The notes under the pieces are model-generated. The model made no database searches. It was not told where the DNA came from and saw only the letters and a program-made list of their open reading frames with translations. Of a DNA stretch of 64,000 nucleotides, positions 1 to 64,000 are shown in pieces. The DNA comes from Brevibacillus humidisoli (lineage in GTDB: Bacteria; Bacillota; Bacilli; Brevibacillales; Brevibacillaceae). The DNA is taken from NCBI RefSeq assembly GCF_020923435.1, contig NZ_CP087263.1, forward strand, positions 2,189,970 to 2,253,969, given 5' to 3'. The position numbers were made by a program, and so were the translations under genes. Within the stretch, counting starts at the first letter, position 1; the number at the start of each line of letters is the position of its first letter.

Positions 1-125
1 TGCCGATCGACCAGACGAGACCCTACTAGTGTCGGCAAGATTTCGCCCAGCCGACGGTTTTGTTCTTCTGCGATTGCCTGTTTCGTGGCTTCCGATAACA
101 TCCGGAACCCGTCTTCTAGCAGCAT
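1..125 (-). CDS. hypothetical protein, N-terminal part
   Basis: The first 41 codons of a leftward gene that leaves the window at its left edge. The start ATG (123-125) is preceded by a GAGGTG ribosome binding site. The visible protein begins MLLEDGFRMLSEATKQAIAE and is helical and charged, with no signal peptide or membrane segment. I do not recognise a family. Supported only by the start signal and open frame. Confidence 0.55.
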   Translation of the reverse strand, partial: MLLEDGFRMLSEATKQAIAEEQNRRLGEILPTLVGSRLVDR

Positions 126-232
126 TGCTGTATCACCTCACTCTGTCCGCTACCATTTCAACCTATTGCTCTAATCGCCATCTTGCACTGTCTTCAACGA
201 TCAAACTCACGCGAAAGTAGAGGTGGGAAACC

Positions 233-652
233 ATGAAAGGACTTATCACACTGTGGCTCTCACTGACGATCTTCCTAACAGGAGGAATGCCTGAGATGAC
301 AAGTCATCCGTCTGATCATCCACAACCAGCCGCTGCCCACGAGATCGCCTCACCTCCCTATCCTAAACAAGTGGAAGAGGCATGGCAAGCGATTCGCAAA
401 GAAGGCGGCTACGATGTGATTGACCAAAATGAGACCCGTTACGTGGTCATCGGTGCCGGCCAACGTCCAACCGGCGGGTACAGTCTGCAGATCGACCGTA
501 TTGAAAACAAAAACGGTAAAATCATCGTCTATGTAGTAGAAAAAAAACCGGCTCCTTCGGCCCTGACTACACAGGCGATAACCTATCCGTCACTTGTCAT
601 CTCCCTTCCAGCCCATGACGAGGCGATTGATGTCGTTTTCGTAGAGCGTTGA
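233..652 (+). CDS. PrcB C-terminal-domain secreted protein
   Basis: Protein of 139 residues with an N-terminal hydrophobic segment (residues 2-18) typical of a signal peptide. The C-terminal half carries the pattern GAGQRPTGGYSL, then alternating beta strands, then TYPS and a final ISLPAHDEAIDVVF, which I recognise as the PrcB_C domain. That domain is found in PrcB of the dentilisin protease complex and in many short exported proteins of unknown role in Firmicutes. The start ATG follows a GAGGTGGG site. The gene stands alone and is closed by a good terminator. Its role here is unknown; no catalytic motif is visible. Confidence 0.75.
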   Translation: MKGLITLWLSLTIFLTGGMPEMTSHPSDHPQPAAAHEIASPPYPKQVEEAWQAIRKEGGYDVIDQNETRYVVIGAGQRPTGGYSLQIDRIENKNGKIIVYVVEKKPAPSALTTQAITYPSLVISLPAHDEAIDVVFVER

Positions 653-660
653 CCACAGGC

Positions 661-693
661 AAAAAGCAGAGGAATCCACCTCTGCTTTTTTTC
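661..693 (+). terminator. rho-independent terminator of the PrcB-like gene
   Basis: Stem AGCAGAGG / CCTCTGCT followed by a run of T, directly after the stop codon at 652. Confidence 0.8.
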
Positions 694-737
694 GTGTCCG
701 CTCAGCAAACCATGTTGGCTCACCTGATAAAACATAC

Positions 738-1133
738 TTAGTTGACTTCAATCGCAAATGACTGCTTCACACCGTACGATTCATGATTGTTATGGGCCAG
801 TTCCACAACGATCTCATGACGTCCGGGCGGCAGGTTGCGGTACACATAATGTGGGTCAAAAATCTTTGCTGCTTTTTTACCGTCTACATAGAGATGGGCA
901 TGTCCTTCTCCCTGTTTGTTTTCTTTGCCCATGTTTTCCAGTGAAAACGTGAAACGAGAAACTGACAGTTGCAGGTGCAAATCCTTTCCTTTCACTTCAT
1001 GCTTCACCTGTAACCTAGGCTTCGGCTGGGCTTCTTCCGTCGTTTGCACCGACTCCATGGTATAGAGCGTCACTTCTACTCCGACCGCGATTGTCAGAAG
1101 AACCAGCAGGCTGCGGAGCCACTTTTTGCTCAT
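738..1133 (-). CDS. membrane-anchored or secreted hypothetical protein
   Basis: 131 residues with a single N-terminal hydrophobic segment (about residues 7-24). The rest forms a predicted beta-rich extracytoplasmic domain with GHAHLYVDGKK, then LPPGRHEIVVELAHNNHESY. The His-rich edges and the YVDG...LPPG layout resemble small cupredoxin-like or DUF4399-type exported domains seen next to copper or heme proteins; this is a resemblance, not a firm family call. The start follows an AAAGGGGG site. Nothing nearby points to a partner. Confidence 0.6.
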   Translation of the reverse strand: MSKKWLRSLLVLLTIAVGVEVTLYTMESVQTTEEAQPKPRLQVKHEVKGKDLHLQLSVSRFTFSLENMGKENKQGEGHAHLYVDGKKAAKIFDPHYVYRNLPPGRHEIVVELAHNNHESYGVKQSFAIEVN

Positions 1134-1248
1134 CTGCAGTCTTCCCCCTTTGAAAGGTATGTTTCAGCATACAGGGTTCCCCAGATGAACAAAAAATAAC
1201 CGGCTTCTGGCTTCTATCCGTTACAGGCTCCCGGCAGTCGTCTCCATT

Positions 1249-1341
1249 CTAATCCCGATCACTGAACAGCAGAAAAAGGACGACGATCACGACGACAACC
1301 CAGATGATCTCCTCGTTATCGCGAAAATCCAAAAAACCCAT
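1249..1341 (-). CDS. 30-residue single-pass membrane protein
   Basis: A 30-codon reading frame starting at ATG 1339-1341, with a perfect GGAGG six bases upstream. The peptide begins MGFLDFRDNEEIIW, continues as an all-hydrophobic V/I/L/F stretch of about 14 residues, and ends FSDRD. The layout, a short polar head, one membrane helix and a charged tail, matches the tiny membrane proteins (YjcZ-like and others) common in spore formers. No homology can be proved from so short a sequence, but the ribosome binding site and clean hydrophobicity make it credible. Confidence 0.6.
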   Translation of the reverse strand: MGFLDFRDNEEIIWVVVVIVVLFLLFSDRD

Positions 1342-1432
1342 ATGGATCCTCCTTTCCGTTTCGCTACAACCTATGCAGCGAGATGGGTAAATGTCATTGG
1401 TTGACAAGCCCAAAACGGAAAGAACAGTGAAG

Positions 1433-2497
1433 TCATCCGCTATTGTCTGTCCTGCGGCGAGCGCTGATTACATGCAAGTAGGTGTTTAGCTGTTCCGCTT
1501 CTACATCAAATCCCAATCGGTCCAGTTCCGAGATCAACAGAGAACGATCTGCATAATACTCATCTTCTATGCTGTTCGCTTCCACTTCCCGACCAGCCTG
1601 ACGCAGACGGAGCAGATGCCTCTCGCGATCCGCCTGATCATGAAACATCAAATCGGCAATCACCAATCTGCCATTCGGCTTTAACACGCGGGCAAACTCA
1701 GCCAGTGCGAGCCGTTTCTGCTCATCGGTCAAGTGGTGCAGCGCATAGCTGGTCGCCACAAAGTCAAAAGAATGGTCAAGATAAGGAATAGCCAGAAAAT
1801 TGCCCAGCTTTGTCTCTGCTGAGGGATTTTTTTGTTTGCATTTCTTCAACATCTCCATCGATTGGTCCAAGGCACAAACCTTTTGACACCGGCCGATCAG
1901 CATCTTTGCCAGATTGCCCGTTCCCGTACCCGCATCCAAGCCAGTCTCGTGCGCCTGCGGCTGAAGCAGTGAAACGACTCGATTCAATACCTGCGTGTAG
2001 CCGTCATGTGGATTAAACCCCTTTTTCTTCCGTGTCACCAACTCATCGTATTGGTCAGCCTGCAGGTCGAAGTTCCAGCGATCACTCCACTCCTGCCGGG
2101 TCTGCCGCAGCCGCTTGTTGGCATCAGCCAGCTCGTAAAGCGAGCATGGATCAAGCATCTGCTCCTGATTGAGCCGCTCGATCATCCGCTCCGTCGTCTG
2201 AATGGCTGCTTTCAGTTCCAGCCAGCGATCGTACATGCAAGCAAGCTGCAGTTCCAGATAGGGACGCACCTCCTCGCTTCCTTGCTCCATATGTGCCAGC
2301 AGTTGGCGAATCGCCTCGATGGGCACCCCAACCTCCCGCAGGGCGATAATCGTCTGCAGCCGCCACGCATCCTCTTCGGTGAAGCAGCGATAACCGGATT
2401 CGGGATCCTTGTAAGGAGCCAGCAGTCCTTTTTCTTCATAAAAGCGAATGGCTCGTGGCGTTGTCTGCAGATATTCCGCCAATTCCTTGATCTTCAT
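1433..2497 (-). CDS. MerR-type regulator fused to a SAM-dependent methyltransferase
   Basis: 354 residues. Residues 1-70 are a MerR winged helix (MKIKELAEYLQTTPRAIRFYE, then GYRCFTEED), followed by a coiled dimerisation helix. From about residue 160 onward there is a class I methyltransferase domain with the SAM-binding motif LDAGTGTGNLAKML, an acidic second-strand motif (ALDQS), and YALHHLTDEQK typical of the UbiE/Methyltransf_11 group. The start at 2497 is chosen because an AGAGGTGGAAG site precedes it; a longer frame to 2563 has no such site. The domain pairing suggests that effector binding or methylation is coupled to DNA binding. Substrate unknown. No divergent target gene is visible. 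Confidence 0.8.
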   Translation of the reverse strand: MKIKELAEYLQTTPRAIRFYEEKGLLAPYKDPESGYRCFTEEDAWRLQTIIALREVGVPIEAIRQLLAHMEQGSEEVRPYLELQLACMYDRWLELKAAIQTTERMIERLNQEQMLDPCSLYELADANKRLRQTRQEWSDRWNFDLQADQYDELVTRKKKGFNPHDGYTQVLNRVVSLLQPQAHETGLDAGTGTGNLAKMLIGRCQKVCALDQSMEMLKKCKQKNPSAETKLGNFLAIPYLDHSFDFVATSYALHHLTDEQKRLALAEFARVLKPNGRLVIADLMFHDQADRERHLLRLRQAGREVEANSIEDEYYADRSLLISELDRLGFDVEAEQLNTYLHVISARRRTDNSG

Positions 2498-2561
2498 CTT
2501 CCACCTCTTCCGATCTGCTGATGACCCCATTGTAAACCTTGACGCAACGGAAAGGTAAAGC

Positions 2562-2593
2562 AAAAAAAGAAACGGCGGGTACCGTTTCTTTTG
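2562..2593 (-). terminator. terminator of the CBS-domain gene
   Basis: Stem AAAAGAAACGG / CCGTTTCTTTT with T-run on the minus strand, just downstream of the CBS gene stop at 2607. Confidence 0.75.
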
Positions 2594-2606
2594 CTGATTA
2601 CCTGGA

Positions 2607-3047
2607 TTATGAGCGATTTGGTTCGGAGATCTGATAGAGAGCTTCGCTTGCTTCGTCGTGGTGCAAGTGACGTACCGCCATGTCAGCCAACGCGACGATG
2701 CCGACCAGCTTCCCGTTTTCCACTACCGGGAGACGGCGAATCTGGTGATTGGCCATGATTTTGGCCGCTTCGTCAACCGTCATATCCGGACGACCTAGCA
2801 CAATATCGCGGGTCATGACCTGGCTCACTTGAGCTGAACCTTCCCGTTTTTCCGCAATACCACGAATGACGATATCACGGTCGGTAATGATGCCGATCAC
2901 GTCGTTCTTTTCATCGACCACTGGAATGACACCGACGTCCAGATCACGCATTTTGACGGCTACTTCAAATACGTTATCCTGCATGGTGACGGTCGCGACG
3001 TTTTTGGTCATAATCTCTTTCAGCATACGGTTTTCCATTTTGGTCAT
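2607..3047 (-). CDS. CBS-domain protein
   Basis: 146 residues made of two tandem CBS motifs: the first around DLDVGVIPVVDEKNDVIGI and TDRDIVIRG, the second around HQIRRLPVVENGKLVGIV and ALADMAVR. Such stand-alone CBS pairs bind adenine nucleotides or SAM and often act as stress or energy sensors; B. subtilis YhcV is a close structural match. The start at 3047 (MTKMENRMLKEIM) follows AAGGAGGAG, which decides it over an upstream in-frame ATG at 3092. Monocistronic, with its own terminator. Confidence 0.85.
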   Translation of the reverse strand: MTKMENRMLKEIMTKNVATVTMQDNVFEVAVKMRDLDVGVIPVVDEKNDVIGIITDRDIVIRGIAEKREGSAQVSQVMTRDIVLGRPDMTVDEAAKIMANHQIRRLPVVENGKLVGIVALADMAVRHLHHDEASEALYQISEPNRS

Positions 3048-3292
3048 ACGTGTCTCCTCCTTCCTAGTGAACAATTGTAGTCTGTGCAGCAACCGCCTGT
3101 TTCATGCAAGATGGAAAACCGTTTGAAAAAACGGTGACGGCTTCCTAACATTTGGCGTTTTTTCATTGCGTGAATCTGAAAAACCTACTATCATAAGAAA
3201 GGATAGTCAAGCTCCGCTTCCTGCAGCATTTTGCAGGAAGTCTCTGAAGAGAAGAGGAATATTGACTGGTTTTGGTTAAAGGAGGAAGACGG

Positions 3293-3637
3293 ATGGTAAT
3301 TGCAGATACGGGAATCGCCAATGCGGAGATTCACCTCGCGGAACTGGACCACATGATGAAAGAACTTGGTTTTGTTCGCTGGGCATGGGATTATCAACAT
3401 GCTACATACGATTTTAAGATCGAAGAAAAAGAAGATGTTTATTTCGTACGGGTACAAGCAGATGCAACCGAAGGTGCACTGGAAGATCCGGATACCCTGC
3501 TGAAACTGGGAGAGCCGTATATCGGCAAGCACTTGTTCCCGCACGGCTTGGACTACGAAGCTCCTGTTCCGGACAAAGTGATGACAGCAGCCAAACAAGC
3601 ACTTAGCAGGCTTAAGCAAAAACTTTCTGCGCATTAA
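3293..3637 (+). CDS. YugN-like family protein
   Basis: 114 residues, cytosolic, with the YugN-family pattern: MVIADTGIANAEIHLAELD at the N-terminus, then GFVRWAWDYQHATYDFK, and GKHLFPHGLDYEAP near the C-terminus. The function of YugN is unknown. The start ATG at 3293 lies nine bases after AAAGGAGG, so the longer frame from 3272 is rejected. The gene is followed by a terminator hairpin at 3661-3688. Confidence 0.85.
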   Translation: MVIADTGIANAEIHLAELDHMMKELGFVRWAWDYQHATYDFKIEEKEDVYFVRVQADATEGALEDPDTLLKLGEPYIGKHLFPHGLDYEAPVPDKVMTAAKQALSRLKQKLSAH

Positions 3638-3660
3638 TCAGACCATAGCACGACGAGTCA

Positions 3661-3690
3661 AACAGAGAGGAATCACGCCTCTCTGTTTCA
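3661..3690 (+). terminator. terminator after the YugN-like gene
   Basis: Stem AACAGAGAGG / CCTCTCTGTT with a short loop; the stem ends in T residues. Confidence 0.65.
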
Positions 3691-3711
3691 CGTCAAGGGG
3701 GAATCTCTGCG

Positions 3712-4878
3712 ATGAAAACGCGGGGCGTGCCTGACTTTTTGCTGCTGTTTTTGACGGCGCTGCTGATCGGCTTCGGCATCACGATGGTCATCAGTTCCAG
3801 TTCCATCTTTGCCTATGCCGGTCAGTTCACAATGCACGGCTGTCAATACTGCGGCGGTGATGAACTCTACTTTGTGAAAAAGCAAATCACCTGGGTAGGA
3901 CTTGGCATTGTGGCCATGCTAGTCGCCATGAACATTCCGTTTTCCTTTTACAAGAAAAATTTCTTGTTGATCAGTTTGATCAGTTTCGCCTTATTGGTGG
4001 TCGTGCTGCTACCATGGCTGGATACGGAGGCAAACGGGGCCCGTTCCTGGTTGAAACTAGGCCCGGCCAGTCTGCAAACGTCCGAATTCGCCAAACTGGG
4101 GTTGATTATCTATCTGGCAGCGATTATTGCCAAAAAAGGCGAACGATTCCGCCAGTTCAAAACGGGATTGATTCCGCCACTAGTGATGACCGGCGCGTTT
4201 TTCTTGCTGATCGCCCAGCAGCCCGATCTGGGTACAGCGGCAATCCTGCTTGGTACAGCTGGTGTGATGATGATTTGCGGTGGTGCCAATCTCAAGCATC
4301 TGTTCCTACTGACGATGCCTCCGTTCACCTTATTCTTTCTGAGTTACCTCACACTGAATCCGCACGCTTTGACACGGATTCAATCTTTTCTCGATCCCTG
4401 GAGTTCACGTCTAGGCACTGGGTGGCAGCTGTCGCAGTCCTACTATGCACTGGCCCGTGGCGGCATCTCGGGAACCGGCTTTGGCCAAGGGATTCAAAAG
4501 TATCTCTATCTCCCGGAGGCTCATACCGATTTTATCTTTGCAGTGATCGGAGAAGAGCTTGGGTTTATCGGAACCACGCTTTTCCTGCTCATCTATCTCT
4601 CATTTTTACTGCGGGGTCTCTTTATCTGCCTGAAGTCGAAAGACACCTTCGCCAGCCTGACCGGTATCGGTATCGTCACGATGATCGGACTGCAAGCCTT
4701 GGTTAACATCGGTGGGGCCACGGGAAGCATCCCGATCACCGGTGTCCCGCTGCCGTTTATCAGCTACGGCGGTTCATCCCTGTTGGTCTGCATGATCGGT
4801 ACAGGCATTCTGCTCAGTGTCTCGCGGGAAGTAAACCGCCAGAAGACGATGGAACTGCTGCAGGCAAAAAAAACCTAA
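3712..4878 (+). CDS. ftsW: SEDS-family peptidoglycan polymerase FtsW
   Basis: 388 residues with about ten membrane helices. It has the SEDS signatures NGARSWLKLG (extracellular loop 1-2 region), QQPDLGTA, and LPEAHTDFIFAVIGEELGF, whose Asp is the proposed catalytic residue, followed by GVPLPFISYGGSS near the C-terminus. FtsW polymerises lipid II into glycan strands at the septum with a class B PBP. An unusual Cys pair (HGCQYCGGDELY) sits in the first extracellular loop. Start ATG follows AAGGGGG. In B. subtilis ftsW sits beside ylaN; here ylaN is about 5 kb away, with other genes inserted between them. Confidence 0.85.
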   Translation: MKTRGVPDFLLLFLTALLIGFGITMVISSSSIFAYAGQFTMHGCQYCGGDELYFVKKQITWVGLGIVAMLVAMNIPFSFYKKNFLLISLISFALLVVVLLPWLDTEANGARSWLKLGPASLQTSEFAKLGLIIYLAAIIAKKGERFRQFKTGLIPPLVMTGAFFLLIAQQPDLGTAAILLGTAGVMMICGGANLKHLFLLTMPPFTLFFLSYLTLNPHALTRIQSFLDPWSSRLGTGWQLSQSYYALARGGISGTGFGQGIQKYLYLPEAHTDFIFAVIGEELGFIGTTLFLLIYLSFLLRGLFICLKSKDTFASLTGIGIVTMIGLQALVNIGGATGSIPITGVPLPFISYGGSSLLVCMIGTGILLSVSREVNRQKTMELLQAKKT

Positions 4879-4898
4879 TGGGCATCTGTTCCAACGTG

Positions 4899-4936
4899 TA
4901 CGGGCTATCTCACAGAGGATAGCCCTTTTCACAAAA
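4899..4936 (+). terminator. terminator of ftsW
   Basis: Stem GGGCTATC / GATAGCCC followed by TTTTC. Confidence 0.7.
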
Positions 4937-4989
4937 AAAGAGACCTCCCATTAAGAAGGTCTGTGACTTGCGTACGTACTGCCGTCGCG

Positions 4990-5331
4990 TCATGCCGGCT
5001 TGATCCCTTCAACACGAATGTTCACCTCTTTGACCAAAAGTCCGGTCATCCGCTCCACCATATCTTTCACTTTCAACTGAAGCTGCTTACAGACATCGTC
5101 AATCTTTTGGCCGTACGAGACATTGATTCGCAAGTCGATCGTCACCTCATCTTCGACAACCTTTACCATTACCCCTTTGGCGGCGCGCTGTCCGCTGATA
5201 CGCTTGCTGAAATCCTCGTAAAGCCCTCCCGTCATCGAAATCAATTCGCTGTTTTCCAGAGCGGCAGAGCCCGCTATCACGGCGATCACATGGTCGGAAA
5301 TCCGCACTTTTCCCCTGCTGCCATCCTCCAT
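4990..5331 (-). CDS. Asp23/Gls24 envelope-stress family protein
   Basis: 113 residues. It has the family core GKVRISDHVIAVIAG, then LEVTID-like strands (VVEDEVTIDLRINVSYGQKI) and VKDMVERMTGLLVKEVNI. Asp23-family proteins (YloU, YqhY, AmaP partner) are cytosolic or membrane-tethered and are linked to envelope stress and fatty-acid synthesis. The start at 5331 follows GAGGAGGTGGGG. It stands alone rather than in the usual accB/fapR or rpmB neighbourhood. Confidence 0.85.
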   Translation of the reverse strand: MEDGSRGKVRISDHVIAVIAGSAALENSELISMTGGLYEDFSKRISGQRAAKGVMVKVVEDEVTIDLRINVSYGQKIDDVCKQLQLKVKDMVERMTGLLVKEVNIRVEGIKPA

Positions 5332-5424
5332 CAACCCCACCTCCTCGAGGCTCGTTCGCAAAGGCGCATCTCTCTTAATCAGACCGCTCGAAAACTTTCT
5401 GACTTTTATCTCATTATAGCGGGA

Positions 5425-7062
5425 TTATGCTTGGGTTTGAAGATGGAAAAACGATTTACGCTCATTCAAAGTGGGATCGGTACAGTTTACGTCAACCAGT
5501 GTCGGTCCCTTGATCCCGATGGCCTGGCGCAGGGTCTCTGGCAATTCGCCTGCCTGTTTGACGTGAAAAGCTGTTATGCCGCATGATTCAGCGAGAAGAT
5601 GGAACGCAGGGTTCTTCATCCGGGTACCAAACGGAGTCATCCCTTCCCAGGTCATTTTCGCCTCTTCCAAGCCAAGAGAGCGATTGTTGGCTACAATCAC
5701 GGTTACGTCTAGTTGGTGTTCGGCTAGCGTCATCAATTCCCCCGGCGTCATCATCAGTCCTCCGTCCCCGACAAGAACGACCACCTGACGTTCCGGCACA
5801 GTCAGCTTGGCCGCAATCCCCGCCGGCAGAGCGAATCCCATCGTCCTCCATTTGCCGGAGAACAGCGGAAGTTGACGCGCTGCACGATACATCCGGTTAA
5901 ACCAGATCGTATGCTCACCTGTATCTAGTGCGATCACAGCGTCATCATTCACGGTCTGCTGCAGGCTTCGAATCAGCATTTCCGGCCTGACAGGTGCCGT
6001 CTCCTCCTGCTCCGCCAGCTCTGTCTCCTGCCAAAAAGATTGGTGCAGCTCTTCAACACGGTGCTGCCACTCATGGTTTCTCAGAGGTTGTTCCTCCAGC
6101 CGTTTGAGCCAACCTGGCAGCACATCTTCCAGATTGGCCAGAACGGGCAGCAGTCGGGGATGGGCGTGAAACGCGTCCGGCTGTTGGTCAACCTGTACGA
6201 TCGAAATATCGGACGGAATATAGGCACGTGGAAACCATGTGGCTCCCAATGTGATCATGAGATCCGCCTCAGCCAGGGCTTGAAGAGCAGCTTCACTGCC
6301 CCCTGTGCCAAGCCCTCCGATCACATGTGGATGGGAATCTGGGACCACACCTTTTGCTCCCAAGGAAAGGATGATCGCCGCCCCGGTACGTTCAGCCAGC
6401 TGTGTGATATAAGGAGCCATGCGACGGCCCCCCCAACCGACCAACAGCACGGGTCGCTCAGCTCTCATGATCCACTCCAGTCCCTGCTCCACCTCCATGC
6501 GGTCCATCCGGAGCTGCCAGGCTGAACGAGGCAAATGGTCAACCAATGGGCTGCTAGTGGACTTGGAGAAGACGTCCTTGCAAATCGAAAGATGGCTTAC
6601 TCCTCTTCTCTGTCGTGAGGTGACAAACGCCTTGTGCAGCACCGTGCTAATCGCATCGGGATTCGCTACTAGTGTCGTGTATACACAGAGCGGAGCCAGC
6701 AGCTCTTGCTGTTGAATGTACTGTTTGTATTCTCCTCCCAGTTTGTGAGACTCCACCTGACCGGTGATCGCGACCACCGGCACCCGATCCATTTGGGCGT
6801 CTGCCAGCCCGTTCAACAGGTTTACCGTACCGGGACCACTGGTAGCGATACAGACCGTTGGTTGGCCCGTAAGCTTTGCTTCCGCAGATGCCATCATCGC
6901 TGCAGCCGATTCGTGCCGACAGTGCACATACTGGATGTCTTGCTGCTGACCCAACTGCTCCATCCACGGCAGAATCGCATCTCCCGCAACGCCGTAAATC
7001 CGCTTCACCCCCCACCTGACAAGCTGCTTGTTGAGATACTGTGCCACACTGACCGTCTCCAT
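5425..7062 (-). CDS. thiamine-diphosphate enzyme of the acetolactate synthase / pyruvate oxidase family
   Basis: 545 residues with the three domains of the family: PYR domain (about 1-165, with the ThDP-activating Glu51 in HCRHESAAAMM), central domain (about 190-320), and PP domain (about 375-525) containing GDGGLMMTPGEL...NN, the Mg/ThDP motif. ASGPGT-like ATSGPGTVNLLNGLADA is present. Likely reactions are decarboxylation of pyruvate or another 2-oxoacid; no regulatory ilvN subunit is adjacent, which argues against biosynthetic acetolactate synthase. Start at 7062 (METVSVAQYL) follows AGGAAGGG. Monocistronic. Substrate cannot be decided from sequence alone. Confidence 0.8.
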   Translation of the reverse strand: METVSVAQYLNKQLVRWGVKRIYGVAGDAILPWMEQLGQQQDIQYVHCRHESAAAMMASAEAKLTGQPTVCIATSGPGTVNLLNGLADAQMDRVPVVAITGQVESHKLGGEYKQYIQQQELLAPLCVYTTLVANPDAISTVLHKAFVTSRQRRGVSHLSICKDVFSKSTSSPLVDHLPRSAWQLRMDRMEVEQGLEWIMRAERPVLLVGWGGRRMAPYITQLAERTGAAIILSLGAKGVVPDSHPHVIGGLGTGGSEAALQALAEADLMITLGATWFPRAYIPSDISIVQVDQQPDAFHAHPRLLPVLANLEDVLPGWLKRLEEQPLRNHEWQHRVEELHQSFWQETELAEQEETAPVRPEMLIRSLQQTVNDDAVIALDTGEHTIWFNRMYRAARQLPLFSGKWRTMGFALPAGIAAKLTVPERQVVVLVGDGGLMMTPGELMTLAEHQLDVTVIVANNRSLGLEEAKMTWEGMTPFGTRMKNPAFHLLAESCGITAFHVKQAGELPETLRQAIGIKGPTLVDVNCTDPTLNERKSFFHLQTQA

Positions 7063-7203
7063 CTGTCCCTTCCTCTCTGTACGTGAGATAAAACCCGAGG
7101 ATAGTTTGCTCCTTTTCTCCAACATTTTACTCCCTCACGTCTACGTAAAAGATTGTCATATCGGACAAACTAGGCGAGACAGCTGATAAGGGAGGCCCAA
7201 GCG

Positions 7204-7971
7204 ATGAAGAGAATCAAACCTCTGCACGCATTGTTAATCGCAGTTCTGATCTCCGCCGTCGCATTCACGGCAACGCTGCAAGACGCAGCCGATGCCTTTA
7301 GCAAGCGGATTGTCGAGGTAGGGATGACCGGCAAGGATGTGCGGGAAATGCAAGGCAGGCTCAAACTGCTGGGATTCTACACGGGCAAAGTGGACGGGAA
7401 GTTTGGCTGGCGAAGCTACTGGGCACTGCGAAACTTTCAGTACGAGTTTGGTTTGAAAGTGGATGGCATCCTCGGTCCCAAGTCGAAACTGAAACTGTAC
7501 AATGCCACCAAACACTATCGCCCGACCGCAGAGGAACTAGGTGTACCGACACGGCGTGCACCGCAGCCCGCACCAGCGCGTGAGCAGCCAACCAGAGTCG
7601 TACATTCATCCGGCTACTCAGCCAACGATCTGAAGCTAATGGCTAATGCCGTCTACGGAGAAGCACGGGGAGAGCCGTACATCGGGCAAGTGGCGATCGC
7701 GGCAGTGATTTTGAACCGTGTGCAAAATGCAAACTTCCCGGATACGCCAGCTGCGGTGATTTTTGAACCACGTGCCTTTACTGCCGTAGCAGATGGCCAA
7801 ATCTGGCTAACCCCCAACAATAAAGCAAAGAAAGCGGTGCAGGATGCACTCAAAGGATGGGATCCTTCAAGTGGGGCGCTGTATTACTTTAATCCGAACA
7901 CTGCTACATCTGACTGGATCTGGAGCAGGCCTCAGATTAAACGAATCGGCAAACATATCTTCTGCCGTTGA
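7204..7971 (+). CDS. sleB: spore cortex-lytic enzyme SleB
   Basis: 255 residues. Signal peptide about residues 1-31 (IKPLHALLIAVLISAVAF). Residues about 38-97 form a peptidoglycan-binding domain (GMTGKDVREMQGRLKLLGFY, KVDGKFGWRSYWALRNFQ). Residues about 140-255 form the SleB/CwlJ Hydrolase_2 domain with NAVYGEARGEP containing the catalytic Glu, and VILNRV. SleB is a lytic transglycosylase that cleaves muramic-delta-lactam-containing cortex during germination. In most Bacillales ypeB follows sleB; here the next gene is unrelated and on the other strand, so this may be a stand-alone SleB paralogue. A terminator follows. Confidence 0.88.
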   Translation: MKRIKPLHALLIAVLISAVAFTATLQDAADAFSKRIVEVGMTGKDVREMQGRLKLLGFYTGKVDGKFGWRSYWALRNFQYEFGLKVDGILGPKSKLKLYNATKHYRPTAEELGVPTRRAPQPAPAREQPTRVVHSSGYSANDLKLMANAVYGEARGEPYIGQVAIAAVILNRVQNANFPDTPAAVIFEPRAFTAVADGQIWLTPNNKAKKAVQDALKGWDPSSGALYYFNPNTATSDWIWSRPQIKRIGKHIFCR

Positions 7972-8000
7972 CAGATATCCGGGGATATCTGTCTTTTTCC
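7970..8000 (+). terminator. terminator of sleB
   Basis: Stem ACAGATATCC / GGATATCTGT followed by CTTTTT. Confidence 0.8.
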
Positions 8001-8030
8001 GTTCGCAGCGATAGCTGAGCTGATCGCTGG

Positions 8031-8066
8031 AAAAAAAGCGGCGTCCAGGTGTTCCCCGGTCGCCGC
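8031..8066 (-). terminator. terminator of the zinc-ribbon gene
   Basis: On the minus strand a GCGGCG...CGCCGC stem is followed by seven T. It lies just after the stop at 8072. Confidence 0.7.
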
Positions 8067-8071
8067 GCTGA

Positions 8072-8326
8072 TTACCTCTGGTACTGCACATGTTGGGCCA
8101 TTTTAATAAAACTCTCTTCACGCTCCATTACGCCGCACACACCACACTGCACTAGATAAGATTCACCCGTGTACGGCTGGTGAAACGGATCAAGTTGATC
8201 GGGTGACAGTTCTGCCACCACATTTCCGTTCTGGGGATCAAGTCTGACGGAGCGTGGTACCTGTTCTACGATGTTAAAACGCATACGGTTTGATTTACAG
8301 TTGGGACAGAGATAGGGAGATGCCAT
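8072..8326 (-). CDS. small zinc-ribbon protein
   Basis: 84 residues with two Cys pairs, CPNC at residues 8-11 and CGVC about 50 residues later, a classical zinc-ribbon knuckle pair. Between them are polar beta segments. A good AGGAGG site precedes the ATG at 8326. Family not recognised; such proteins are common as uncharacterised Brevibacillus-type genes. Role unknown. Confidence 0.65.
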   Translation of the reverse strand: MASPYLCPNCKSNRMRFNIVEQVPRSVRLDPQNGNVVAELSPDQLDPFHQPYTGESYLVQCGVCGVMEREESFIKMAQHVQYQR

Positions 8327-8499
8327 CCGTTGAGCCTCCTTTCTCGATCAGGTAAAATTGCCGGTCATCACGCTTAGTCTTTCCCCTCTCAGGACTGCTA
8401 TTCTTTGACTTCTCTGCAACGATAGTGACAATCTTTGTCCCTTTGGTTACACTAATGATTGTGAAAAGGGACTGGAAAAAAGAACCTGGGGTGAATCAA

Positions 8500-9546
8500 G
8501 TGAACCAGCGATTGTTTTTTACACTTGTCGGAATCAGTTTTGCGCTAGCCGCCGCCGCTCATTTCCTCACAGAGAGCGAAACCTTTAAGTTCATCACAGC
8601 ATCTGCAGCGATAATTTTTCTCGCTGCCTGGCTGGGCAAAGCCACTGAAAGCGTTGCCCATTACGCCGGTGATCGCATGGGAGGCTTCTTAAACGCGACA
8701 TTTGGAAATGCGGCCGAACTGATCATCGCTTTTTTTCTGGTGAAAGAAGGATTTTACGATATGGTCAAAGCCTCGATTACAGGGGCCATTATCGGCAATA
8801 TGCTGCTTGTTCTTGGATTAAGCGTGCTGCTGGGGGGACTCAAGTTCAAAGAGCAGACCTTCAATGGCAGACTGGCTGGTCACAACGCCTCCCTGATGAC
8901 CTTGGCTATGGTTGTGCTGTTTATCCCTGCCGTCTTTATGGGCGGACTGCCGGAAGGGAAAATCAGTACATTAAGCATCGTCATATCAGTCATCTTGATC
9001 ATCGCCTACATCCTCTGGCTCATATTCTCGATGATCACGCACAAAGAGTTCCTGTCCGATATTGAACCTCATGACAGTGAACCTGTCTGGTCAAAAGGCG
9101 TCTCCGTTGTGATGCTGATTACAGCCACATTCTTCGTGGCACTCGTCTCGGAATGGCTGGTACATAGCATAGAAGTGGTTTCCCATGAACTGGGCTGGTC
9201 AGAGCTGTTTGTCGGAGCATTTGTGATTGCAATTATCGGGAATGCGGCTGAACATAGCGCGGCACTCTTCCTGGCGATGAAAAACCGGATCGGCGCCGCC
9301 GTAGAAATCGCCGTCGGCTCCAGCTTGCAGATCGCCTTGTTTGTTGCTCCTACACTGGTGCTGATCAGCTTGCTGTTCGGTTCTACGCCCATGAACATCG
9401 TGTTCACACCTTTTGAGCTTACCGCAATTGGTGTCAGCACCTTGATTGCCATTTCCATCTCTCGTGACGGCGCAACCAACTGGTACGAAGGTGTTTTGCT
9501 GTTAGCCGTCTACATTATTCTCGGTACAGCATTTTTCTTCGCCTGA
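8500..9546 (+). CDS. calcium/proton exchanger, CaCA family (Cax/ChaA-like)
   Basis: 348 residues with about eleven membrane helices. It has both alpha-repeat signatures of cation/H+ exchangers: GGFLNATFGNAAELIIAFF and FVIAIIGNAAEHSAALF, each with the conserved GNAAE. A charged cytosolic loop (HKEFLSDIEPHDSE) divides the two halves. It should export Ca2+ in exchange for H+. I place the start at GTG 8500 (NQRLFFTLVG), which has GGGGTGA upstream; a longer frame from ATG 8425 would add 25 polar residues and lacks a ribosome binding site. Confidence 0.82.
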   Translation: MNQRLFFTLVGISFALAAAAHFLTESETFKFITASAAIIFLAAWLGKATESVAHYAGDRMGGFLNATFGNAAELIIAFFLVKEGFYDMVKASITGAIIGNMLLVLGLSVLLGGLKFKEQTFNGRLAGHNASLMTLAMVVLFIPAVFMGGLPEGKISTLSIVISVILIIAYILWLIFSMITHKEFLSDIEPHDSEPVWSKGVSVVMLITATFFVALVSEWLVHSIEVVSHELGWSELFVGAFVIAIIGNAAEHSAALFLAMKNRIGAAVEIAVGSSLQIALFVAPTLVLISLLFGSTPMNIVFTPFELTAIGVSTLIAISISRDGATNWYEGVLLLAVYIILGTAFFFA

Positions 9547-9565
9547 AAAAGGAAAGCAAGGGGGA

Positions 9566-9856
9566 TTACCCCTCGCTTGTATTGTTATACAGTTCGTGCA
9601 GGTGGGCTAACTTTCGCTCCAGGTTGCCCATGATTTCCCGACCGTCTTCGTCATCGATTAATCCAAGCCGTACGGCGAATTCAATCTCACGCGAGAGCCC
9701 GAACATCTGAGTGTCGAGCACCTCTTCGTAAAGAGGGCACTGCGGCATGGTCAGGTTTTCCATCTGAACGTCAATTAACTTATAAATCTTTTCCGCATCC
9801 GCTCGCAGCAGCGCTAGAGCTTTGCTTACCATGTCGGGAATCCTAACCTCTGTCAA
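9566..9856 (-). CDS. ylaN: YlaN / UPF0358 family protein
   Basis: 96 residues with the hallmark block [20 protein letters not shown] followed by [13 protein letters not shown], essentially unchanged across Bacillales. YlaN is essential in B. subtilis under iron limitation and is reported to bind the Fur repressor and relieve repression. The start codon appears to be TTG (9854-9856) with GGAGGGATAGG upstream. Neighbouring glutaminase (glsA) and the gene at 11079 reproduce, in inverted spacing, the ylaL-ylaM-ylaN order of B. subtilis. Confidence 0.92.
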
Positions 9857-9973
9857 AACCTATCCCTCCGTTTGACTCAATCCTTACCATACATAGTACG
9901 CGATTCTCTCGCATTTGAAAAGAGGAGATCGGTGTCGAACCTGCTTTTCCCTGCGCTCCAACATTCGCCATGT

Positions 9974-10921
9974 CTAGAAAATGCTTAGATTCCACTCTTT
10001 TGAAAGCTCTTCCAAAAACAGAACTCCTGCGAGAGAATTCCCTTTATCGTTTAAGGCAGGTCCGTAAACGCCAATTCCCATCTTGTTTGGTACGGAAGCC
10101 AGAATTCCTCCGCCAACTCCGCTTTTGGCGGGTATTCCGGCATCGATGGCAAACGCACCAGAGGCGTTATACATTCCGCATGTCACCATGAAACTCTTGC
10201 AGATCCGTGCGTACTCTGGCGGCACCAGCTGCTGTTTGGTCTGGGGGTGGATGCCGTTGTTGGCGAGTACGACGGCAATAGCTGAGACGTCCTCAGTCGT
10301 CGCCTCGATCGAACAGTGCAAAAAGTACAGGTCGAGTACTTCCTCCACATCTCCCTCGATGATGCCGCTGTCCTTCATGAAGTAGGCTAACGCTCGGTTG
10401 CGGTCCGCTGTTGCCCGCTCGGATTTGTACACATGCTGATTGACTCCAAGGGTGTGGTTTCCCGACATCTGTTTTAACAGATCAAGAACTTTGTCAAGAC
10501 GCTCCTGTACGTCTCTGCCCTTGATCAGACTGCTGACCGCAATTGCCCCTGCATTAATCATCGGATTGAGCGGTTTGTGCGGTGTCATCGTCTCCAGCTT
10601 GACGATCGAGTTGAAGGGATCGCCGGTAGGTTCCTTGCCGACGACAGCAAAGACCTCATCAGGACCTCGATCCATCAGGGCAATCAACAGCGAAAACAGC
10701 TTGGAAATGCTTTGCAGCGTAAATCGTTTCGCACTATCACCCACGGAATAAGTGGCCCCATTGAGGAACGTAACACTTACCCCTAAATCGCGTGGACTGC
10801 TCTTCGACAATTCCGGGATGTATGCAGCAACTTCTCCTTTCTCAGCGTACGGAGAGACCCGCTCTCTTATCTGTTGAAGGGTAGGAATAATCTGATGTTC
10901 GTTCCAGTAAAGTCCTTCCAT
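9974..10921 (-). CDS. glsA: glutaminase
   Basis: 315 residues of the serine-dependent beta-lactamase-like glutaminase family: FTLQSISKLF carries the catalytic S-x-x-K, NPMINAGAIAVSSLI and the later YFLHCSIEATTEDVSAIAVVLAN and GVGGGILASVP are family blocks. It hydrolyses glutamine to glutamate and ammonia in the cytosol. Start at 10921 (MEGLYWNEHQ) follows AAAAGGAGTG; an upstream in-frame ATG at 10981 lacks a site. Equivalent to YlaM by position next to ylaN. Confidence 0.92.
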   Translation of the reverse strand: MEGLYWNEHQIIPTLQQIRERVSPYAEKGEVAAYIPELSKSSPRDLGVSVTFLNGATYSVGDSAKRFTLQSISKLFSLLIALMDRGPDEVFAVVGKEPTGDPFNSIVKLETMTPHKPLNPMINAGAIAVSSLIKGRDVQERLDKVLDLLKQMSGNHTLGVNQHVYKSERATADRNRALAYFMKDSGIIEGDVEEVLDLYFLHCSIEATTEDVSAIAVVLANNGIHPQTKQQLVPPEYARICKSFMVTCGMYNASGAFAIDAGIPAKSGVGGGILASVPNKMGIGVYGPALNDKGNSLAGVLFLEELSKEWNLSIF

Positions 10922-11000
10922 CCGAGCACTCCTTTTCCAGTTAGGGTAAACCTCTTCTATTCTACGTCCAGGAAAAATCACGTGTCAAACGGTAGCCTGA

Positions 11001-11030
11001 TTGCTGAGAGAGAGGGGTTTGCGATACAAT
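11001..11030 (+). promoter_or_regulatory. candidate sigma-A promoter for the 11079 gene
   Basis: TTGCTG at 11001-11006 and TACAAT at 11025-11030, spacing 18, about 50 bases before the start codon. Confidence 0.4.
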
Positions 11031-11078
11031 GATACAGGCAAATAGAGAAGAAGGCCATCTCGATAGGAGGACCAGCAG

Positions 11079-11591
11079 ATGAGCGATGTGATAGTGATCC
11101 GTGGTGCCGTTGCCTACACCATTACCTTGGACCCCAGTGTTTGGATCTTTGATGAGCGAAAAATTGACCTCCGTTCTTATGATTTCACAAAAGAATCGTC
11201 ACAGAACGAACAAGAAAGGTACGCATCGGAAGCAGGAGCCCAATGGGATAAGGAGCTGCAGGAAGGTGCTCCGCTGCCTAGCCATCAACAACGCAGCTTG
11301 GCAGCAGAACGAAAAGTGCTGGAAGGTGATTATGGCATCAATCTGGCACCTTTTCTGGATCATGCCGAACCGCTGCCTGGGGCGACAACCGTCGTGATTC
11401 ACCGGGAAGGCAAGCAGCCGGTTACCCTGCCGCTCCAGGAAGCGCGACGGGCCATTTTGCAGTTTGCCAAGGGGGGCAAGCCAATCCGTGACAATGGCCC
11501 GGTCTTAATGTATTTGCCGGAACAAGTGAAAAACGGCGAAGAGCCGCTTGACGCCATCACCTCATTTGAAGTGAGGATAGACGAGGCATAG
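11079..11591 (+). CDS. YlaL-like hypothetical protein
   Basis: 170 residues, cytosolic, acidic. N-terminal IRGAVAYTITLDPSVWIFDE is followed by a long charged helix region and a beta-rich C-terminus (PVLMYLPEQVKNGEEPLDA). Start follows AGGAGG with spacing nine. By position next to glutaminase and ylaN it corresponds to B. subtilis ylaL; I infer this from gene order and recall of the N-terminal pattern, not from an alignment. Function unknown. Confidence 0.65.
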   Translation: MSDVIVIRGAVAYTITLDPSVWIFDERKIDLRSYDFTKESSQNEQERYASEAGAQWDKELQEGAPLPSHQQRSLAAERKVLEGDYGINLAPFLDHAEPLPGATTVVIHREGKQPVTLPLQEARRAILQFAKGGKPIRDNGPVLMYLPEQVKNGEEPLDAITSFEVRIDEA

Positions 11592-11656
11592 CTCATCTCT
11601 CTTTGAAAGCCGCAGCCCTTTCACCTCGTGCCGCCAGCCTGAGGCCAGCAAACCGG

Positions 11657-11690
11657 CAAAAAACGAAAACGCCACCCCGCAGGGTGGCGA
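11657..11690 (-). terminator. terminator of sda
   Basis: GCCACCC / GGGTGGC stem at 11671-11687, followed on the minus strand by GTTTTCGTTTTTT. Confidence 0.75.
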
Positions 11691-11731
11691 AGCGACAAGT
11701 GAAGTCACGGTCTGACGTCAATCATCTCGGT

Positions 11732-11893
11732 TTATGCTGGCCTCGTCGCTGGATCATGGGTGCTGGCCTGACGCCGCTGCAGATTGCGCCGTTCGATCTC
11801 GTTGGATAACAGCTCAATAAAGGCTGGTTCAAGTTGCAGGCTGACAGCACGCTCATATACTTCCAGCAGAAGCGAATCACTTACGTATCTCAC
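11732..11893 (-). CDS. sda: sporulation histidine-kinase inhibitor Sda
   Basis: 53 residues starting at GTG (11891-11893) with AAAGGTGGTGA upstream. The N-terminal 36 residues (RYVSDSLLLEVYERAVSL, then FIELLSNEIERR) match the Sda helical hairpin (B. subtilis: LSDELLIESY...F..LIE.EI.RR). Sda blocks KinA autophosphorylation and so delays sporulation when DNA replication is initiating or blocked. The C-terminal tail is longer and more polar than in B. subtilis. The upstream region holds a cluster of DnaA boxes, as expected for the DnaA-controlled sda promoter. Confidence 0.85.
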   Translation of the reverse strand: MRYVSDSLLLEVYERAVSLQLEPAFIELLSNEIERRNLQRRQASTHDPATRPA

Positions 11894-11956
11894 GTCTGTC
11901 ACCACCTTTTTTTATGGGCATTGTAGCATGGAACACAAGGTCGAACAACCACATGG

Positions 11957-12065
11957 ATATCCACAAGGGCTGTGTAAAAGGTGTTAGCAAGGTGTGTACA
12001 ATCTGTGTACAAAAGTCTCTTTCCCTTTTCTGTCAATGTGGATTATGATCATTCACTTATCCACA
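11957..12065. promoter_or_regulatory. DnaA-box cluster upstream of sda
   Basis: Six 9-mers fit the DnaA box TTATNCACA or differ by one or two bases: ATATCCACA (11957), TTTTACACA on minus (11971-11979), TTGTACACA on minus (11993-12001 and 12004-12012), TAATCCACA on minus (12037-12045) and a perfect TTATCCACA (12057-12065). In B. subtilis DnaA binds such a cluster to switch on sda during initiation. Confidence 0.75.
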
Positions 12066-12077
12066 ACAACCCGATAA

Positions 12078-12086
12078 TTGTCGAAA
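12078..12086 (+). promoter_or_regulatory. candidate Spo0A box
   Basis: TTGTCGAAA contains the 0A-box core TGTCGAA, and lies directly next to a TATAAT hexamer at 12089-12094. It sits between sda and the small membrane gene at 12202. Confidence 0.4.
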
Positions 12087-12113
12087 GATATAATGCGGGA
12101 TGCTGCTCAAAAT

Positions 12114-12142
12114 AGAAAAATCCCCGTTGCGGGGATTTTTAG
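12114..12142 (-). terminator. bidirectional terminator hairpin
   Basis: AAAAATCCCCG / CGGGGATTTTT at 12116-12140. It lies about 60 bases downstream of the small gene stop at 12202 on the minus strand, and equally serves any rightward transcript from 12089. Confidence 0.7.
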
Positions 12143-12201
12143 CTAGTATGTCCTTCGTTCCTATCATACGAACTCGTTGTCGTCTCTGCTCTGCCCCGAC
12201 A

Positions 12202-12315
12202 TTACGTATGAACGGACAACCGGACAATCTCTGTTATGACAACCATGGTGAAGACGACGAATCCGATAGAGCTTGTAACTAGCAGCATACGCTTTAGTTT
12301 TTTACGCTCCTCCAT
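12202..12315 (-). CDS. 37-residue single-pass membrane protein
   Basis: Frame from ATG 12313-12315 with AAGGAG upstream. The peptide begins MEERKKLKRM, a basic cytosolic head, continues with one hydrophobic helix (LLVTSSIGFVVFTMVVITEI) and ends RLSVHT. No family recognised. An alternative in-frame start is at 12327, but it abuts the ribosome binding site. Confidence 0.6.
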   Translation of the reverse strand: MEERKKLKRMLLVTSSIGFVVFTMVVITEIVRLSVHT

Positions 12316-12439
12316 GTTCTTGTCCATCTCCTTCTTTTTCAAGAAATCTGTCTCTACTCTATTATACGGGATAATCGCCTAAAAGGTTACAACCAACTTG
12401 AATCTTTTGGAAAAATTTCTAGACAATGTTCGCCTTTTT

Positions 12440-13651
12440 TCATGCCGTATGGCCAGGTAGATTCACCCTGTTCCTCTCCTTCTCCTCCATCTGATGCAGG
12501 TTCCACGCGACTGCCATGCCAACCAGGAGACAGATCATCCACGGCAGCCAGTCAAACCCTATCTCCCGGCCCAGATCGTACATCCAGCCGCCAAGGAATG
12601 TGCCGATTGAACCGCCAAATGCGAGGGAATAGCCGTTAAATCCGTAGTAGGCCCCGATGTGTTCCTTTGGTGCAAAACGCGGTACCATGTCGACCAGGTA
12701 TGGAACAGAGATCATCGTTCCCAGAGCGAAGATAAAGGCGTCCAGCATGATGAACCACAATGAATCGGCAAATGAGAGCAAGAACAAACCAATACCCATC
12801 ACCAGTGCTCCGATCCCGATCAACGTAAAACGACGAGTATATCCCTCCAACCAGTGCGTCACCTTCATCTGAAGCAAAATGATCGAAATCGAGATGGTAG
12901 CCAGGACAATCCCCACGGCTTCCTTGCTGTGCAGGACATCTTCCGTAAACTGGGGCACAGCGAGGAAGATTTGCATGTTCAAGTAGTAAAAGCCTATCAG
13001 GATGACCGTGTAGCGCAGAAACGGTCGGTCTCTCAAAACATGTACAATCCCGTCACTCCACTTGCCTGTAGTGTTTTGTGCCTGAACCGGCGGCAGAAAC
13101 ACCAGCGCCAGCAGTGTGGCAACGAAGTACAGCGTGCCGGAAAAGATCGACAACCAGAAAAAGTCAACACCAGCCAGTATCGTGCCAGCGATCTGGGAGC
13201 CAACAACACCGATATTGGTCAGCACATTGCGAAAGGCAAAAACCTCTTTCCGAATCGTTTCCGGGGTTAAGATGGCGTAGCTGGCTGCGCAGGCAGGCTC
13301 AAACAACGAACCGCCCAATCCGGATAGTACTGCTGCAGCGAAGAACTGCCAGGTTTCCGTACAGAAGGCGAATAGCAGGAACCCTGCGCCACGGACGATT
13401 AGCCCGAGCAGCATCGTCCCCTTATAGCCAAATATATCGGCAGTGATCCCACCCAGAAAAGCAAAACCCTGCTGAGAAAACTGACGGACGGCGAGTACAA
13501 GCCCAGCCATCGCCACTGTCCAGGCAAAACTGTCAGTCAGATGCAGGGTCAGGTAGGGAATCAAAGCATAGAAGCCCATATTCATCAAAAACGACAGCAC
13601 ATACAGCCACTTGACAGACGAAGGTGTCAGCTTCCATATTTCTCTCTTCAT
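12440..13651 (-). CDS. MFS transporter, MdtH-like
   Basis: 403 residues, twelve membrane helices. The MFS motif A loop between helices 2 and 3 reads GGITADIFGYKG. The overall pattern resembles the MdtH/YceL drug-efflux subgroup. The gene is divergent from a LysR regulator at 13779, with a 127-base intergenic region, so it is probably the regulator's target. Start ATG follows AGAGAGAGGA. Substrate unknown. Confidence 0.8.
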   Translation of the reverse strand: MKREIWKLTPSSVKWLYVLSFLMNMGFYALIPYLTLHLTDSFAWTVAMAGLVLAVRQFSQQGFAFLGGITADIFGYKGTMLLGLIVRGAGFLLFAFCTETWQFFAAAVLSGLGGSLFEPACAASYAILTPETIRKEVFAFRNVLTNIGVVGSQIAGTILAGVDFFWLSIFSGTLYFVATLLALVFLPPVQAQNTTGKWSDGIVHVLRDRPFLRYTVILIGFYYLNMQIFLAVPQFTEDVLHSKEAVGIVLATISISIILLQMKVTHWLEGYTRRFTLIGIGALVMGIGLFLLSFADSLWFIMLDAFIFALGTMISVPYLVDMVPRFAPKEHIGAYYGFNGYSLAFGGSIGTFLGGWMYDLGREIGFDWLPWMICLLVGMAVAWNLHQMEEKERNRVNLPGHTA

Positions 13652-13778
13652 GAATGGTCCTCTCTCTTCCTCATTTGACGATTTCGCGGTATGATCAGCA
13701 TAAAAGAATGATTATGATTTGGGAAACGAATGTTTTTGCATACAGTAATCAATAAATACGATAAGAGGTAGAACCGAG

Positions 13779-14660
13779 ATGGACTTTGATCAATTACGTG
13801 CCTTTTACACGGTGGCTCAGACTAAAAACTTTACCAAAGCAGCTGAACTGCTGCATCTGGTACAATCGACGGTCACCATGCGTATCAAACAATTGGAAGA
13901 GAGAGTGGGCAAACCGCTGTTTATACGGGATAAACGGAGTGTGGAGATTACCCAGGCTGGACGGGCGCTTTTGCCATATGCCGAGCGGATTCTAAAGCTG
14001 GCCCATGAGGGGTTGAGCGAAGTCGCAGCCTTACAGCCTTACGAGGACAGACTCTCCATTGGCAGCCTCGACTCTATCTGGAGCTTTTTGCTGGAGCCGA
14101 TCCTCAAAGAGTACCATCTGCGCTATCCCAAAATTGCTGTTCGTACCAAAACAGGGCACTCTTCTGATGTCATTCAATATCTTCATGACCATATCATTCA
14201 GATCGGGATCGTCTACATCCCGCCAACCCTGCCCAACTTTGAAGTCATCCCCTTCTACAATGACGAAATCGTTCTGGTAGCTCACCCGGATCATCCGATC
14301 GCCCGCATCGGTGTGATCGACATCAGCGAGATTGCCACCCTGCCGCTTCTGTTCGTCAACTGGGGACAACCCTTTCAACAATGGATATCACAAACCCTGC
14401 CACCCGGCTACGTGCCAAAACTGCAAGTAGACAAAGCTCAGTTGGCGATTGATCTCGTGAAGGAAGGGGTCGGAGTCAGCCTGATGACCCGCTCGGCGGT
14501 GAAAGTGGAACTGGCCCAAGGAGAGCTGGTGCAAATCGACATCTCCGGAAGCAAACCGCCGCAGCGACCGGCATACGTCGTCCTGCCGCGTGAGAAAAAA
14601 AACAGACCCAGCGTGGAAAAGTGGCTGGGTCTGATGCGAGAGTTCGGCTACTCTCTGTGA
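13779..14660 (+). CDS. LysR-family transcriptional regulator
   Basis: 293 residues. Residues 1-60 are the LysR winged helix (MDFDQLRAFYTVAQTKNFTK, then LHLVQSTVTMRIKQLEERVG); residues 90-290 form the periplasmic-binding-like effector domain. Start follows AAGAGGTAG. Divergent from the MFS gene 12440-13651, the usual layout for LysR control of a neighbour. Its 3' end overlaps the convergent PAP2 gene by 13 bases. Confidence 0.88.
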   Translation: MDFDQLRAFYTVAQTKNFTKAAELLHLVQSTVTMRIKQLEERVGKPLFIRDKRSVEITQAGRALLPYAERILKLAHEGLSEVAALQPYEDRLSIGSLDSIWSFLLEPILKEYHLRYPKIAVRTKTGHSSDVIQYLHDHIIQIGIVYIPPTLPNFEVIPFYNDEIVLVAHPDHPIARIGVIDISEIATLPLLFVNWGQPFQQWISQTLPPGYVPKLQVDKAQLAIDLVKEGVGVSLMTRSAVKVELAQGELVQIDISGSKPPQRPAYVVLPREKKNRPSVEKWLGLMREFGYSL

Positions 14661-15331
14661 ACCGAGATGGGAGCACTCGGTTTCCGGGATCGAGAAAAGA
14701 AGTTCCGTATCACTGTCTCATAAAGTGCGATGATGATTAGAAGCCAGGCTGCTCCCCCGAACATGCCGGCGAGAACGTCACTGGTGTAGTGGACTCCGAG
14801 GTAGATCCGGCTTAAGCAGATGAGCAGAGCTGTAACGATGGCTGCAGCGAGCAGGATGCGTACCAGCAGCCGGTTTCCATACAGTCGATGGAGCAGATAG
14901 CCGACAAGCAGGTAAAAGGGAGCACTAACCATCGCATGTCCACTTGGAAACGAATAAGACTCGGGCAGGTCAATCAAGTTTATGCCATCTGGTCGTGGTC
15001 GGGCAAACCAGTCTTTGAGCAGGTCGTTCAGGTTTTCCCCCAACAGCAGCAGCAGGGCTACCGCCAACGCTTCTGCAAAACGTCGCAGCACGACGGCGGC
15101 GATGACCAGGCAGGCCGCGATGGGGGCAACCACTTTGCCATTCCCCAAGGTGCTAAACAAAATCATTACGTCCGTCGTGAATGATGTGCTCAAGCTGGAA
15201 AGCAGGTTGTAGCCCGTACGATCCAACCAGTCAAAGCTGCTGCGTGATGCAAATACGGCAATTGTGACAAACATCAGCAAACAGAATAATATCCAACCGA
15301 CCAACGGCCTTATGTGGGGATTGTTTTGCAT
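14648..15331 (-). CDS. PAP2-family membrane phosphatase
   Basis: 227 residues, five to six membrane helices, with all three phosphatase motifs: KDWFARPRP, PSGH (with the catalytic His) and SRIYLGVHYTSD. It probably dephosphorylates undecaprenyl pyrophosphate or phosphatidylglycerophosphate on the outer membrane face. Its start overlaps the last 22 bases of the upstream gene (15310-15783), so the two are translationally linked. Confidence 0.88.
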   Translation of the reverse strand: MQNNPHIRPLVGWILFCLLMFVTIAVFASRSSFDWLDRTGYNLLSSLSTSFTTDVMILFSTLGNGKVVAPIAACLVIAAVVLRRFAEALAVALLLLLGENLNDLLKDWFARPRPDGINLIDLPESYSFPSGHAMVSAPFYLLVGYLLHRLYGNRLLVRILLAAAIVTALLICLSRIYLGVHYTSDVLAGMFGGAAWLLIIIALYETVIRNFFSRSRKPSAPISVHRE

Positions 15332-15783
15332 GGTTCCCTATTCCCTCCCTCTTCCATTAGTTGGCGAAGCGCCAAGGCGAACTGCCGATCGTCTTCCGCT
15401 GTACGGGGAGGTATACCGGGTGTCTTTCCGCCCGCCCGCCGATGCCGCGCTCGTTCATGGCGTACTTCCAATTGGAACGGAATCGTATCTGGATCGTACA
15501 AATGGCCAAGAACGGAGAGCGCCCTCGCTTTCTTGCCCATGACGAGTGCGGCTAGTCCAATATCTTGTGTGATCACAATATCTCCTGCTGTCGCATCGTT
15601 TGCAAGTCGCAGATCGACCGCCTCCGGCCCAGGATCCACCACGATGTGGTCTGCCCTGTCCTGGTAGTGATCGATGGTTGCATACGTGATGCATCTCCAG
15701 CCTTTCCCTGCACATAGTTCTTCAGCAATCCTCAGCGCCTGTCTAGGGCAGGCGTCTGCGTCGATCAGTACCCGTCGGCTCAT
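15310..15783 (-). CDS. YaiI/YqxD family (DUF188) protein
   Basis: 157 residues. It begins MSRRVLIDADACPRQ, the conserved Asp-rich strand of the DUF188 PIN-like fold, and contains GDIVITQDIGLAALVMGK. A C-terminal basic segment (RHERARHRRAGGKT) is also typical. Predicted nuclease-like fold of unknown role. Start at 15783 follows GGGAGGAAG. Confidence 0.88.
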   Translation of the reverse strand: MSRRVLIDADACPRQALRIAEELCAGKGWRCITYATIDHYQDRADHIVVDPGPEAVDLRLANDATAGDIVITQDIGLAALVMGKKARALSVLGHLYDPDTIPFQLEVRHERARHRRAGGKTPGIPPRTAEDDRQFALALRQLMEEGGNREPCKTIPT

Positions 15784-15885
15784 TTGCTTCCTCCCGTGTA
15801 TCTGTGAACAACGTGTATCTGTGAACAATATGTACGTCTTCCCCTTTTCTGGTATGATAATAAGACGAAAGAGAGGGGAAAAGCG

Positions 15886-16203
15886 TTGCGCTACGAATTC
15901 GTCCACGATGATCGGCTCGGCATCAGACTGCCCATGCTCTACCACGACTGGGACGAGTATACGGCGGAAGAACGCGCCGACATGCTGTTTACCTGGGAAG
16001 AGATCAGAGCAAAAATTCCCGACCGCATCATGCACTTGGAATCAATCATTGCTAAAAAGCAGCAGCAGTTGGCGGAAGAAGAAGATTTTGGGCACTGCTG
16101 CCGACTCAACAGCGAGATTGCCGAGTTGGCAAGCATCATAAACGACTTGAATATCTGGTTTCGCGTTCAACAGGACTATGCTACACAGCATACCCACCAG
16201 TAA
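15886..16203 (+). CDS. small hypothetical protein
   Basis: 105 residues starting at TTG (15886) with AGAGGGGAAAA upstream. The protein is acidic and mostly helical: an N-terminal RYEFVHDDRLGIRLPML, then HLESIIAKKQQQLAEEEDF and a helix-rich C-terminus. The central part should form a helical hairpin. Family not recognised; such proteins are frequent as uncharacterised Bacillales genes. A strong terminator follows. Confidence 0.6.
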   Translation: MRYEFVHDDRLGIRLPMLYHDWDEYTAEERADMLFTWEEIRAKIPDRIMHLESIIAKKQQQLAEEEDFGHCCRLNSEIAELASIINDLNIWFRVQQDYATQHTHQ

Positions 16204-16217
16204 TCATATCGTGACGC

Positions 16218-16262
16218 AAACACCACTGCGGTTGGATGGACGTTGTGGTGTTTGCTTTTTCA
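16218..16262. terminator. bidirectional terminator
   Basis: GCAAACACCAC / GTGGTGTTTGC stem followed by TTTTT; serves the 15886 gene and the convergent EamA gene. Confidence 0.75.
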
Positions 16263-17192
16263 AGCACTTTTTTCATCCCGGATGCTCCATTTTTTCCGCC
16301 ACATCTCCACCACCATGTGGCCTTGTCTAACAAGAAATACCCCAAACAGAATCAGACCAGCCCCTAGCCACTGCCAGCCATTCATCTGCTCATCGAGCCA
16401 GAGCATGGCGATCAGAATCGCGGTTACCGGCACTAGATACAGATAGGGCATCGTTCGTGAGGGGCCGAGTACCTCAATCCCATAGTTCCATGCAACCAGT
16501 GCGTAAGCGGTAACCGGGTAAGCAGCGTATAGAAGAGACCACCAGGCTGCCGCCGGGAGCTGGCTCCAGTCCACCTGAAACCATTCTGGCCCACAGTATA
16601 CGGCCAGCATCACAGCTCCGAATACAGAAGTGTAAAAAGTGAGTTTGATCGAGGAGTACCGTTTTGATAGGCCGGTGATGGTAAATGGATAGAGTCCGAA
16701 CAGCAAGCTTGCAGTCAGCGCGAGCAGATCGCCAAACAAGGTATCCTCTTCAAATGAAATGGCCTCTGCTCCCAAGCCTTTGATCAAGAAGACCCCAAGT
16801 ACAGACAATACCGAGCCGACGAGCAGGGTAATGCCCAGTTTCTCCTGTCGGCCAATGACTGCTCCCATCACAGTAAACAGTGGTGCCATCGAGATGAGCA
16901 GCGAGCTGTTTGTTGCGGTCGTATATTTGACCGCAGAAATAAACAACGTCTGATAGAGGGCAATCCCCACCAAAGCAGCAAACAATAGTGCGGGAATATC
17001 TCGTTTTGCAATGGCCAGGTTGCCGTCTCTCCACTTCACGATCACCAGCAGTACAGGAATGACCAATAAAAAGCGGGTAAGGGTAAATACCTCAGGAGAA
17101 AGGGACTGCATCCCGTATTTGCCAATGGTATAACTGGCTCCCCAAACCAGGACCACCACCGCCATCATTAGGTCCACCGTCAGTTTACGCAT
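16260..17192 (-). CDS. EamA-family (DMT) transporter
   Basis: 310 residues with ten membrane helices in two EamA repeats: the first begins VVVLVWGASYTIGKYGM with LSPEVFTLTRFL, the second contains ALTASLLFGLYPFTI. Drug/metabolite transporter family, probably amino-acid or metabolite export. Its start overlaps the end of the YczE-like gene by eight bases, so they form an operon. Confidence 0.85.
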   Translation of the reverse strand: MRKLTVDLMMAVVVLVWGASYTIGKYGMQSLSPEVFTLTRFLLVIPVLLVIVKWRDGNLAIAKRDIPALLFAALVGIALYQTLFISAVKYTTATNSSLLISMAPLFTVMGAVIGRQEKLGITLLVGSVLSVLGVFLIKGLGAEAISFEEDTLFGDLLALTASLLFGLYPFTITGLSKRYSSIKLTFYTSVFGAVMLAVYCGPEWFQVDWSQLPAAAWWSLLYAAYPVTAYALVAWNYGIEVLGPSRTMPYLYLVPVTAILIAMLWLDEQMNGWQWLGAGLILFGVFLVRQGHMVVEMWRKKWSIRDEKSA

Positions 17193-17838
17193 GAATTTGT
17201 TCCTTCCTCGTCATGCCGTACGGCTCCCTCATCAGATGCTCCCAAAACGGAATCGTTCGTTGAATCAACGGCCCAGTGAAGACGGCAACCAGCAGTGTTC
17301 CGATCGATACAGGGCCACCCAACAGCCAACCTACCGTCAGCATGAACAGCTCAATAGTGAAACGAACACGCTGGATACTCCAGCCCATTCGCTCATTTAA
17401 GGCAAGCATCAAACTGTCTCGCGGTCCGGCGCCAAGTCGCGGTGAGATATACATGCCGATCCCGATCGAAAACAGCAGCAGTCCTGCGCCGAACCAGCAT
17501 CCCTTCAGCAGAAGCCGATCTGCTCGTGGGACGAAGTCGAGCCACACAAACAGATCAATAAACAGTCCAAACAACAGCATATTCAGGACGGTTCCCACCC
17601 CTGGCTTCACTCTGGCAATGAAATAGGAGAGAAAAATGACAATCCCCCCGACGATCTGCGACCAGATCCCAATGGTTAGGCCAAGCGTCTGGGTCAACCC
17701 TATATGCAGCACATCCCATGAGGCAACACCCATATCGGCCTGAATCATCAACAAGCACCCGAAAGCCATCACCGCAAGCCCAAGGGTAAACATCGTGTAC
17801 CGGATCAACAGTGCTCTCTCTTTCCCCCGTGATCCCAC
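17185..17838 (-). CDS. YczE/YitT-like integral membrane protein
   Basis: 217 residues, five to six membrane helices. The pattern GVASWDVLHIGL, then GLTIGIWSQIVGG, and GAGPRDSLMLAL marks the YczE/YyaS family. In B. subtilis YczE influences surfactin and bacillaenomycin-type lipopeptide production by an unknown route. Coupled to the EamA gene. Confidence 0.8.
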   Translation of the reverse strand: MGSRGKERALLIRYTMFTLGLAVMAFGCLLMIQADMGVASWDVLHIGLTQTLGLTIGIWSQIVGGIVIFLSYFIARVKPGVGTVLNMLLFGLFIDLFVWLDFVPRADRLLLKGCWFGAGLLLFSIGIGMYISPRLGAGPRDSLMLALNERMGWSIQRVRFTIELFMLTVGWLLGGPVSIGTLLVAVFTGPLIQRTIPFWEHLMREPYGMTRKEQIHA

Positions 17839-17899
17839 CTTGCTCCACCATCTCCTATCCTCATCGTCGATGTTTCTCTATGGTTCATCTCTAGTTCTA

Positions 17900-18892
17900 T
17901 CACACTTTTACCGCTTCGTCACCTGTGGAGCCGGCCGAATACTCGTTGTCCTGCATTCGGTTTCTCCTGATGGGTACCGATAGGAAATCAGCAGCCAATC
18001 GGGTGTTGGGAAAGACCGACTGCGCCTCGCTCAGCAATTCAGCCATCCCCACCTCTGCTCGCTCCCCATCATATCGCGGACTAAAATGGGTCAGGATCAG
18101 GCTGTGTACCTTCGCGGAGTCTGCAATCTGGGCCGCCTGCAAAGCAGTTGAATGGCCGCTTCGCTCCGCCAGTTCCAAATGCGCATGAGCAAAGGTGGCT
18201 TCATGAATCAACAGATCCGCTCCCCCCGCCAAACGGACAACCGTATCACATGGAGCAGTATCCCCACTGTAAACCAGCTTTCTGCCTCTCTGTGGAGGCC
18301 CGATGAATGCATCTCCATGAACAATCCGACCGTCTGGAAGTTGTACCGTCTCTCCCCGTTTCAGTCTGCCATAGACCGGTCCTGGAGCGATGCCTGCCTG
18401 CTTGGCCAAATCCTGCCGGAACGCTCCCTGCTGCTCCGGTTCCACTACTGCATAGGCAAGGGCATGGCCTCGATGACTGACTTCTCCGCACTCCACAGCA
18501 ATCCCATTCTCCATAACCTGCCTTCCCGCAGAGACGATCTCCACCTTGAGAGGGTACTGCAAATGCACCCCGCTGGTCATCATAACTCCTTCAATATAAC
18601 GATCCAACCCAGGAGGGCCGTACACCGTGACCGGCGAAAGTGCACCGCCACGCAGGGAGCGGCTGGCGAGAAGCCCGATTAACCCGTAGAGGTGGTCTCC
18701 ATGCAAATGGGTGATGAAGATCTTCTCCAGTTGGTTTAACTTTAACGTGGAGCGCATAATCTGCTGTTGTGTTCCCTCGCCGCAGTCGAACAGCCACCAT
18801 TTGCCTCGTTGGATGAACCATAGTGCGATCGCACTCACATTGCGCCGCAGCGTCGGGGCGCCTGAACCGGTACCAAGAAACGTGACGATCAT
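17900..18892 (-). CDS. rnz: ribonuclease Z
   Basis: 330 residues of the metallo-beta-lactamase fold. TFLGTGSGAPT starts the protein, FITHLHGDHLYGL is the zinc-binding HxHxDH motif, and VYSGDTAPCD and LILTHFSPRY supply further ligands. It matures tRNA 3' ends. Start at 18892 (MIVTFLGTGS) follows GGGGGAGGAG; the frame to 18913 is less likely. A diverged remnant of its 5' part recurs at 21640-21915. The C-terminus extends past the usual end with a polar tail. Confidence 0.9.
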   Translation of the reverse strand: MIVTFLGTGSGAPTLRRNVSAIALWFIQRGKWWLFDCGEGTQQQIMRSTLKLNQLEKIFITHLHGDHLYGLIGLLASRSLRGGALSPVTVYGPPGLDRYIEGVMMTSGVHLQYPLKVEIVSAGRQVMENGIAVECGEVSHRGHALAYAVVEPEQQGAFRQDLAKQAGIAPGPVYGRLKRGETVQLPDGRIVHGDAFIGPPQRGRKLVYSGDTAPCDTVVRLAGGADLLIHEATFAHAHLELAERSGHSTALQAAQIADSAKVHSLILTHFSPRYDGERAEVGMAELLSEAQSVFPNTRLAADFLSVPIRRNRMQDNEYSAGSTGDEAVKV

Positions 18893-19129
18893 CCTGCTCC
18901 TCCCCCTTTCCATCTGCCTCCTATCATTGGTGAGTTTTCCCCATTGCAGCTATTTCTCCCCTTGCTGTCCCCGTGCCTACATCCCACCAGCTATTTATTA
19001 CATTTTCTTTAAGATCTTGTTGAATGGGTTGACGATTGGAATATCCTGCATAATAATTTCAAATACAGTTATTTATAGATATTTTTTCATGAAAAACTAA
19101 ATAGATACAATTTGGAGGGAGAGAAAACT

Positions 19130-20159
19130 GTGAAACATCATTCACCAGTTTCTGTTGCTGTGGTAGGAGGAGGTGCTGCCTGCGTCTCGCTTGTTCACTA
19201 CTTAGTAGAGAATGGAAGTCCCGGATTACTGCAGGTTACCGTTTTTGAAGCGAACGGGCTAGTGGGTCCCGGAGTAGCGTACCAGCAGGACAGCCATGTT
19301 TTATTACTAAACAGGGTGGCCCAGAGTATGTCCGTCATAGCTGAAGACGCGGCGCACTTCCGCAAGTGGTTGTGTTCCCGCTCGATTCACGATTTATTCT
19401 ACGATGGGATCCATCAATCATTCCCCTCACGCAGTTTGTTCGGCACCTATTTGCGGGACGTTTTTGAACGAACCCTTCTAAAGGCAGATCAAAAATCATT
19501 ACCCATAGAAATTGTGAACAAGGAGGTCATCCATATCCAGAAAAAAGATCAATATCACTTGATGACCCGTGATGGAGAGAGTTCTGCGTTTGACCTGGTG
19601 ATTCTTTGCATTGGTCATACTTCACCAATCGATTACTTCAACAATGACCAAACTTCCTACCAGCCGCGATTTCTCACAAAGCAAGCAATTACCGACATCC
19701 TCCAAAAACGCGGTGTCGTGAAACTATATGATATTGTCCGCCTGTTGCGCAGGGAACTACGACAACACGGTGAAGATTGGCATGGATGCCTTTAGTGGCG
19801 GCACCTTTTTTGCCCAGTTTGACGAAGAAGAACTCCAATCGTACGACTGGGTGATCAATGGCACTGGCTCCAGCCACAGTCTGGAACGTGGAAATTGCTC
19901 CAGCTTGCTGCTGTCTCTGCTGCACAACGGTTATGCTCAGAAACATCCGCATGGCGGAATCGTAGTAGATTTTCAGACGGGAGCCGTAGTAGATCAACAT
20001 GGTCAGGCTGATCTGCACCTGCGTGCAGTAGGCCACATCACATGCGGCAACTATTACTATACCGGCTCTCTTGAGATGATCGCCAAAAAGTGTAAAGAGA
20101 TCGCCAGGAACACCATTGAACTGCTTGAACACTCCACAAAAACCGCTCAACTGGTGTAG
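19130..20159 (+). pseudogene. decayed FAD/NAD(P)-binding protein gene
   Basis: GTG start at 19130 after GGAGGGAGAG. The first frame (to 19795) encodes VSVAVVGGGAACVSLVHYL, a dinucleotide fold, and FDLVILCIGHTSP, the NAD_binding_9 style found in large siderophore-type monooxygenase relatives of about 480-600 residues. The second frame (to 20159) encodes the family's C-terminus (YDWVINGTGSSHSL, HITCGNYYYTGSLEMIA). The segment between is far too short: the second dinucleotide fold appears deleted just before YQPRFLTKQAIT, and a second deletion or frameshift lies near 19760. The product cannot be functional. It precedes the MFS gene at 20175 by 15 bases, as an operon. Confidence 0.8.
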
Positions 20160-20174
20160 AAAGGAATACGGACG

Positions 20175-21404
20175 ATGAACGAAACAAATACCCGACGCCA
20201 ACCGATGTTACTCTTGCTGCTGATCGCTCTCGTTTGCCTTCCGCAGGCGTCAATCGGCTTGTATACCCCCTCATTACCCAAAATGACCCATTATTTTCAC
20301 ACGACCCATTCCCAGATCCAGCTGACCATCACCTTATACACTGTGGGGTACGCCATTTCCGTGTTGATTTGCGGCATCTTGTCGGATCGTTTTGGCAGAA
20401 AGCCGATTTTGATCAGCGGTACAGTCATCTACGTAGCAGCTACATTCGTTGCCCTGTATGCCAAATCAGTAGAGACGTTTATCGTCTGCCGGTTTTTCCA
20501 GGCGTTGGGCGGCTGCTGCGGAACGGTAGTCGCTCGCTTGATCACCAAGGACATCTATCAGCACCATGACCAGATCCGCATATTAACCTATCTGTCAACG
20601 GCAATCGCCATTACCCCGGCGATTGCCCCAATCGTGGGCGGAATTTTGGAAACGTACTATGGCTGGCAACTCCCTTTCAGTCTGTTGTTGGTTCTTTCAA
20701 TCGGCATGTTGGCCGTGCTTTGTTTTTGTTTTACGGAGACGCATCATGATCGCAACTCTTCCCTTAACTTGAGCACGATTATTCGCTCGTACGGCTATCT
20801 GCTGACGCATCGCCATTTTTTGGCGTATAGCCTGGCGATTAGTTTAGCCTGGTGCGCCTATTTTTCCTTTATCAGTTACTCCCCATACTTGTTGCAGAAT
20901 CTGTTGGGAGTGACCCCTGTTTTTTACGGAATCAGTTTTGCTCTTGTGGTCATCGGCTATATCACCGGCACGACCTTAACCCGAAAAGTGTCCGGTAAAT
21001 GGGATCTCAACCGCATCATTCTGTACGGCAGCCTCCTGAGCATGATTGCTTCCCTGTTCTTGCTGATCGTGATCGAACTCGTCGGTTTGTCCGTCGCCGC
21101 GATCATTTTACCTATGATGGTAGTGATGGTCGGGGTTGGAGCGATTTTTCCGGCCTGCCACGCCGCGGTCATGCAACCGTTCCCCTCAATCGCAGGGACA
21201 GCTTCTGGTTTGCTTTTTTTCATTCAGATGATTGCGGGCGCCTTGTGCAACGTAATCGTTGATCCGTTCGTGGGACACACCCACCTGCCCATGGTTTTGG
21301 CGATTGTGATTTCCAGCATGTTGTTGTTTGTCTGCTTTTATTTCATGGGGTGGAAACAGCCAAAGTCACAACTGCCCACAACCTCTTCCCATTCTCATCA
21401 ATGA
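20175..21404 (+). CDS. MFS drug exporter, Bcr/CflA-type
   Basis: 409 residues, twelve helices, with LYTPSLPKMTHYF in helix 1 region, GILSDRFGRKPIL (motif A) and PAIAPIVGGILETYYGW (motif C-like), all typical of Bcr/CflA resistance transporters. It probably exports a small molecule. It lies directly behind the broken flavoprotein gene, so the pair may once have made or detoxified and exported a compound. Terminator follows. Confidence 0.85.
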   Translation: MNETNTRRQPMLLLLLIALVCLPQASIGLYTPSLPKMTHYFHTTHSQIQLTITLYTVGYAISVLICGILSDRFGRKPILISGTVIYVAATFVALYAKSVETFIVCRFFQALGGCCGTVVARLITKDIYQHHDQIRILTYLSTAIAITPAIAPIVGGILETYYGWQLPFSLLLVLSIGMLAVLCFCFTETHHDRNSSLNLSTIIRSYGYLLTHRHFLAYSLAISLAWCAYFSFISYSPYLLQNLLGVTPVFYGISFALVVIGYITGTTLTRKVSGKWDLNRIILYGSLLSMIASLFLLIVIELVGLSVAAIILPMMVVMVGVGAIFPACHAAVMQPFPSIAGTASGLLFFIQMIAGALCNVIVDPFVGHTHLPMVLAIVISSMLLFVCFYFMGWKQPKSQLPTTSSHSHQ

Positions 21405-21450
21405 CGGGAGTACTTCCATCCTGTCTCTTCTGTTTATGCTGTTTCATCAT

Positions 21451-21487
21451 TGGGCCGGAACTGCCTAGGCAGTTCCGGCATTTCTGT
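21451..21487 (+). terminator. terminator after the Bcr/CflA-type gene
   Basis: GCCGGAACTGCC / GGCAGTTCCGGC, twelve perfect pairs, followed by ATTTCTG. Confidence 0.7.
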
Positions 21488-21639
21488 CATATATGGGCAG
21501 GCATAACCCCAGTGACGGGCGTCTTCCCACGCGAGAGAAAGCCCGTTCTCGAGCCCTGCTCTCTCTGCGATACCCCTCCTGCGGGGGAACCCGACTGCTC
21601 ACATTCCCTCTCACAATGCTCCTCTCAGCGTGGACCGCA

Positions 21640-21855
21640 TTCTGATGGATAATCTAAAGTGCCAGCCAAGCCAGAAAACGCTGGCAAAGCGGCCGATCCA
21701 TCCGCATATAGATCGTTTTGATGTAAATGGGTGAAGGCACTCCTCTCCAGTCGGTTCATCTTTAGTGTGGAACGCATAATCTGCTGTTGTGCCCCCCGAC
21801 CACGAGAAAACAGCCACATCTGTCCTGTGGGATCAACACTACTTCTTTCTTTCAT
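21640..21855 (-). pseudogene. remnant of a second ribonuclease Z gene (5' part)
   Basis: The minus strand reads QMWLFSRGRGAQQQIMRSTL then KMNRLERSAFTHLH, clearly the rnz block WWLFDCGEGTQQQIMRSTL / KLNQLEKIFITHLH of 18892-17900 with several changes, including loss of the zinc-site HGDH. Nucleotide similarity with 18650-18820 is roughly three quarters. The region upstream (to about 21915) also resembles the DNA upstream of rnz. The rest of 21405-21945 shows no gene. Confidence 0.75.
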
Positions 21856-21945
21856 TCATGAGTATTTCCCAATTGCAATAGGCATTCACCCTTTTTTTCA
21901 TTTCTGCATAGCCTACATCAGAACAGCACCAAGGAGGGGAAAAAG

Positions 21946-22938
21946 ATGAAGCGACTGATCTCCCTGGGTCTGGCAACCGCCCTGGGGCTAATGGCAATCC
22001 TTGCAGGCTGCTCCAACAGCAGCGATCAAGTGCGCATCGGTGAAGTGACGCGCTCACTCTTTTACGCACCACAATATGTAGCGCTGGAGAAAGGTTTTTT
22101 TGCAGAAGAAGGTCTGGATGTGGAACTGACTACTACCTGGGGCGGAGACAAAACAATGACCGCTCTCTTGTCAGACGGAATTGACGTTGCCCTGGTCGGC
22201 TCAGAAACAAGTATCTACGTCGCCCAACAAGGAGCCGAAGATCCGGTTATCAACTTCGCCCAACTGACGCAGACCGACGGAACCTTCCTGGTCTCTCGCA
22301 ATCCAATCCCGTCTTTTTCATGGGATATGCTAAAGGGAACCGTATTTCTTGGCCAGCGAAAAGGCGGCATGCCGCAGATGGTCGGAGAGTTTGTTTTGAA
22401 AAAGCACCAGATCGACCCACATCAAGATTTGGAGTTGATCCAAAACGTGGAATTCCAGAACATCGCCTCGGCTTTTTCTTCCGGTACGGGCGAGTTTGTA
22501 CAGTTGTTTGAGCCAACGGCCTCACAGTTTGAACGGGAGGGGATCGGCCACGTGATTGCATCGTTTGGGAAAGAGAGCGGAAAAGTTCCCTATACCGTAT
22601 TTATGGCAAAACAAAGCTATATCGAGAAAAATCAAGAAATCATACAGAAGTTCACTCGTGCCGTCTACAAGGCGCAGCAGTGGGTAGAATCCCATTCCGT
22701 CCAGGAGATTGCCCAGGTCATCACCCCCTACTTCCAAGAGATTGATCCGGACATTCTGGAAAACTCGATAGCACGCTACAAGGAACAGGGTTCTTACGCA
22801 GCCGATCCCATTCTGGATGAAGAAGAATGGAACAATTTGCAAGATATCATGCAAGAAGCAGGCGAACTTCAGCAGCGGGCTGATTACGCGAAACTGGTTG
22901 ATACTTCCTTTGCAAAAGCAGCCATCGAGGGGAACTGA
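21946..22938 (+). CDS. NMT1-type ABC transporter substrate-binding lipoprotein
   Basis: 330 residues with a lipoprotein signal ending LAILAGC. The mature part fits the NMT1/THI5-like or SsuA fold: VRIGEVTRSLFYAPQYVALE then KGFFAEEGLDVEL, a binding-pocket-facing DGIDVALVGSE and KVPYTVFMAK. Substrates of this group are sulfonates, nitrate, pyrimidine precursors of thiamine or similar. B. subtilis YtlA looks closest from memory. Start follows AAGGAGGGG. First gene of a three-gene operon; ATP-binding gene begins four bases after its stop. Confidence 0.85.
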   Translation: MKRLISLGLATALGLMAILAGCSNSSDQVRIGEVTRSLFYAPQYVALEKGFFAEEGLDVELTTTWGGDKTMTALLSDGIDVALVGSETSIYVAQQGAEDPVINFAQLTQTDGTFLVSRNPIPSFSWDMLKGTVFLGQRKGGMPQMVGEFVLKKHQIDPHQDLELIQNVEFQNIASAFSSGTGEFVQLFEPTASQFEREGIGHVIASFGKESGKVPYTVFMAKQSYIEKNQEIIQKFTRAVYKAQQWVESHSVQEIAQVITPYFQEIDPDILENSIARYKEQGSYAADPILDEEEWNNLQDIMQEAGELQQRADYAKLVDTSFAKAAIEGN

Positions 22939-22941
22939 CCG

Positions 22942-23742
22942 ATGAGCCAACTTCCTGCTACGCCTGCCAAGATCCAACTGCGTCATGTCACCCATCTCTA
23001 TGTCACACCGACAAACGCTTTTACGGCCGTCAAAGGGATCGACTTGCAAGTAGAGGAAGGAGAATTTATCTGTTTGGTCGGCCCCAGCGGCTGCGGAAAG
23101 ACGACACTGCTCTCGCTGATCGCCGGTCTGGAGAAGCCGACAGCCGGTCATGTGTTGATCGACGGCGAGCAGGTGACCGGTCCTACAAACAAAGTAGGAT
23201 ACATGCTGCAGCAAGATTACCTGTTCAACTGGCGAACGATTCAAGACAATGTGTTTCTCGGACTGGAGATTCAGCGCATTCGCAATAAAGAGAACGAGCA
23301 ATACGCCCTTCACCTCCTCGATGAGATGGGGCTGGCTGACGTTCGACTGGCATATCCTCATCAGCTTTCCGGCGGAATGCGTCAGCGCGTCGCACTCGTT
23401 CGCACGCTCGCCTGTCAACCAGACATCCTGCTGCTGGATGAACCGTTTTCCGCTCTGGATTATCAAACCAAGCTCAAACTGGAAGATCTGGTGGTTGAGA
23501 TGCTGCGCCGCTATCACAATAAAACGGCGATTCTCGTCACCCATGATCTTTCGGAAGCAGTGGCGATGGGCGATCGCCTGTACATCCTGGAGCGAAATCC
23601 GGGGAAGATCCGTGCAGAGGTAAAGATACCCGACCAAATCCGCGAACCACTGCCGTTTCAAGCACGTAACCAGGAAGGATTCAACGCGCTGTTTAAACGA
23701 GTCTGGATGGAAATGGAGAGGAACGCCGATGCTGACGATTAA
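22942..23742 (+). CDS. ABC transporter ATP-binding protein (SsuB/TauB type)
   Basis: 266 residues: Walker A GPSGCGKTTLL, Q-loop MLQQDYLFNWRT, signature LSGGMRQRVALVR, Walker B ILLLDEPFSALD and the switch His in VTHDLSEA. Nucleotide-binding subunit for the importer. Its last 14 bases overlap the permease gene start. Confidence 0.92.
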   Translation: MSQLPATPAKIQLRHVTHLYVTPTNAFTAVKGIDLQVEEGEFICLVGPSGCGKTTLLSLIAGLEKPTAGHVLIDGEQVTGPTNKVGYMLQQDYLFNWRTIQDNVFLGLEIQRIRNKENEQYALHLLDEMGLADVRLAYPHQLSGGMRQRVALVRTLACQPDILLLDEPFSALDYQTKLKLEDLVVEMLRRYHNKTAILVTHDLSEAVAMGDRLYILERNPGKIRAEVKIPDQIREPLPFQARNQEGFNALFKRVWMEMERNADADD

Positions 23743-24535
23743 TCCTGATCAGATCCACCGCGAGTACCTCAAAAGACGGTCCAGACAGCGCCAGATCGTG
23801 CTAGCCAGCCAACTGGGATTATTCCTCCTCTTCCTGGGAGCCTGGGAATGGGCCGCACGTACCGGGATGATCAACGTACTGCTGTTTAGTCATCCTACAA
23901 AAATTGCGGAGCTCTTTGTACAAAAAGTGTTGGATGGCAGTCTGCTGCCTCACGTCAGCACCACGGTTGTCGAGACGATCATCGGCTTTATACTGGGGAC
24001 ACTGCTAGGAACGCTGATCGCCACGCTGATCTGGTGGTCTCCGTTTCTCTCCAATGTGCTGGAGCCATACCTGGTCATTGCGAACAGCATGCCAAAGGTT
24101 GCCCTTGGGCCGCTGTTTATCGTCGGTCTCGGGCCAGGAGCCCTTTCGATCATCGCAATGGCTTGTGCGGTTTCTGTCATCATCACCACGATCGTCGTCT
24201 ACACCAGCTTTAGAGAGGTTGACCGCAACTATATTAAAGTAGTGCAAACCTTTGGCGCAGGGAAGCAGCAAATTTTTACGCTGGTCATTCTGCCCGCAAC
24301 CATTCCGACCATCGTATCTACCTTAAAAGTAAATGTCGGTCTATCCTGGATCGGGGTCATTGTCGGGGAATTCCTCGTCTCCAAGGAGGGACTGGGCTAC
24401 CTCATCGTCTACGGTTTCCAAGTATTTAATTTTACCCTGGTTATGGTAAGCTTGGCTGTCATCGCCGTCGTGGCAACTGTGATGTACCAGTTGGTTGCCA
24501 TTCTGGAGCGCAAGCTTACCAGCCAGTTTAAATAG
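23729..24535 (+). CDS. ABC transporter permease (SsuC/TauC type)
   Basis: 268 residues, six membrane helices, with the EAA-like loop YIKVVQTFGAGKQQIFTLVILPA and a conserved GLGPGALSII. Last gene of the importer operon; a weak hairpin and a strong terminator (24603-24638) follow. Confidence 0.9.
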   Translation: MLTINPDQIHREYLKRRSRQRQIVLASQLGLFLLFLGAWEWAARTGMINVLLFSHPTKIAELFVQKVLDGSLLPHVSTTVVETIIGFILGTLLGTLIATLIWWSPFLSNVLEPYLVIANSMPKVALGPLFIVGLGPGALSIIAMACAVSVIITTIVVYTSFREVDRNYIKVVQTFGAGKQQIFTLVILPATIPTIVSTLKVNVGLSWIGVIVGEFLVSKEGLGYLIVYGFQVFNFTLVMVSLAVIAVVATVMYQLVAILERKLTSQFK

Positions 24536-24602
24536 ATGCGGGGAGATGCCTTCCCCAGTGGCCGCATCAGACCCAGCTCACGCTGACCAGGTGCGGCCCA
24601 CC

Positions 24603-24638
24603 TAAAAAGGTCACGCCAGTCTATCGGCGTGACCTTTA
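24603..24638. terminator. bidirectional terminator
   Basis: AAAGGTCACGCC / GGCGTGACCTTT stem, serving the ABC operon and the convergent TPR gene. Confidence 0.7.
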
Positions 24639-24649
24639 TCCATTGCTGC

Positions 24650-25594
24650 CTATTTCCACCGCTTCCACCACGGTTTTTTCTCGGAATCCGCCTGCTGCGG
24701 CTGCTCCATCTCACTTGGCTCAGCGTTCCCAGCAGTCAACTGTGCCAGGTGCTTCTCTACCGCGGGACGGTACTCTTCCCGCACATGCGGCTCCATCGCT
24801 TCTAACACCTCTGCTGCCCGCTCCTTCTGCTCCGTGACGATCAGTGCATTCGCGTAGTTAAATCCGGCAAACGGGAATTGAAAGGTAGGCTGCCAATACT
24901 GCTCCGCAATCTGGATCAACTGGTAGACGTACTGGGCTTGCCCCAGTTCGCCCGTCACTTTCATCACAACGTCTTCCATCTGTCCGGAACGCTCAATCGC
25001 CTGACGGTAAAACTCCATCGCCTTGTGCAGATTGCCATCCTGCAGAAAGAGCCGACCCAGGATCAGCTGCGGCCGCCATGCCCCCTCGCGTTCAGCTAAT
25101 ACCTTAAGCCGCTGCAGCAGTTCGTCTCTCCTGTTGCTTTCTTGAAAGTGGGAAACATACCAATCAAGTCCGTTTTCCTGATTCGGCTCCTTCATCAAGC
25201 CTGCTTCCAGTGTTTCAAACGCCTTCTCGCCTGCTCCCTCATAAGCGTATATTTTGGCGAGATTAGTATACGAGGTTCCGGAAGCAGGAAAGCGCTCGAT
25301 GCAGGTGCTCAGCAGTTCCTTGGCCCGCTGGAATTCCCCTGCCTGCATATGAACGACTGCGCGGAAGACAAGCGCACCCTCAATCGGTCCGTACAGTTCC
25401 AGCAGCCGATCAGCTGCCTGGGCCGCTTCTGTGGTAAATTTGTCCTGGACCAACTGCATGGCAAACTGACGCAATGCCTCCTTGTCATCCCAATACTGGT
25501 GAAGCTGATGGGGAATCACGTTTTTCTGGTATTCTTCACGCGAGATCTGAACCTTTTCTCCATGCTCGTTTGTAAACTCTATATACTCCGACAT
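24650..25594 (-). CDS. TPR-repeat protein
   Basis: 314 residues. From residue about 45 onward, repeated 34-residue helix pairs are visible (VFRAVVHMQAGEFQRAKELL, TNLAKIYAYEGAGEKAFETL, ILGRLFLQDGNLHKAMEFYR), i.e. at least four tetratricopeptide repeats. The C-terminus is Trp/Lys-rich (KKPWWKRWK). No membrane or signal segment. A scaffold role is inferred; partner unknown. Start at 25594 follows GAGAGGA. Confidence 0.8.
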   Translation of the reverse strand: MSEYIEFTNEHGEKVQISREEYQKNVIPHQLHQYWDDKEALRQFAMQLVQDKFTTEAAQAADRLLELYGPIEGALVFRAVVHMQAGEFQRAKELLSTCIERFPASGTSYTNLAKIYAYEGAGEKAFETLEAGLMKEPNQENGLDWYVSHFQESNRRDELLQRLKVLAEREGAWRPQLILGRLFLQDGNLHKAMEFYRQAIERSGQMEDVVMKVTGELGQAQYVYQLIQIAEQYWQPTFQFPFAGFNYANALIVTEQKERAAEVLEAMEPHVREEYRPAVEKHLAQLTAGNAEPSEMEQPQQADSEKKPWWKRWK

Positions 25595-25683
25595 TCGAAT
25601 CCTCTCTTTCCGTTCCAACCTACAGCCTACGCTATTCTTTTCGCGGACAAGCGGGAAATCCCTGCTCTGTGCAGGGGTACAGG

Positions 25684-25714
25684 GAAAAACGGTTTCCAGT
25701 TACGGAAACCGCCT
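25684..25714 (-). terminator. terminator of the 25718 gene
   Basis: GCGGTTTCC / GGAAACCG stem followed on the minus strand by TTTTTCCC. Confidence 0.7.
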
Positions 25715-25717
25715 TTA

Positions 25718-26095
25718 TTAGATCCAGGCTTTTATGTTTACTTTGCGGATAAATTCCTCTGCTGTCTCCTTCACGGCAGCATCGCCATCTTTGGATGCCG
25801 GTTCATCAATGCCCATGATCTGCCGGAAAAGGGCCTCATTGCGAGTTGCCAACGCATGATCAAGCAACGACTCACGCTGAACTCTCTCCGCTTCCCTCCT
25901 CAGCAGCTCCTCTTCCAAAGCCATGTCAGCCTCAACAAGAGGATATTGTTTATCTGTTTTCGGAACGCGGACAATCCACTCAAACGCGCTGTCCGGATTC
26001 CGATCGCGACCGATGATGTAAGCGTGTTCGCCTATGGGCAAACCCTGCTCAAAGGAGTCGGCAACGATCACAACGCGTTGTCCAAGTTTGAACAT
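25718..26095 (-). CDS. hypothetical protein
   Basis: 125 residues. The N-terminal 55 residues look like a small beta barrel (FKLGQRVVIVADSFEQGLPI, then YIIGRDRNPDSAFEWIVRVP); the remainder is charged helix (EEELLRREAERVQRESLLDH). Start at 26095 is chosen because AAAGGAGG lies nine bases upstream; the ATG at 26104 touches that site. I do not recognise a family. Related by layout to short Bacillales proteins of unknown role. Confidence 0.6.
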   Translation of the reverse strand: MFKLGQRVVIVADSFEQGLPIGEHAYIIGRDRNPDSAFEWIVRVPKTDKQYPLVEADMALEEELLRREAERVQRESLLDHALATRNEALFRQIMGIDEPASKDGDAAVKETAEEFIRKVNIKAWI

Positions 26096-26253
26096 GTGCG
26101 CCATCCTCCTTTCTTGACTTTACATACGCTCTTGTTTTTATGATACTTTATAAGGAAGCCCGTGGGAAGTGGAAAATACCAAAGCTTCCCATCAGAGTGC
26201 AAATACCTAGATGTCAAAACCAGGCAGAACGAAAAGTTGAGGTGCTGACGACA

Positions 26254-26682
26254 ATGTCGATATGGTTTTCATGGTTTATTATGTTCTGGATGTTCGTGTT
26301 ACTGGGGCTAGTCGCCATAGGCGGTTACTTCATGTTTCGCAAGTTTCTCAAATCGATGCCAAAAGCAGACGGCAAGTCTGATCTCGATTGGCAAGATTAT
26401 TATATCGATCAGACCCGCACCTTGTGGACCGAAGAAGGCCTAGCTTTCCTGAATGAACTGGTTGAACCGGTACCGCAGTTGTTCCGGGACGTCGCTCGCC
26501 GCAGCATTGCCGCCAAGATCGGAGAACTGGCTCTGCATGAAAAGGCAGATCAGATTACACAAGATCTTATCATAAAAGGGTATATCATCGCTACTCCCAA
26601 ACGCGACCACAAGTGGCTGATCTCCCATCTGCAGGAAAAGCAGATCGACTATTCCGCCTATGAAAAACTGCTCAAGGCGTAA
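26254..26682 (+). CDS. DUF2621 family membrane protein
   Basis: 142 residues with one N-terminal membrane helix (FSWFIMFWMFVLLGLVAIGG). The rest is cytosolic and helical, with the family blocks DWQDYYIDQTRTLWTEEGLA, FLNELVEPVPQLFRDVARR and IIKGYIIATPKRDHKWL. Matches YneK-type DUF2621 proteins of spore formers; function unknown. Start at 26254 follows TTGAGGTG. Confidence 0.82.
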   Translation: MSIWFSWFIMFWMFVLLGLVAIGGYFMFRKFLKSMPKADGKSDLDWQDYYIDQTRTLWTEEGLAFLNELVEPVPQLFRDVARRSIAAKIGELALHEKADQITQDLIIKGYIIATPKRDHKWLISHLQEKQIDYSAYEKLLKA

Positions 26683-26808
26683 ACGTGCTGATATCTCACT
26701 CGGGCGCTTCCTCGTTGACGGCGCGTCCTAATCGGCACAAAAATAATGAAACCATCTCCATTCTTGAACGTAGAGAATAGGAGACTTCCTCTAAAGGAGA
26801 CGATAACG

Positions 26809-27042
26809 ATGATGACAGCTTTCTTTACGATCTTGATAATTGGGTTTCTGATCTTGGTTGCAATCATTGCGATTGCTGGACTGATTCTCAAAAAGGGTGT
26901 GAAGTTCCTGAAATACTCTGGCCGTCGCCGTTTCAGCAGCAGCGATTACAAGTTCCGCCGTGGCGGTCCCGGCCACCATCACTACGGACACAAACACTAC
27001 CGTCATAAATATACCAGCCACAGCGGTTTTTTCAGCAGTTGA
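26809..27042 (+). CDS. small membrane protein with His/Tyr-rich tail
   Basis: 77 residues: an N-terminal membrane helix (AFFTILIIGFLILVAIIAIA), a basic stretch (KKGVKFLKYSGRRRF), then a glycine/histidine-rich tail (GGPGHHHYGHKHYRHKYTSH). The tail could bind metal or the cell surface. AAAGGAG precedes the start. Family not recognised. A terminator (27049-27084) follows. Confidence 0.6.
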   Translation: MMTAFFTILIIGFLILVAIIAIAGLILKKGVKFLKYSGRRRFSSSDYKFRRGGPGHHHYGHKHYRHKYTSHSGFFSS

Positions 27043-27048
27043 TCACCA

Positions 27049-27085
27049 AAAAAACTGCCCTGTACTTTAAGGGGCAGTTTTTTGT
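27049..27085 (+). terminator. terminator after the His-rich gene
   Basis: AAAAACTGCCC / GGGGCAGTTTTTT stem with T-run. Confidence 0.75.
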
Positions 27086-27123
27086 TGGACATTACCCACT
27101 CGCAGTCGATGCTGGGGACATAC

Positions 27124-27795
27124 CTATGCCGGCTCTCTTTCTCTGTTCTTCCTCAATCCAAGCAGAAGTACACCTGCTATCATTACTATGCTGAACCCAT
27201 ATCTGAGCAGTGGATAGTCGATGAAAAAGGAATGGATAAACGGTTCGTCGATGATCATCTTGGACGCTGTCCATGCGAGGACGCCAGCCCCTACATAGAG
27301 AATGATCGGATATTGCTTTACCCATCTCAGGATCAGCGTACTGCCCCAGATCACGATTGGCACACTGATCAGCAGCCCAAGCACCACTAGCAGAAAGTCT
27401 CCGTGGGCGGCGCCGGCGACGGCCAATACATTGTCCAGCCCCATCACGGTATCGGCGACGAGGATTGTCCTGACCGCTGCCCATAGACTTGTTCCCGATT
27501 GGAGGTCCCCGTGATCTTTTTCTTCGACAAGAAGTTTATAAGCAATCCAGATCAGCAATACCCCGCCCACAAGGAGAAGTCCGGGTATGCGCAACAGCCA
27601 GAGAGCAATGAATGTCAGCAGGGCGCGAATCACGATCGCACCCGCTGTCCCCCAAAAAATCACCTTTTTTTGCTGTTCTTTCGGTACGTTTCTGGCCGAT
27701 AGTCCAATCACGATTGCATTGTCTCCCGCCAGGACCAGGTCAATCACAATGATCGAAAGCAGTGCGGTCCAGAACTCTGGCGTAACATTGATCAT
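27124..27795 (-). CDS. TerC-family membrane protein (YjbE-like)
   Basis: 223 residues, seven membrane helices, with both signature motifs of the family: IDLVLAGDNAIVIGL near the N-terminus and VADTVMGLDNVLAVAG in the middle, each supplying Asp residues for metal binding. Members such as YkoY, YceF and YjbE export Mn2+, in part to load secreted enzymes. No manganese riboswitch is evident upstream. Confidence 0.88.
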   Translation of the reverse strand: MINVTPEFWTALLSIIVIDLVLAGDNAIVIGLSARNVPKEQQKKVIFWGTAGAIVIRALLTFIALWLLRIPGLLLVGGVLLIWIAYKLLVEEKDHGDLQSGTSLWAAVRTILVADTVMGLDNVLAVAGAAHGDFLLVVLGLLISVPIVIWGSTLILRWVKQYPIILYVGAGVLAWTASKMIIDEPFIHSFFIDYPLLRYGFSIVMIAGVLLLGLRKNREREPA

Positions 27796-27976
27796 GAATC
27801 ATCACCCGCCCGTCCACTTTTGCTGTACCTCCGTTATTTTCCCTAGGACGACGGGCAATATTCATTCGGAGCAGTTGACGCCAAAAGGGGTCGCAAGCTC
27901 AGCTCTAGATTCCGCATCCTTTCCGCGCCCCTATGATTTATAATGGCCATTAAGCAGCCAATACCGATGACAGACG

Positions 27977-28019
27977 CAGACAACCACCCTTGCTCGGGTT
28001 CAGCAAGGGTGGTTGTCTG
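27977..28019. repeat. perfect 18-bp inverted repeat
   Basis: Arms 27977-27994 and 28002-28019 pair perfectly around a 7-base loop (CGGGTTC). It lies between TerC (27124-27795) and the SRPBCC gene at 28149-28646, both leftward. There is no T-run on either side, so it may be an atypical terminator or an mRNA-stabilising hairpin. The rest of 27796-28148 shows no gene. Confidence 0.6.
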
Positions 28020-28148
28020 TCATCAGATGCTAAACAAACCTGCATGGAGGAACACTGTGATACGCTCCATTTCAATACGGTTTCACACTAGCTGCTCCGT
28101 TTTTAGGACCGACTGCTTCACAGGCTATATTGCCAAGGGGCAGTTTTT

Positions 28149-28646
28149 TTATTCGGTGGTATCTGCTGGCCGTATTGATGATAGCAGGTCCTGCAGGCGA
28201 TCAAAGTTTTGTTCATTTGCTTTGGTAACGAATTCCCTGACCTTTTCGCATTCGGCCGCCGAGGCAAAGAGCATGCGCCACGTGAGTTCGGTCTTGTCCT
28301 CAAGCTCGACAAAGATTATCGTTAGCAAGAACTCATGGTCCGGATCTAGGTGACGGAGGATGATCCGTTCAGGTTCCACAATCTCGACAAAAATGCTCTT
28401 GTTTTCATAGTCAACGCCGCCAGGTCCATGCATCGTATAGTGCCAGACGCCATCCGGCTTCATCTCGAATTGATGAAACGTGTTCGTAAAGTTTTTCGGC
28501 CCCCACCATTGCGCAAGCAGATCGGGCTTGCTGCATGCTTTGAATAGCAACGCTCGCGGAGTATGAAAAATGCGTGTGTTGACGATCTCGCCGTCTGCGA
28601 CCGCTTCAACAGAGGAAGGAGTGGTGCTTGCATCCTCGAATGTCAT
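28149..28646 (-). CDS. SRPBCC (AHSA1-like) protein
   Basis: 165 residues with the AHSA1/START-like pattern: TRIFHTPRALLFKACSKPDL, AQWWGPKNFTNTFHQFEMKP, GVWHYTMHGPGG, and a C-terminal LTWRMLFASAAECEKVREFV. These helix-grip proteins bind hydrophobic ligands or act as small enzymes. Start at 28646 follows TTAGGAGG. It is the last gene of a three-gene leftward operon with a MerR regulator (29636) and a second, broken, SRPBCC gene. Confidence 0.82.
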   Translation of the reverse strand: MTFEDASTTPSSVEAVADGEIVNTRIFHTPRALLFKACSKPDLLAQWWGPKNFTNTFHQFEMKPDGVWHYTMHGPGGVDYENKSIFVEIVEPERIILRHLDPDHEFLLTIIFVELEDKTELTWRMLFASAAECEKVREFVTKANEQNFDRLQDLLSSIRPADTTE

Positions 28647-28674
28647 GGCAAAGCCTCCTAATCTGATTGGCTTT

Positions 28675-29118
28675 TTAAAACTCGTTGCGCAGCGCTTCCC
28701 CCAGCTTATCCAGCATGAGTTTTGTCCCATGCTCACGAACGGCTGGCGTATCGTGTCCGTCGAGAAAGGCACCCTGTTCGGTGAAAACAAGTTGAGTTCC
28801 GGTTCCATGTGGATGGAATTCTACGGTTACCACTGATACCGATATCCGCGTTTCCCCCAGGTCCATTGTGTAAGAATAAACAATGCGCTGATTAGGGACT
28901 ATTTCCTGATACTGGGCCTCAAAAGTGAAGATCGGGCCTTCCGGGGGGCCACCCTGATTTGTCTCACGTCCGCCAACTCGAAAGTCAAAATGATCTGCTT
29001 CCGCAAACCAACGAGACTTTCGTAGGGGATCGGCCTAGGCAGCGAACACCTGTGATGGCAAGACGTCATAGTTTCTTTCGATAACAAAAGTGTCATGGGT
29101 AACAAATCGCTTTTCCAT
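28675..29118 (-). pseudogene. SRPBCC (AHSA1-like) gene interrupted by an amber codon
   Basis: The frame from ATG 29116-29118 is open except for TAG at 29035-29037. It encodes KRFVTHDTFVIERNYDVLPS, then SQVFAA[14 protein letters not shown], then [19 protein letters not shown] and the C-terminus [16 protein letters not shown]. Family members have Trp at the stop position (AAW.D). AGGAGAGG upstream overlaps the end of the frame-restored MerR gene. Either a pseudogene or, less likely, a readthrough product. Confidence 0.8.
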
Positions 29119-29180
29119 ACTGTTATTCCTCTCCTAGGTTTGGTTTCTCTAGATAGTTGGCGAGAAAGTCTGCAAGCTGG

Positions 29181-29636
29181 TCAAAATGGGCGTTCCATTC
29201 TCGCCTGTCGTTCAGCAAAATAGTTTTCGTGGCTTTTTTTCATCATTCGCAATAATCGGGTAAAATTTTCAACCGTCAATGGTTGTTCCATTTTCATAAT
29301 TCTCAATGCATTTTGCAATTCTTTCAAAAGGATCTGTTCAGCACTGATGTTTTGTTTAAGCCTATCAATTTGAAGTGATATGACATCGATCGGGTTGTAT
29401 TGTTCATCCGCGAGAATCGATTTAATCTCCTCCAGAGATAATCCCAAGTCCTTCAAGGCCAAGATTTGTTGCAATTTCGAAATGTCAGCTTCGTGATACA
29501 GCCTGTACCCGGAATCAGAATATCCGGACGGAGAAAACAAGCCGATCTGGTCGTAGTATCGTAAAGTCCGAATGGTTAGTCCTGTTATCTTTGCAAGTTC
29601 TCCAACCTTCCAGTTTTTATTGCTTGTAATGATCAT
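29181..29636 (-). CDS. MerR-family regulator with frameshifted C-terminus
   Basis: 151 residues: winged helix (WKVGELAKITGLTIRTLRYY, DSGYRLYHEADI), then a long helix. The frame ends at 29181 as ARMERPF. In another frame the DNA continues REWNAHFDQLADFLANYLEK up to a TAA at about 29123, right where the next gene's ribosome binding site begins. This suggests a single-base indel near 29200 removed the native C-terminus. DNA binding and dimerisation parts are intact. Probable regulator of the SRPBCC genes downstream. Confidence 0.8.
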   Translation of the reverse strand: MIITSNKNWKVGELAKITGLTIRTLRYYDQIGLFSPSGYSDSGYRLYHEADISKLQQILALKDLGLSLEEIKSILADEQYNPIDVISLQIDRLKQNISAEQILLKELQNALRIMKMEQPLTVENFTRLLRMMKKSHENYFAERQARMERPF

Positions 29637-29776
29637 CTCCTCGTTTCGCGCGATTATTTACCGGTGATTGTATGATATAGCATGACGTCACGTTAGGCTC
29701 AAGAAAAAAGAAAACTTTTTATTGCATACGGTGGGTTTGGATCTCAAGAAACCACGCTGTGCGTCAAAAGAACAAC

Positions 29777-30319
29777 TCATTTCCCCGATACCCCGCCTGA
29801 AACCAGAAAGGCCATCACATCTGCACTGTCCGCTTCAAGCTGCTCCACCTGTTCACAGGGCACAATCAGCAGATTTCCGGCAAAGTTGTACGATTGGGGC
29901 AGGTATACGGCAACGTGATCGCGCAGCCCAAACGTTTCCAGCGAGTCGCGCGTGATAAAGCCGATCACTTTTACTTGACTGTCTGCACTAAGTCGCACCA
30001 ACACCGGTTGGTCAAAGCTTTTTTTCTCCCCTACAAAAGCGCCAATCAGATCTTTGAGCGAGTTGTACAGCAGTTTCACCAGCGGTACACGGGTAAACAA
30101 ACGTTCCACCAGCGTAAGTGCGCTTTTCGTCAGCGCTCCTGATGCGAGAAAGCCGATTGCCGTAATAACCACGATAGTCACGGCGAAACCCAAACCCGGT
30201 ACGGTAAATCCCAGCCAACTGTCAACAGTGATAAATACCTGGTACAGCACAAAGATCGTAACAGCCAGAGGCACGGAATACAAAAGTCCCTCCAGAAAAT
30301 ACCTTGCCAAACGTCTCAT
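29777..30319 (-). CDS. DUF502 family membrane protein
   Basis: 180 residues with two membrane helices (YSVPLAVTIFVLYQVFITV and FAVTIVVITAIGFLASGAL), followed by the family block RLFTRVPLVKLLYNSLKDLI and VGFITRDS-like KVIGFITRDSLETFG. DUF502 proteins are found in many bacteria and plants (LIKE COV); function unclear. The start follows AGGAGGAGGG. Confidence 0.85.
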   Translation of the reverse strand: MRRLARYFLEGLLYSVPLAVTIFVLYQVFITVDSWLGFTVPGLGFAVTIVVITAIGFLASGALTKSALTLVERLFTRVPLVKLLYNSLKDLIGAFVGEKKSFDQPVLVRLSADSQVKVIGFITRDSLETFGLRDHVAVYLPQSYNFAGNLLIVPCEQVEQLEADSADVMAFLVSGGVSGK

Positions 30320-30445
30320 ACCGTTTCCCTCCTCCTATCAGCGATTGTACTGGCCTTCTTCGGGAATGAAAAGAGTTCACAGACACATCTGCGAAAAAGT
30401 GTGTTACGCTAAGAAGGATTGGGGTCACCCAGAGGAGGAAAGCAC

Positions 30446-30943
30446 ATGAAAAAGCAGGTTCTGCTCACACATGGCCATTACGAAATCTATGCCTGTGACG
30501 GAGATTCACTCTATCTGCACAGCGAGCATGCCCAAGTGGTAGCGGTCATCTGTCTCTATCGGGGCAAAGTCACCATTGTGAAGCAGTATCGAAGGCTGAT
30601 GAGCAAAAATACATACGAACTTCCCGGAGGTGCCGTAGAACCCGGCGAGACGCTGGAGGCAGCGGCTCGCCGTGAATTGTTGGAAGAGACTGGATTGGCT
30701 TGTGATGAGGTGAAACCGTTAGGCACCATTCAATCTTTGGCTTGGCTGACCAATCGGAAGCTGCACATCTTCTTTACCGACAGCATCATCGCAGAACAGC
30801 CGCAATCACTCGACACCGATGAAGAGATCGAGGTACGGTACTACGAGGTAGACGAGGTTTTTCGATTGATCGCAGAGGGAGAATGGCCGGATAGTGAGAT
30901 TGCCCACAGCATGCTGCTGGCCCGCTTGAAAGGTTACCTATGA
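30446..30943 (+). CDS. Nudix hydrolase, probably ADP-ribose pyrophosphatase type
   Basis: 165 residues with a full Nudix box, GGAVEPGETLEAAARRELLE followed by ETGLA, and the QYRRL and LPGGAVE context typical of ADP-ribose pyrophosphatases. Start at 30446 follows AGAGGAGGAAA. It sits upstream of the first rhodanese copy; together with the MFS gene at 42759 it marks the ancestral flanks of the duplicated segment. Confidence 0.85.
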   Translation: MKKQVLLTHGHYEIYACDGDSLYLHSEHAQVVAVICLYRGKVTIVKQYRRLMSKNTYELPGGAVEPGETLEAAARRELLEETGLACDEVKPLGTIQSLAWLTNRKLHIFFTDSIIAEQPQSLDTDEEIEVRYYEVDEVFRLIAEGEWPDSEIAHSMLLARLKGYL

Positions 30944-31045
30944 TGGGCTCATGCCTGCTGAGGCAGTATTGGGAACATTCTGTTATGATGAAGAGAGGTA
31001 CTGTTTACGAAGCTACTATAAAGGCAAGTGAGGGAGGGATCTATC

Positions 31046-31897
31046 ATGGAAACCAACACGAATCGACAGATCGTTTCCACAGACTGGTTGGCAGAACATC
31101 TGAGTAATCCCGATGTAGCAGTCATTGACTGCCGGTTTGTCTTGGGCAAGCCTGGCGCAGGGCTGCAAGCGTACACCGCTTCCCATATTCCCGGCGCACT
31201 CTACTTCGACCTGGAGCACGATCTGTCCGGACCGAAATCAGCGGACGGACACGGCGGCCGTCATCCGCTGCCTGACACCGCATCGCTGTCGCGGCTCTTT
31301 TCTAGTGCCGGCATTGATGAAACGGTAACGGTTGTGGCCTATGATGATCAGGATCTGGCCATGGCTTCACGCCTGTGGCGGCTGCTCCGTTACATGGGGC
31401 ATGACCGAGTAGTCGTATTGGACGGTGGCTGGCAGGCCTGGCAGCGAAAAGAGTATCCCGTAACGTCTGAGATCACGACAAGACCTGCCCGCCGATTTAC
31501 GGCCAGTCCGCGCCCCGAAATGCTGGCTACTGTCGAGGATGTCAAGCACCGAAGTGAGCAGGCAGCACTTATTGATTCACGGGCAAAAGAACGCTACAGC
31601 GGTCAGCAGGAGACTATCGATCGCAAAGCGGGGCACATCCCAGGTGCACTGCACTACTTCTTCAAAGAAAATCTGACTGCAGACGGAACGTTGCGCTCCA
31701 CACCTGAATTGCGTGAGCGGTTTACCCCTCTCGCCAATCAGCAGGAGTTGATCATCTACTGCGGCTCCGGGGTGACTGCCTGTGTCAATCTGCTCGCCCT
31801 GCATCAGATCGGACGACCTGATGCCAGACTATACCTCGGCAGTTGGAGTGACTGGTGTTCGTATGACAACCCGGTGGCAACCGGCGACCAACCATAG
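31046..31897 (+). CDS. rhodanese-type sulfurtransferase, copy 1
   Basis: 283 residues with two rhodanese domains: an inactive N-terminal one (VSTDWLAEHLSNPDVAVIDC) and an active C-terminal one with catalytic Cys in YCGSGVTACVN. The CGSGVT loop is that of 3-mercaptopyruvate sulfurtransferase rather than thiosulfate rhodanese (CRKGVT). The start at 31046 follows GAGGGAGGG. Differs from copy 2 at one residue in the sequence LWRLLRY (Arg here, Trp in copy 2). Confidence 0.92.
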   Translation: METNTNRQIVSTDWLAEHLSNPDVAVIDCRFVLGKPGAGLQAYTASHIPGALYFDLEHDLSGPKSADGHGGRHPLPDTASLSRLFSSAGIDETVTVVAYDDQDLAMASRLWRLLRYMGHDRVVVLDGGWQAWQRKEYPVTSEITTRPARRFTASPRPEMLATVEDVKHRSEQAALIDSRAKERYSGQQETIDRKAGHIPGALHYFFKENLTADGTLRSTPELRERFTPLANQQELIIYCGSGVTACVNLLALHQIGRPDARLYLGSWSDWCSYDNPVATGDQP

Positions 31898-32044
31898 AAG
31901 TCAAATCGCCTGACTACCCATCGAATAGCCAGCCCCTCTATGGAGTGCCGTCTTTGTCTTCTCCTCCTGCCGATCGATGTACCACCTGCCACCATTCATT
32001 CTCGTCTGTGCTGCCATATCTACTGATCTCAAGGAGGAGTATAG

Positions 32045-32846
32045 ATGAAGCGGTTTTTCAAGCTTCTTTTCTGGTTTGGCTATCAAGAGGCCTTATCCTG
32101 TTTGTTTCCTGCCTTTATCTTCCTGTCCCTGGCCATCTCCCAACTGATCACCATCCCGGGGCTGCCTCGCTATGACCTTCTGCTGCTGCTCTGCATCGGG
32201 ATGCAGGTCTACATGGTCAAAAGCGGGCTGGAGACACGTGACGAGTTGAAGGTGATCACCCTGTTCCACTTGATCGGTCTTGGTCTGGAGATTTTCAAGG
32301 TGCACATGGGGTCGTGGTCGTATCCAGAGGCAGCCTACAGCAAGCTGTTTGGGCGTCCCGCTCTACAGCGGCTTTATGTACGCCAGCGTCGCCAGCTACC
32401 TCTGTCAGGCCTAGCGGAGGCTTGACGTGGCCATTCTCCGTTGGCCTGTCGCGACGTTCACCGTTCCGCTGGGAGCGGCCATTTACCTCAACTTTTTTAC
32501 TCATCACTTCATTTGGGATATTCGCTGGTTGTTGATCCTGCTGATGTTCGTGGTCTTTTGGCGGTCGCATGTCCTCTTTTCGGTGGCCGGTCAACGCTTT
32601 TCGATGCCGCTCTCGCTCTCCTTTTTCCTCATCGGCTTTTTTGTCTGGATTGCGGAGAACATCGCCACTTTTCTCGGTGCCTGGCAGTATCCCAACCAAC
32701 GCAGCGGCTGGGATCTGGTGCACGCGAGTAAAATCAGTTCGTGGTTTTTGCTGATCATCGTCAGTTTTATCATTGTGGCTCAGCTCAAGCACGTAAAAGC
32801 CCATTTGCAGCGAGACCCTGCCACACCTCCCACTCATAAGGTCTGA
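32045..32846 (+). pseudogene. broken yoaT (DUF817) gene, copy 1
   Basis: Frame 1 encodes KRFFKLLFWFGYQEALSCLF to HMGSWSYPEAAYSKLFG; after an extra G at about 32351 the correct sequence continues in another frame as VPLYSGFMYASVASYLCQA, then TAG (32412-32414) where family members have Trp, then RRLDVAILRWPV and the C-terminal FLGAWQYPNQRSGWDLVHAS. Restored length 266 residues equals B. subtilis YoaT. Two lesions make it a pseudogene. A start site AAGGAGGAG remains. Identical lesions occur in copy 2. Confidence 0.88.
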
Positions 32847-32887
32847 TTCCCTGACCAGGGTGAGCCAAAGGGGTAGATCGCTCTTAC

Positions 32888-34512
32888 TTAGGGTCTGCTG
32901 AACAGATTAAAAATCCAGTAACCACAAGGGTTTTGTCTCGTTTTTATCGAATTCATGTGCAAGGAAATCAACTATTTTCCCTCAAATTCCTTGCACATGG
33001 AGCGTATCTAGATGTACGAATTCGTCTCTTATCGTGAAAACCAATTGGTTCTTCCTGATGATTTTTTCCTGCCGTTTGGCGGCAAGTTGAATAAAGAAAA
33101 TCGCTGGGTTAAGCTGGCTGGGTGGGTTCCTTGGGCGTATGCGGAAGAAAAGTACGCCTAGTCTTTCCGTGACACGTTTCGTGGCCAAAAGGCCGTTTCG
33201 ATTCGCGTTGCTCTTGGTGCGCTCATCATTCAGGAACGCTTGCAATTGTCGGATCGGGAAACGGTTCAGCAGATCGTAGAAAACCCGTATCTGCAATATT
33301 TCATTGGGTTGGAAGGCTATCAGGATCATCCGCCGTTCCATCCGTCGCTCATGACGCATTTTCGCAAGCGTCTGGGCGAGCAAGTGCTTTGTGAAATCAA
33401 CGAGATCATCGCAGTCGAAGCTGCTAAAACGTCCCAAGATACTGACCGTGACGATGAACCGAAATCCGGTACAAAACCGAAAGGCAAACGTACGGCGAAG
33501 CGTCAGTCAGGATCCGAAGAAGATCAGAATCAGGGCGTCTTGCTACTGGATGCTACATGTGCTCCGGCGGATGTGGCGTACCCGACCGACTTGAACTTGC
33601 TGAACGAAGCGCGTGAGAAATTGGAGGGGGTCATCGACACGTTGCATGCTCCGTTGGTTGGCTATGCCCACAAGCCACGAACCTATCGGGAGAAGGCGCG
33701 AAAGGCGTTCCTGGCCGTGGCCAAACAACGGCGGGCGAGTGGCAAGGTGATTCGTCGTGCCATCCGCAAGCAACTTCAGTATGTTGCACGTAACCTTCGA
33801 ATCATCGAAAACCTTGCCTTACGGCAGTCGTTGACGCTTTTGAGCCGGAAACAGTATCGTGACTTGCTTGTGATTCAGGAATTGTATCGACAACAGTGCC
33901 TCATGTTCGAGCGCAAGACGCATCAGATTGAAGATCGCATCAGTCAGCCACACGTTCGCCCGATGGTACGCGGTAAGGCGAAAGCTCGCGTAGAGTTTGG
34001 TGCCAAGGTATCCGTAAGCATGGTGAACGGCTATGCCATTCTGGAGCGCCAGTCGTGGGATAACTTCAACGAAGGTGTAACGTTAGTTGAAGTGGTTGAA
34101 GCACACAGGAGATGCTTTGGGTTTTACCCGAAGGCCGTACTGGCCGATCAGATTTACCGAACGCGGGAGAACCGGGCATTCTGCAAGGCACATGGCATTC
34201 GCCTGAGCGGCCCTGCGCTTGGTCGTCCAGCTCAAGGAGAAGCAGCCGCAGAACAACGGCGAGTCGAAAAGCAAGATGCGTGCGAACGCAATGCTATAGA
34301 AGGCAAATTCGGCGAGGGCAAGCGCAAGTATGGGCTTGGCCGTATTCGAGCACGCCTGCAAACGACGAGTGAAACCGTCATCGCCCTCCAACTGCTTGTA
34401 ATGAACCTTGAACGTATGTTACGGGCTCTCTTTTTGCCGTTTTTCAGATTGTTGCGGGGCCTGTTTAAGCATCCCAAAACTGCCTAGCTATGAAACGTTC
34501 AGCAAACCCTAA
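32888..34512 (+). mobile_element. IS1182-family insertion sequence
   Basis: About 1.6 kb bounded by inverted repeats TTAGGGTCTGCTGAACAG (left) and, inverted, TTAGGGTTTGCTGAACGTT (right). It contains one transposase gene. It is inserted into the common CTCTTACTTAG sequence that in copy 2 runs straight into the 3' end of the MFS gene. No clear target duplication can be seen. Ends are accurate to a few bases. Confidence 0.8.
33012..34487 (+). pseudogene. IS1182 transposase with an internal amber codon
   Basis: A 492-codon frame that begins MYEFVSYRENQLVLPDDFF and carries the N-terminal DUF772 domain, LLLDATCAPADVAYPTDLN (first catalytic Asp), VLADQIYRTRENRAFC (second) and AIEGKFGEGKRKYGLGRI (catalytic Glu region). 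It is broken by TAG at codon 50 (33159-33161) within EEKYA-stop-SFRDTF, where the related copy at 35256 has Lys. The downstream frame alone (from 33240) lacks the first 76 residues. Confidence 0.85.
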
Positions 34513-34588
34513 TTATCCACCCCAATCATCGGTAAAGATCTATGACCTATAATTTTGAAGTATAGCGTATGCCCTTTGTACATCATCT

Positions 34589-35256
34589 TTATGAACTTGT
34601 AGCCTTGTTGTTTGTTGTATTGTTGGTGCTTGCATCAACGATTTTCTCCAGTTTTTCGCGTGCTTCGTTGAGTAAATGCAAGTCCGTCGGATACGTGATG
34701 TCAGCAGGTTCACAAGTAGCATCCAGCAACAGCTTGCCCTTACGGGCAATGGGCGTGGTTTGTTTATCTGGAGGCATTGACGAGGAATCACCCGAGTCAG
34801 AGGAACCCTCCTGTGGCGGATCATGTTTATCCTTGTCACCTTGTTTGCGCTGTGCTTCTTCTTCCAAAATCCATTCGTTGATTTGACTGATGATATCTTC
34901 TCCGAGACGTTTACGGAAATGCGTCATGAGCGAATGATGAAAGGGCGGTTTATCCTGATAGCTTGGTAAACCGATGAAGTACTGATAATACGGGTTTTCT
35001 GTGATTTGTTGTACCGTTTCGCGGTCGTCTAGCTGCTGGCGCTCTTGAATGTACAAGGTGCCGAGGGCAACACGAACCGATTCGGCTTTTGACCGCGCAT
35101 TGATTTTCTGAACGTCTTGGCATACTTCTCTTCTGCGCGCCACCATGGAATCATAGCAGCGAGCTGAACCCCGCGGTTCTCTTTATTCAATTTGCCGCCA
35201 AACGGCAAGAAAAAATCTTCAAACAGTTGTAATTGACTCTCAGGTCTATGGTACAT
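34589..35256 (-). pseudogene. second IS1182-family transposase, truncated and frameshifted
   Basis: On the minus strand the protein begins MYHRPESQLQLFEDFFLPFG and KLNKENRGVQLAAMIPWWRA, shifts frame near 35090, then reads VRVALGTLYIQERQQLDDRE through LLLDATCEPADITYPTDLHL to LEKIVDAS, where homology to the IS1182 transposase stops. It is about 65% similar to the neighbour at 33012 but clearly a different IS. The catalytic C-terminal half is missing. Confidence 0.85.
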
Positions 35257-35557
35257 GGCTTCTCTCTCCACGTGCACGAATTTTGGCAGGAAAACGATAT
35301 TTTCCTTACACTTGAATTCGACCCAAGAAGCCTGAAACCCTTGTAAACCCTGGGAAAATTTAATGTTCAGCAACCCGAAATTAGTAGGTTGAGAGTTTAA
35401 AATAAATTTTATGGACTCCATAATAAGGGTTTGGATCAATCAGATCATAACGAATCTTTGGTTTACTCAGTTGGTTTGCCGGTTTAAATCCGGCTTTTTT
35501 CTCATTGCTACCGTAGATAAAACACATTAGTCTACCGTGAGCATACTTGGCTTAGTC
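35257..35557. other. intergenic, AT-rich, no gene seen
   Basis: No gene is supported. It holds the 5' flank of the truncated IS1182 copy, and a GCCGG / CCGGC hairpin followed by six T at 35476-35502, which looks like a rightward terminator without a gene in front of it. Confidence 0.5.
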
Positions 35558-36340
35558 TTAACTCAGTATATTACCTCCATCCACATTTAATGTTTGTCCT
35601 GTTATGTAGTCAGAGTCTGGTCCCGCAAGAAAAGATACAACATTAGCTACATCTTCAGGCTGTTCAATTCTTCCTAAAGGAATAGACCTAACTGCACGGC
35701 GCTTAGGTTCTCCAACAGGTAAATTAAGTAATTTCGCAAACTTTTTATCTACTTGTGTCCAAAAGTCAGTGTCTACTACACCTGGAGCAATAGCATTGAC
35801 ATTAATATTGTAAGGCGCAAGGGCAAGTGCTGCTGACTGTGTTATACTGATAACGGCTGCTTTACTCATACAATATGACAAACAGAACGCATCTCCACGC
35901 CGCCCTGCCTGTGATGCGATGTTAATGATCTTGCCGCTGCCTTGCTTCACCATGTACTCAGATGCTGCTTGCAAGGTGAAAAATAATCCCTTCACATTGA
36001 CGGCAAAGTGAACATCCAACTCTTCTTCTGTTATGTCAAACAATGGGTTGAAGATCCCTACTCCTGCATTGTTTACTACTATGTCTATACTCCCCCAAGC
36101 GGACACCACATCAGCAATACTCTTCTTTATAGTACTTCGATCGCGAACATCAGCTTTTATGACTAGAACTTCACCTCCAATATTTTCTATTGCCTTGCCA
36201 ACTTCCAGAGCAGTCCTTTCATTGACATCTAGTATGACCATTTTCGCTCCATCTCGGGCAAGTCGCAAACAAATTGCCTTTCCAATCCCTTGCCCACCAC
36301 CAGTAACAATTGCTATCTTTCCATCTAATAAATTCTTCAT
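35558..36340 (-). CDS. SDR-family dehydrogenase
   Basis: 260 residues: NAD(P) motif TGGGQGIGKAI, NNAGVG, catalytic Ser in INIASQAGRRG, YxxxK as YCMSKAA, and C-terminal YITGQTLNVDGG. Classical SDR; Asp at the end of strand 2 (VILDVNERTA) suggests NAD. The pattern is close to sugar-alcohol dehydrogenases (SmoS-like), but the substrate is unknown. Codon usage and base composition are AT-richer than the surroundings, in line with the MFS gene upstream. Last surviving gene of the inserted operon. Confidence 0.85.
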   Translation of the reverse strand: MKNLLDGKIAIVTGGGQGIGKAICLRLARDGAKMVILDVNERTALEVGKAIENIGGEVLVIKADVRDRSTIKKSIADVVSAWGSIDIVVNNAGVGIFNPLFDITEEELDVHFAVNVKGLFFTLQAASEYMVKQGSGKIINIASQAGRRGDAFCLSYCMSKAAVISITQSAALALAPYNINVNAIAPGVVDTDFWTQVDKKFAKLLNLPVGEPKRRAVRSIPLGRIEQPEDVANVVSFLAGPDSDYITGQTLNVDGGNILS

Positions 36341-36389
36341 ATCTATCCCCTTGATAAATTTTTATAAGAGAAGAATAAATAGGAATATT

Positions 36390-37589
36390 TTATAATCTGG
36401 CCGAAAGAGAAGTCTTGGTGGTTTTCCTGGTAATTAAAAACCTAAAGACAAATATAAAAATTAATAACGTTGCAAATGACAAAAACATGAGAGGAACGTT
36501 CCAGATCAATAACAAAGTATATGCCATTAAACGTGGAGTTATAGTTAAGAAAGCTCCAATAGATGTAAGACGGCCAAGTAATTCCTCCGGCGCCACTTCT
36601 TGGAGTGCTTGGCGAGTTATTAAATCAAACCATGGTAGGCTGAGACCAATAAACATTGCAAGGGTCATGATTGAGGTTATATCAGATTGTATTAAAACCA
36701 ATAACATCAAGACCGCTAATATTAATAAACTAAGGTATGCTAATAATCCACGATCTTTGACCCTATTTAAATAGTACCCTGACAAAATTGTCGCGATTAT
36801 TACACCCAGGAATACAAGTGAATACACAATACTAAATTTCATAACATTGATTTGTATTGAATTATGAAGGAGTATGGGTAAGCTAACCCAGAAAAAACCT
36901 AAGGCAAAATTGGCCAGTGCCTCAGAAATAAATAGTCGTCCTGCCCACGGATTTTGACGGATCCATAGCCATGCATCCTTTAGTTTTGGGAGATTTTTGG
37001 AAGTAGTCTTAACCTGATGCGACAAACTTACAAAAAGTGTTACGATTGCAGCAACAGCAAAACTGAATGCGTTAAAACCGAATGAAAAGGCGGTCCCATA
37101 ACTTTCAATGAGGAATGCACTAAATACTGGACCTATAAGACCAGTTAAAGAGTAAAGAAAAATCACCAGTGCGTTTGCAGATTCAAGATCTGAATTATTA
37201 GTTGACTTTGGAATTGCTGTAAAAAAAGCTGGTTCAATAGTTGAACCTATAATCCCAAAAAAAGCCGCAAAGAGTACAATGACACCGAAGTTAGTATAAT
37301 CCCCAATTGACAAACCTGTAAAAATCCCCATCGCAGCTGCCATAACGAAATTAATCCAGAAAAAAACTGTTTTAGGGCTATATCTGTCAATAAAAGATCC
37401 AGATATTGGGCGGGTAATTGCAGAAGGGATGTCTTTAGCCAACTGAACCATTGCCATGGAGCCGACAGAACCAAAATTGGTGGCGATAAGCCAGTTCATT
37501 GCAATCTGAAAGGCATTATCACCAAGTGCGGAAATGCTTTGTCCAAGCCATAATAATCTAAAGTTCTTATGTTTTAGAGCTTGCCACAT
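36390..37589 (-). CDS. MFS exporter, MFS_3 / EntS-like
   Basis: 399 residues, twelve helices. It begins MWQALKHKNFRLLWLGQSIS, the classical MFS_3 N-terminus shared by EntS and macrolide exporters, with motif A-like PISGSFIDRYSPKT. AT-rich. It lies 49 bases upstream of the SDR gene and about 58 bases after the DUF5825-like fragment, so all three were one operon. Probably exports the product of the lost pathway or confers self-resistance. Confidence 0.85.
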   Translation of the reverse strand: MWQALKHKNFRLLWLGQSISALGDNAFQIAMNWLIATNFGSVGSMAMVQLAKDIPSAITRPISGSFIDRYSPKTVFFWINFVMAAAMGIFTGLSIGDYTNFGVIVLFAAFFGIIGSTIEPAFFTAIPKSTNNSDLESANALVIFLYSLTGLIGPVFSAFLIESYGTAFSFGFNAFSFAVAAIVTLFVSLSHQVKTTSKNLPKLKDAWLWIRQNPWAGRLFISEALANFALGFFWVSLPILLHNSIQINVMKFSIVYSLVFLGVIIATILSGYYLNRVKDRGLLAYLSLLILAVLMLLVLIQSDITSIMTLAMFIGLSLPWFDLITRQALQEVAPEELLGRLTSIGAFLTITPRLMAYTLLLIWNVPLMFLSFATLLIFIFVFRFLITRKTTKTSLSARL

Positions 37590-37647
37590 AAAAATATCGC
37601 CTCTCTTTATTAATTCCTAATTGGTCTTATCAAGCAATGACAGTTTG

Positions 37648-38098
37648 TTATATTGCATCATAAGGAATTGGCCATTTTAAAACTCTATAAGGCAATGTAA
37701 TTAGGTAGTCATGATATTCTAACAATATTCCTTCATTAACAAGCTGCTCCACATAAGAACTTCCTTCGTTTATTTGATCTCGATGTTGAGGAGTTAGACA
37801 TTGATAAACAATGTTCAACAGTGGTAACTCATCAATTACAAATCTGCAAGAGTTTTCCGGTAATCTTGTGTCTTTTATTAAGAGAAATGATGGGCCTTTA
37901 CGATAATAAAAAGAGCCGTATCTATAATTTTGATGCCATTCTTCAATTAGATTTGTGTAACCAGGCACATCTAGTTTGATTGGTGGCACCATATGAAACA
38001 ATTGGTAAAAATCAAACTTTTCCGTCACTACTCCCTCCCAATACATTTTTATACCTAGGGACTGACTATCTCTCATTAATTGTATCTGTTTAATATAC
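37648..38098 (-). pseudogene. 3' fragment of a DUF5825-like gene
   Basis: About 150 codons, cut at the left end of the IS3 element. It reads IKQIQLMRDSQSLGIKMYWE, then FHMVPPIKLDVPGYTNLIEE, then GSFYYRKGPSFLLIKDTRLP and ends LEYHDYLITLPYRVL. The layout resembles DUF5825 (W...H..PP....YRRGPGF...DTR), a family reported beside RiPP-maturing radical SAM C-methyltransferases. I recall that pattern but cannot test it here. The 5' part is absent. What follows upstream in the frame is IS sequence. Confidence 0.6.
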
Positions 38099-38164
38099 TG
38101 ACCCCATAAGACCCCAGACAAAATGTAAGTTATAATCAAGGAAGGGTCGAAAGGGGTCTTTGTT

Positions 38165-38452
38165 ATGTCGAGAAGAAAATGGACAGCCGAAGAAAAAATG
38201 AATATCGTCCTGAAGGGAATGGCTCCTGGCGCAAACATCTCCGAGGTATGCCGCAACCACGGCATTGCCCAAACCCTTTATTATCGTTGGCGTGAAGCAT
38301 TCCTCCAAGCGGGGCTTTCTGGCCTTTCCGCGGGTCCTTCTACCCGTGAGCAACAGTTGGAGAAAGAGCTGGAGGAGGCAAAGAAACTGCTGGGCGATCA
38401 AGCCATGCAGATCGAGATCCTCCGAAAAAAGACGAACTGGGGTCGGAAGTAG
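38165..38452 (+). CDS. IS3 transposase OrfA
   Basis: 95 residues: helix-turn-helix (KWTAEEKMNIVLKGMAPGAN, then VCRNHGIAQTLYYRWREAF) and a C-terminal leucine-rich coil. Its end contains the slippery heptamer A-AAA-AAG (38425-38431), in the register CGA AAA AAG, which allows a -1 shift into orfB. Confidence 0.88.
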   Translation: MSRRKWTAEEKMNIVLKGMAPGANISEVCRNHGIAQTLYYRWREAFLQAGLSGLSAGPSTREQQLEKELEEAKKLLGDQAMQIEILRKKTNWGRK

Positions 38453-39309
38453 GAAGTCGTCAGTTGGTTCAGGCTCTCCATCGTGAAGGGCATCCGATCC
38501 CGCGCATTGCTTCTGCCCTTCAACTGAATCGAACGTATTGCTACGCTCTGCTCAAGCCCTTGCGGACACAAAAGCGCTAACGTCCTGATGAAGCCGAAAT
38601 CAAAGCCGAGATACGCCAGTTGTGCACAGAGCACCCGACCAACGGCTATCGTCGCATCCGGGTGTGGATGAAGAAAAAATACCAGCGTGTCATCAATCAT
38701 AAGCGTGTCTACCGGATCATGAAAGAACTGAATCTGTTGGTCGCCACCAAGGCATACGCCGCACGGCGTAAAAAAGAGAAAGGTAAGATCCCCGTCGAAC
38801 GGTCCAACCAACATTTTCAAACAGATATGACCAAGGTGTGGTGCGGGAAAGACGGATGGGGATACCTTTTTGCTGTGATTGATGCTTATGATCGAGAGAT
38901 TGTTGGCTACAGCTTTTCTCGCTTCTGCCGGACGGATGAACTGCTTCAAGCAGTGAACATGGCCATTGATTATCGGTTTCCAACGGGTGTCAAGGGGCAA
39001 GGATTACGTATTCGCAGTGATAACGGTTGCCAGATGACCAGCAAACGCTATGTACATGCTCTCAAGGATGCAGGGATCAAACAGGAACGAACGGGCTACA
39101 ACAATCCCGATGCAAACGCTTACATCGAGAGATGGTTTCGTACGCTCAAAGAAGAAACGGTTTGGGTGCAAGAATACCTGTCTTTTTCCGAGGCGAAACA
39201 AGACATTGAGGAATACATCCGATTCTATAATGAGGAGCGTCCACACTCTGCTTTGCGGTACCAATCACCGACCGAGTTTCGGAAGTCGCAGATGGCTCAT
39301 GCTGCATAA
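38425..39309 (+). pseudogene. IS3 transposase OrfB, with internal stop
   Basis: The -1 frame runs from the slippery site through RQLVQALHREGHPIPRIASA to TQKR, then TAA (38578-38580), then RPDEAEIKAEIRQL and the rve integrase core: HFQTDMTKVW (Asp), RSDNGCQMTS (Asp), NAYIERWFRTLKEE (Glu). The DDE triad is intact but the premature stop prevents the OrfAB fusion. The 38620-39309 part could still be made from an internal start. Confidence 0.85.
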
Positions 39310-39464
39310 CGATGCTTTTTCCGACCTATCCGAGACAGAGGGTGATCTGCGATATGGGTCAAGTGCCTTCCTTGACGCATATCGCAGATCATCCTACGAT
39401 TCAGGTGGTCGGAAAACGTTCTAACGTAAAACAGCAAAAATTTGTCTGGACTTTTGGGGGGGCA

Positions 39465-39826
39465 TTACGCAAATTATCAGCATATTGAGCGGGTTTTTCA
39501 ATAAAACCTCCGCAACTAATTGAAAATCTTGCGAACACTTCACAATGTTTAGCTTCATCAGACACCGCTGTTGCCAGACATAATCGAGTTGGCGCATCCT
39601 CAGCCTCTTGTAAAAGCCTCGCAGATATAAGTAAACCGATTTCTTCAGTACTAACAGACTGACTGGCCATTTTCCATGCCAATTCCTCCTGATCTTTGCT
39701 CAACCCCCATGGCCTGTTCCATGGTATGTCAATTTTGGGATCCCATGCATAGGCCTCGCGTGCCTTTTCATATAACCGAAACTCTTCAAGTAAAGTGGTA
39801 TCTTTCATAGAATGTGCGTATAGCAT
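39465..39826 (-). pseudogene. 5' fragment of a ferritin-like diiron oxygenase gene
   Basis: About 120 codons, cut by the right end of the IS3 element. It contains RPWGLSKDQEELAWKMASQS, EEIGLLISARLLQEAEDAPT and AVSDEAKHCEVFARFS: the Glu plus ExxH (EAKH) spacing is that of ferritin-like diiron proteins such as AurF-type N-oxygenases or acyl desaturases. The second half of the four-helix bundle is missing. Start at 39826 has AGGATGG upstream; ATG 39841 is an alternative. It was probably the first gene of the AT-rich operon continuing at 38098. Confidence 0.65.
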
Positions 39827-39952
39827 ATAAGCAAACACCATCCTAATCTATAAAATTTGTAAAGGAATTCTCATTTTCAAATGTTAGTTGAATAACTGGG
39901 AGTAGAAGACTATATCAAGTGAACAATAGAGGTTAACAGGAGGTAATGTTCT

Positions 39953-40045
39953 GTGGAAACAGTCATAGATGTTATTAATTGCAGTCCCGCATAGCAACTT
40001 TAGAGAAATAAGACAAGAAGTCCTACGTGCAATATTTCAGTGATA
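39953..40045 (+). pseudogene. relic of a short rightward gene
   Basis: AGGAGGTAATG lies just before GTG 39953, which opens METVIDVINCSPA-stop. In the next frame the same DNA continues HSNFREIRQEVLRAIFQ to a stop, so a gene start with one frameshift is likely. Nothing beyond about 40045 extends it convincingly. Divergent from the ferritin-like fragment. Confidence 0.35.
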
Positions 40046-40289
40046 ACATAGTTGACTTTTGTCACGCTTGTCATATATCATTCTATAAACCTGCTATGCA
40101 AGCGATGTCTACTGCAAAAAGTGGTCTTATTTCAAACACCCTTTACCCCACCTTTTTTAGAAATGTCTATTTCATTTTACAGTATTTATCATTTATTTTC
40201 AAGTGTTTCCACAAGGTGAGTTGCTCAGTAAATTAGTTAATACCATTCATTAAGCTCCTTTAACACAAGATTTACTGTTGAATTAGAGC

Positions 40290-40620
40290 AAGGGGACTAT
40301 TCACTCAATCCTTTTCCATTCAGTACATGGGTAAATTCTACGACTCCAACGTCTTCAAGCGGGAAAGTGGAGTCTCCTGTAGCTTTCACGACACCTATCT
40401 TCCCGACTCGGCGTTGGATCAACGCTGGGATCGTTTTGCTGGCAGATGATGGACGCGCTACTTCAATAGGTCCGCATATTACCTTTCCAGCCAGTGTGTC
40501 CGCTCACGTTTACTAAAGCCAGTCCAAGCGCTACCTGACCGCGATCTGTTTGCCGATACTAGGTCGTTCCATCAACTCACGGGCAGCGTCATTGAGGACA
40601 ATTCCTGTAGATTCATTTGC
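40290..40620 (-). pseudogene. heavily decayed coding region, family unknown
   Basis: The minus strand still reads protein-like stretches in broken frames: ESTGIVLNDAARELMERPSI, RGQVALGLALVNVSGHTGW, GPIEVARPSSASKTIPALIQ and RRVGKIGVVKATGDSTFPLE, then EDVGVVEFTHVLNG. Several stops and shifts separate them. I cannot name the family. The remaining parts of 39842-40740 show nothing else. Confidence 0.45.
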
Positions 40621-40740
40621 ACATTAATAACCGCACTGCTTTTATCACTCGCGGTCCTCCCAATTATGATAGTCAACAAATCATGCAGGATTACCTCTTA
40701 TGTTCCATAATACTCTATGCTATCACAGGCCTTCAAATAA

Positions 40741-40893
40741 TTAGGGTTTGCTGAACGTTTCACAGCTAGGCAATTTTCGGATGGTTAAACAGGCCCCGCA
40801 ACAATCTGAAAAACGGCAAAAAGAGAGCCCGTAACATACGTTCAAGGTTCATTACAAGCAGTTGGAGGGCGATGACGGTTTCACTCGTCGTTT
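40741..40893 (-). mobile_element. 153-bp fragment of the IS1182 3' end
   Basis: Near-identical to the reverse complement of 34360-34512: it begins with the terminal repeat TTAGGGTTTGCTGAACG and covers the end of the transposase gene. It breaks off at 40893 and joins directly to the second rhodanese copy. Confidence 0.9.
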
Positions 40894-40926
40894 CTACTAT
40901 AAAGGCAAGTGAGGGAGGGATCTATC

Positions 40927-41778
40927 ATGGAAACCAACACGAATCGACAGATCGTTTCCACAGACTGGTTGGCAGAACATCTGAGTAATCCCGATGTAGC
41001 AGTCATTGACTGCCGGTTTGTCTTGGGCAAGCCTGGCGCAGGGCTGCAAGCGTACACCGCTTCCCATATTCCCGGCGCACTCTACTTCGACCTGGAGCAC
41101 GATCTGTCCGGACCGAAATCAGCGGACGGACACGGCGGCCGTCATCCACTGCCTGACACCGCATCGCTGTCGCGGCTCTTTTCTAGTGCCGGCATTGATG
41201 AAACGGTAACGGTTGTGGCCTATGACGATCAGGATCTGGCCATGGCTTCACGCCTGTGGTGGCTGCTCCGTTACATGGGGCATGACCGAGTAGTCGTATT
41301 GGACGGTGGCTGGCAGGCCTGGCAGCGAAAAGAGTATCCCGTAACGTCTGAGATCACGACAAGACCTGCCCGCCGATTTACGGCCAGTCCGCGCCCCGAA
41401 ATGCTGGCTACTGTCGAGGATGTCAAGCACCGAAGTGAGCAGGCAGCCCTTATTGATTCACGGGCAAAAGAACGCTACAGCGGTCAGCAGGAGACTATCG
41501 ATCGCAAAGCGGGGCACATCCCAGGTGCACTGCACTACTTCTTCAAAGAAAATCTGACTGCAGACGGAACGTTGCGCTCCACACCTGAATTGCGTGAGCG
41601 GTTTACCCCTCTCGCCAATCAGCAGGAGTTGATCATCTACTGCGGCTCCGGGGTGACTGCCTGTGTCAATCTGCTCGCCCTGCATCAGATCGGACGACCT
41701 GATGCCAGACTATACCTCGGCAGTTGGAGTGACTGGTGTTCGTATGACAACCCGGTGGCAACCGGCGACCAACCATAG
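40927..41778 (+). CDS. rhodanese-type sulfurtransferase, copy 2
   Basis: 283 residues, the same enzyme as 31046-31897 with the active loop CGSGVTAC intact. One Arg-to-Trp change (LWWLLRY) lies in the N-terminal inactive domain. The ribosome binding site is kept, but the native promoter region is replaced by IS1182 sequence, so expression may differ. Confidence 0.9.
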   Translation: METNTNRQIVSTDWLAEHLSNPDVAVIDCRFVLGKPGAGLQAYTASHIPGALYFDLEHDLSGPKSADGHGGRHPLPDTASLSRLFSSAGIDETVTVVAYDDQDLAMASRLWWLLRYMGHDRVVVLDGGWQAWQRKEYPVTSEITTRPARRFTASPRPEMLATVEDVKHRSEQAALIDSRAKERYSGQQETIDRKAGHIPGALHYFFKENLTADGTLRSTPELRERFTPLANQQELIIYCGSGVTACVNLLALHQIGRPDARLYLGSWSDWCSYDNPVATGDQP

Positions 41779-41925
41779 AAGTCAAATCGCCTGACTACCC
41801 ATCGAATAGCCAGCCCCTCTATGGAGTGCCGTCTTTGTCTTCTCCTCCTGCCGATCGATGTACCACCTGCCACCATTCATTCTCGTCTGTGCTGCCATAT
41901 CTACTGATCTCAAGGAGGAGTATAG

Positions 41926-42727
41926 ATGAAGCGGTTTTTCAAGCTTCTTTTCTGGTTTGGCTATCAAGAGGCCTTATCCTGTTTGTTTCCTGCCTTTATC
42001 TTCCTGTCCCTGGCCATCTCCCAACTGATCACCATCCCGGGGCTGCCTCGCTATGACCTTCTGCTGCTGCTCTGCATCGGGATGCAGGTCTACATGGTCA
42101 AAAGCGGGCTGGAGACACGTGACGAGTTGAAGGTGATCACCCTGTTCCACTTGATCGGTCTTGGTCTGGAGATTTTCAAGGTGCACATGGGGTCGTGGTC
42201 GTATCCAGAGGCAGCCTACAGCAAGCTGTTTGGGCGTCCCGCTCTACAGCGGCTTTATGTACGCCAGCGTCGCCAGCTACCTCTGTCAGGCCTAGCGGAG
42301 GCTTGACGTGGCCATTCTCCGTTGGCCTGTCGCGACGTTCACCGTTCCGCTGGGAGCGGCCATTTACCTCAACTTTTTTACTCATCACTTCATTTGGGAT
42401 ATTCGCTGGTTGTTGATCCTGCTGATGTTCGTGGTCTTTTGGCGGTCGCATGTCCTCTTTTCGGTGGCCGGTCAACGCTTTTCGATGCCGCTCTCGCTCT
42501 CCTTTTTCCTCATCGGCTTTTTTGTCTGGATTGCGGAGAACATCGCCACTTTTCTCGGTGCCTGGCAGTATCCCAACCAACGCAGCGGCTGGGATCTGGT
42601 GCACGCGAGTAAAATCAGTTCGTGGTTTTTGCTGATCATCGTCAGTTTTATCATTGTCGCTCAGCTCAAACACGTAAAAGCCCATTTGCAGCGAGACCCT
42701 GCCACACCTCCCGTTCATAAGGCCTAA
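41926..42727 (+). pseudogene. broken yoaT (DUF817) gene, copy 2
   Basis: Carries the same extra G (about 42232) and the same TAG (42293-42295) as copy 1; only the last few codons differ (ends PVHKA rather than PTHKV). Shared lesions show that decay came before duplication. Confidence 0.88.
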
Positions 42728-42758
42728 TTCCATGGCTGCATCGGGTGGGGCCTCTTAC

Positions 42759-43979
42759 TTAGCGAATCAGCGGAGCAGTCTTCCCGTTTTGTTCGCCAAA
42801 CCAGACGAGGTGACTGATCGCCGCCAAAAACATCACGAGAAAGCTGAGAAAAAAGGAGTCGCTGCTGCTGGCGAGTGCGCCGGCAGCGAGCGGACCTGCG
42901 ATCGCCCCTACAGACAACACGGCAGAATAGAGACTAAACGCACTGCCATAACTCTCCGTGCTGGAGTGCTGCATCAACTTGGTCGTCATCGCCGGAAACA
43001 ACAGACCGAGACCGGCTCCGAAGAGACACATGGTCAGATGCAGCGTAAGGGGTGATTCAACTGCCAATGCGTACAGAACCAACCCCAATCCAACCAGCCC
43101 GATGAAACTGCGCCAGGTCGTGGAAAGCCGATTGATCCACAGCTGGCTTAATACCGCTAACGAGCCAACCCCCATCAGGCTAAACAACAGTCCGGTCACA
43201 GTCGGTGGCAGTCCCTGACGGTGAATCAGCAGCGGAATCTCATACATAATCGTCCCCTGTGCGTAGGTTATGGCAAAACTGCTGGCAAACACTGGGATCG
43301 TTGCTGGAGAAACACGCGTCCCCAACCAGGAAGGCTCCACAGGTCGTGGTGATCGCCGTCGAGGTGGCTCAACCCGGCTTCTCTCCCCTTGCAGCTTCGA
43401 GTCATGCCGCCGGAGTCTTTTCTCGTATCGATTCTCCTGTGGCAGCAGCATCACTGCGATCAGACCGGCCAGCAGCATCACCCCGCCAAGCGTATAAAAC
43501 GAACCGATATAGCCTACATGAGCGGCCAGGAACCCGCCTATGCCAGGCGAGACAATGGAGGCTATCGTGATCACCATGCCGTTTTTGGCCATGACCCTCC
43601 CTTTCTCCTCCTCCGTCTTTCCGATCGCACCCAGCAGGGCGTAACAAGCGGGAGTAACAAACGCCATCGTAAACCCGAGCAGAAGACGAAGCACAAACAA
43701 TGCCTGTGGCGTTGTCGCATAGGCATGGCCAGCCAGCAAGCATCCAGCGGCGATCAGACCTGCACTAATCCATCGTTTCTTGCTGTACCGGTCCAACAGC
43801 GGCCCGGCTACGAGATTACCCGCCAAATTACTCATAGAGTAGGCTCCCAGGAGGATGCCGATCATCACGGATGTCGCTCCCATCGAGGCAATATACGGAG
43901 AGAGAAACGGCAGTTGAGCATGCATGTCGAACGACGCGAGAAACAAAATGGCAAACAGCAGCCAGACGCGGTTCTGCAC
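42759..43979 (-). CDS. MFS transporter
   Basis: 406 residues, twelve helices, with NLVAGPLLDRYSKKRW as motif A and a long, very basic central loop (KRLRRHDSKLQGERSRVEPP then RRRSPRPVEPS), which is arginine-rich to an unusual degree. Start taken as GTG 43979 (QNRVWLLFAI) because AAGGGGTGG lies before it. Substrate unknown. Convergent with the yoaT copy 2. Confidence 0.8.
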   Translation of the reverse strand: MQNRVWLLFAILFLASFDMHAQLPFLSPYIASMGATSVMIGILLGAYSMSNLAGNLVAGPLLDRYSKKRWISAGLIAAGCLLAGHAYATTPQALFVLRLLLGFTMAFVTPACYALLGAIGKTEEEKGRVMAKNGMVITIASIVSPGIGGFLAAHVGYIGSFYTLGGVMLLAGLIAVMLLPQENRYEKRLRRHDSKLQGERSRVEPPRRRSPRPVEPSWLGTRVSPATIPVFASSFAITYAQGTIMYEIPLLIHRQGLPPTVTGLLFSLMGVGSLAVLSQLWINRLSTTWRSFIGLVGLGLVLYALAVESPLTLHLTMCLFGAGLGLLFPAMTTKLMQHSSTESYGSAFSLYSAVLSVGAIAGPLAAGALASSSDSFFLSFLVMFLAAISHLVWFGEQNGKTAPLIR

Positions 43980-44162
43980 GATTTCTTCCACCCCTTGTCT
44001 ATGTCGCTTTCGTCCCAAGTATATGTGGCGGAGGGCAAAAAAAGCAGTATAATCCGGTTCAAAAAATAGAGCGGTAGCATGCGTACCGCTCCCGCTGCCG
44101 CTTCAGACGCTCTCTTTTTTTCAGCATCTGTATCAACTCAACTGCTGTGACTCAGCACAAAA

Positions 44163-44200
44163 CAAAAGCATCTGCCGCCATCCGTGCGGAGATGCTTGTC
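44163..44200 (-). terminator. terminator of prfC
   Basis: AAGCATCT...AGATGCTT stem followed on the minus strand by TTTGTTTTG. Confidence 0.65.
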
Positions 44201-44278
44201 ACACTGGTCCCCATTATTGCGAAACAGGGAAGCTTGAATAGATTCGTTTGGAGCGTTCAGCTCTGACTCTTTGCACCG

Positions 44279-45883
44279 TTATACCGGAGCCGCTTTCAAA
44301 CCCAGCGAACTCTCATGGAACGCGAGATCGGGATACTTCTCTTGCGCCATGCGAAGCTGGTACTCACTCTCAAACAGCATCACCGGACGATTGTAGCGAT
44401 CGCGCATGGTCTGGCTGCGGTTGAGCAGCTTGTCGATCGTTGCCTTGTCACCGTCGAGCCAGCGTGCGATCTGATAGGAGAGGCGCTGCATCAGAATCTC
44501 CACTCCATACTCTGCCCGCAGGCGGTGTTCCAGCACCTCAAACTGCAGTACGCCAACCACGCCGACGATCAATTCTTCCATCGGGTACGTCCGGAAGAGT
44601 TGAACCGTCCCTTCCTCCGTCAACTGCGCGATCCCTTTTTGGAACTGCTTGTGCTTCATCGCATCTTTCACCGTCACCTTGGCGAAGAATTCCGGCGAGA
44701 AGTGGGGCATCTCCTCGTATTCAAACGATTCCCCGATACAAAGCGTGTCTCCGATTTGAAAGATCCCCGGATCAAACAGGCCAATCACATCGCCCGCATA
44801 CGACTCCTCCACAATCGCCCGATCCTGCGCCATAAACTGCAGCGGTTGAGACAGTTTGATCTCCCGTCCCAGTCGGACATGTCGAACCGCCATGCCCCGT
44901 TCAAAACGGCCGGAACAAATGCGTAGAAAAGCGACACGGTCGCGGTGCGCCGGGTTCATATTAGCCTGAATCTTAAAGATAAACCCGGAAAACGGCCGCG
45001 TATACGGATCGATCGGGCCAATCGAACTCCTCTTGGCAGAAGGTGCCGGAGCCATCGAGAGAAAATTGTCGAGAAAGGTTTGCACGCCGAAGTTGTTAAT
45101 CGCACTGCCGAAGAAAACTGGGGTGAGTTCTCCCTTGTCTATCAGCTCAGCATCATAAGCATCTCCAGCGACGTCAAGCAGTCCGACCTCCTCCTGCAGT
45201 TGCTCGCACAGTGAGCTTCCCACACGCTCCCCTATCCGCGGATCATCCGGACCACTCACCTCAACGAACGAGATCTCTCGATGGTCGCTTCCTTCCTCGT
45301 ACAATTCGACCCGGGATTTCTGGCGGTCGTACACGCCACAGAGATGACTGCCCATGCCAATCGGCCAGTTCATCGGATAGGATCGGATGCCAAGCACCCT
45401 CTCCAGCTCCTCCAGCAGTTCAAACGGATCTTTGCCGTGCCGGTCCAATTTGTTGATAAAAGTAAAGATCGGGATGCCACGCATCCGGCACACCTTAAAC
45501 AGCTTGATCGTCTGAGCCTCTACCCCTTTGGCCGCATCGATAATCATCACGGCCGCATCGGCTGCTGTCAGAGTCCGATAAGTATCCTCACTGAAATCCT
45601 CGTGGCCCGGTGTATCCAGGATATTGATGTGATGTCCTTTGTAAGAAAACTCCATCGCACTGGAGGTGACAGATATACCCCGTTTTTTCTCGATTTCCAT
45701 CCAGTCCGAGGTAGCGAACTTGCTGTTCTTGCGCGCCTTCACCATCCCCGCCTCACGAATCGCTCCACCGTAGTAGAGCAGCTTTTCGGTCATGGTCGTT
45801 TTACCTGCATCGGGGTGGGAAATAATTGCAAATGTACGCCGTTTGGCGATTTCTTCTTTCCACTTCGCCTGTTCAGTACTCAT
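44279..45883 (-). CDS. prfC: peptide chain release factor 3
   Basis: 534 residues. GTPase motifs: G1 ISHPDAGKTTMTEK, G2/G3 RGISVTSSAMEF and LDTPGHEDFSEDTY, G4 FINKLDR. The length and the domain II/III blocks (FRTYPMEELIVGVVGVLQFE) are those of RF3, which recycles RF1/RF2 from the ribosome. Start at 45883 (MSTEQAKW) follows AGGAG with spacing seven; ATG 45889 overlaps that spacing. B. subtilis lacks prfC, whereas Brevibacillus-type genomes have it. Confidence 0.93.
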   Translation of the reverse strand: MSTEQAKWKEEIAKRRTFAIISHPDAGKTTMTEKLLYYGGAIREAGMVKARKNSKFATSDWMEIEKKRGISVTSSAMEFSYKGHHINILDTPGHEDFSEDTYRTLTAADAAVMIIDAAKGVEAQTIKLFKVCRMRGIPIFTFINKLDRHGKDPFELLEELERVLGIRSYPMNWPIGMGSHLCGVYDRQKSRVELYEEGSDHREISFVEVSGPDDPRIGERVGSSLCEQLQEEVGLLDVAGDAYDAELIDKGELTPVFFGSAINNFGVQTFLDNFLSMAPAPSAKRSSIGPIDPYTRPFSGFIFKIQANMNPAHRDRVAFLRICSGRFERGMAVRHVRLGREIKLSQPLQFMAQDRAIVEESYAGDVIGLFDPGIFQIGDTLCIGESFEYEEMPHFSPEFFAKVTVKDAMKHKQFQKGIAQLTEEGTVQLFRTYPMEELIVGVVGVLQFEVLEHRLRAEYGVEILMQRLSYQIARWLDGDKATIDKLLNRSQTMRDRYNRPVMLFESEYQLRMAQEKYPDLAFHESSLGLKAAPV

Positions 45884-46113
45884 CCTCATTCTCCTATGTG
45901 ATCGATTCTACTTATCGTAATATGCATACGATTATACAGGGATTTTCGCTCCTGTAAAAGCGTCAGGATTTGCAATCGACACGAGGTGATCACGTCATAT
46001 TGCCTCCGCTGCAGCGACACAAAAACTGCCGAGAGATCTGAACTGGTTTTTTTAACCGCTTTCGTTATAATAGTGGTAAAATATTTTTGAACAACTAACC
46101 GAGGAGGATACAT

Positions 46114-47634
46114 ATGTCATCTGGCAATCAGGAGAAACTGGTCCGAGATTTTCAGGAATACGTGAAAAAAATGGTGAGCTATACGCAAGCCATTTCCATT
46201 TTGCATTGGGATATGCGCACACAGGCACCACGCAAAGGAATGGAAGCGCGCGCCCAATTGATCAGTGTGCTGGCGGGCGAACATTTTTCCCTGTCCACTG
46301 CCCCTCAATTCGGGGAGTACCTGGAGGCGCTCAGTGATCCGGCCATTTACAATACACTGGACCCGATTCTGCAGGGAACGGTTCGGGAGTGCAAAAAAGA
46401 TTACGAACGCAGCCGCAAGCTTCCACCGCACCTGTACAAGGAGTTCGTTCTGCTGACCAACCAGGCGGAAACGATCTGGGAAGAAGCACGGGAGAAGAGC
46501 GATTTCTCGTTGTTCCGCCCCTATCTGGAAAAAATCGTACAGATGTCCATTCAATTCGTCGATTACTGGGGCTACGAGGGCAACAAGTACAACACGCTGC
46601 TTGACATCTACGAGCCTGGCATGACCGTTGACCAGCTTGACCAGATGTTTGCTGCGCTGCGGGAAAAAACTGTTCCGCTTGTCTCTGCCATTGCCGCATC
46701 GCCACATAAGCCGGATAGCAGCTGCCTGACACAATCGTTCGCTCTCGCTGAGCAAGAAGCTTTCAGCCGTTACATACTAGAACAGATCGGTTACGATTTC
46801 CAAGCAGGACGCATAGATCGCAGTGTCCACCCGTTTGCCACCGGCTTCGCTCCGACGGATGTGCGGATTACCACCCGCTACGACCAGAATCACTTCAATG
46901 TAGCACTGTTTAGCTGCATCCATGAGGCGGGTCACGCCATCTATGAGCAGAACATCTCGATGGATTTGTTTGGAACACCGCTGTGTGACGGTGCCTCCAT
47001 GGGCATTCATGAGTCTCAATCCCGTTTCTGGGAGAACATGGTAGGAAGAAGCCGCGGCTTCTGGGATCACTTCTATCCCGACCTGCTGAAGGCGTTTCCT
47101 GCACAGTTTTCAGGCGTTAGCATCGAGCAGTTCTATGGTGCCATCAACGAAGTGACCCCGTCGATGATTCGCGTAGAAGCAGATGAACTAACCTATAACC
47201 TGCACATCATGATCCGCTATGAGATTGAAAAAGGCTTGATCAATCAGACGATCGAAGTAGGCGAACTGCCCCAGATCTGGAACGCCAAGATGAAAGAATA
47301 CCTGGACATCGTTCCGCAAAATGACAGCGATGGTGTACTGCAGGATGTACACTGGTCAGGCGGCAGCTTTGGCTACTTCCCTACCTATTCGCTGGGCAAC
47401 GTGTACGCGGCTCAGTTCGCCCATACAATGAAGCAGCAGATCAGCGGATACGAACAATTGATTGCAAACGGCCAGTTCGAGCCGATTCGCAGTTGGTTGA
47501 AAAAGAACATCCACCAGTACGGCAAACTGAAAAGCCCAAGCCAGTTGGTTCAAGATGTAACTGGCGAATCGGTAAACGCCGATTATCTGGTAGACTACCT
47601 GCAAAGCAAGTACAAAGCGATATACCAGTTGTAA
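46114..47634 (+). CDS. M32-family carboxypeptidase
   Basis: 506 residues with the metal site HEAGHAIYEQ (HExxH) and downstream Glu in GIHESQSRFWENMVGR; SILHWDMRTQAPRKG and TYNLHIMIRYEIEKGLI are further M32 blocks. Cytosolic zinc/cobalt carboxypeptidase (YpwA/Taq type) with broad specificity. Start follows GAGGAGG. A TATAAT hexamer at 46066-46071 marks a likely -10 element. Confidence 0.93.
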   Translation: MSSGNQEKLVRDFQEYVKKMVSYTQAISILHWDMRTQAPRKGMEARAQLISVLAGEHFSLSTAPQFGEYLEALSDPAIYNTLDPILQGTVRECKKDYERSRKLPPHLYKEFVLLTNQAETIWEEAREKSDFSLFRPYLEKIVQMSIQFVDYWGYEGNKYNTLLDIYEPGMTVDQLDQMFAALREKTVPLVSAIAASPHKPDSSCLTQSFALAEQEAFSRYILEQIGYDFQAGRIDRSVHPFATGFAPTDVRITTRYDQNHFNVALFSCIHEAGHAIYEQNISMDLFGTPLCDGASMGIHESQSRFWENMVGRSRGFWDHFYPDLLKAFPAQFSGVSIEQFYGAINEVTPSMIRVEADELTYNLHIMIRYEIEKGLINQTIEVGELPQIWNAKMKEYLDIVPQNDSDGVLQDVHWSGGSFGYFPTYSLGNVYAAQFAHTMKQQISGYEQLIANGQFEPIRSWLKKNIHQYGKLKSPSQLVQDVTGESVNADYLVDYLQSKYKAIYQL

Positions 47635-47669
47635 ACAAACGTGATTGACGCTGCGATGATTCGCAGTTG

Positions 47670-47702
47670 ACAGCGGGCCGGCGGACATCCCCCGGCCCGT
47701 GC
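47670..47702 (+). terminator. GC-rich hairpin after the M32 gene
   Basis: GGGCCGG / CCGGCCC stem around 47676-47699. No T-run; possible terminator. Confidence 0.4.
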
Positions 47703-47829
47703 CATTGATCACTGCCGACACAACTGCCACTGTGCCCGTATGTAAGGGGACGAATGCAAGCGACACTGGACGTGCAAAAGGCATTGGCGCGGTATAGAAA
47801 GCCGTTCCCATTGTCGCGGGAGATGCAGA

Positions 47830-48906
47830 CTACTGAGCGCCACCCTGAAGATCAGGGTCATCATCTACGTATCGCACACTGTGATCGATCCGCCAACTAG
47901 GATCTTCATCAAAGTGAAAATTGGGGTATGACCATCCTTCGTACCAGACATTCATCTCGAATCCGTCGTTCTGCGGTTCTGACTCGATATAGACGCCATG
48001 CGAAAAGAAGAACTCCCCGACGTGGAGAGGAAGGTTTACATCGCACAGGAGACAGTCATTCTGTAAGTTCCAGACAACATGGTCATCGTCAAGCTCGAAA
48101 TCAAGATCAATCTGCACAGGAGGATAATCTGCCTGCTCCCGGGCATCTTCCATGATACCAAACGAAAGGCTTACTTTGCTGGCTGCCGCATCGGAAGGCT
48201 CTGGATCGAGTAAATCGAGATTGGCATCCTGCTTCCACCATTGCGCCTTGAGGCCAAATAGAATGCGGTTAGGATAGGCAGCATGCTCCGGTTCAAAGGT
48301 ATGATCAGCACGCAACTGATAATAATCGATCTTAGATGAACTCTCGTCCTGTTTATATACACGATATTCTGTCTGCCAAAACGCTGCCTTTTCATCCGGC
48401 ATGACCCATAATGCCAATACTTTGGCTTGTGGCTGATCATCGAAGCCGTTCCGCAGAATTCTACCCCATTGGTTGTCCGCCATTCTTTTTGTCGCTTCGC
48501 TGGATTTCTTCCCCTTTTGTTTGGAATTAATCACACCTTTTGCGATAGCTGATTGAATAGTTTGTCGCGATACATCAGCATCCTTCTTGGCGTATACATA
48601 AATGGGTACATACCCGGTTTGATCGGTGAACATTGCCAAAGCCAACCATTCCATTTGCACGTCATGCTGAATGATGCTCAGTCCCAAATACCCTGCCTCT
48701 TCCAGCTCAGATATCTTTCCCACTTGCGGCTCAAACATGACGATCCCACCATCTTGCAATCTCTGTTCCGCCTCATCTATGGATGAAACAGGAATCGGAT
48801 TTTCTACCATCTCTACCGATTCGGCGGGAGATAGAACAAAGGCAACCTGTAAAACCAATACAAAGCAACTTACAACAAACAGCAAGCTGGCAGCCGTTTT
48901 TCTCAT
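47830..48906 (-). CDS. exported hypothetical protein
   Basis: 358 residues. Signal-type N-terminus (RKTAASLLFVVSCFVLVLQV), then an alpha/beta part (DEAEQRLQDGGIVMFEPQVG) and a beta-rich C-terminal half with clustered Asp (LDFELDDDHVVWNLQN, HVGEFFFSHGVYIES). Two Cys (CLLC) lie in the C-terminal half. Family not recognised. Start at 48906 follows GAGAGGTGGGG. It precedes the divergent ECF sigma gene, and extracytoplasmic neighbours of ECF genes are sometimes their regulators or targets. Confidence 0.65.
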   Translation of the reverse strand: MRKTAASLLFVVSCFVLVLQVAFVLSPAESVEMVENPIPVSSIDEAEQRLQDGGIVMFEPQVGKISELEEAGYLGLSIIQHDVQMEWLALAMFTDQTGYVPIYVYAKKDADVSRQTIQSAIAKGVINSKQKGKKSSEATKRMADNQWGRILRNGFDDQPQAKVLALWVMPDEKAAFWQTEYRVYKQDESSSKIDYYQLRADHTFEPEHAAYPNRILFGLKAQWWKQDANLDLLDPEPSDAAASKVSLSFGIMEDAREQADYPPVQIDLDFELDDDHVVWNLQNDCLLCDVNLPLHVGEFFFSHGVYIESEPQNDGFEMNVWYEGWSYPNFHFDEDPSWRIDHSVRYVDDDPDLQGGAQ

Positions 48907-49187
48907 GAAACCCCACCTCTCTATATGATCTCTTTCTGTTGGGGCTAGAGCCATTCTGGCTCATTGTGTTACATCCTCCCATAATCGCAAACAATTGGAT
49001 AGATCGACCTCATTGTATCCAACCGCTGATAGCTGGTTAATAGGAAGAATGAACCATTTGGCCTATCGATCCGAACTGCTTACCTTACAAAAGTGTAAGG
49101 AAACTGAAATGAAACGAAATGGCTTCCCTCGCCTCCTCTTCTCTACAATAGACATACAAGGACATGAGACCAGGGGAGATTACAGTG

Positions 49188-49713
49188 ATGGAGACCGCAC
49201 GAGAATACCAGCAAATGTACATGGAGTATTCCAATAAAATATATCGCTACTTTCGATGCCGGGTACCAAACGATTGGGATGCGGAAGACCTGACCTCCAC
49301 CGTTTTCCTCAAGGTGTATTCCAAACGAGCGCAATACGATGGCCGGTATCCCTTTGGTGCCTGGATCTATCGCATCGCCCACAACACCTTGATTGATTTT
49401 TTGCGAAAAAAAACGGGAACAGCCCATCGGGACAGATGGTTTTGATACGACAGAAATGGATGAAGCCCTGCTGCCCGAGCAGCAGCTTCTAATCAAAGAA
49501 TCGCGAAGCCAGCTATGGGAACAGGTATATTGTTTGACCACCGACCAGGCGAAGCTTCTTTCGCTCAAGTATCAGCGCGGTCTCAAAACCCGCGAGATCG
49601 CAGCCATCCTCGGAAAAAGCGTCAACTCCATTAAAGTGAGTCACTATCGGGCATTAAAACAATTGCAAAGACGGCTGGCCTTTCGACGTCAGCAATATGG
49701 GATGGAGACCTAA
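49188..49713 (+). pseudogene. ECF RNA polymerase sigma factor, frameshifted in a poly-A run
   Basis: Frame 1 (to 49445) holds sigma region 2: YSNKIYRYFRCRVPNDWDAE, DLTSTVFLKVYSKR, GAWIYRIAHNTLIDFLRKK. Frame 2 (to 49713) holds region 4: QAKLLSLKYQRGLKTREIAA, ILGKSVNSIKVSHYRALKQL. The two join perfectly if one A is removed from the eight-A run at about 49405-49412 (FLRKK-REQPIG). Start at 49188 follows GGGGAG. It could be a true mutation, a sequencing error or transcript slippage. Confidence 0.82.
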
Positions 49714-49755
49714 TGCCATCCCTTTTTGGTATAGTAAGAGTAAGAATCAAATCGT

Positions 49756-49846
49756 GACGTAGCGGTCGCGAGTAAGGAGCACCCAAAGGGCACACGTTCT
49801 CGCTCCTGCATGGAAGCATTTCGACGTAGCGGTCGCGAGTAAGGAG
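49756..49846 (+). repeat. 24-bp direct repeats before the Bce response regulator
   Basis: Exact 24-base copies at 49756-49779 and 49823-49846, 67 bases apart. The second copy supplies the ribosome binding site (AAGGAGGAG) of the response regulator. Between them ATG 49809 opens a ten-codon frame (MEAFRRSGRE) whose TAA overlaps that site. Confidence 0.8.
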
Positions 49847-49858
49847 GAGTTTCTGGCG

Positions 49859-50572
49859 ATGTCGACCATTATGATTGTAGAGGACGATCCCAAAATCGTC
49901 CAACTGCTGAAAGCCCAGTTAGAGAAGTACGGATATGATGCAGCTGAAGTAACGCAGTTTGACCGCGTTTTAGAAGATTTTACGGAGAGAAATCCGGACC
50001 TGGTGCTGCTTGATGTCAATCTGCCCAAGTACGATGGCTTTTACTGGTGTCGGCAGATCCGTTCCGTCTCCACCTGTCCGATCTTGTTTATCTCTGCACG
50101 GGACAGCAAAATGGATCAGGTGATGGCCTTGGAGAACGGTGCAGATGATTACATCACGAAACCATTTGACTACGATGTTGTATTGGCTAAGATTGGCAGT
50201 CAGCTTCGGCGGGCCTACGGGATGTACGCATCCCCGAATAAAGAGCGGAAAATCGAAGTGGCCGGTTTGGCACTTTATCCGGAGCGGTTGGAACTGGGCT
50301 ATCAAGAGCAAAAGGTGGAGTTGAGCAAAAAAGAAGCGCTGCTGCTGGAACTGCTGCTTTCCCAATCTCCTCGTGTAGTCAGTCGGGAACGGCTGTTGGA
50401 AAAGCTGTGGGACGAGCAGTTTGTCGATGAAAACACGTTAAATGTCTACATTACGCGCATGCGAGCAAAGCTGAAGGAATTAAACCTGGACGGTGTGATC
50501 GAGACGGTGCGCGGTGCCGGTTATCGGCTGAAGGTGACATGGGGGGACGATGATGCGCCTCTTCATTCGTGA
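49859..50572 (+). CDS. OmpR-family response regulator, BceR type
   Basis: 237 residues. Receiver domain with phosphorylated Asp in LVLLDVNLPKYDG and Lys in YITKPFDYD; winged helix from about 130 onward (VELSKKEALLLELLL, VVSRERLLEKLW, YITRMRAKL, IETVRGAGYRL). The 'KYDGFYWCRQIR' form is that of BceR-type regulators controlling peptide-antibiotic ABC transporters. Overlaps the kinase gene by 23 bases. Confidence 0.9.
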   Translation: MSTIMIVEDDPKIVQLLKAQLEKYGYDAAEVTQFDRVLEDFTERNPDLVLLDVNLPKYDGFYWCRQIRSVSTCPILFISARDSKMDQVMALENGADDYITKPFDYDVVLAKIGSQLRRAYGMYASPNKERKIEVAGLALYPERLELGYQEQKVELSKKEALLLELLLSQSPRVVSRERLLEKLWDEQFVDENTLNVYITRMRAKLKELNLDGVIETVRGAGYRLKVTWGDDDAPLHS

Positions 50573-51548
50573 CCAGTTGTGGTTTCTGCTGCTGTTCGTG
50601 TTCCAGCTCACTCTTCTGCTGCTGATCTTCTGGTTGGACGGGTATTGGAACCCATGGGTTGTCGCCTACGCGGGATTCCTCTGTCTGTTTTTCGCTGCTG
50701 TCTACCTGCTCATCCGCTATCTCACTCATCGCCTCATCTATCAGCGGTTGAGTACACCCGTTGACGCTCTGGAAGAAGTGATGCAGCCGTTGGGGAATGC
50801 TCCGTTAGCCAGAGCCTTGGATGAGTCGTATCAACGACACTATCGCCTCTACAGCGAACAACTGCATCGCTATGAGCAGAAGCAGCGAGAGCACAATACC
50901 TTTATCCAGCAGTGGGTGCATCAGATGAAAACCCCTCTCTCCGTCATCCAACTGCTGCTGCAGGACCAAGACGACAGCCAGTCCGACAGTGTCCGTGAAG
51001 AGCTGGACCGACTAAAACGTGGGTTGGAGACAGTCCTCTATTTATCCCGTTTGGACCGGTTCGACCGCGATTTTGTGATTGAACCGGTCTCGCTGCGCTC
51101 GCTGGTTCAGCAGGTGCTCTCCGAAAACAAGCGATTGTTTATTCGCAACGAGGTATATCCCGAGCTGAGAGTAGACGCGCAGTGGCTGGTCGCTTCGGAT
51201 GAGAAATGGCTGAGCTTCGTGCTCAATCAGTTAATCACCAACGCCGTCCGCTACTCAGCCGGCAAGAGCCGGAAGGTAAGCTTTGTCGCCTATCGACGGG
51301 GAACGAGCGTGGCGTTGGAAGTCATCGATTATGGGATTGGAATTCCCAAACAAGATCTGCAGCGCGTCTTTCAGCCCTATTTTACCGGCGAGAACGGCAG
51401 GAAGTATACGGAGTCGACAGGGATGGGATTGTACCTCGTGCGTGAGATATGCAGCCGTCTCGACCACGCTGTCGAACTGGAATCGGAACCAGGCAAAGGA
51501 ACGATCGTCCGGATCCTCTTCACAACGGAAATCCCTACCTTACAATAA
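50550..51548 (+). CDS. intramembrane-sensing histidine kinase, BceS type
   Basis: 332 residues: two N-terminal membrane helices with almost no extracellular loop (LLLFVFQLTLLLLIFWLDGY, VVAYAGFLCLFFAAVYLLIR), H-box WVHQMKTPLSVIQLL, N-box NQLITNAVRYS, G-box STGMGLYLVREI. Such kinases sense through their partner ABC transporter rather than a ligand-binding domain. Confidence 0.9.
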   Translation: MMRLFIRDQLWFLLLFVFQLTLLLLIFWLDGYWNPWVVAYAGFLCLFFAAVYLLIRYLTHRLIYQRLSTPVDALEEVMQPLGNAPLARALDESYQRHYRLYSEQLHRYEQKQREHNTFIQQWVHQMKTPLSVIQLLLQDQDDSQSDSVREELDRLKRGLETVLYLSRLDRFDRDFVIEPVSLRSLVQQVLSENKRLFIRNEVYPELRVDAQWLVASDEKWLSFVLNQLITNAVRYSAGKSRKVSFVAYRRGTSVALEVIDYGIGIPKQDLQRVFQPYFTGENGRKYTESTGMGLYLVREICSRLDHAVELESEPGKGTIVRILFTTEIPTLQ

Positions 51549-51654
51549 CGTAAGATTGGTGAAAGCTAAATCGATTTGAAACAGCGCGGTGAATCGGTAT
51601 CGTTAAGAGCGGAAACCACATCAACTACTCATTGAGATTGAAAGGAGAACCGCT

Positions 51655-52425
51655 ATGGACATGCTACAAGTAAAGCGTCTCAGCAAAATCTACGGCGGCA
51701 AGATCACTTATCGCGCTCTCACCGACATTGACTTCACCATCCGCAAGGGAGAGTTCGTCGGGATCATGGGACCTTCAGGAAGTGGAAAAACCACTCTGCT
51801 CAATTTGATTTCGACGATTGACACCCCCACCTCAGGTGAGGTGCTGCTGAACGGGACCAACCCCCATCAGTTAAAACGTGGCAAGCTAGCCTTGTTTCGA
51901 CGCCGTGAACTAGGTTTTGTCTTTCAGGATTTTAACCTGCTTGACACGTTGACGATCGGTGAGAACATCGTTCTGCCACTTACCCTGGACAAAACAAGCG
52001 TCGCAGAAATGGAGGAGAAACTGCGCACCGTGGCTGAAAAGCTGGGCATTGGCGAGATTCTCAACAAACGGACGTACGAAGTATCCGGCGGTCAGCAGCA
52101 ACGGGCGGCGATCGCCCGGGCGATCATTCACACCCCGTCACTGCTGCTGGCTGACGAACCGACCGGCAACCTCGACTCCAAGTCGTCACGCAATGTGATG
52201 GAGACGCTGCAAAAGATCAATGAGACAGACGGTACCACGATGCTGATGGTGACACACGATCCGTTGGCCGCCAGCTACTGTCATCGCTTGATATTCATTA
52301 AAGACGGCCAGCTATACAACGAGTTGTATCGCGGCGAAAGCCGTCAGGCCTTCTTCCAGAAGATCATCGACGCGCTTTCGATGATGGGGGGGGACGTTCA
52401 TGACCTTTCGTCAGTTCGCGTATAA
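51655..52425 (+). CDS. ABC transporter ATP-binding protein, BceA type
   Basis: 256 residues: Walker A GPSGSGKTTLLNLI, signature VSGGQQQRAAIARA, Walker B LLLADEPTGNLDSK, switch His in MVTHDPLAA. Macrolide/MacB-like clade. It is separated from the kinase gene by 106 bases that probably hold the inducible promoter. Overlaps the permease gene by 26 bases. Confidence 0.92.
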   Translation: MDMLQVKRLSKIYGGKITYRALTDIDFTIRKGEFVGIMGPSGSGKTTLLNLISTIDTPTSGEVLLNGTNPHQLKRGKLALFRRRELGFVFQDFNLLDTLTIGENIVLPLTLDKTSVAEMEEKLRTVAEKLGIGEILNKRTYEVSGGQQQRAAIARAIIHTPSLLLADEPTGNLDSKSSRNVMETLQKINETDGTTMLMVTHDPLAASYCHRLIFIKDGQLYNELYRGESRQAFFQKIIDALSMMGGDVHDLSSVRV

Positions 52426-54277
52426 CAACGTTACCCGCAGCAAGCGAACCTATGCGGCCTTCTTCTTCAGCAGCGTGTTCTCGGTGATGATCTTTTTCAT
52501 GTACGCCATGTTTATCTACCATCCGGGCATTGAGCATGGAGAAATTCACTCTTCCGCTGCCAAGGGCATGGAGGCAGCTGAATACATTATTTATCTGTTC
52601 GCTTTCTTCTTCCTGTTCTACTCGGTAAGCGCCTTTCTGAAGAAACGACAGAAAGAATTCGGCATCCTGTTTATTCATGGCATGTCGCGGAGGCAGCGGA
52701 ATAAACTGATTGTGCTGGAAAACTTGTTGATTGGCATTCTTTCCATTCTCTTTGGGATTGCCTTGGGGATGGTATTCGCCAAGCTCTTTTTCCTGTTCGC
52801 TGCCTTTCTGCTCCATACGGAACCGCTGCCGTTTTATCTGCCGTGGAAGGCAATCGTCCTGACCTCAGCTGCTTTTTTTGCACTGTTTCTGGTCATCACC
52901 ATTCTGACGATTCTCTTTCTCGGCAAACAACAACTGATCGAATTGCTCAAAGGAAGTAAAAAGCCGAAAAGCGAGCCAAAGGCGTCACTGTGGCTGTCGC
53001 TTTTGTCAGCCATACTGATTGGGCTGGGATATACAGCAGCCATTCTGGCAGAAGGGGCAGCTGTTCCTATTCTCCTTTTCCCCGTCAGTCTGGTTGTGAT
53101 CGTCGGCACCTATTTTCTGTTTTCCCAATTGAGTGTCTACACAATTCGCCGGTTGAAGCGCAATCGCCGACTATACTGGAACAAAACCAACATCATTACC
53201 TTGTCCGATCTTGCCTTTCGGATGAAGGACAATGCACGGATGTTTTTTCTGGTCTGCATTGTCTCTACGGTTGCTTTCTGTGCGGTCGGGACGCTGGCAG
53301 CTTATGCCGGATCGATACGGGAAACAGCGATGGCATCTGAGCCGTTTGCCTTTTCGTATACCTCGACCACGGATAATCCCTATGTCGCGGAGCACCTGAA
53401 GATGATGGAACAGTCGCTGGAGAAAAATGGCTCGCCATACACCAAGCACTCCCTCATCGTCCGAATCCTGGACGGCGGGGAGAATCGCGCAGATACCGCA
53501 TTGATCAAACTTTCCGATTACAACGCGTTTGCACAGGCGACTGACAACGAGCCCTTCACGCTGCAGTCAGGAGAAGCCATTGAATTGAACAATACCGGGA
53601 TGCCGTCCGATCGGAGCAGCACCATCACGGTAAACGATGAGACGCTGCAGGTAGACCGTCAAGCCCTGAACATTGTATCCAATGGGTCCGGCACCCTCTA
53701 TATCGTTGCCGACGAAGTGTATGAACAATCGAAACCATCCAGCGAGCTGATCAGTACGGGATACGTGGTGGAAAACTGGGAGGAAACGATGTCCATCGCC
53801 GAAGAAATGATGGAGTCCATCTCATCTGCCGACACAGGAGATGCCCATTTCTCAGCACGTGTCATCCCTTACCAGCAAATGCGGCAAATGGCTAACACGA
53901 TGCTGTTTGTGGGGCTGTTTGTGGGGATTCTCTTCTTTGTCGCTTCAGGCAGCTTCCTCTACTTCCGGTTGTATACTGATCTCGATTCCGACAAACAGCA
54001 GTACCGAGCGATTACGAGGATCGGATTGACGGAAAGGGAATTGTCGCGGATCGTTACAATCCAGGTCGCCTTGTTGTTCTTCGTGCCCATTGTAATCGCG
54101 ATCATTCACAGTGCGGTTGCCTTCGTTTCCCTGCAAAACTTGCTCAAGATGATGTTTGTCACCTCGATCGTTCAACCAACGGCAATTGTGCTTTGCAGTT
54201 TTCTACTGGTGCAGTTTTTCTACTTCCTGCTGATTCGCGGGCGTTACTTGCATCACTTGAAACAGGCAATTCGTTGA
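52400..54277 (+). CDS. FtsX-type ABC permease, BceB type
   Basis: 625 residues, ten membrane helices, and one large extracellular domain (about residues 300-490) between helices 7 and 8, which is the peptide-binding hallmark of BceB. N-terminal MTFRQFAYNNVTRSKRTYAA is the family start. With 51655 it forms the peptide-removal pump (for bacitracin, nisin-like or defensin-like lipid II binders) and the sensor input of the kinase. Confidence 0.9.
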   Translation: MTFRQFAYNNVTRSKRTYAAFFFSSVFSVMIFFMYAMFIYHPGIEHGEIHSSAAKGMEAAEYIIYLFAFFFLFYSVSAFLKKRQKEFGILFIHGMSRRQRNKLIVLENLLIGILSILFGIALGMVFAKLFFLFAAFLLHTEPLPFYLPWKAIVLTSAAFFALFLVITILTILFLGKQQLIELLKGSKKPKSEPKASLWLSLLSAILIGLGYTAAILAEGAAVPILLFPVSLVVIVGTYFLFSQLSVYTIRRLKRNRRLYWNKTNIITLSDLAFRMKDNARMFFLVCIVSTVAFCAVGTLAAYAGSIRETAMASEPFAFSYTSTTDNPYVAEHLKMMEQSLEKNGSPYTKHSLIVRILDGGENRADTALIKLSDYNAFAQATDNEPFTLQSGEAIELNNTGMPSDRSSTITVNDETLQVDRQALNIVSNGSGTLYIVADEVYEQSKPSSELISTGYVVENWEETMSIAEEMMESISSADTGDAHFSARVIPYQQMRQMANTMLFVGLFVGILFFVASGSFLYFRLYTDLDSDKQQYRAITRIGLTERELSRIVTIQVALLFFVPIVIAIIHSAVAFVSLQNLLKMMFVTSIVQPTAIVLCSFLLVQFFYFLLIRGRYLHHLKQAIR

Positions 54278-54290
54278 AGACAATAATAGG

Positions 54291-54326
54291 AAGCGGGCCG
54301 GATAAATGGATTCCGGCCCGCTGTTT
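54291..54326 (+). terminator. terminator of the Bce module
   Basis: AGCGGGCCGG / CCGGCCCGCT stem followed by GTTT. Confidence 0.7.
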
Positions 54327-54327
54327 A

Positions 54328-54887
54328 TCAACAAATTCCGTTCAGCACGATCTCTATATACGTCTCTGTCAGTTCGTGGTCGGAGACGGGACCGTTAGGA
54401 TTAAACCAATTGTAGCTCCAGTTGCACATTCCAAGAATCGCAAATGTGACCATATCGGCCCGCAGATCCTGCCGAAATTCACCGTTTTCGATCCCTATTT
54501 CGATAATTTTTTGCAGTTGTAATCGAAAGTCTTCTCTCTTTTTTTGATGATCGATAGATTCTCTTCGTGAAGATTACGCATTTCGCGAAAGAAAACGCGA
54601 GCCTGATGACCATGGGTTTTGATCTGTTTTAACAACAATTCCACATTTTCGAACAGCTTCGTTTTGCAGGTTTTATTTGTGTCAACCAATATTTCCTGCT
54701 GTTTCATCAAGAGTTCATCAATATATTTGGAGTGAATATCCATTAGCAACTGTTCTTTCGAATCAAAGTAATAGTAAAAGGTTCCTTTCGTTACACCAAG
54801 TGCATCGACGATATCTTGAATCGAGGTTTCACTAAATCCTTTCGACTGAAACAAGTGAATGCTCTGTTCCACAATTTTATTCTTCAC
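54328..54887 (-). pseudogene. TetR-family regulator, frameshifted in a poly-A run
   Basis: GTG start (54885-54887) after AAAGGGG. Frame 1: KNKIVEQSIHLFQSKGFSET, SIQDIVDALGVTKGTFYYYF (the DNA-binding HTH) to SIIKKREK. The C-terminus (EDFRLQLQKIIEIGIENGEF, LRADMVTFAILGMCNWSYNW, ending LNGIC) is in another frame and is restored if one A is added to the seven-A run near 54536-54542. The pattern is that of FadR/PaaR-type TetR regulators of acyl-CoA genes. With the frame as read, the ligand domain is cut short. Confidence 0.8.
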
Positions 54888-54950
54888 GGTTGTGCCCCTT
54901 TCAACGAAAACGGAAACGATTTGCTTCTGGACCTCGTTAATATTGTCATC

Positions 54951-54979
54951 ATTATAATACAAGGGTACACCACCAACAA
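54951..54979 (-). promoter_or_regulatory. sigma-A promoter of the TetR gene
   Basis: On the minus strand TTGTTG (54974-54979), 17-base spacer, TATAAT (54951-54956), about 60 bases before the GTG start. Confidence 0.65.
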
Positions 54980-55040
54980 CAATTGAGAACCGCAGCCACA
55001 GATGAGATGTTCCCTTTGCTTGTCTAACCACGAAAACGAT

Positions 55041-56015
55041 TCAGGGAATGAGCACAATCTTGCCTGTTGTCTGACGCCCTTCCAGCAGTTCATGGGCTCT
55101 TTTTGCCTCGGCCAACGGCATCCTCTCTCCAATGATTAGCTTTACTGTCCCCTCACCGACATATTGCAGCAATTCCTTCACACTCTCCCTGTACAAGACA
55201 GGATCCTGATTCATGTGCGGCAGCCAGAATCCGATCACGCTTGTGTTGCGATGCATGAGGACAGAAGGATCTAACTGCGTTTTTTCCCCGCCCGCTCGAC
55301 CGTAAATGACCAGCCGCCCAAACGTTGCCAAGCATGACAAGCTTTTGTTGACATGATCTCCCCCGACCATTTCTAGAACGATATCCACACCGCTCCCCTC
55401 TGTCAGCTCCATCACCTTATCGTTCCAATCGGCATGAGAATAATTAACCCCGGCATCTGCTCCCAGTGCACAAGCAAGTTCCAGTTTTTCCGAACTGCTT
55501 GCCGCAGCAATCACTTGGCCTGCTCCCATCTGTTTTGCTAGCTGAACCGCCAGCGTTCCGACCCCTCCGGCTGCGGCGTGAACCAGCACGGATTCGCCTT
55601 GAGACATCCGTCCTGACGTCCGGAGGAGATGGTAGGCAGTAAGCCCTTGAAGCAGCAAGGCAGCCGCCTGGTCATCCTGTACATTCTCCGGTAGGGGAAG
55701 AACCTTGTGTTCAGATAGGGAGACATACTCTGCATAGCCTCCCTCATTGATTAAGGCCGTCACCCGGTCCCCCACCTTGTAACGGGTAACTCCAGAAGAA
55801 ACCTCTACCACCACGCCAGCTATCTCTGAACCGGGAATGTACGGGAGAGGCGTTTTAGTCAAATATTGATTGCGGCGGCGCATCGTGTCCGCAAAGTTTA
55901 CCCCTGCTGCTTTCACTTGAATCAACACTTCACCCGCTTTTACTACTGGAGTGGGAACCTCTACTACTTGTAAAACATCCGGATCTCCATATTCACGAAA
56001 CTGGATCGCTTTCAT
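55041..56015 (-). CDS. quinone oxidoreductase (MDR family)
   Basis: 324 residues without structural zinc: KAIQFREYGDPDVLQVVEVP, then NFADTMRRRNQYL, PGSEIAGVV, and the NADPH motif VHAAAGGVGTLAVQLAK. Zeta-crystallin/QOR-type NADPH:quinone or enoyl reductase. Start at 56015 follows AGGGAGATG. Oriented with TetR and thiolase in one leftward block. Confidence 0.88.
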   Translation of the reverse strand: MKAIQFREYGDPDVLQVVEVPTPVVKAGEVLIQVKAAGVNFADTMRRRNQYLTKTPLPYIPGSEIAGVVVEVSSGVTRYKVGDRVTALINEGGYAEYVSLSEHKVLPLPENVQDDQAAALLLQGLTAYHLLRTSGRMSQGESVLVHAAAGGVGTLAVQLAKQMGAGQVIAAASSSEKLELACALGADAGVNYSHADWNDKVMELTEGSGVDIVLEMVGGDHVNKSLSCLATFGRLVIYGRAGGEKTQLDPSVLMHRNTSVIGFWLPHMNQDPVLYRESVKELLQYVGEGTVKLIIGERMPLAEAKRAHELLEGRQTTGKIVLIP

Positions 56016-56095
56016 GCGCTTCATCTCCCTAGTGAGTTGAGTCATCAATCATTCTCCACTCTATCCTACTTTTGCTCTATATCGTTTCAGTCCGA

Positions 56096-57268
56096 TCAGT
56101 CTTCACGCTCCAAAATGGCGGCGATGCCTTGACCGCCTCCTATGCATGCTGTCAGCAAGGCGTAGCGACCCTGTATGCGGTTTAGTTCGTGCACGGCTTT
56201 TGTCGTTAAAATCGCTCCGGTAGCCCCCAGTGGATGACCGTGAGCGATAGCGCCACCGTTTACGTTTACCTTGTCTGGATCCATCTGAAGTTCCCGGTCG
56301 CAAGCGATCACTTGAGCCGCAAAAGCTTCATTGATTTCGATTAGATCTAGATCATCCAGGCTGAGACCCGACTTTTCCAATACCTTGCGCGTTGCCGGCA
56401 CCGGCCCGATCCCCATTATATTGGGATCTACTCCTGCGATCGCCCGTTCTCGTACGACAGCCAAAACCTGCTGTCCCAGTTGTTCCGCCCTTTCCCGAGC
56501 CATGATGACGAGTACGGAAGCGGCATCATTTAAACCAGAACTATTGCCGGCAGTCACAGTCCCTCCTTCCTGGAAAGCAGGAGCAAGCCGTGCTAAGCCT
56601 TCTAAGGTCGTCTGTGGCCGGGGATGCTCATCCGTATCGAACAGATAGCTCTCTTCTTTTCCGTTTGGGATCGGGATAGGGACAATCTGATCTGCAAACC
56701 GTTGTTCCTCCATGGCGCGGGCCATTTTCTGTTGACTTTTCAACGCGAACGTATCTTGTTCTTCACGGCTAATAGCGTACGTTTTGGCAAGTGTTTCTGC
56801 CGTAATCCCCATGGGCGGATTTCCAATTTCACTCGGTGATAATGGAGGTCTGATAAATGCAGGCGGCTTCATACTGTACAGTTTTGCAGGTTTCTCCATC
56901 AAATAAGGGGCCTGACTATAACTTTCGACCCCTCCCGCAATATAAATGTCTCCGTCTCCTGCCGTAATCGCTTGTGCAGCCAAAACGAGTGCGTTAAGTC
57001 CCGACCCGCACTGCCGATCAACCGTTAATCCGGGAATGTCCAACGACAGGCCTGTCTTCAACCCACATAAACGGGCAATATTTCCGCCTCCACTCAAAAC
57101 GTTTCCCAAAATCACATCATCAATCATCTCCGGTTTCAAATGAGCCCGTTTCATCGCTTCCTTGATCACGATAGCGCCGTATTCATGTGGGGGCATCTTG
57201 GCCAGAGCCCCGCCGTTTCTAGCGACTGCCGTTCGCACCGCTGTAACAATCACAGCATCACGCCTCAT
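56096..57268 (-). CDS. thiolase (acetyl-CoA acyltransferase)
   Basis: 390 residues with the two catalytic Cys (DRQCGSGLNA and LTACIGGGQG) and the His motif NVNGGAIAHGHPLGATG. NEAFAAQV is also present. Either degradative 3-ketoacyl-CoA thiolase or acetoacetyl-CoA thiolase; the neighbourhood (acyl-CoA dehydrogenase, SDR) favours the degradative type. An ACC-rich operator-like site lies upstream at 57364. Confidence 0.92.
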   Translation of the reverse strand: MRRDAVIVTAVRTAVARNGGALAKMPPHEYGAIVIKEAMKRAHLKPEMIDDVILGNVLSGGGNIARLCGLKTGLSLDIPGLTVDRQCGSGLNALVLAAQAITAGDGDIYIAGGVESYSQAPYLMEKPAKLYSMKPPAFIRPPLSPSEIGNPPMGITAETLAKTYAISREEQDTFALKSQQKMARAMEEQRFADQIVPIPIPNGKEESYLFDTDEHPRPQTTLEGLARLAPAFQEGGTVTAGNSSGLNDAASVLVIMARERAEQLGQQVLAVVRERAIAGVDPNIMGIGPVPATRKVLEKSGLSLDDLDLIEINEAFAAQVIACDRELQMDPDKVNVNGGAIAHGHPLGATGAILTTKAVHELNRIQGRYALLTACIGGGQGIAAILERED

Positions 57269-57363
57269 ACTCCCAACCCCTTTCGTCGCTCATGCAAACT
57301 GCTCAACTGCGCAAATTTCTGCTGCACATAGTCCGCAAAAATGGTATGCTGCAAACAAATAAC

Positions 57364-57385
57364 AAACTAACCAGTTGGTATGTTT
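57364..57385. promoter_or_regulatory. candidate TetR operator, site A
   Basis: The imperfect palindrome ACTAACCAGTTGGT lies at 57366-57379 between the divergent thiolase and phosphatase genes. It shares the pattern ACYAACCRGTYRGTA with site B at 61031. Confidence 0.5.
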
Positions 57386-57421
57386 TTGCTTTTTTAAACG
57401 ATATGATGGTGGGGTGAAAAA

Positions 57422-58042
57422 ATGAAGATCTTTTTCATTCGTCATGGAGAATCGGAGCACAATCTAGACCGCTCTCGAATGGCCACTATCCATGATTCCA
57501 AACACAGCCTTACCGAGCGGGGCAGAAAACAAGCGCAGACCACTGCGCAATTTATGAGCGAGCATGTGAAAGGCAGCGCCACCCTCTTCACATCCCCTTA
57601 TCGAAGAACTGTAGAGACAGCCAGATACATAAACGCCTTGCTCCCCGAGAACACACCCTTCCATGAAAATCCTCTGCTAAGAGAGTGGGAGCTGGGAAAT
57701 CTATACGATTTTCAGAACCGTTCCCCCGAGGCCAAAAGAGAATATAAAGCGGCAGGAAAATTTTACTTTCGGTATTTGAACGGGGAATCGCTGGCCGACG
57801 TATATCTTCGCTCCGCCCTGTTTATGCAAAGCGTTGTCCAACGACTTGTGCGGCAGCAATTTGACCATGTGATCGTGATTACGCATGCTGCCTTTATTCA
57901 GATGCTGCTCGGTTTTTTACAGAATTGGCCTGTTGAAAAAATGGAGAATTTTCAGCCTGTGGAACATGCTGCTGTCATTGCTGTACAAGAGACGGATGGA
58001 GAGTATCAATACGAAAAGATTTTTGTCCCTGTCATCAGTTGA
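57422..58042 (+). CDS. histidine phosphatase family protein
   Basis: 206 residues with the phospho-His motif FFIRHGESEHN, a second catalytic His in ITHAAFIQM, and Glu/Arg context LLREWELGNL. Phosphoglycerate-mutase-like phosphatase. GGGGTGAAAAA precedes the ATG. Substrate unknown. It is the only rightward gene in the catabolic cluster. Confidence 0.85.
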   Translation: MKIFFIRHGESEHNLDRSRMATIHDSKHSLTERGRKQAQTTAQFMSEHVKGSATLFTSPYRRTVETARYINALLPENTPFHENPLLREWELGNLYDFQNRSPEAKREYKAAGKFYFRYLNGESLADVYLRSALFMQSVVQRLVRQQFDHVIVITHAAFIQMLLGFLQNWPVEKMENFQPVEHAAVIAVQETDGEYQYEKIFVPVIS

Positions 58043-58156
58043 TCAATTGCAGCAAGGGATGACATCGCATGTTTCCGGCAATGAAGCGGCCAAGAGGCTG
58101 TTCGAAAGTTGTTCTTCTTTGGAAAAACCCGATGTCTTCCCCCATAACCCAAACCC

Positions 58157-59326
58157 CTATACGGACTCTCCCAGTCTGACATGCCCTTTTAACAAGTTTC
58201 TTGCGATGATTAGCCGTTGGATTTCATCGGTTCCGTCATAGATTCGCCATAGTCGTGCTTCCCGGTACCATCGTTCGATCGGAAGTTCCTTGGTATACCC
58301 CATTCCACCGTGAATCTGCAGAACGCGGTCGACAACCCGGTTTCCCATGTTCGCCCCATATAATTTTGCGATGGAAGCGTAGTGACGATTATCCATACCC
58401 TGATCCAGCATCCAGGCCGCATGGAACACGAGCCACTTGGCCGCCTCGATTTCTACGGCCGAATCTGCTATCATCCACTGAATGGCTTGTCGTTCGGCGA
58501 TGGGCTGCCCAAATGTGACCCGCTGCTTGGCGTACTCAATCGCCATTTGAATCAGCCGTTCCGCTGCACCGACCGCTCTCGCTCCGACAATCCAACGGGC
58601 AAAACCGATCCACTCCAATCCAAGGTTGTACCCACCGTGCAATTCTCCCAAAATGTTTTCTTCCGGCACCCTCACGTTCTCAAAGATCAGGGACGCAGGC
58701 CCCCACTCTCCCATCGTGTGAACGTACTCGGACCGCCAACCACTGTCACGGTCGACCAAAAAACAAGTTACGCCGCCGCCTGCTGCCTGTTTCTCTTTGT
58801 CTGTGACAGCAAATACCATCGCAAAATCGGCTTCATTCCCGTTCGTGATAAAGATCTTCTCCCCATTTAAGACCCACTCATTGCCAACTTTCTCTGCACG
58901 CATGCTGATCCGCCTGGTATCAGAACCAGCCCCCGGCTCCGTGAAAGCAAAACAAGAAATTCTCTCTCCATTGATGGTAGGAATCAGATACTTCTTTTTT
59001 TGCTCTTCGTTGCAGTAATAGAGGATGTTGTCGGCAAATCCGCCAAAGTGAAAAGGAACAAAAGTGCGTGACAGTTCCATGACGACGAGCGCTTGCATCA
59101 TTTGGCCAAGGTTGGCCCCGCCATATTCCTCGGGAGTGTTGATTCCCCAAAAGCCCAGTTTCTTTGCTTTGAGCTGCAGTTCTTTTTTCTGCTCGACCGT
59201 GATGCCCGGTCTACCTTCTCGCTCATTGCGAAGCACCTCCGCTTCCAGGGGCATCAATTCTTTTTCGACAAATTTTCTGACCGTCTTCTGGATCATTTTT
59301 TGTTCTTCTTGCAATCGGAAATGCAT
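58157..59326 (-). CDS. acyl-CoA dehydrogenase
   Basis: 389 residues: FAD-binding FAFTEPGAGSDTRR and FITNGNEAD, helical C-terminal domain with QIHGGMGYTKELPIERWYRE. At the usual catalytic-Glu position the sequence is IYDGTDEIQ, i.e. Asp instead of the medium-chain Glu (YEGT); some ACAD10/11-like groups also have Asp. Introduces the alpha-beta double bond in acyl-CoA beta-oxidation, with electrons to ETF. Chain specificity cannot be told. Confidence 0.9.
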   Translation of the reverse strand: MHFRLQEEQKMIQKTVRKFVEKELMPLEAEVLRNEREGRPGITVEQKKELQLKAKKLGFWGINTPEEYGGANLGQMMQALVVMELSRTFVPFHFGGFADNILYYCNEEQKKKYLIPTINGERISCFAFTEPGAGSDTRRISMRAEKVGNEWVLNGEKIFITNGNEADFAMVFAVTDKEKQAAGGGVTCFLVDRDSGWRSEYVHTMGEWGPASLIFENVRVPEENILGELHGGYNLGLEWIGFARWIVGARAVGAAERLIQMAIEYAKQRVTFGQPIAERQAIQWMIADSAVEIEAAKWLVFHAAWMLDQGMDNRHYASIAKLYGANMGNRVVDRVLQIHGGMGYTKELPIERWYREARLWRIYDGTDEIQRLIIARNLLKGHVRLGESV

Positions 59327-59390
59327 GGTATCCTCTCCCTTTTCGTTTGATTATTTTACAGAACAGATGTGCTTGCCGCCTGTTCACTTA

Positions 59391-60193
59391 CTACGGTTTG
59401 ATCACCAGTTTTCCCCAGGTTTTCCTTGTGGCCAACAGTTCCATGGCCTGCGGCAACGCTTCAAACGGGAATTCCTTACATACGATGGGACGAATCGCTC
59501 CTTGTTTATTTAGTTCCATCAGGCGACGATGTGCTTCGATGATCCGCTCAGGCATCAGACGTCGGAACAACCCCCAGTGTACGCCGACAACGGAATAGTT
59601 CTTTACCAATGCATGGTTCGCAGGGGCATCCGCGATCCTCCCGCCAGCGAAACCGATCACCAGGAGCCGTCCTTCAAAGGCGATGCATTTTCGGGAGCGA
59701 TCAAACGTGTCACCGCCAACCGGGTCAAATATGATATCCGCACCTCGCCCCTTTGTCACATCATTTACGATATCTACAAAGTTTTCAGCCAGATAATCAA
59801 TCGCAACATCGGCTCCCAGGTCCTTGCATATTCGCACTTTTTCCGGTCCCCCCGCGGTTGCGATGACACGGGCTCCCGCTGCGCGCCCCAGTTGAATGGC
59901 CGCGGAGCCCACACCTCCAGATCCGGCATGAACCAGCAGCACGTCACCCGATTGGACCGTTGCCCGTCGATGGAGTGCATAGTAGGCGGTCTGGTACGTG
60001 ATAAACATGGATGCTGCCTCGCTCCAGGAGAGAGAATCGGGAATCGGATAGACGTGATCCTCTGGTACGCAGACCCATTCGGCAAATCCTCCCGAATTAA
60101 CACTTCTCCCAGCTGTGGAGTTGGGGTGGGCCTATCTTCCAGATGCAGCGCCTTGAGCGGATCGGATAATTCTTTGACCAACCATGTACGCAT
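59391..60193 (-). pseudogene. quinone oxidoreductase (MDR) gene with internal deletion
   Basis: N-terminus RTWLVKELSDPLKALHLEDR to GEVLI in one frame; then the sequence jumps, in another frame, to GGFAEWVCVPEDHVYPIPDS and SWSEAASMFITYQTAYYALH, continuing with the NADPH motif VHAGSGGVGSAAIQLGR to the end. About 70 residues of the GroES-like substrate domain are missing and the frame is broken near 60102. The remaining 205-residue frame (59391-60008) lacks the catalytic half. Confidence 0.85.
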
Positions 60194-60235
60194 GGCATGT
60201 TTCCTCCTTGCGGGTATATTGCGACGAGCGGGAAC

Positions 60236-60994
60236 TTAACGCTTAAAAGCAGCCGCTCCGTCGTCGACGCAAAAAACATGTCCGTTCATAAAAGAGGCGT
60301 CGTCACTGGCGAGAAACGTGACAACCTTTGCCACTTCCCCCGGTTGGCCTGCTTTTCCTCGCATGTGAGCGCGCTCAATTTTTCGCCATATGTCCGGGTT
60401 GTCTTTCCATTCCGCAACAATTCCTGTGTCCACCAACCCTGGCGCAATGCCAGCCACTCGGATGTTATACCGTGCCAGATCGAGTGCGGCAGATCTCGTC
60501 ATGCCAACGACAGCTGCTTTGCTTGCGTGATAAGGGAAAGCACCGCGGTCAGCCATAAATGCGTAAATGGAAGCCGTATTGATAATCACCCCACCCGATT
60601 CTTTCATCGCATTGCCGGCTGCCTGGATGCCGAAAAAAATGCCATGCTGATTGATGTTGACGATACGATGATACTCTTCGTGCGGAAGTTCCAGCACATT
60701 GCAGCGCTGTTTCACGGAAACGCCGGCATTGTTAAACATAACGTCCAGCTTTCCGTATCTCTCTTTGGTTTTGGTTACAAGTTGCTGAACGCTTTCAAAA
60801 AAAGACATGTCGACGTGGACAAAACTGGATTCTCCACCTTCGTTTTTGATCGACATGACCGTCTGTTTGCCCGATTCTACATCTACATCTGCGGCAATCA
60901 CCTTGGCACCCTCTCTGGCGAACTCTACCGCCGTTGCACGGCCGATACCGCTTCCAGCACCGGTGACAATGACTACTCTATTTGCAAATCGCAT
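60236..60994 (-). CDS. SDR-family dehydrogenase
   Basis: 252 residues: VTGAGSGIGRAT, Asp at strand 2 end (AADVDVESG), NNAGVS, NTASIYAFM (Ser), YHASKAA (Tyr/Lys), C-terminal NGHVFCVDDG. Classical SDR, probably NAD-dependent 3-hydroxyacyl-CoA or alcohol dehydrogenase within the acyl-CoA cluster. Start at 60994 (MRFANRVVIV) follows GAGGAGGAC. Confidence 0.88.
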   Translation of the reverse strand: MRFANRVVIVTGAGSGIGRATAVEFAREGAKVIAADVDVESGKQTVMSIKNEGGESSFVHVDMSFFESVQQLVTKTKERYGKLDVMFNNAGVSVKQRCNVLELPHEEYHRIVNINQHGIFFGIQAAGNAMKESGGVIINTASIYAFMADRGAFPYHASKAAVVGMTRSAALDLARYNIRVAGIAPGLVDTGIVAEWKDNPDIWRKIERAHMRGKAGQPGEVAKVVTFLASDDASFMNGHVFCVDDGAAAFKR

Positions 60995-61030
60995 ATGTCC
61001 TCCTCGTCTTCTCATTTCATACCAACGTTC

Positions 61031-61050
61031 ATACCAACCGGTCAGTAGGT
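61031..61050. promoter_or_regulatory. candidate TetR operator, site B
   Basis: ACCAACCGGTCAGT (61033-61046), a near-palindrome around ACCGGT, upstream of the SDR gene and just after the ABC binding-protein gene. Matches site A at 57364. Confidence 0.5.
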
Positions 61051-61054
61051 ACTG

Positions 61055-62248
61055 TCATTCATCGACGGGTAGTTCTATTTGCACGTATTTGCCATCTTTC
61101 ATCGTTATCGCTCTTGGCCGAACGATGAGTCCCCCGTCTTGGGATAAACCTTTTGCCAGCACTGGAACGCTGTCGTCCGACAGTTGCTTGCAAGCTTCAT
61201 CAATTTTTGCGCGAATGGCGGCAGCGTCATCCGTTGTTCCTGCCAGTTCCATCGCTTTGGCAAATACATGCATAGCCATGTAATGGTAAGCTACTTCTGA
61301 GGTAGGTACTTTGTCATCACCCAACTTCTTTTTGTAACGTTCCACAAATTTTTTGGTTCCTTCTGTCGGGTACATGGATGAGGGGTTTATTCCAATAAAG
61401 CCTTCCAACATTTTCGGATCCTGCAATATCGGTTCTATTTCTTCCACTTTTGCCTGATCCATAGCGATAATTCCACCGGCAAAGCCCTGATCCCGAGCCG
61501 CCTTGATCACAAGTGCCGTCGGTTGGGAAGCCCCTCCGACAAATAGGACATCAGGTTGGCTGGCAAGCGCTTTCGTAACGGCAGGGGCAAAGTCACTCTC
61601 TTTATTGTAGTCTACTGGGTTTTCCGCCACGATTTCCCCGCCAAGATCTGTCCATGTCTTCTTAAACAGTTCACTCCAATCTTTTGCATATTGATGGGTC
61701 CCGGGAACCAGCGCCACCTTGTTGCCGAAGCGTTTCATCATTTCCTCCGTGAATGTCTTTGGATACATATCGTATCGGGGAGGGATGCGGATGGTTAACG
61801 GATTATTTACATCAGTAACTTTTGGTTCGCTTGTATAAGCGGCGATCAGAAATTTCTCTTGCACGTTAAAGGTTTGCAAGGCAAATACGCCGCCCGAATG
61901 CGGCACAAAAATAATGGCTGCTTTGTGCTCAGATCGTAGCCGGTGTGCATTGGTGGCGGTTTCGTTTGGCAGATACTTGTCATCCAGCGCCTCCAGTTTC
62001 AGCTTCACCGTATCGGTTCCCACTTTGATGCCACCCGCCGTATTGATATCGTCAATGGCCATTTGCAGACCATCCAAGGTGTTTTTTCCGTAGAGTGCGG
62101 CACCACCGCTCTGTGGCCCGGACCAACCGATGCTGACTTCTCTGGTTTGGCTGCTGCCGTCGTCGCTGCCAGAAGTGGTTTGGTTGCCGCACGCTGTCAG
62201 CAATAGCAAGGTAGACAAGACAAGAAGATAACACCACTTTCGTTTCAT
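61055..62248 (-). CDS. branched-chain amino-acid-type ABC substrate-binding lipoprotein
   Basis: 397 residues with lipobox LLLLTACG and a Ser/Gly linker, then the Peripla_BP_6 fold (VSIGWSGPQSGGAALYGKNT, GGIKVGTDTVKLKLEALDDK). LivJ-like. In catabolic clusters such proteins often bind aromatic or branched organic acids rather than amino acids. First gene upstream is livF. Confidence 0.9.
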   Translation of the reverse strand: MKRKWCYLLVLSTLLLLTACGNQTTSGSDDGSSQTREVSIGWSGPQSGGAALYGKNTLDGLQMAIDDINTAGGIKVGTDTVKLKLEALDDKYLPNETATNAHRLRSEHKAAIIFVPHSGGVFALQTFNVQEKFLIAAYTSEPKVTDVNNPLTIRIPPRYDMYPKTFTEEMMKRFGNKVALVPGTHQYAKDWSELFKKTWTDLGGEIVAENPVDYNKESDFAPAVTKALASQPDVLFVGGASQPTALVIKAARDQGFAGGIIAMDQAKVEEIEPILQDPKMLEGFIGINPSSMYPTEGTKKFVERYKKKLGDDKVPTSEVAYHYMAMHVFAKAMELAGTTDDAAAIRAKIDEACKQLSDDSVPVLAKGLSQDGGLIVRPRAITMKDGKYVQIELPVDE

Positions 62249-62283
62249 TTGACCCTCTCCCTTATATCGATGGATTCACTCCT

Positions 62284-62991
62284 TTAGGCACCAATGTACG
62301 CTCGCTTCACCTCCTCATGGTTGCGTAATCCGTCGCTGGAATCTTCCAGAACGATCTCACCATTCTCGATGATATAACCGCGGTGTGCGATCTGCAGTGC
62401 CGCATAGGCATTCTGCTCCGCCAACAATACACTTGTGCCACTGCGATTGATTTCGGCTATCGTTTGAAACATTTGTTCAACCACCAGTGGAGCAAGCCCT
62501 ACAGACGGCTCATCCAACAGCAGTAGTTTCGGTTTTGCCATTAAAGCGCGGGCAATCGCAACCATTTGCTGCTGACCGCCGCTCAATGAACCGACCGCTT
62601 GTTCCCTTTTGTCGTATAAAACCGGAAACAATTGAAAGACGTGCTGCAGAGAACGAGAATGACCCAATCTATCTTTTCGGTATACATAACCGCCCAAGAC
62701 CAGATTCTTTAATACAGACATCTCCAGAAACAGTTTTCTGCCTTCAGGGCATTGGGCGATCCCCGCTCTTACAATCCGGTCGGGAGACCAGCCGCCGATC
62801 GATTTTCCCCTAAAATGAACGTCACCCGTCGCTGGCTTCAAAAGACCGCTGATGGTGCGAAAGATCGTGCTTTTACCTGCACCGTTCGCCCCAAGCAAAA
62901 CGACCAGTTCTCCCTCTGTGATCTCCAGGTTTATGGAATGAAGCGCTTTGAAGCTGCCATACTTCACTGAAACATTAGTCAGTTTGAGCAT
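62284..62991 (-). CDS. LivF-type ABC ATP-binding protein
   Basis: 235 residues: Walker A GANGAGKSTIF, signature LSGGQQQMVAIARA, Walker B LLLLDEPSVGLAP. Start at 62991 (MLKLTNVSVK) follows GGGAGGGG; overlaps livG by 17 bases. Confidence 0.92.
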   Translation of the reverse strand: MLKLTNVSVKYGSFKALHSINLEITEGELVVLLGANGAGKSTIFRTISGLLKPATGDVHFRGKSIGGWSPDRIVRAGIAQCPEGRKLFLEMSVLKNLVLGGYVYRKDRLGHSRSLQHVFQLFPVLYDKREQAVGSLSGGQQQMVAIARALMAKPKLLLLDEPSVGLAPLVVEQMFQTIAEINRSGTSVLLAEQNAYAALQIAHRGYIIENGEIVLEDSSDGLRNHEEVKRAYIGA

Positions 62992-63745
62992 GCTGAGCCC
63001 CTCCCAGGTATGCCTCAATCACCTTTTCATTCTGACTGATTTCCGCAGGTGTGCCTTCTGCAATCTTCGTCCCCTGGTTCAAGACCATAATGCGGTCGGC
63101 AAGGTTCATAATCATCTGCATCTTGTGCTCAATCATGCAAACGGTTAGACCGGCATGTTTCATTTTTTTGATCAGATCGGCAAGTCCGCTTGTTTCATCC
63201 GCGTTTATGCCGGCTGCCGGTTCATCCAAAAGCACAAGTTTTGGCTCTGTGGACAATGCCAAAGCGATTGCCACTCTTTTTTGTGCTTCTTGTGAGATGC
63301 TTGCTACCGGCCGGTTCGCCAAATCGGCAGCACCGACAAACTGAAGCACTTCCCATGCTTTCTCTCTGCATGCCTCTTCCTCTCTGCGATACCGTTTGGT
63401 CCGTATAACGGCATCCCAAAGCCCGCTTTTGGTCCGTAGACGATGACCGATCATGAGGTTGTCGATCACGGTTGCCTCCGTAAACAGTTTCGTGGTCTGA
63501 AACGTGCGGGCGACTCCCAACTTCGCCATTTGATGAGACGGCTTTTTTGTTACATCCTCTCCTTCAAGCAACAGGCGACCGGAAGTTGGTTGATAGAGGC
63601 CGCTGATTACGTTGAAGAACGTCGTTTTTCCTGCTCCGTTAGGACCGATAATGGCTGTGATTTCCCCTTGATTCATGTGAAAATCGACGGCGTAAACAGC
63701 GGTATTGCCCCCAAAACGTTTCGTTACTTGTTCCGCTTTAAGCAT
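62975..63745 (-). CDS. LivG-type ABC ATP-binding protein
   Basis: 256 residues: Walker A GPNGAGKTTFFN, Walker B LVLLDEPAAGIN, switch His IEHKMQMIM. The signature motif reads ISQEAQKRVAIAL instead of LSGGQ-like, a form known for LivG clades. Overlaps livM by eight bases. Confidence 0.92.
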   Translation of the reverse strand: MLKAEQVTKRFGGNTAVYAVDFHMNQGEITAIIGPNGAGKTTFFNVISGLYQPTSGRLLLEGEDVTKKPSHQMAKLGVARTFQTTKLFTEATVIDNLMIGHRLRTKSGLWDAVIRTKRYRREEEACREKAWEVLQFVGAADLANRPVASISQEAQKRVAIALALSTEPKLVLLDEPAAGINADETSGLADLIKKMKHAGLTVCMIEHKMQMIMNLADRIMVLNQGTKIAEGTPAEISQNEKVIEAYLGGAQHAQTD

Positions 63746-64000
63746 CCGCTTTCCCTCCCGAAAGCCTTTGCTCATGGACGCTCGATACCGCTGTTGTATG
63801 CTCTGCTCTCCTTTCCAACTCCGTTTGCCGTCTCTGTTTCAGTCGGACGCATGTCCCGATGATGCCATATGGGAGAAACATCACAAGCAGCACGAGAACG
63901 GGGCCGAAAATCATCATCCGATACTCTTGCCAGGACTGCAGCATTTGCATCAAAATCGTCACAAGAGTGGTTCCCACCAAAGGGCCCCACAGTGTACCGA
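63738..64000 (-). CDS. LivM-type ABC permease, C-terminal part
   Basis: The last 87 codons of a gene entering from the right edge: GTLWGPLVGTTLVTILMQML, then EYRMMIFGPVLVLLVMFLPY and GIIG are the C-terminal end of LivM permeases. Ends with a polar tail. Coupled to livG. Confidence 0.85.
   Translation of the reverse strand, partial: GTLWGPLVGTTLVTILMQMLQSWQEYRMMIFGPVLVLLVMFLPYGIIGTCVRLKQRRQTELERRAEHTTAVSSVHEQRLSGGKADA

Follow-up and report, generated by a model that had tools for sequence, protein, structure and literature searches.

The locus centres on sda, a small gene that restrains spore formation during chromosome replication; no link between replication and sporulation is better known than its product, Sda. 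The window, the whole stretch of 64,000 nucleotides that was analysed, corresponds to G000:C1:2189970-2253969 of a Brevibacillus-type genome of 4.91 Mb in one contig. Within it, the sda coding region occupies positions 11735-11893 on the (-) strand, with the stop codon at 11732-11734, and encodes 53 amino acids. The product was identified as Sda by a Pfam match (PF08970, 58 bits) and resembles the solved Sda structures 3d36_C (E 1.2e-7) and 1pv0_A (E 2e-6). Its GTG start was set by a family alignment, in which it lines up with the start codons of 38 relatives. Sda was found in all 39 of the genomes searched from the order and in 128 of the 299 genomes sampled from the class. A terminator-like hairpin (12116-12140, (-)) lies between sda and the upstream genes. 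Further upstream, between sda and an MFS gene, there is a membrane-type reading frame of 46 amino acids (12202-12342, (-)), for which searches of Pfam and NCBIfam returned no match; a very similar frame also occurs upstream of sda in locus L002, which makes a genuine small gene probable here.

The -10 element of sda was assigned to TACAAT (11920-11925, (-)), which is aligned in the family and is separated by a 17-bp spacer from the -35 element TTGTTC (11943-11948, (-)). The latter matches TTGACA at only three of six bases, and a weak -35 of this kind would fit the expectation for an activated promoter. Above this promoter, the sequence-only reading had reported six DnaA-like boxes in about 110 bp, and the recount agreed with it: six matches to TTATNCACA with at most one mismatch fall within 109 bp. 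They comprise a proximal anchor box, ATATCCACA (11957-11965, (+)); three array boxes, TTTTACACA (11971-11979, (-)) and TTGTACACA at both 11993-12001 and 12004-12012 (both (-)); a further inner box, TAATCCACA (12037-12045, (-)), located 80 bp from the proximal anchor; and a perfect distal anchor box, TTATCCACA (12057-12065, (+)). We added a weak seventh box, TTGCTAACA (11982-11990, (-)), which has three mismatches to TTATNCACA and occupies slot 2 of an 11-bp grid, the other array boxes holding slots 1, 3, and 4. The two anchors are 100 bp apart. Shuffling the window 60 times with dinucleotides preserved gave at most three boxes in 110 bp, against the six seen here, while the number of TTATNCACA matches in the window as a whole was at chance (39 versus a shuffle mean of 43.55, at most one mismatch). 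Across the genome, exact boxes occur in 117 places, and a TTRTNCACA pair with a 2-bp gap in three, one of which is the sda cluster. The C-terminal domain of the DnaA encoded in this genome closely matches 8btg_A (E 1.7e-35).

The arrangement was then compared across 147 sda loci from 131 genomes, a subset of all the sda genes detected, from which L003 and L005 had been left out as duplicates of the genomes of L001 and L002, respectively; families are given as groupings f1-f51, with f15 treated as Bacillus-like. The same plan was common to 129 of the 147 loci, 128 of the 131 genomes, and 25 of the 27 families. Two TGTGNATAA-type anchors in sense orientation enclose weak boxes that face the opposite way and follow an 11-bp grid, and a -35 element lies near the proximal anchor; for selection, an anchor pair 76-115 bp apart and at least two inner boxes with no more than two mismatches were required. 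The 18 loci excluded from the statistics were 14 additional Sda copies, in each case with another copy in the same genome that has the plan; L082, L117, and L133, which represent both fetched copies of G149 (f38) and the single copy of G039 (f2); and L013, in which the proximal anchor is degraded.

The distances between anchors formed discrete groups (8 loci at 80-81 bp, 62 at 89-92 bp, 54 at 99-102 bp, and 5 at 110-114 bp), and none of the 129 loci had a spacing of 82-88, 93-98, or 103-109 bp within the searched range of 76-115 bp, the pattern that gain or loss of complete helical turns would give. Inner boxes with no more than two mismatches started mainly at 14-16, 24-26, 35-37, and 46-49 bp from the proximal anchor (127, 120, 109, and 70, respectively), with additional groups at 69-72 bp (43) and at 78-82 bp (109, including the box at 12037 of the window); the rest were scattered. 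Counted by grid position at the same threshold, slots 1, 2, and 3 were filled in 122, 118, and 108 of the 129 loci, respectively, and slot 4 in 54 of them, versus 0, 0, and 1 for three off-grid control positions. The -35 element begins 17-18 bp from the start of the proximal anchor in 126 of the 129 loci, and its spacer to the -10 is 17 bp in 124, by a search that favoured this length. The boxes, their spacing, and their conservation can be read from the sequences of the loci compared. The region has the sequence features of the B. subtilis sda promoter, which is known to be activated by DnaA, and DnaA binding is predicted here as well. The proposal that DnaA controls sda is strengthened accordingly: the boxes accompany the gene in its relatives, and the pattern that would have spoken against it, sda retained while the boxes are not, was not encountered.

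The cluster might instead serve mainly to titrate DnaA, as its seven boxes in the window and the position of its B. subtilis counterpart among eight high-affinity regions (PMC4447404) could suggest. Titration as the main role appears very improbable, however, given that the array keeps a fixed distance from the -35 of sda, that its inner boxes are weak, and that the 14 additional Sda copies have no array, so that it follows one particular gene. Titration is not needed to explain the cluster, and DnaA control of sda remains the preferred reading of the array.

Adjacent to the distal anchor lies a Spo0A-type box (12077-12085, (-)), which reads TTCGACAAT on the sda strand and ATTGTCGAA on the (+) strand and includes TGTCGAA at 12079-12085 (+). 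Its TCGACAA, just upstream of the distal anchor, is present in 39 of 39 family sequences. Over the whole set, 96 of the 129 loci, from 20 of the 25 families, carry a sense TTCGACA core with no more than one mismatch at a distance of 15-30 bp on the upstream side of the distal anchor. A core in the opposite orientation occurs in 11 loci and the reversed motif in 9, and among equal-length stretches further upstream, 60 of 1213 match. The longer motif TTCGACAAA was exact in 57 of the 129 loci and had at most one mismatch in 85. A few permuted motifs scored high, reaching up to 54 loci in the TTCGACAAA scan and 92 in the scan with the TTCGACA core; some of the permutations listed for the former are this same element in shifted form. 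Pairs of 0A boxes in tandem at a 10-bp interval are typical of Spo0A, and in 35 of the 85 loci (27 of 38 in the family of the window and 8 of 47 elsewhere) a second TTCGAC-like copy with no more than one mismatch follows at a distance of exactly 10 bp; two copies were at an offset of 12 and none at the other offsets tested. In the window, this second half is degenerate (ATCGGG, 12070-12075, (-), 10 bp on from the first; three mismatches to TTCGAC).

The genome encodes one Spo0A, which has a standard DNA-binding domain that aligns end to end with the solved 1lq1 and is identical to it along SRVERAIRHAIEVAWSRGN. The placement of a Spo0A-type site beside the DnaA cluster, proposed from the window alone, is backed by conservation, and binding of Spo0A there is predicted. 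As a marker across the genome, the tandem 0A motif was rejected: with no more than two mismatches it gave 31 matches, the site of the window not among them, versus 64 for the reversed control. It is accordingly conservation, and not rarity of the motif, that carries the case for Spo0A, because the tandem motif is not enriched in the genome. No known Spo0A target was recognised in the two regions with tandem matches that were inspected (L153 and L172). The sense core was absent in five families, namely f4 (0 of 16), f20 (0 of 3), f27 (0 of 4), f32 (0 of 2), and f36 (0 of 7), the last of which carries a TGTCGAA-type site that is inverted and further out. The distance from the box to the anchor was nearly fixed in most families and differed between them (15-16, 18-20, or 26-30 bp), and no helical phase of the box relative to the anchor was found when it was looked for across the loci. 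Both observations speak against a strict protein contact.

Several observations concern Spo0A-type sites outside this promoter. Among four DnaA-box regions checked in the genome, TTCGACA was present at sda and upstream of dnaA, where a TTCGACAAG site lies between DnaA boxes (L190:365), similar to the Spo0A boxes of the B. subtilis oriC. The two others (L191:418-565 and L192:285-444, near 3.726 and 4.275 Mb) are clusters of six and seven DnaA boxes, respectively, with no more than one mismatch, and have no 0A boxes. In f33, the additional Sda copies L127 and L128 do not have the DnaA plan but carry two upstream sites of the TTTGTCGAA type (-168/-143 and -161/-136); to judge from these sites, they are perhaps controlled by Spo0A alone.

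The 0A element might be regarded as a degenerate DnaA box, as the consensus sequences are similar, a likeness of TGTCGAA to the DnaA box has been pointed out in the literature (PMC5295017), and at these bases f29 has TTATCGACA, which differs from a DnaA box by one mismatch. This is nevertheless quite improbable, since all 39 family sequences (TCGACAA) retain the G of CGAC and the following AA, bases that lie beyond the DnaA consensus or conflict with it, and the 10-bp tandem does not match the 11-bp grid of the DnaA boxes. That the box serves an upstream or divergent neighbour instead of sda is likewise improbable. Loci of the Bacillus type do have a divergent yqeG-like gene upstream, and yqeG-M is listed as DnaA-regulated (PMC8203912). 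However, the longest upstream frame in the family of the window was co-directional in 10 of the 11 loci inspected, yet the box is present in 39 of 39 sequences; in addition, neither of the two longest frames is a divergent yqeG-like one in the box-bearing f3 loci L061, L064, and L067, and in the window the hairpin at 12116-12140 separates the upstream frame from sda. We consequently retain the reading of the element as a Spo0A-type site that belongs to sda.

A further element of the promoter region, present in most loci, is the LexA-type operator. Exact GAACNNNNGTTC lies over the -35 in 106 of the 129 loci, whereas it is missing (at least two mismatches) at the sda genes of all three genomes of the genus to which the window belongs (L001, L002, and L004). 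The upstream regions of lexA in these same three genomes retain a GAACNNNNGTTC-type box. The operator is also missing in L011 and L026 of the same family and in 18 loci elsewhere, four of them with no more than one mismatch. In nine loci from f9, f24, f35, f40, f41, and f46 (L059, L060, L063, L065, L069, L113, L116, L141, and L148), it is missing while the DnaA plan is kept, which may reflect repeated loss or other LexA motifs. The idea that the locus repeats the logic of B. subtilis thus held in part: the conserved boxes agree with control by DnaA, whereas the LexA-type operator, which belongs to the published control of B. subtilis sda (PMC5445613; PMC11925247), is missing in this genus. The loss of the operator can be read directly from the loci compared, and the absence of a damage response at sda is what it would predict.

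Taken together, these features suggest the following mechanism. ATP-DnaA would bind the two strong same-facing anchors and then fill the weak opposite-facing boxes on the 11-bp grid; the proximal anchor, which keeps its distance to a weak -35 constant, could allow the complex to recruit RNA polymerase, so that sda would be switched on when active initiator is plentiful. Sda would then inhibit the kinases that feed Spo0A. In turn, Spo0A~P may act on the sda promoter through the box beside the distal anchor, most likely by hindering the DnaA complex and thereby lowering sda expression. Sda and Spo0A~P would in this way be mutually inhibitory, which could make commitment to sporulation switch-like. 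With the LexA operator gone in the genus, DNA damage should not derepress sda directly.

The direction of the Spo0A effect deserves separate consideration. Spo0A is predicted to bind at sda and to repress it, repression being our best guess because the site abuts the distal anchor, far from the -35, and because the binding of Spo0A~P at oriC modestly inhibits replication (PMC5295017). Spo0A~P might, on the contrary, activate sda, either directly or through a second, distal promoter, in a negative feedback that would trim or delay rises in Spo0A~P; the constant orientation of the box relative to the gene (sense in 96 loci versus antisense in 11) is compatible with this. We regard activation as rather unlikely, because in the window the box is at least 134 bp upstream of the -35 with the DnaA array between them, and because no conserved -10 was evident by eye just downstream of the box in the family alignment. 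The suggestion that a TATAAT beside the box (12089-12094) is its meaningful partner was not borne out: this hexamer is on the (+) strand, facing away from sda, forms part of no consensus promoter, and occurs near the box in only 2 of the 39 family sequences (L001 and L007), at differing offsets. A promoter at this TATAAT was therefore rejected, along with a short RNA running from it to the terminator. A promoter scan of 11850-12250 returned no promoter-like sites, and it also misses the weak -35 of sda itself.

The joint reading, in which a DnaA-activated sda promoter is repressed by Spo0A~P through the adjoining box and has lost its LexA input in the genus, has in our judgement slightly better than even chances of being correct. 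Its extension to most Bacilli with this type of sda, including the relatives of B. subtilis, is advanced more tentatively: there, too, Spo0A~P might repress its own brake by disrupting an oriC-like DnaA array, giving a toggle between DnaA and Spo0A, with the LexA input dropped in some lineages such as this genus. A large role for Spo0A is opposed by the five families without the sense core and by the persistence of Spo0A pulsing in B. subtilis after deletion of sda; the degenerate second half in the window also counts against the joint reading. Activation by DnaA is a kind of control already known for sda, and the Spo0A input is the new part; a feedback loop through this site, as the sequence-only reading first proposed, is plausible. 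If Spo0A acts at the conserved site, the one-way checkpoint would become a loop, with sporulation possibly acting back on its own brake. As the 11-bp grid suggests, the sda promoter may use an oriC-like DnaA array in 25 of the 27 sampled families. Because some lineages have lost the LexA-type operator but keep the DnaA sites, the damage input would seem to be dispensable, in contrast to the replication input.

Among the known systems, the closest is the sda promoter of B. subtilis, for which DnaA binding and activation, LexA control, and the action of Sda are known from published work. Its sda region has eight predicted DnaA sites and was recovered about 50-fold more with ATP-DnaA than with ADP-DnaA at 55 nM (PMC4447404). 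The window shares with it the upstream array of DnaA boxes and the Sda protein family, and differs in the missing operator. Locus L054, in which a stretch of 44 Sda residues is identical to 1pv0, has the same plan and the 0A site; unlike the window, it also has the LexA-type operator, and its anchors are 91 bp apart instead of 100 bp. The 0A box is no part of the B. subtilis sda circuit in the portions of its descriptions available to us, and we found no description of a Spo0A site at sda in the open-licence literature, as far as its accessible text extends; the tables of the Spo0A ChIP-chip study (Molle, 2003) may include it. The grid itself recalls the E. coli oriC, where arrays of four low-affinity DnaA sites 2 bp apart are flanked by strong sites (PMC6727663), although the sda site is a promoter and not an origin, and the likeness is one of sequence pattern. 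In the B. subtilis oriC, Spo0A boxes likewise occur among DnaA boxes (PMC5295017); there the two kinds of boxes overlap, whereas at sda the DnaA boxes have the 0A box on their upstream side.
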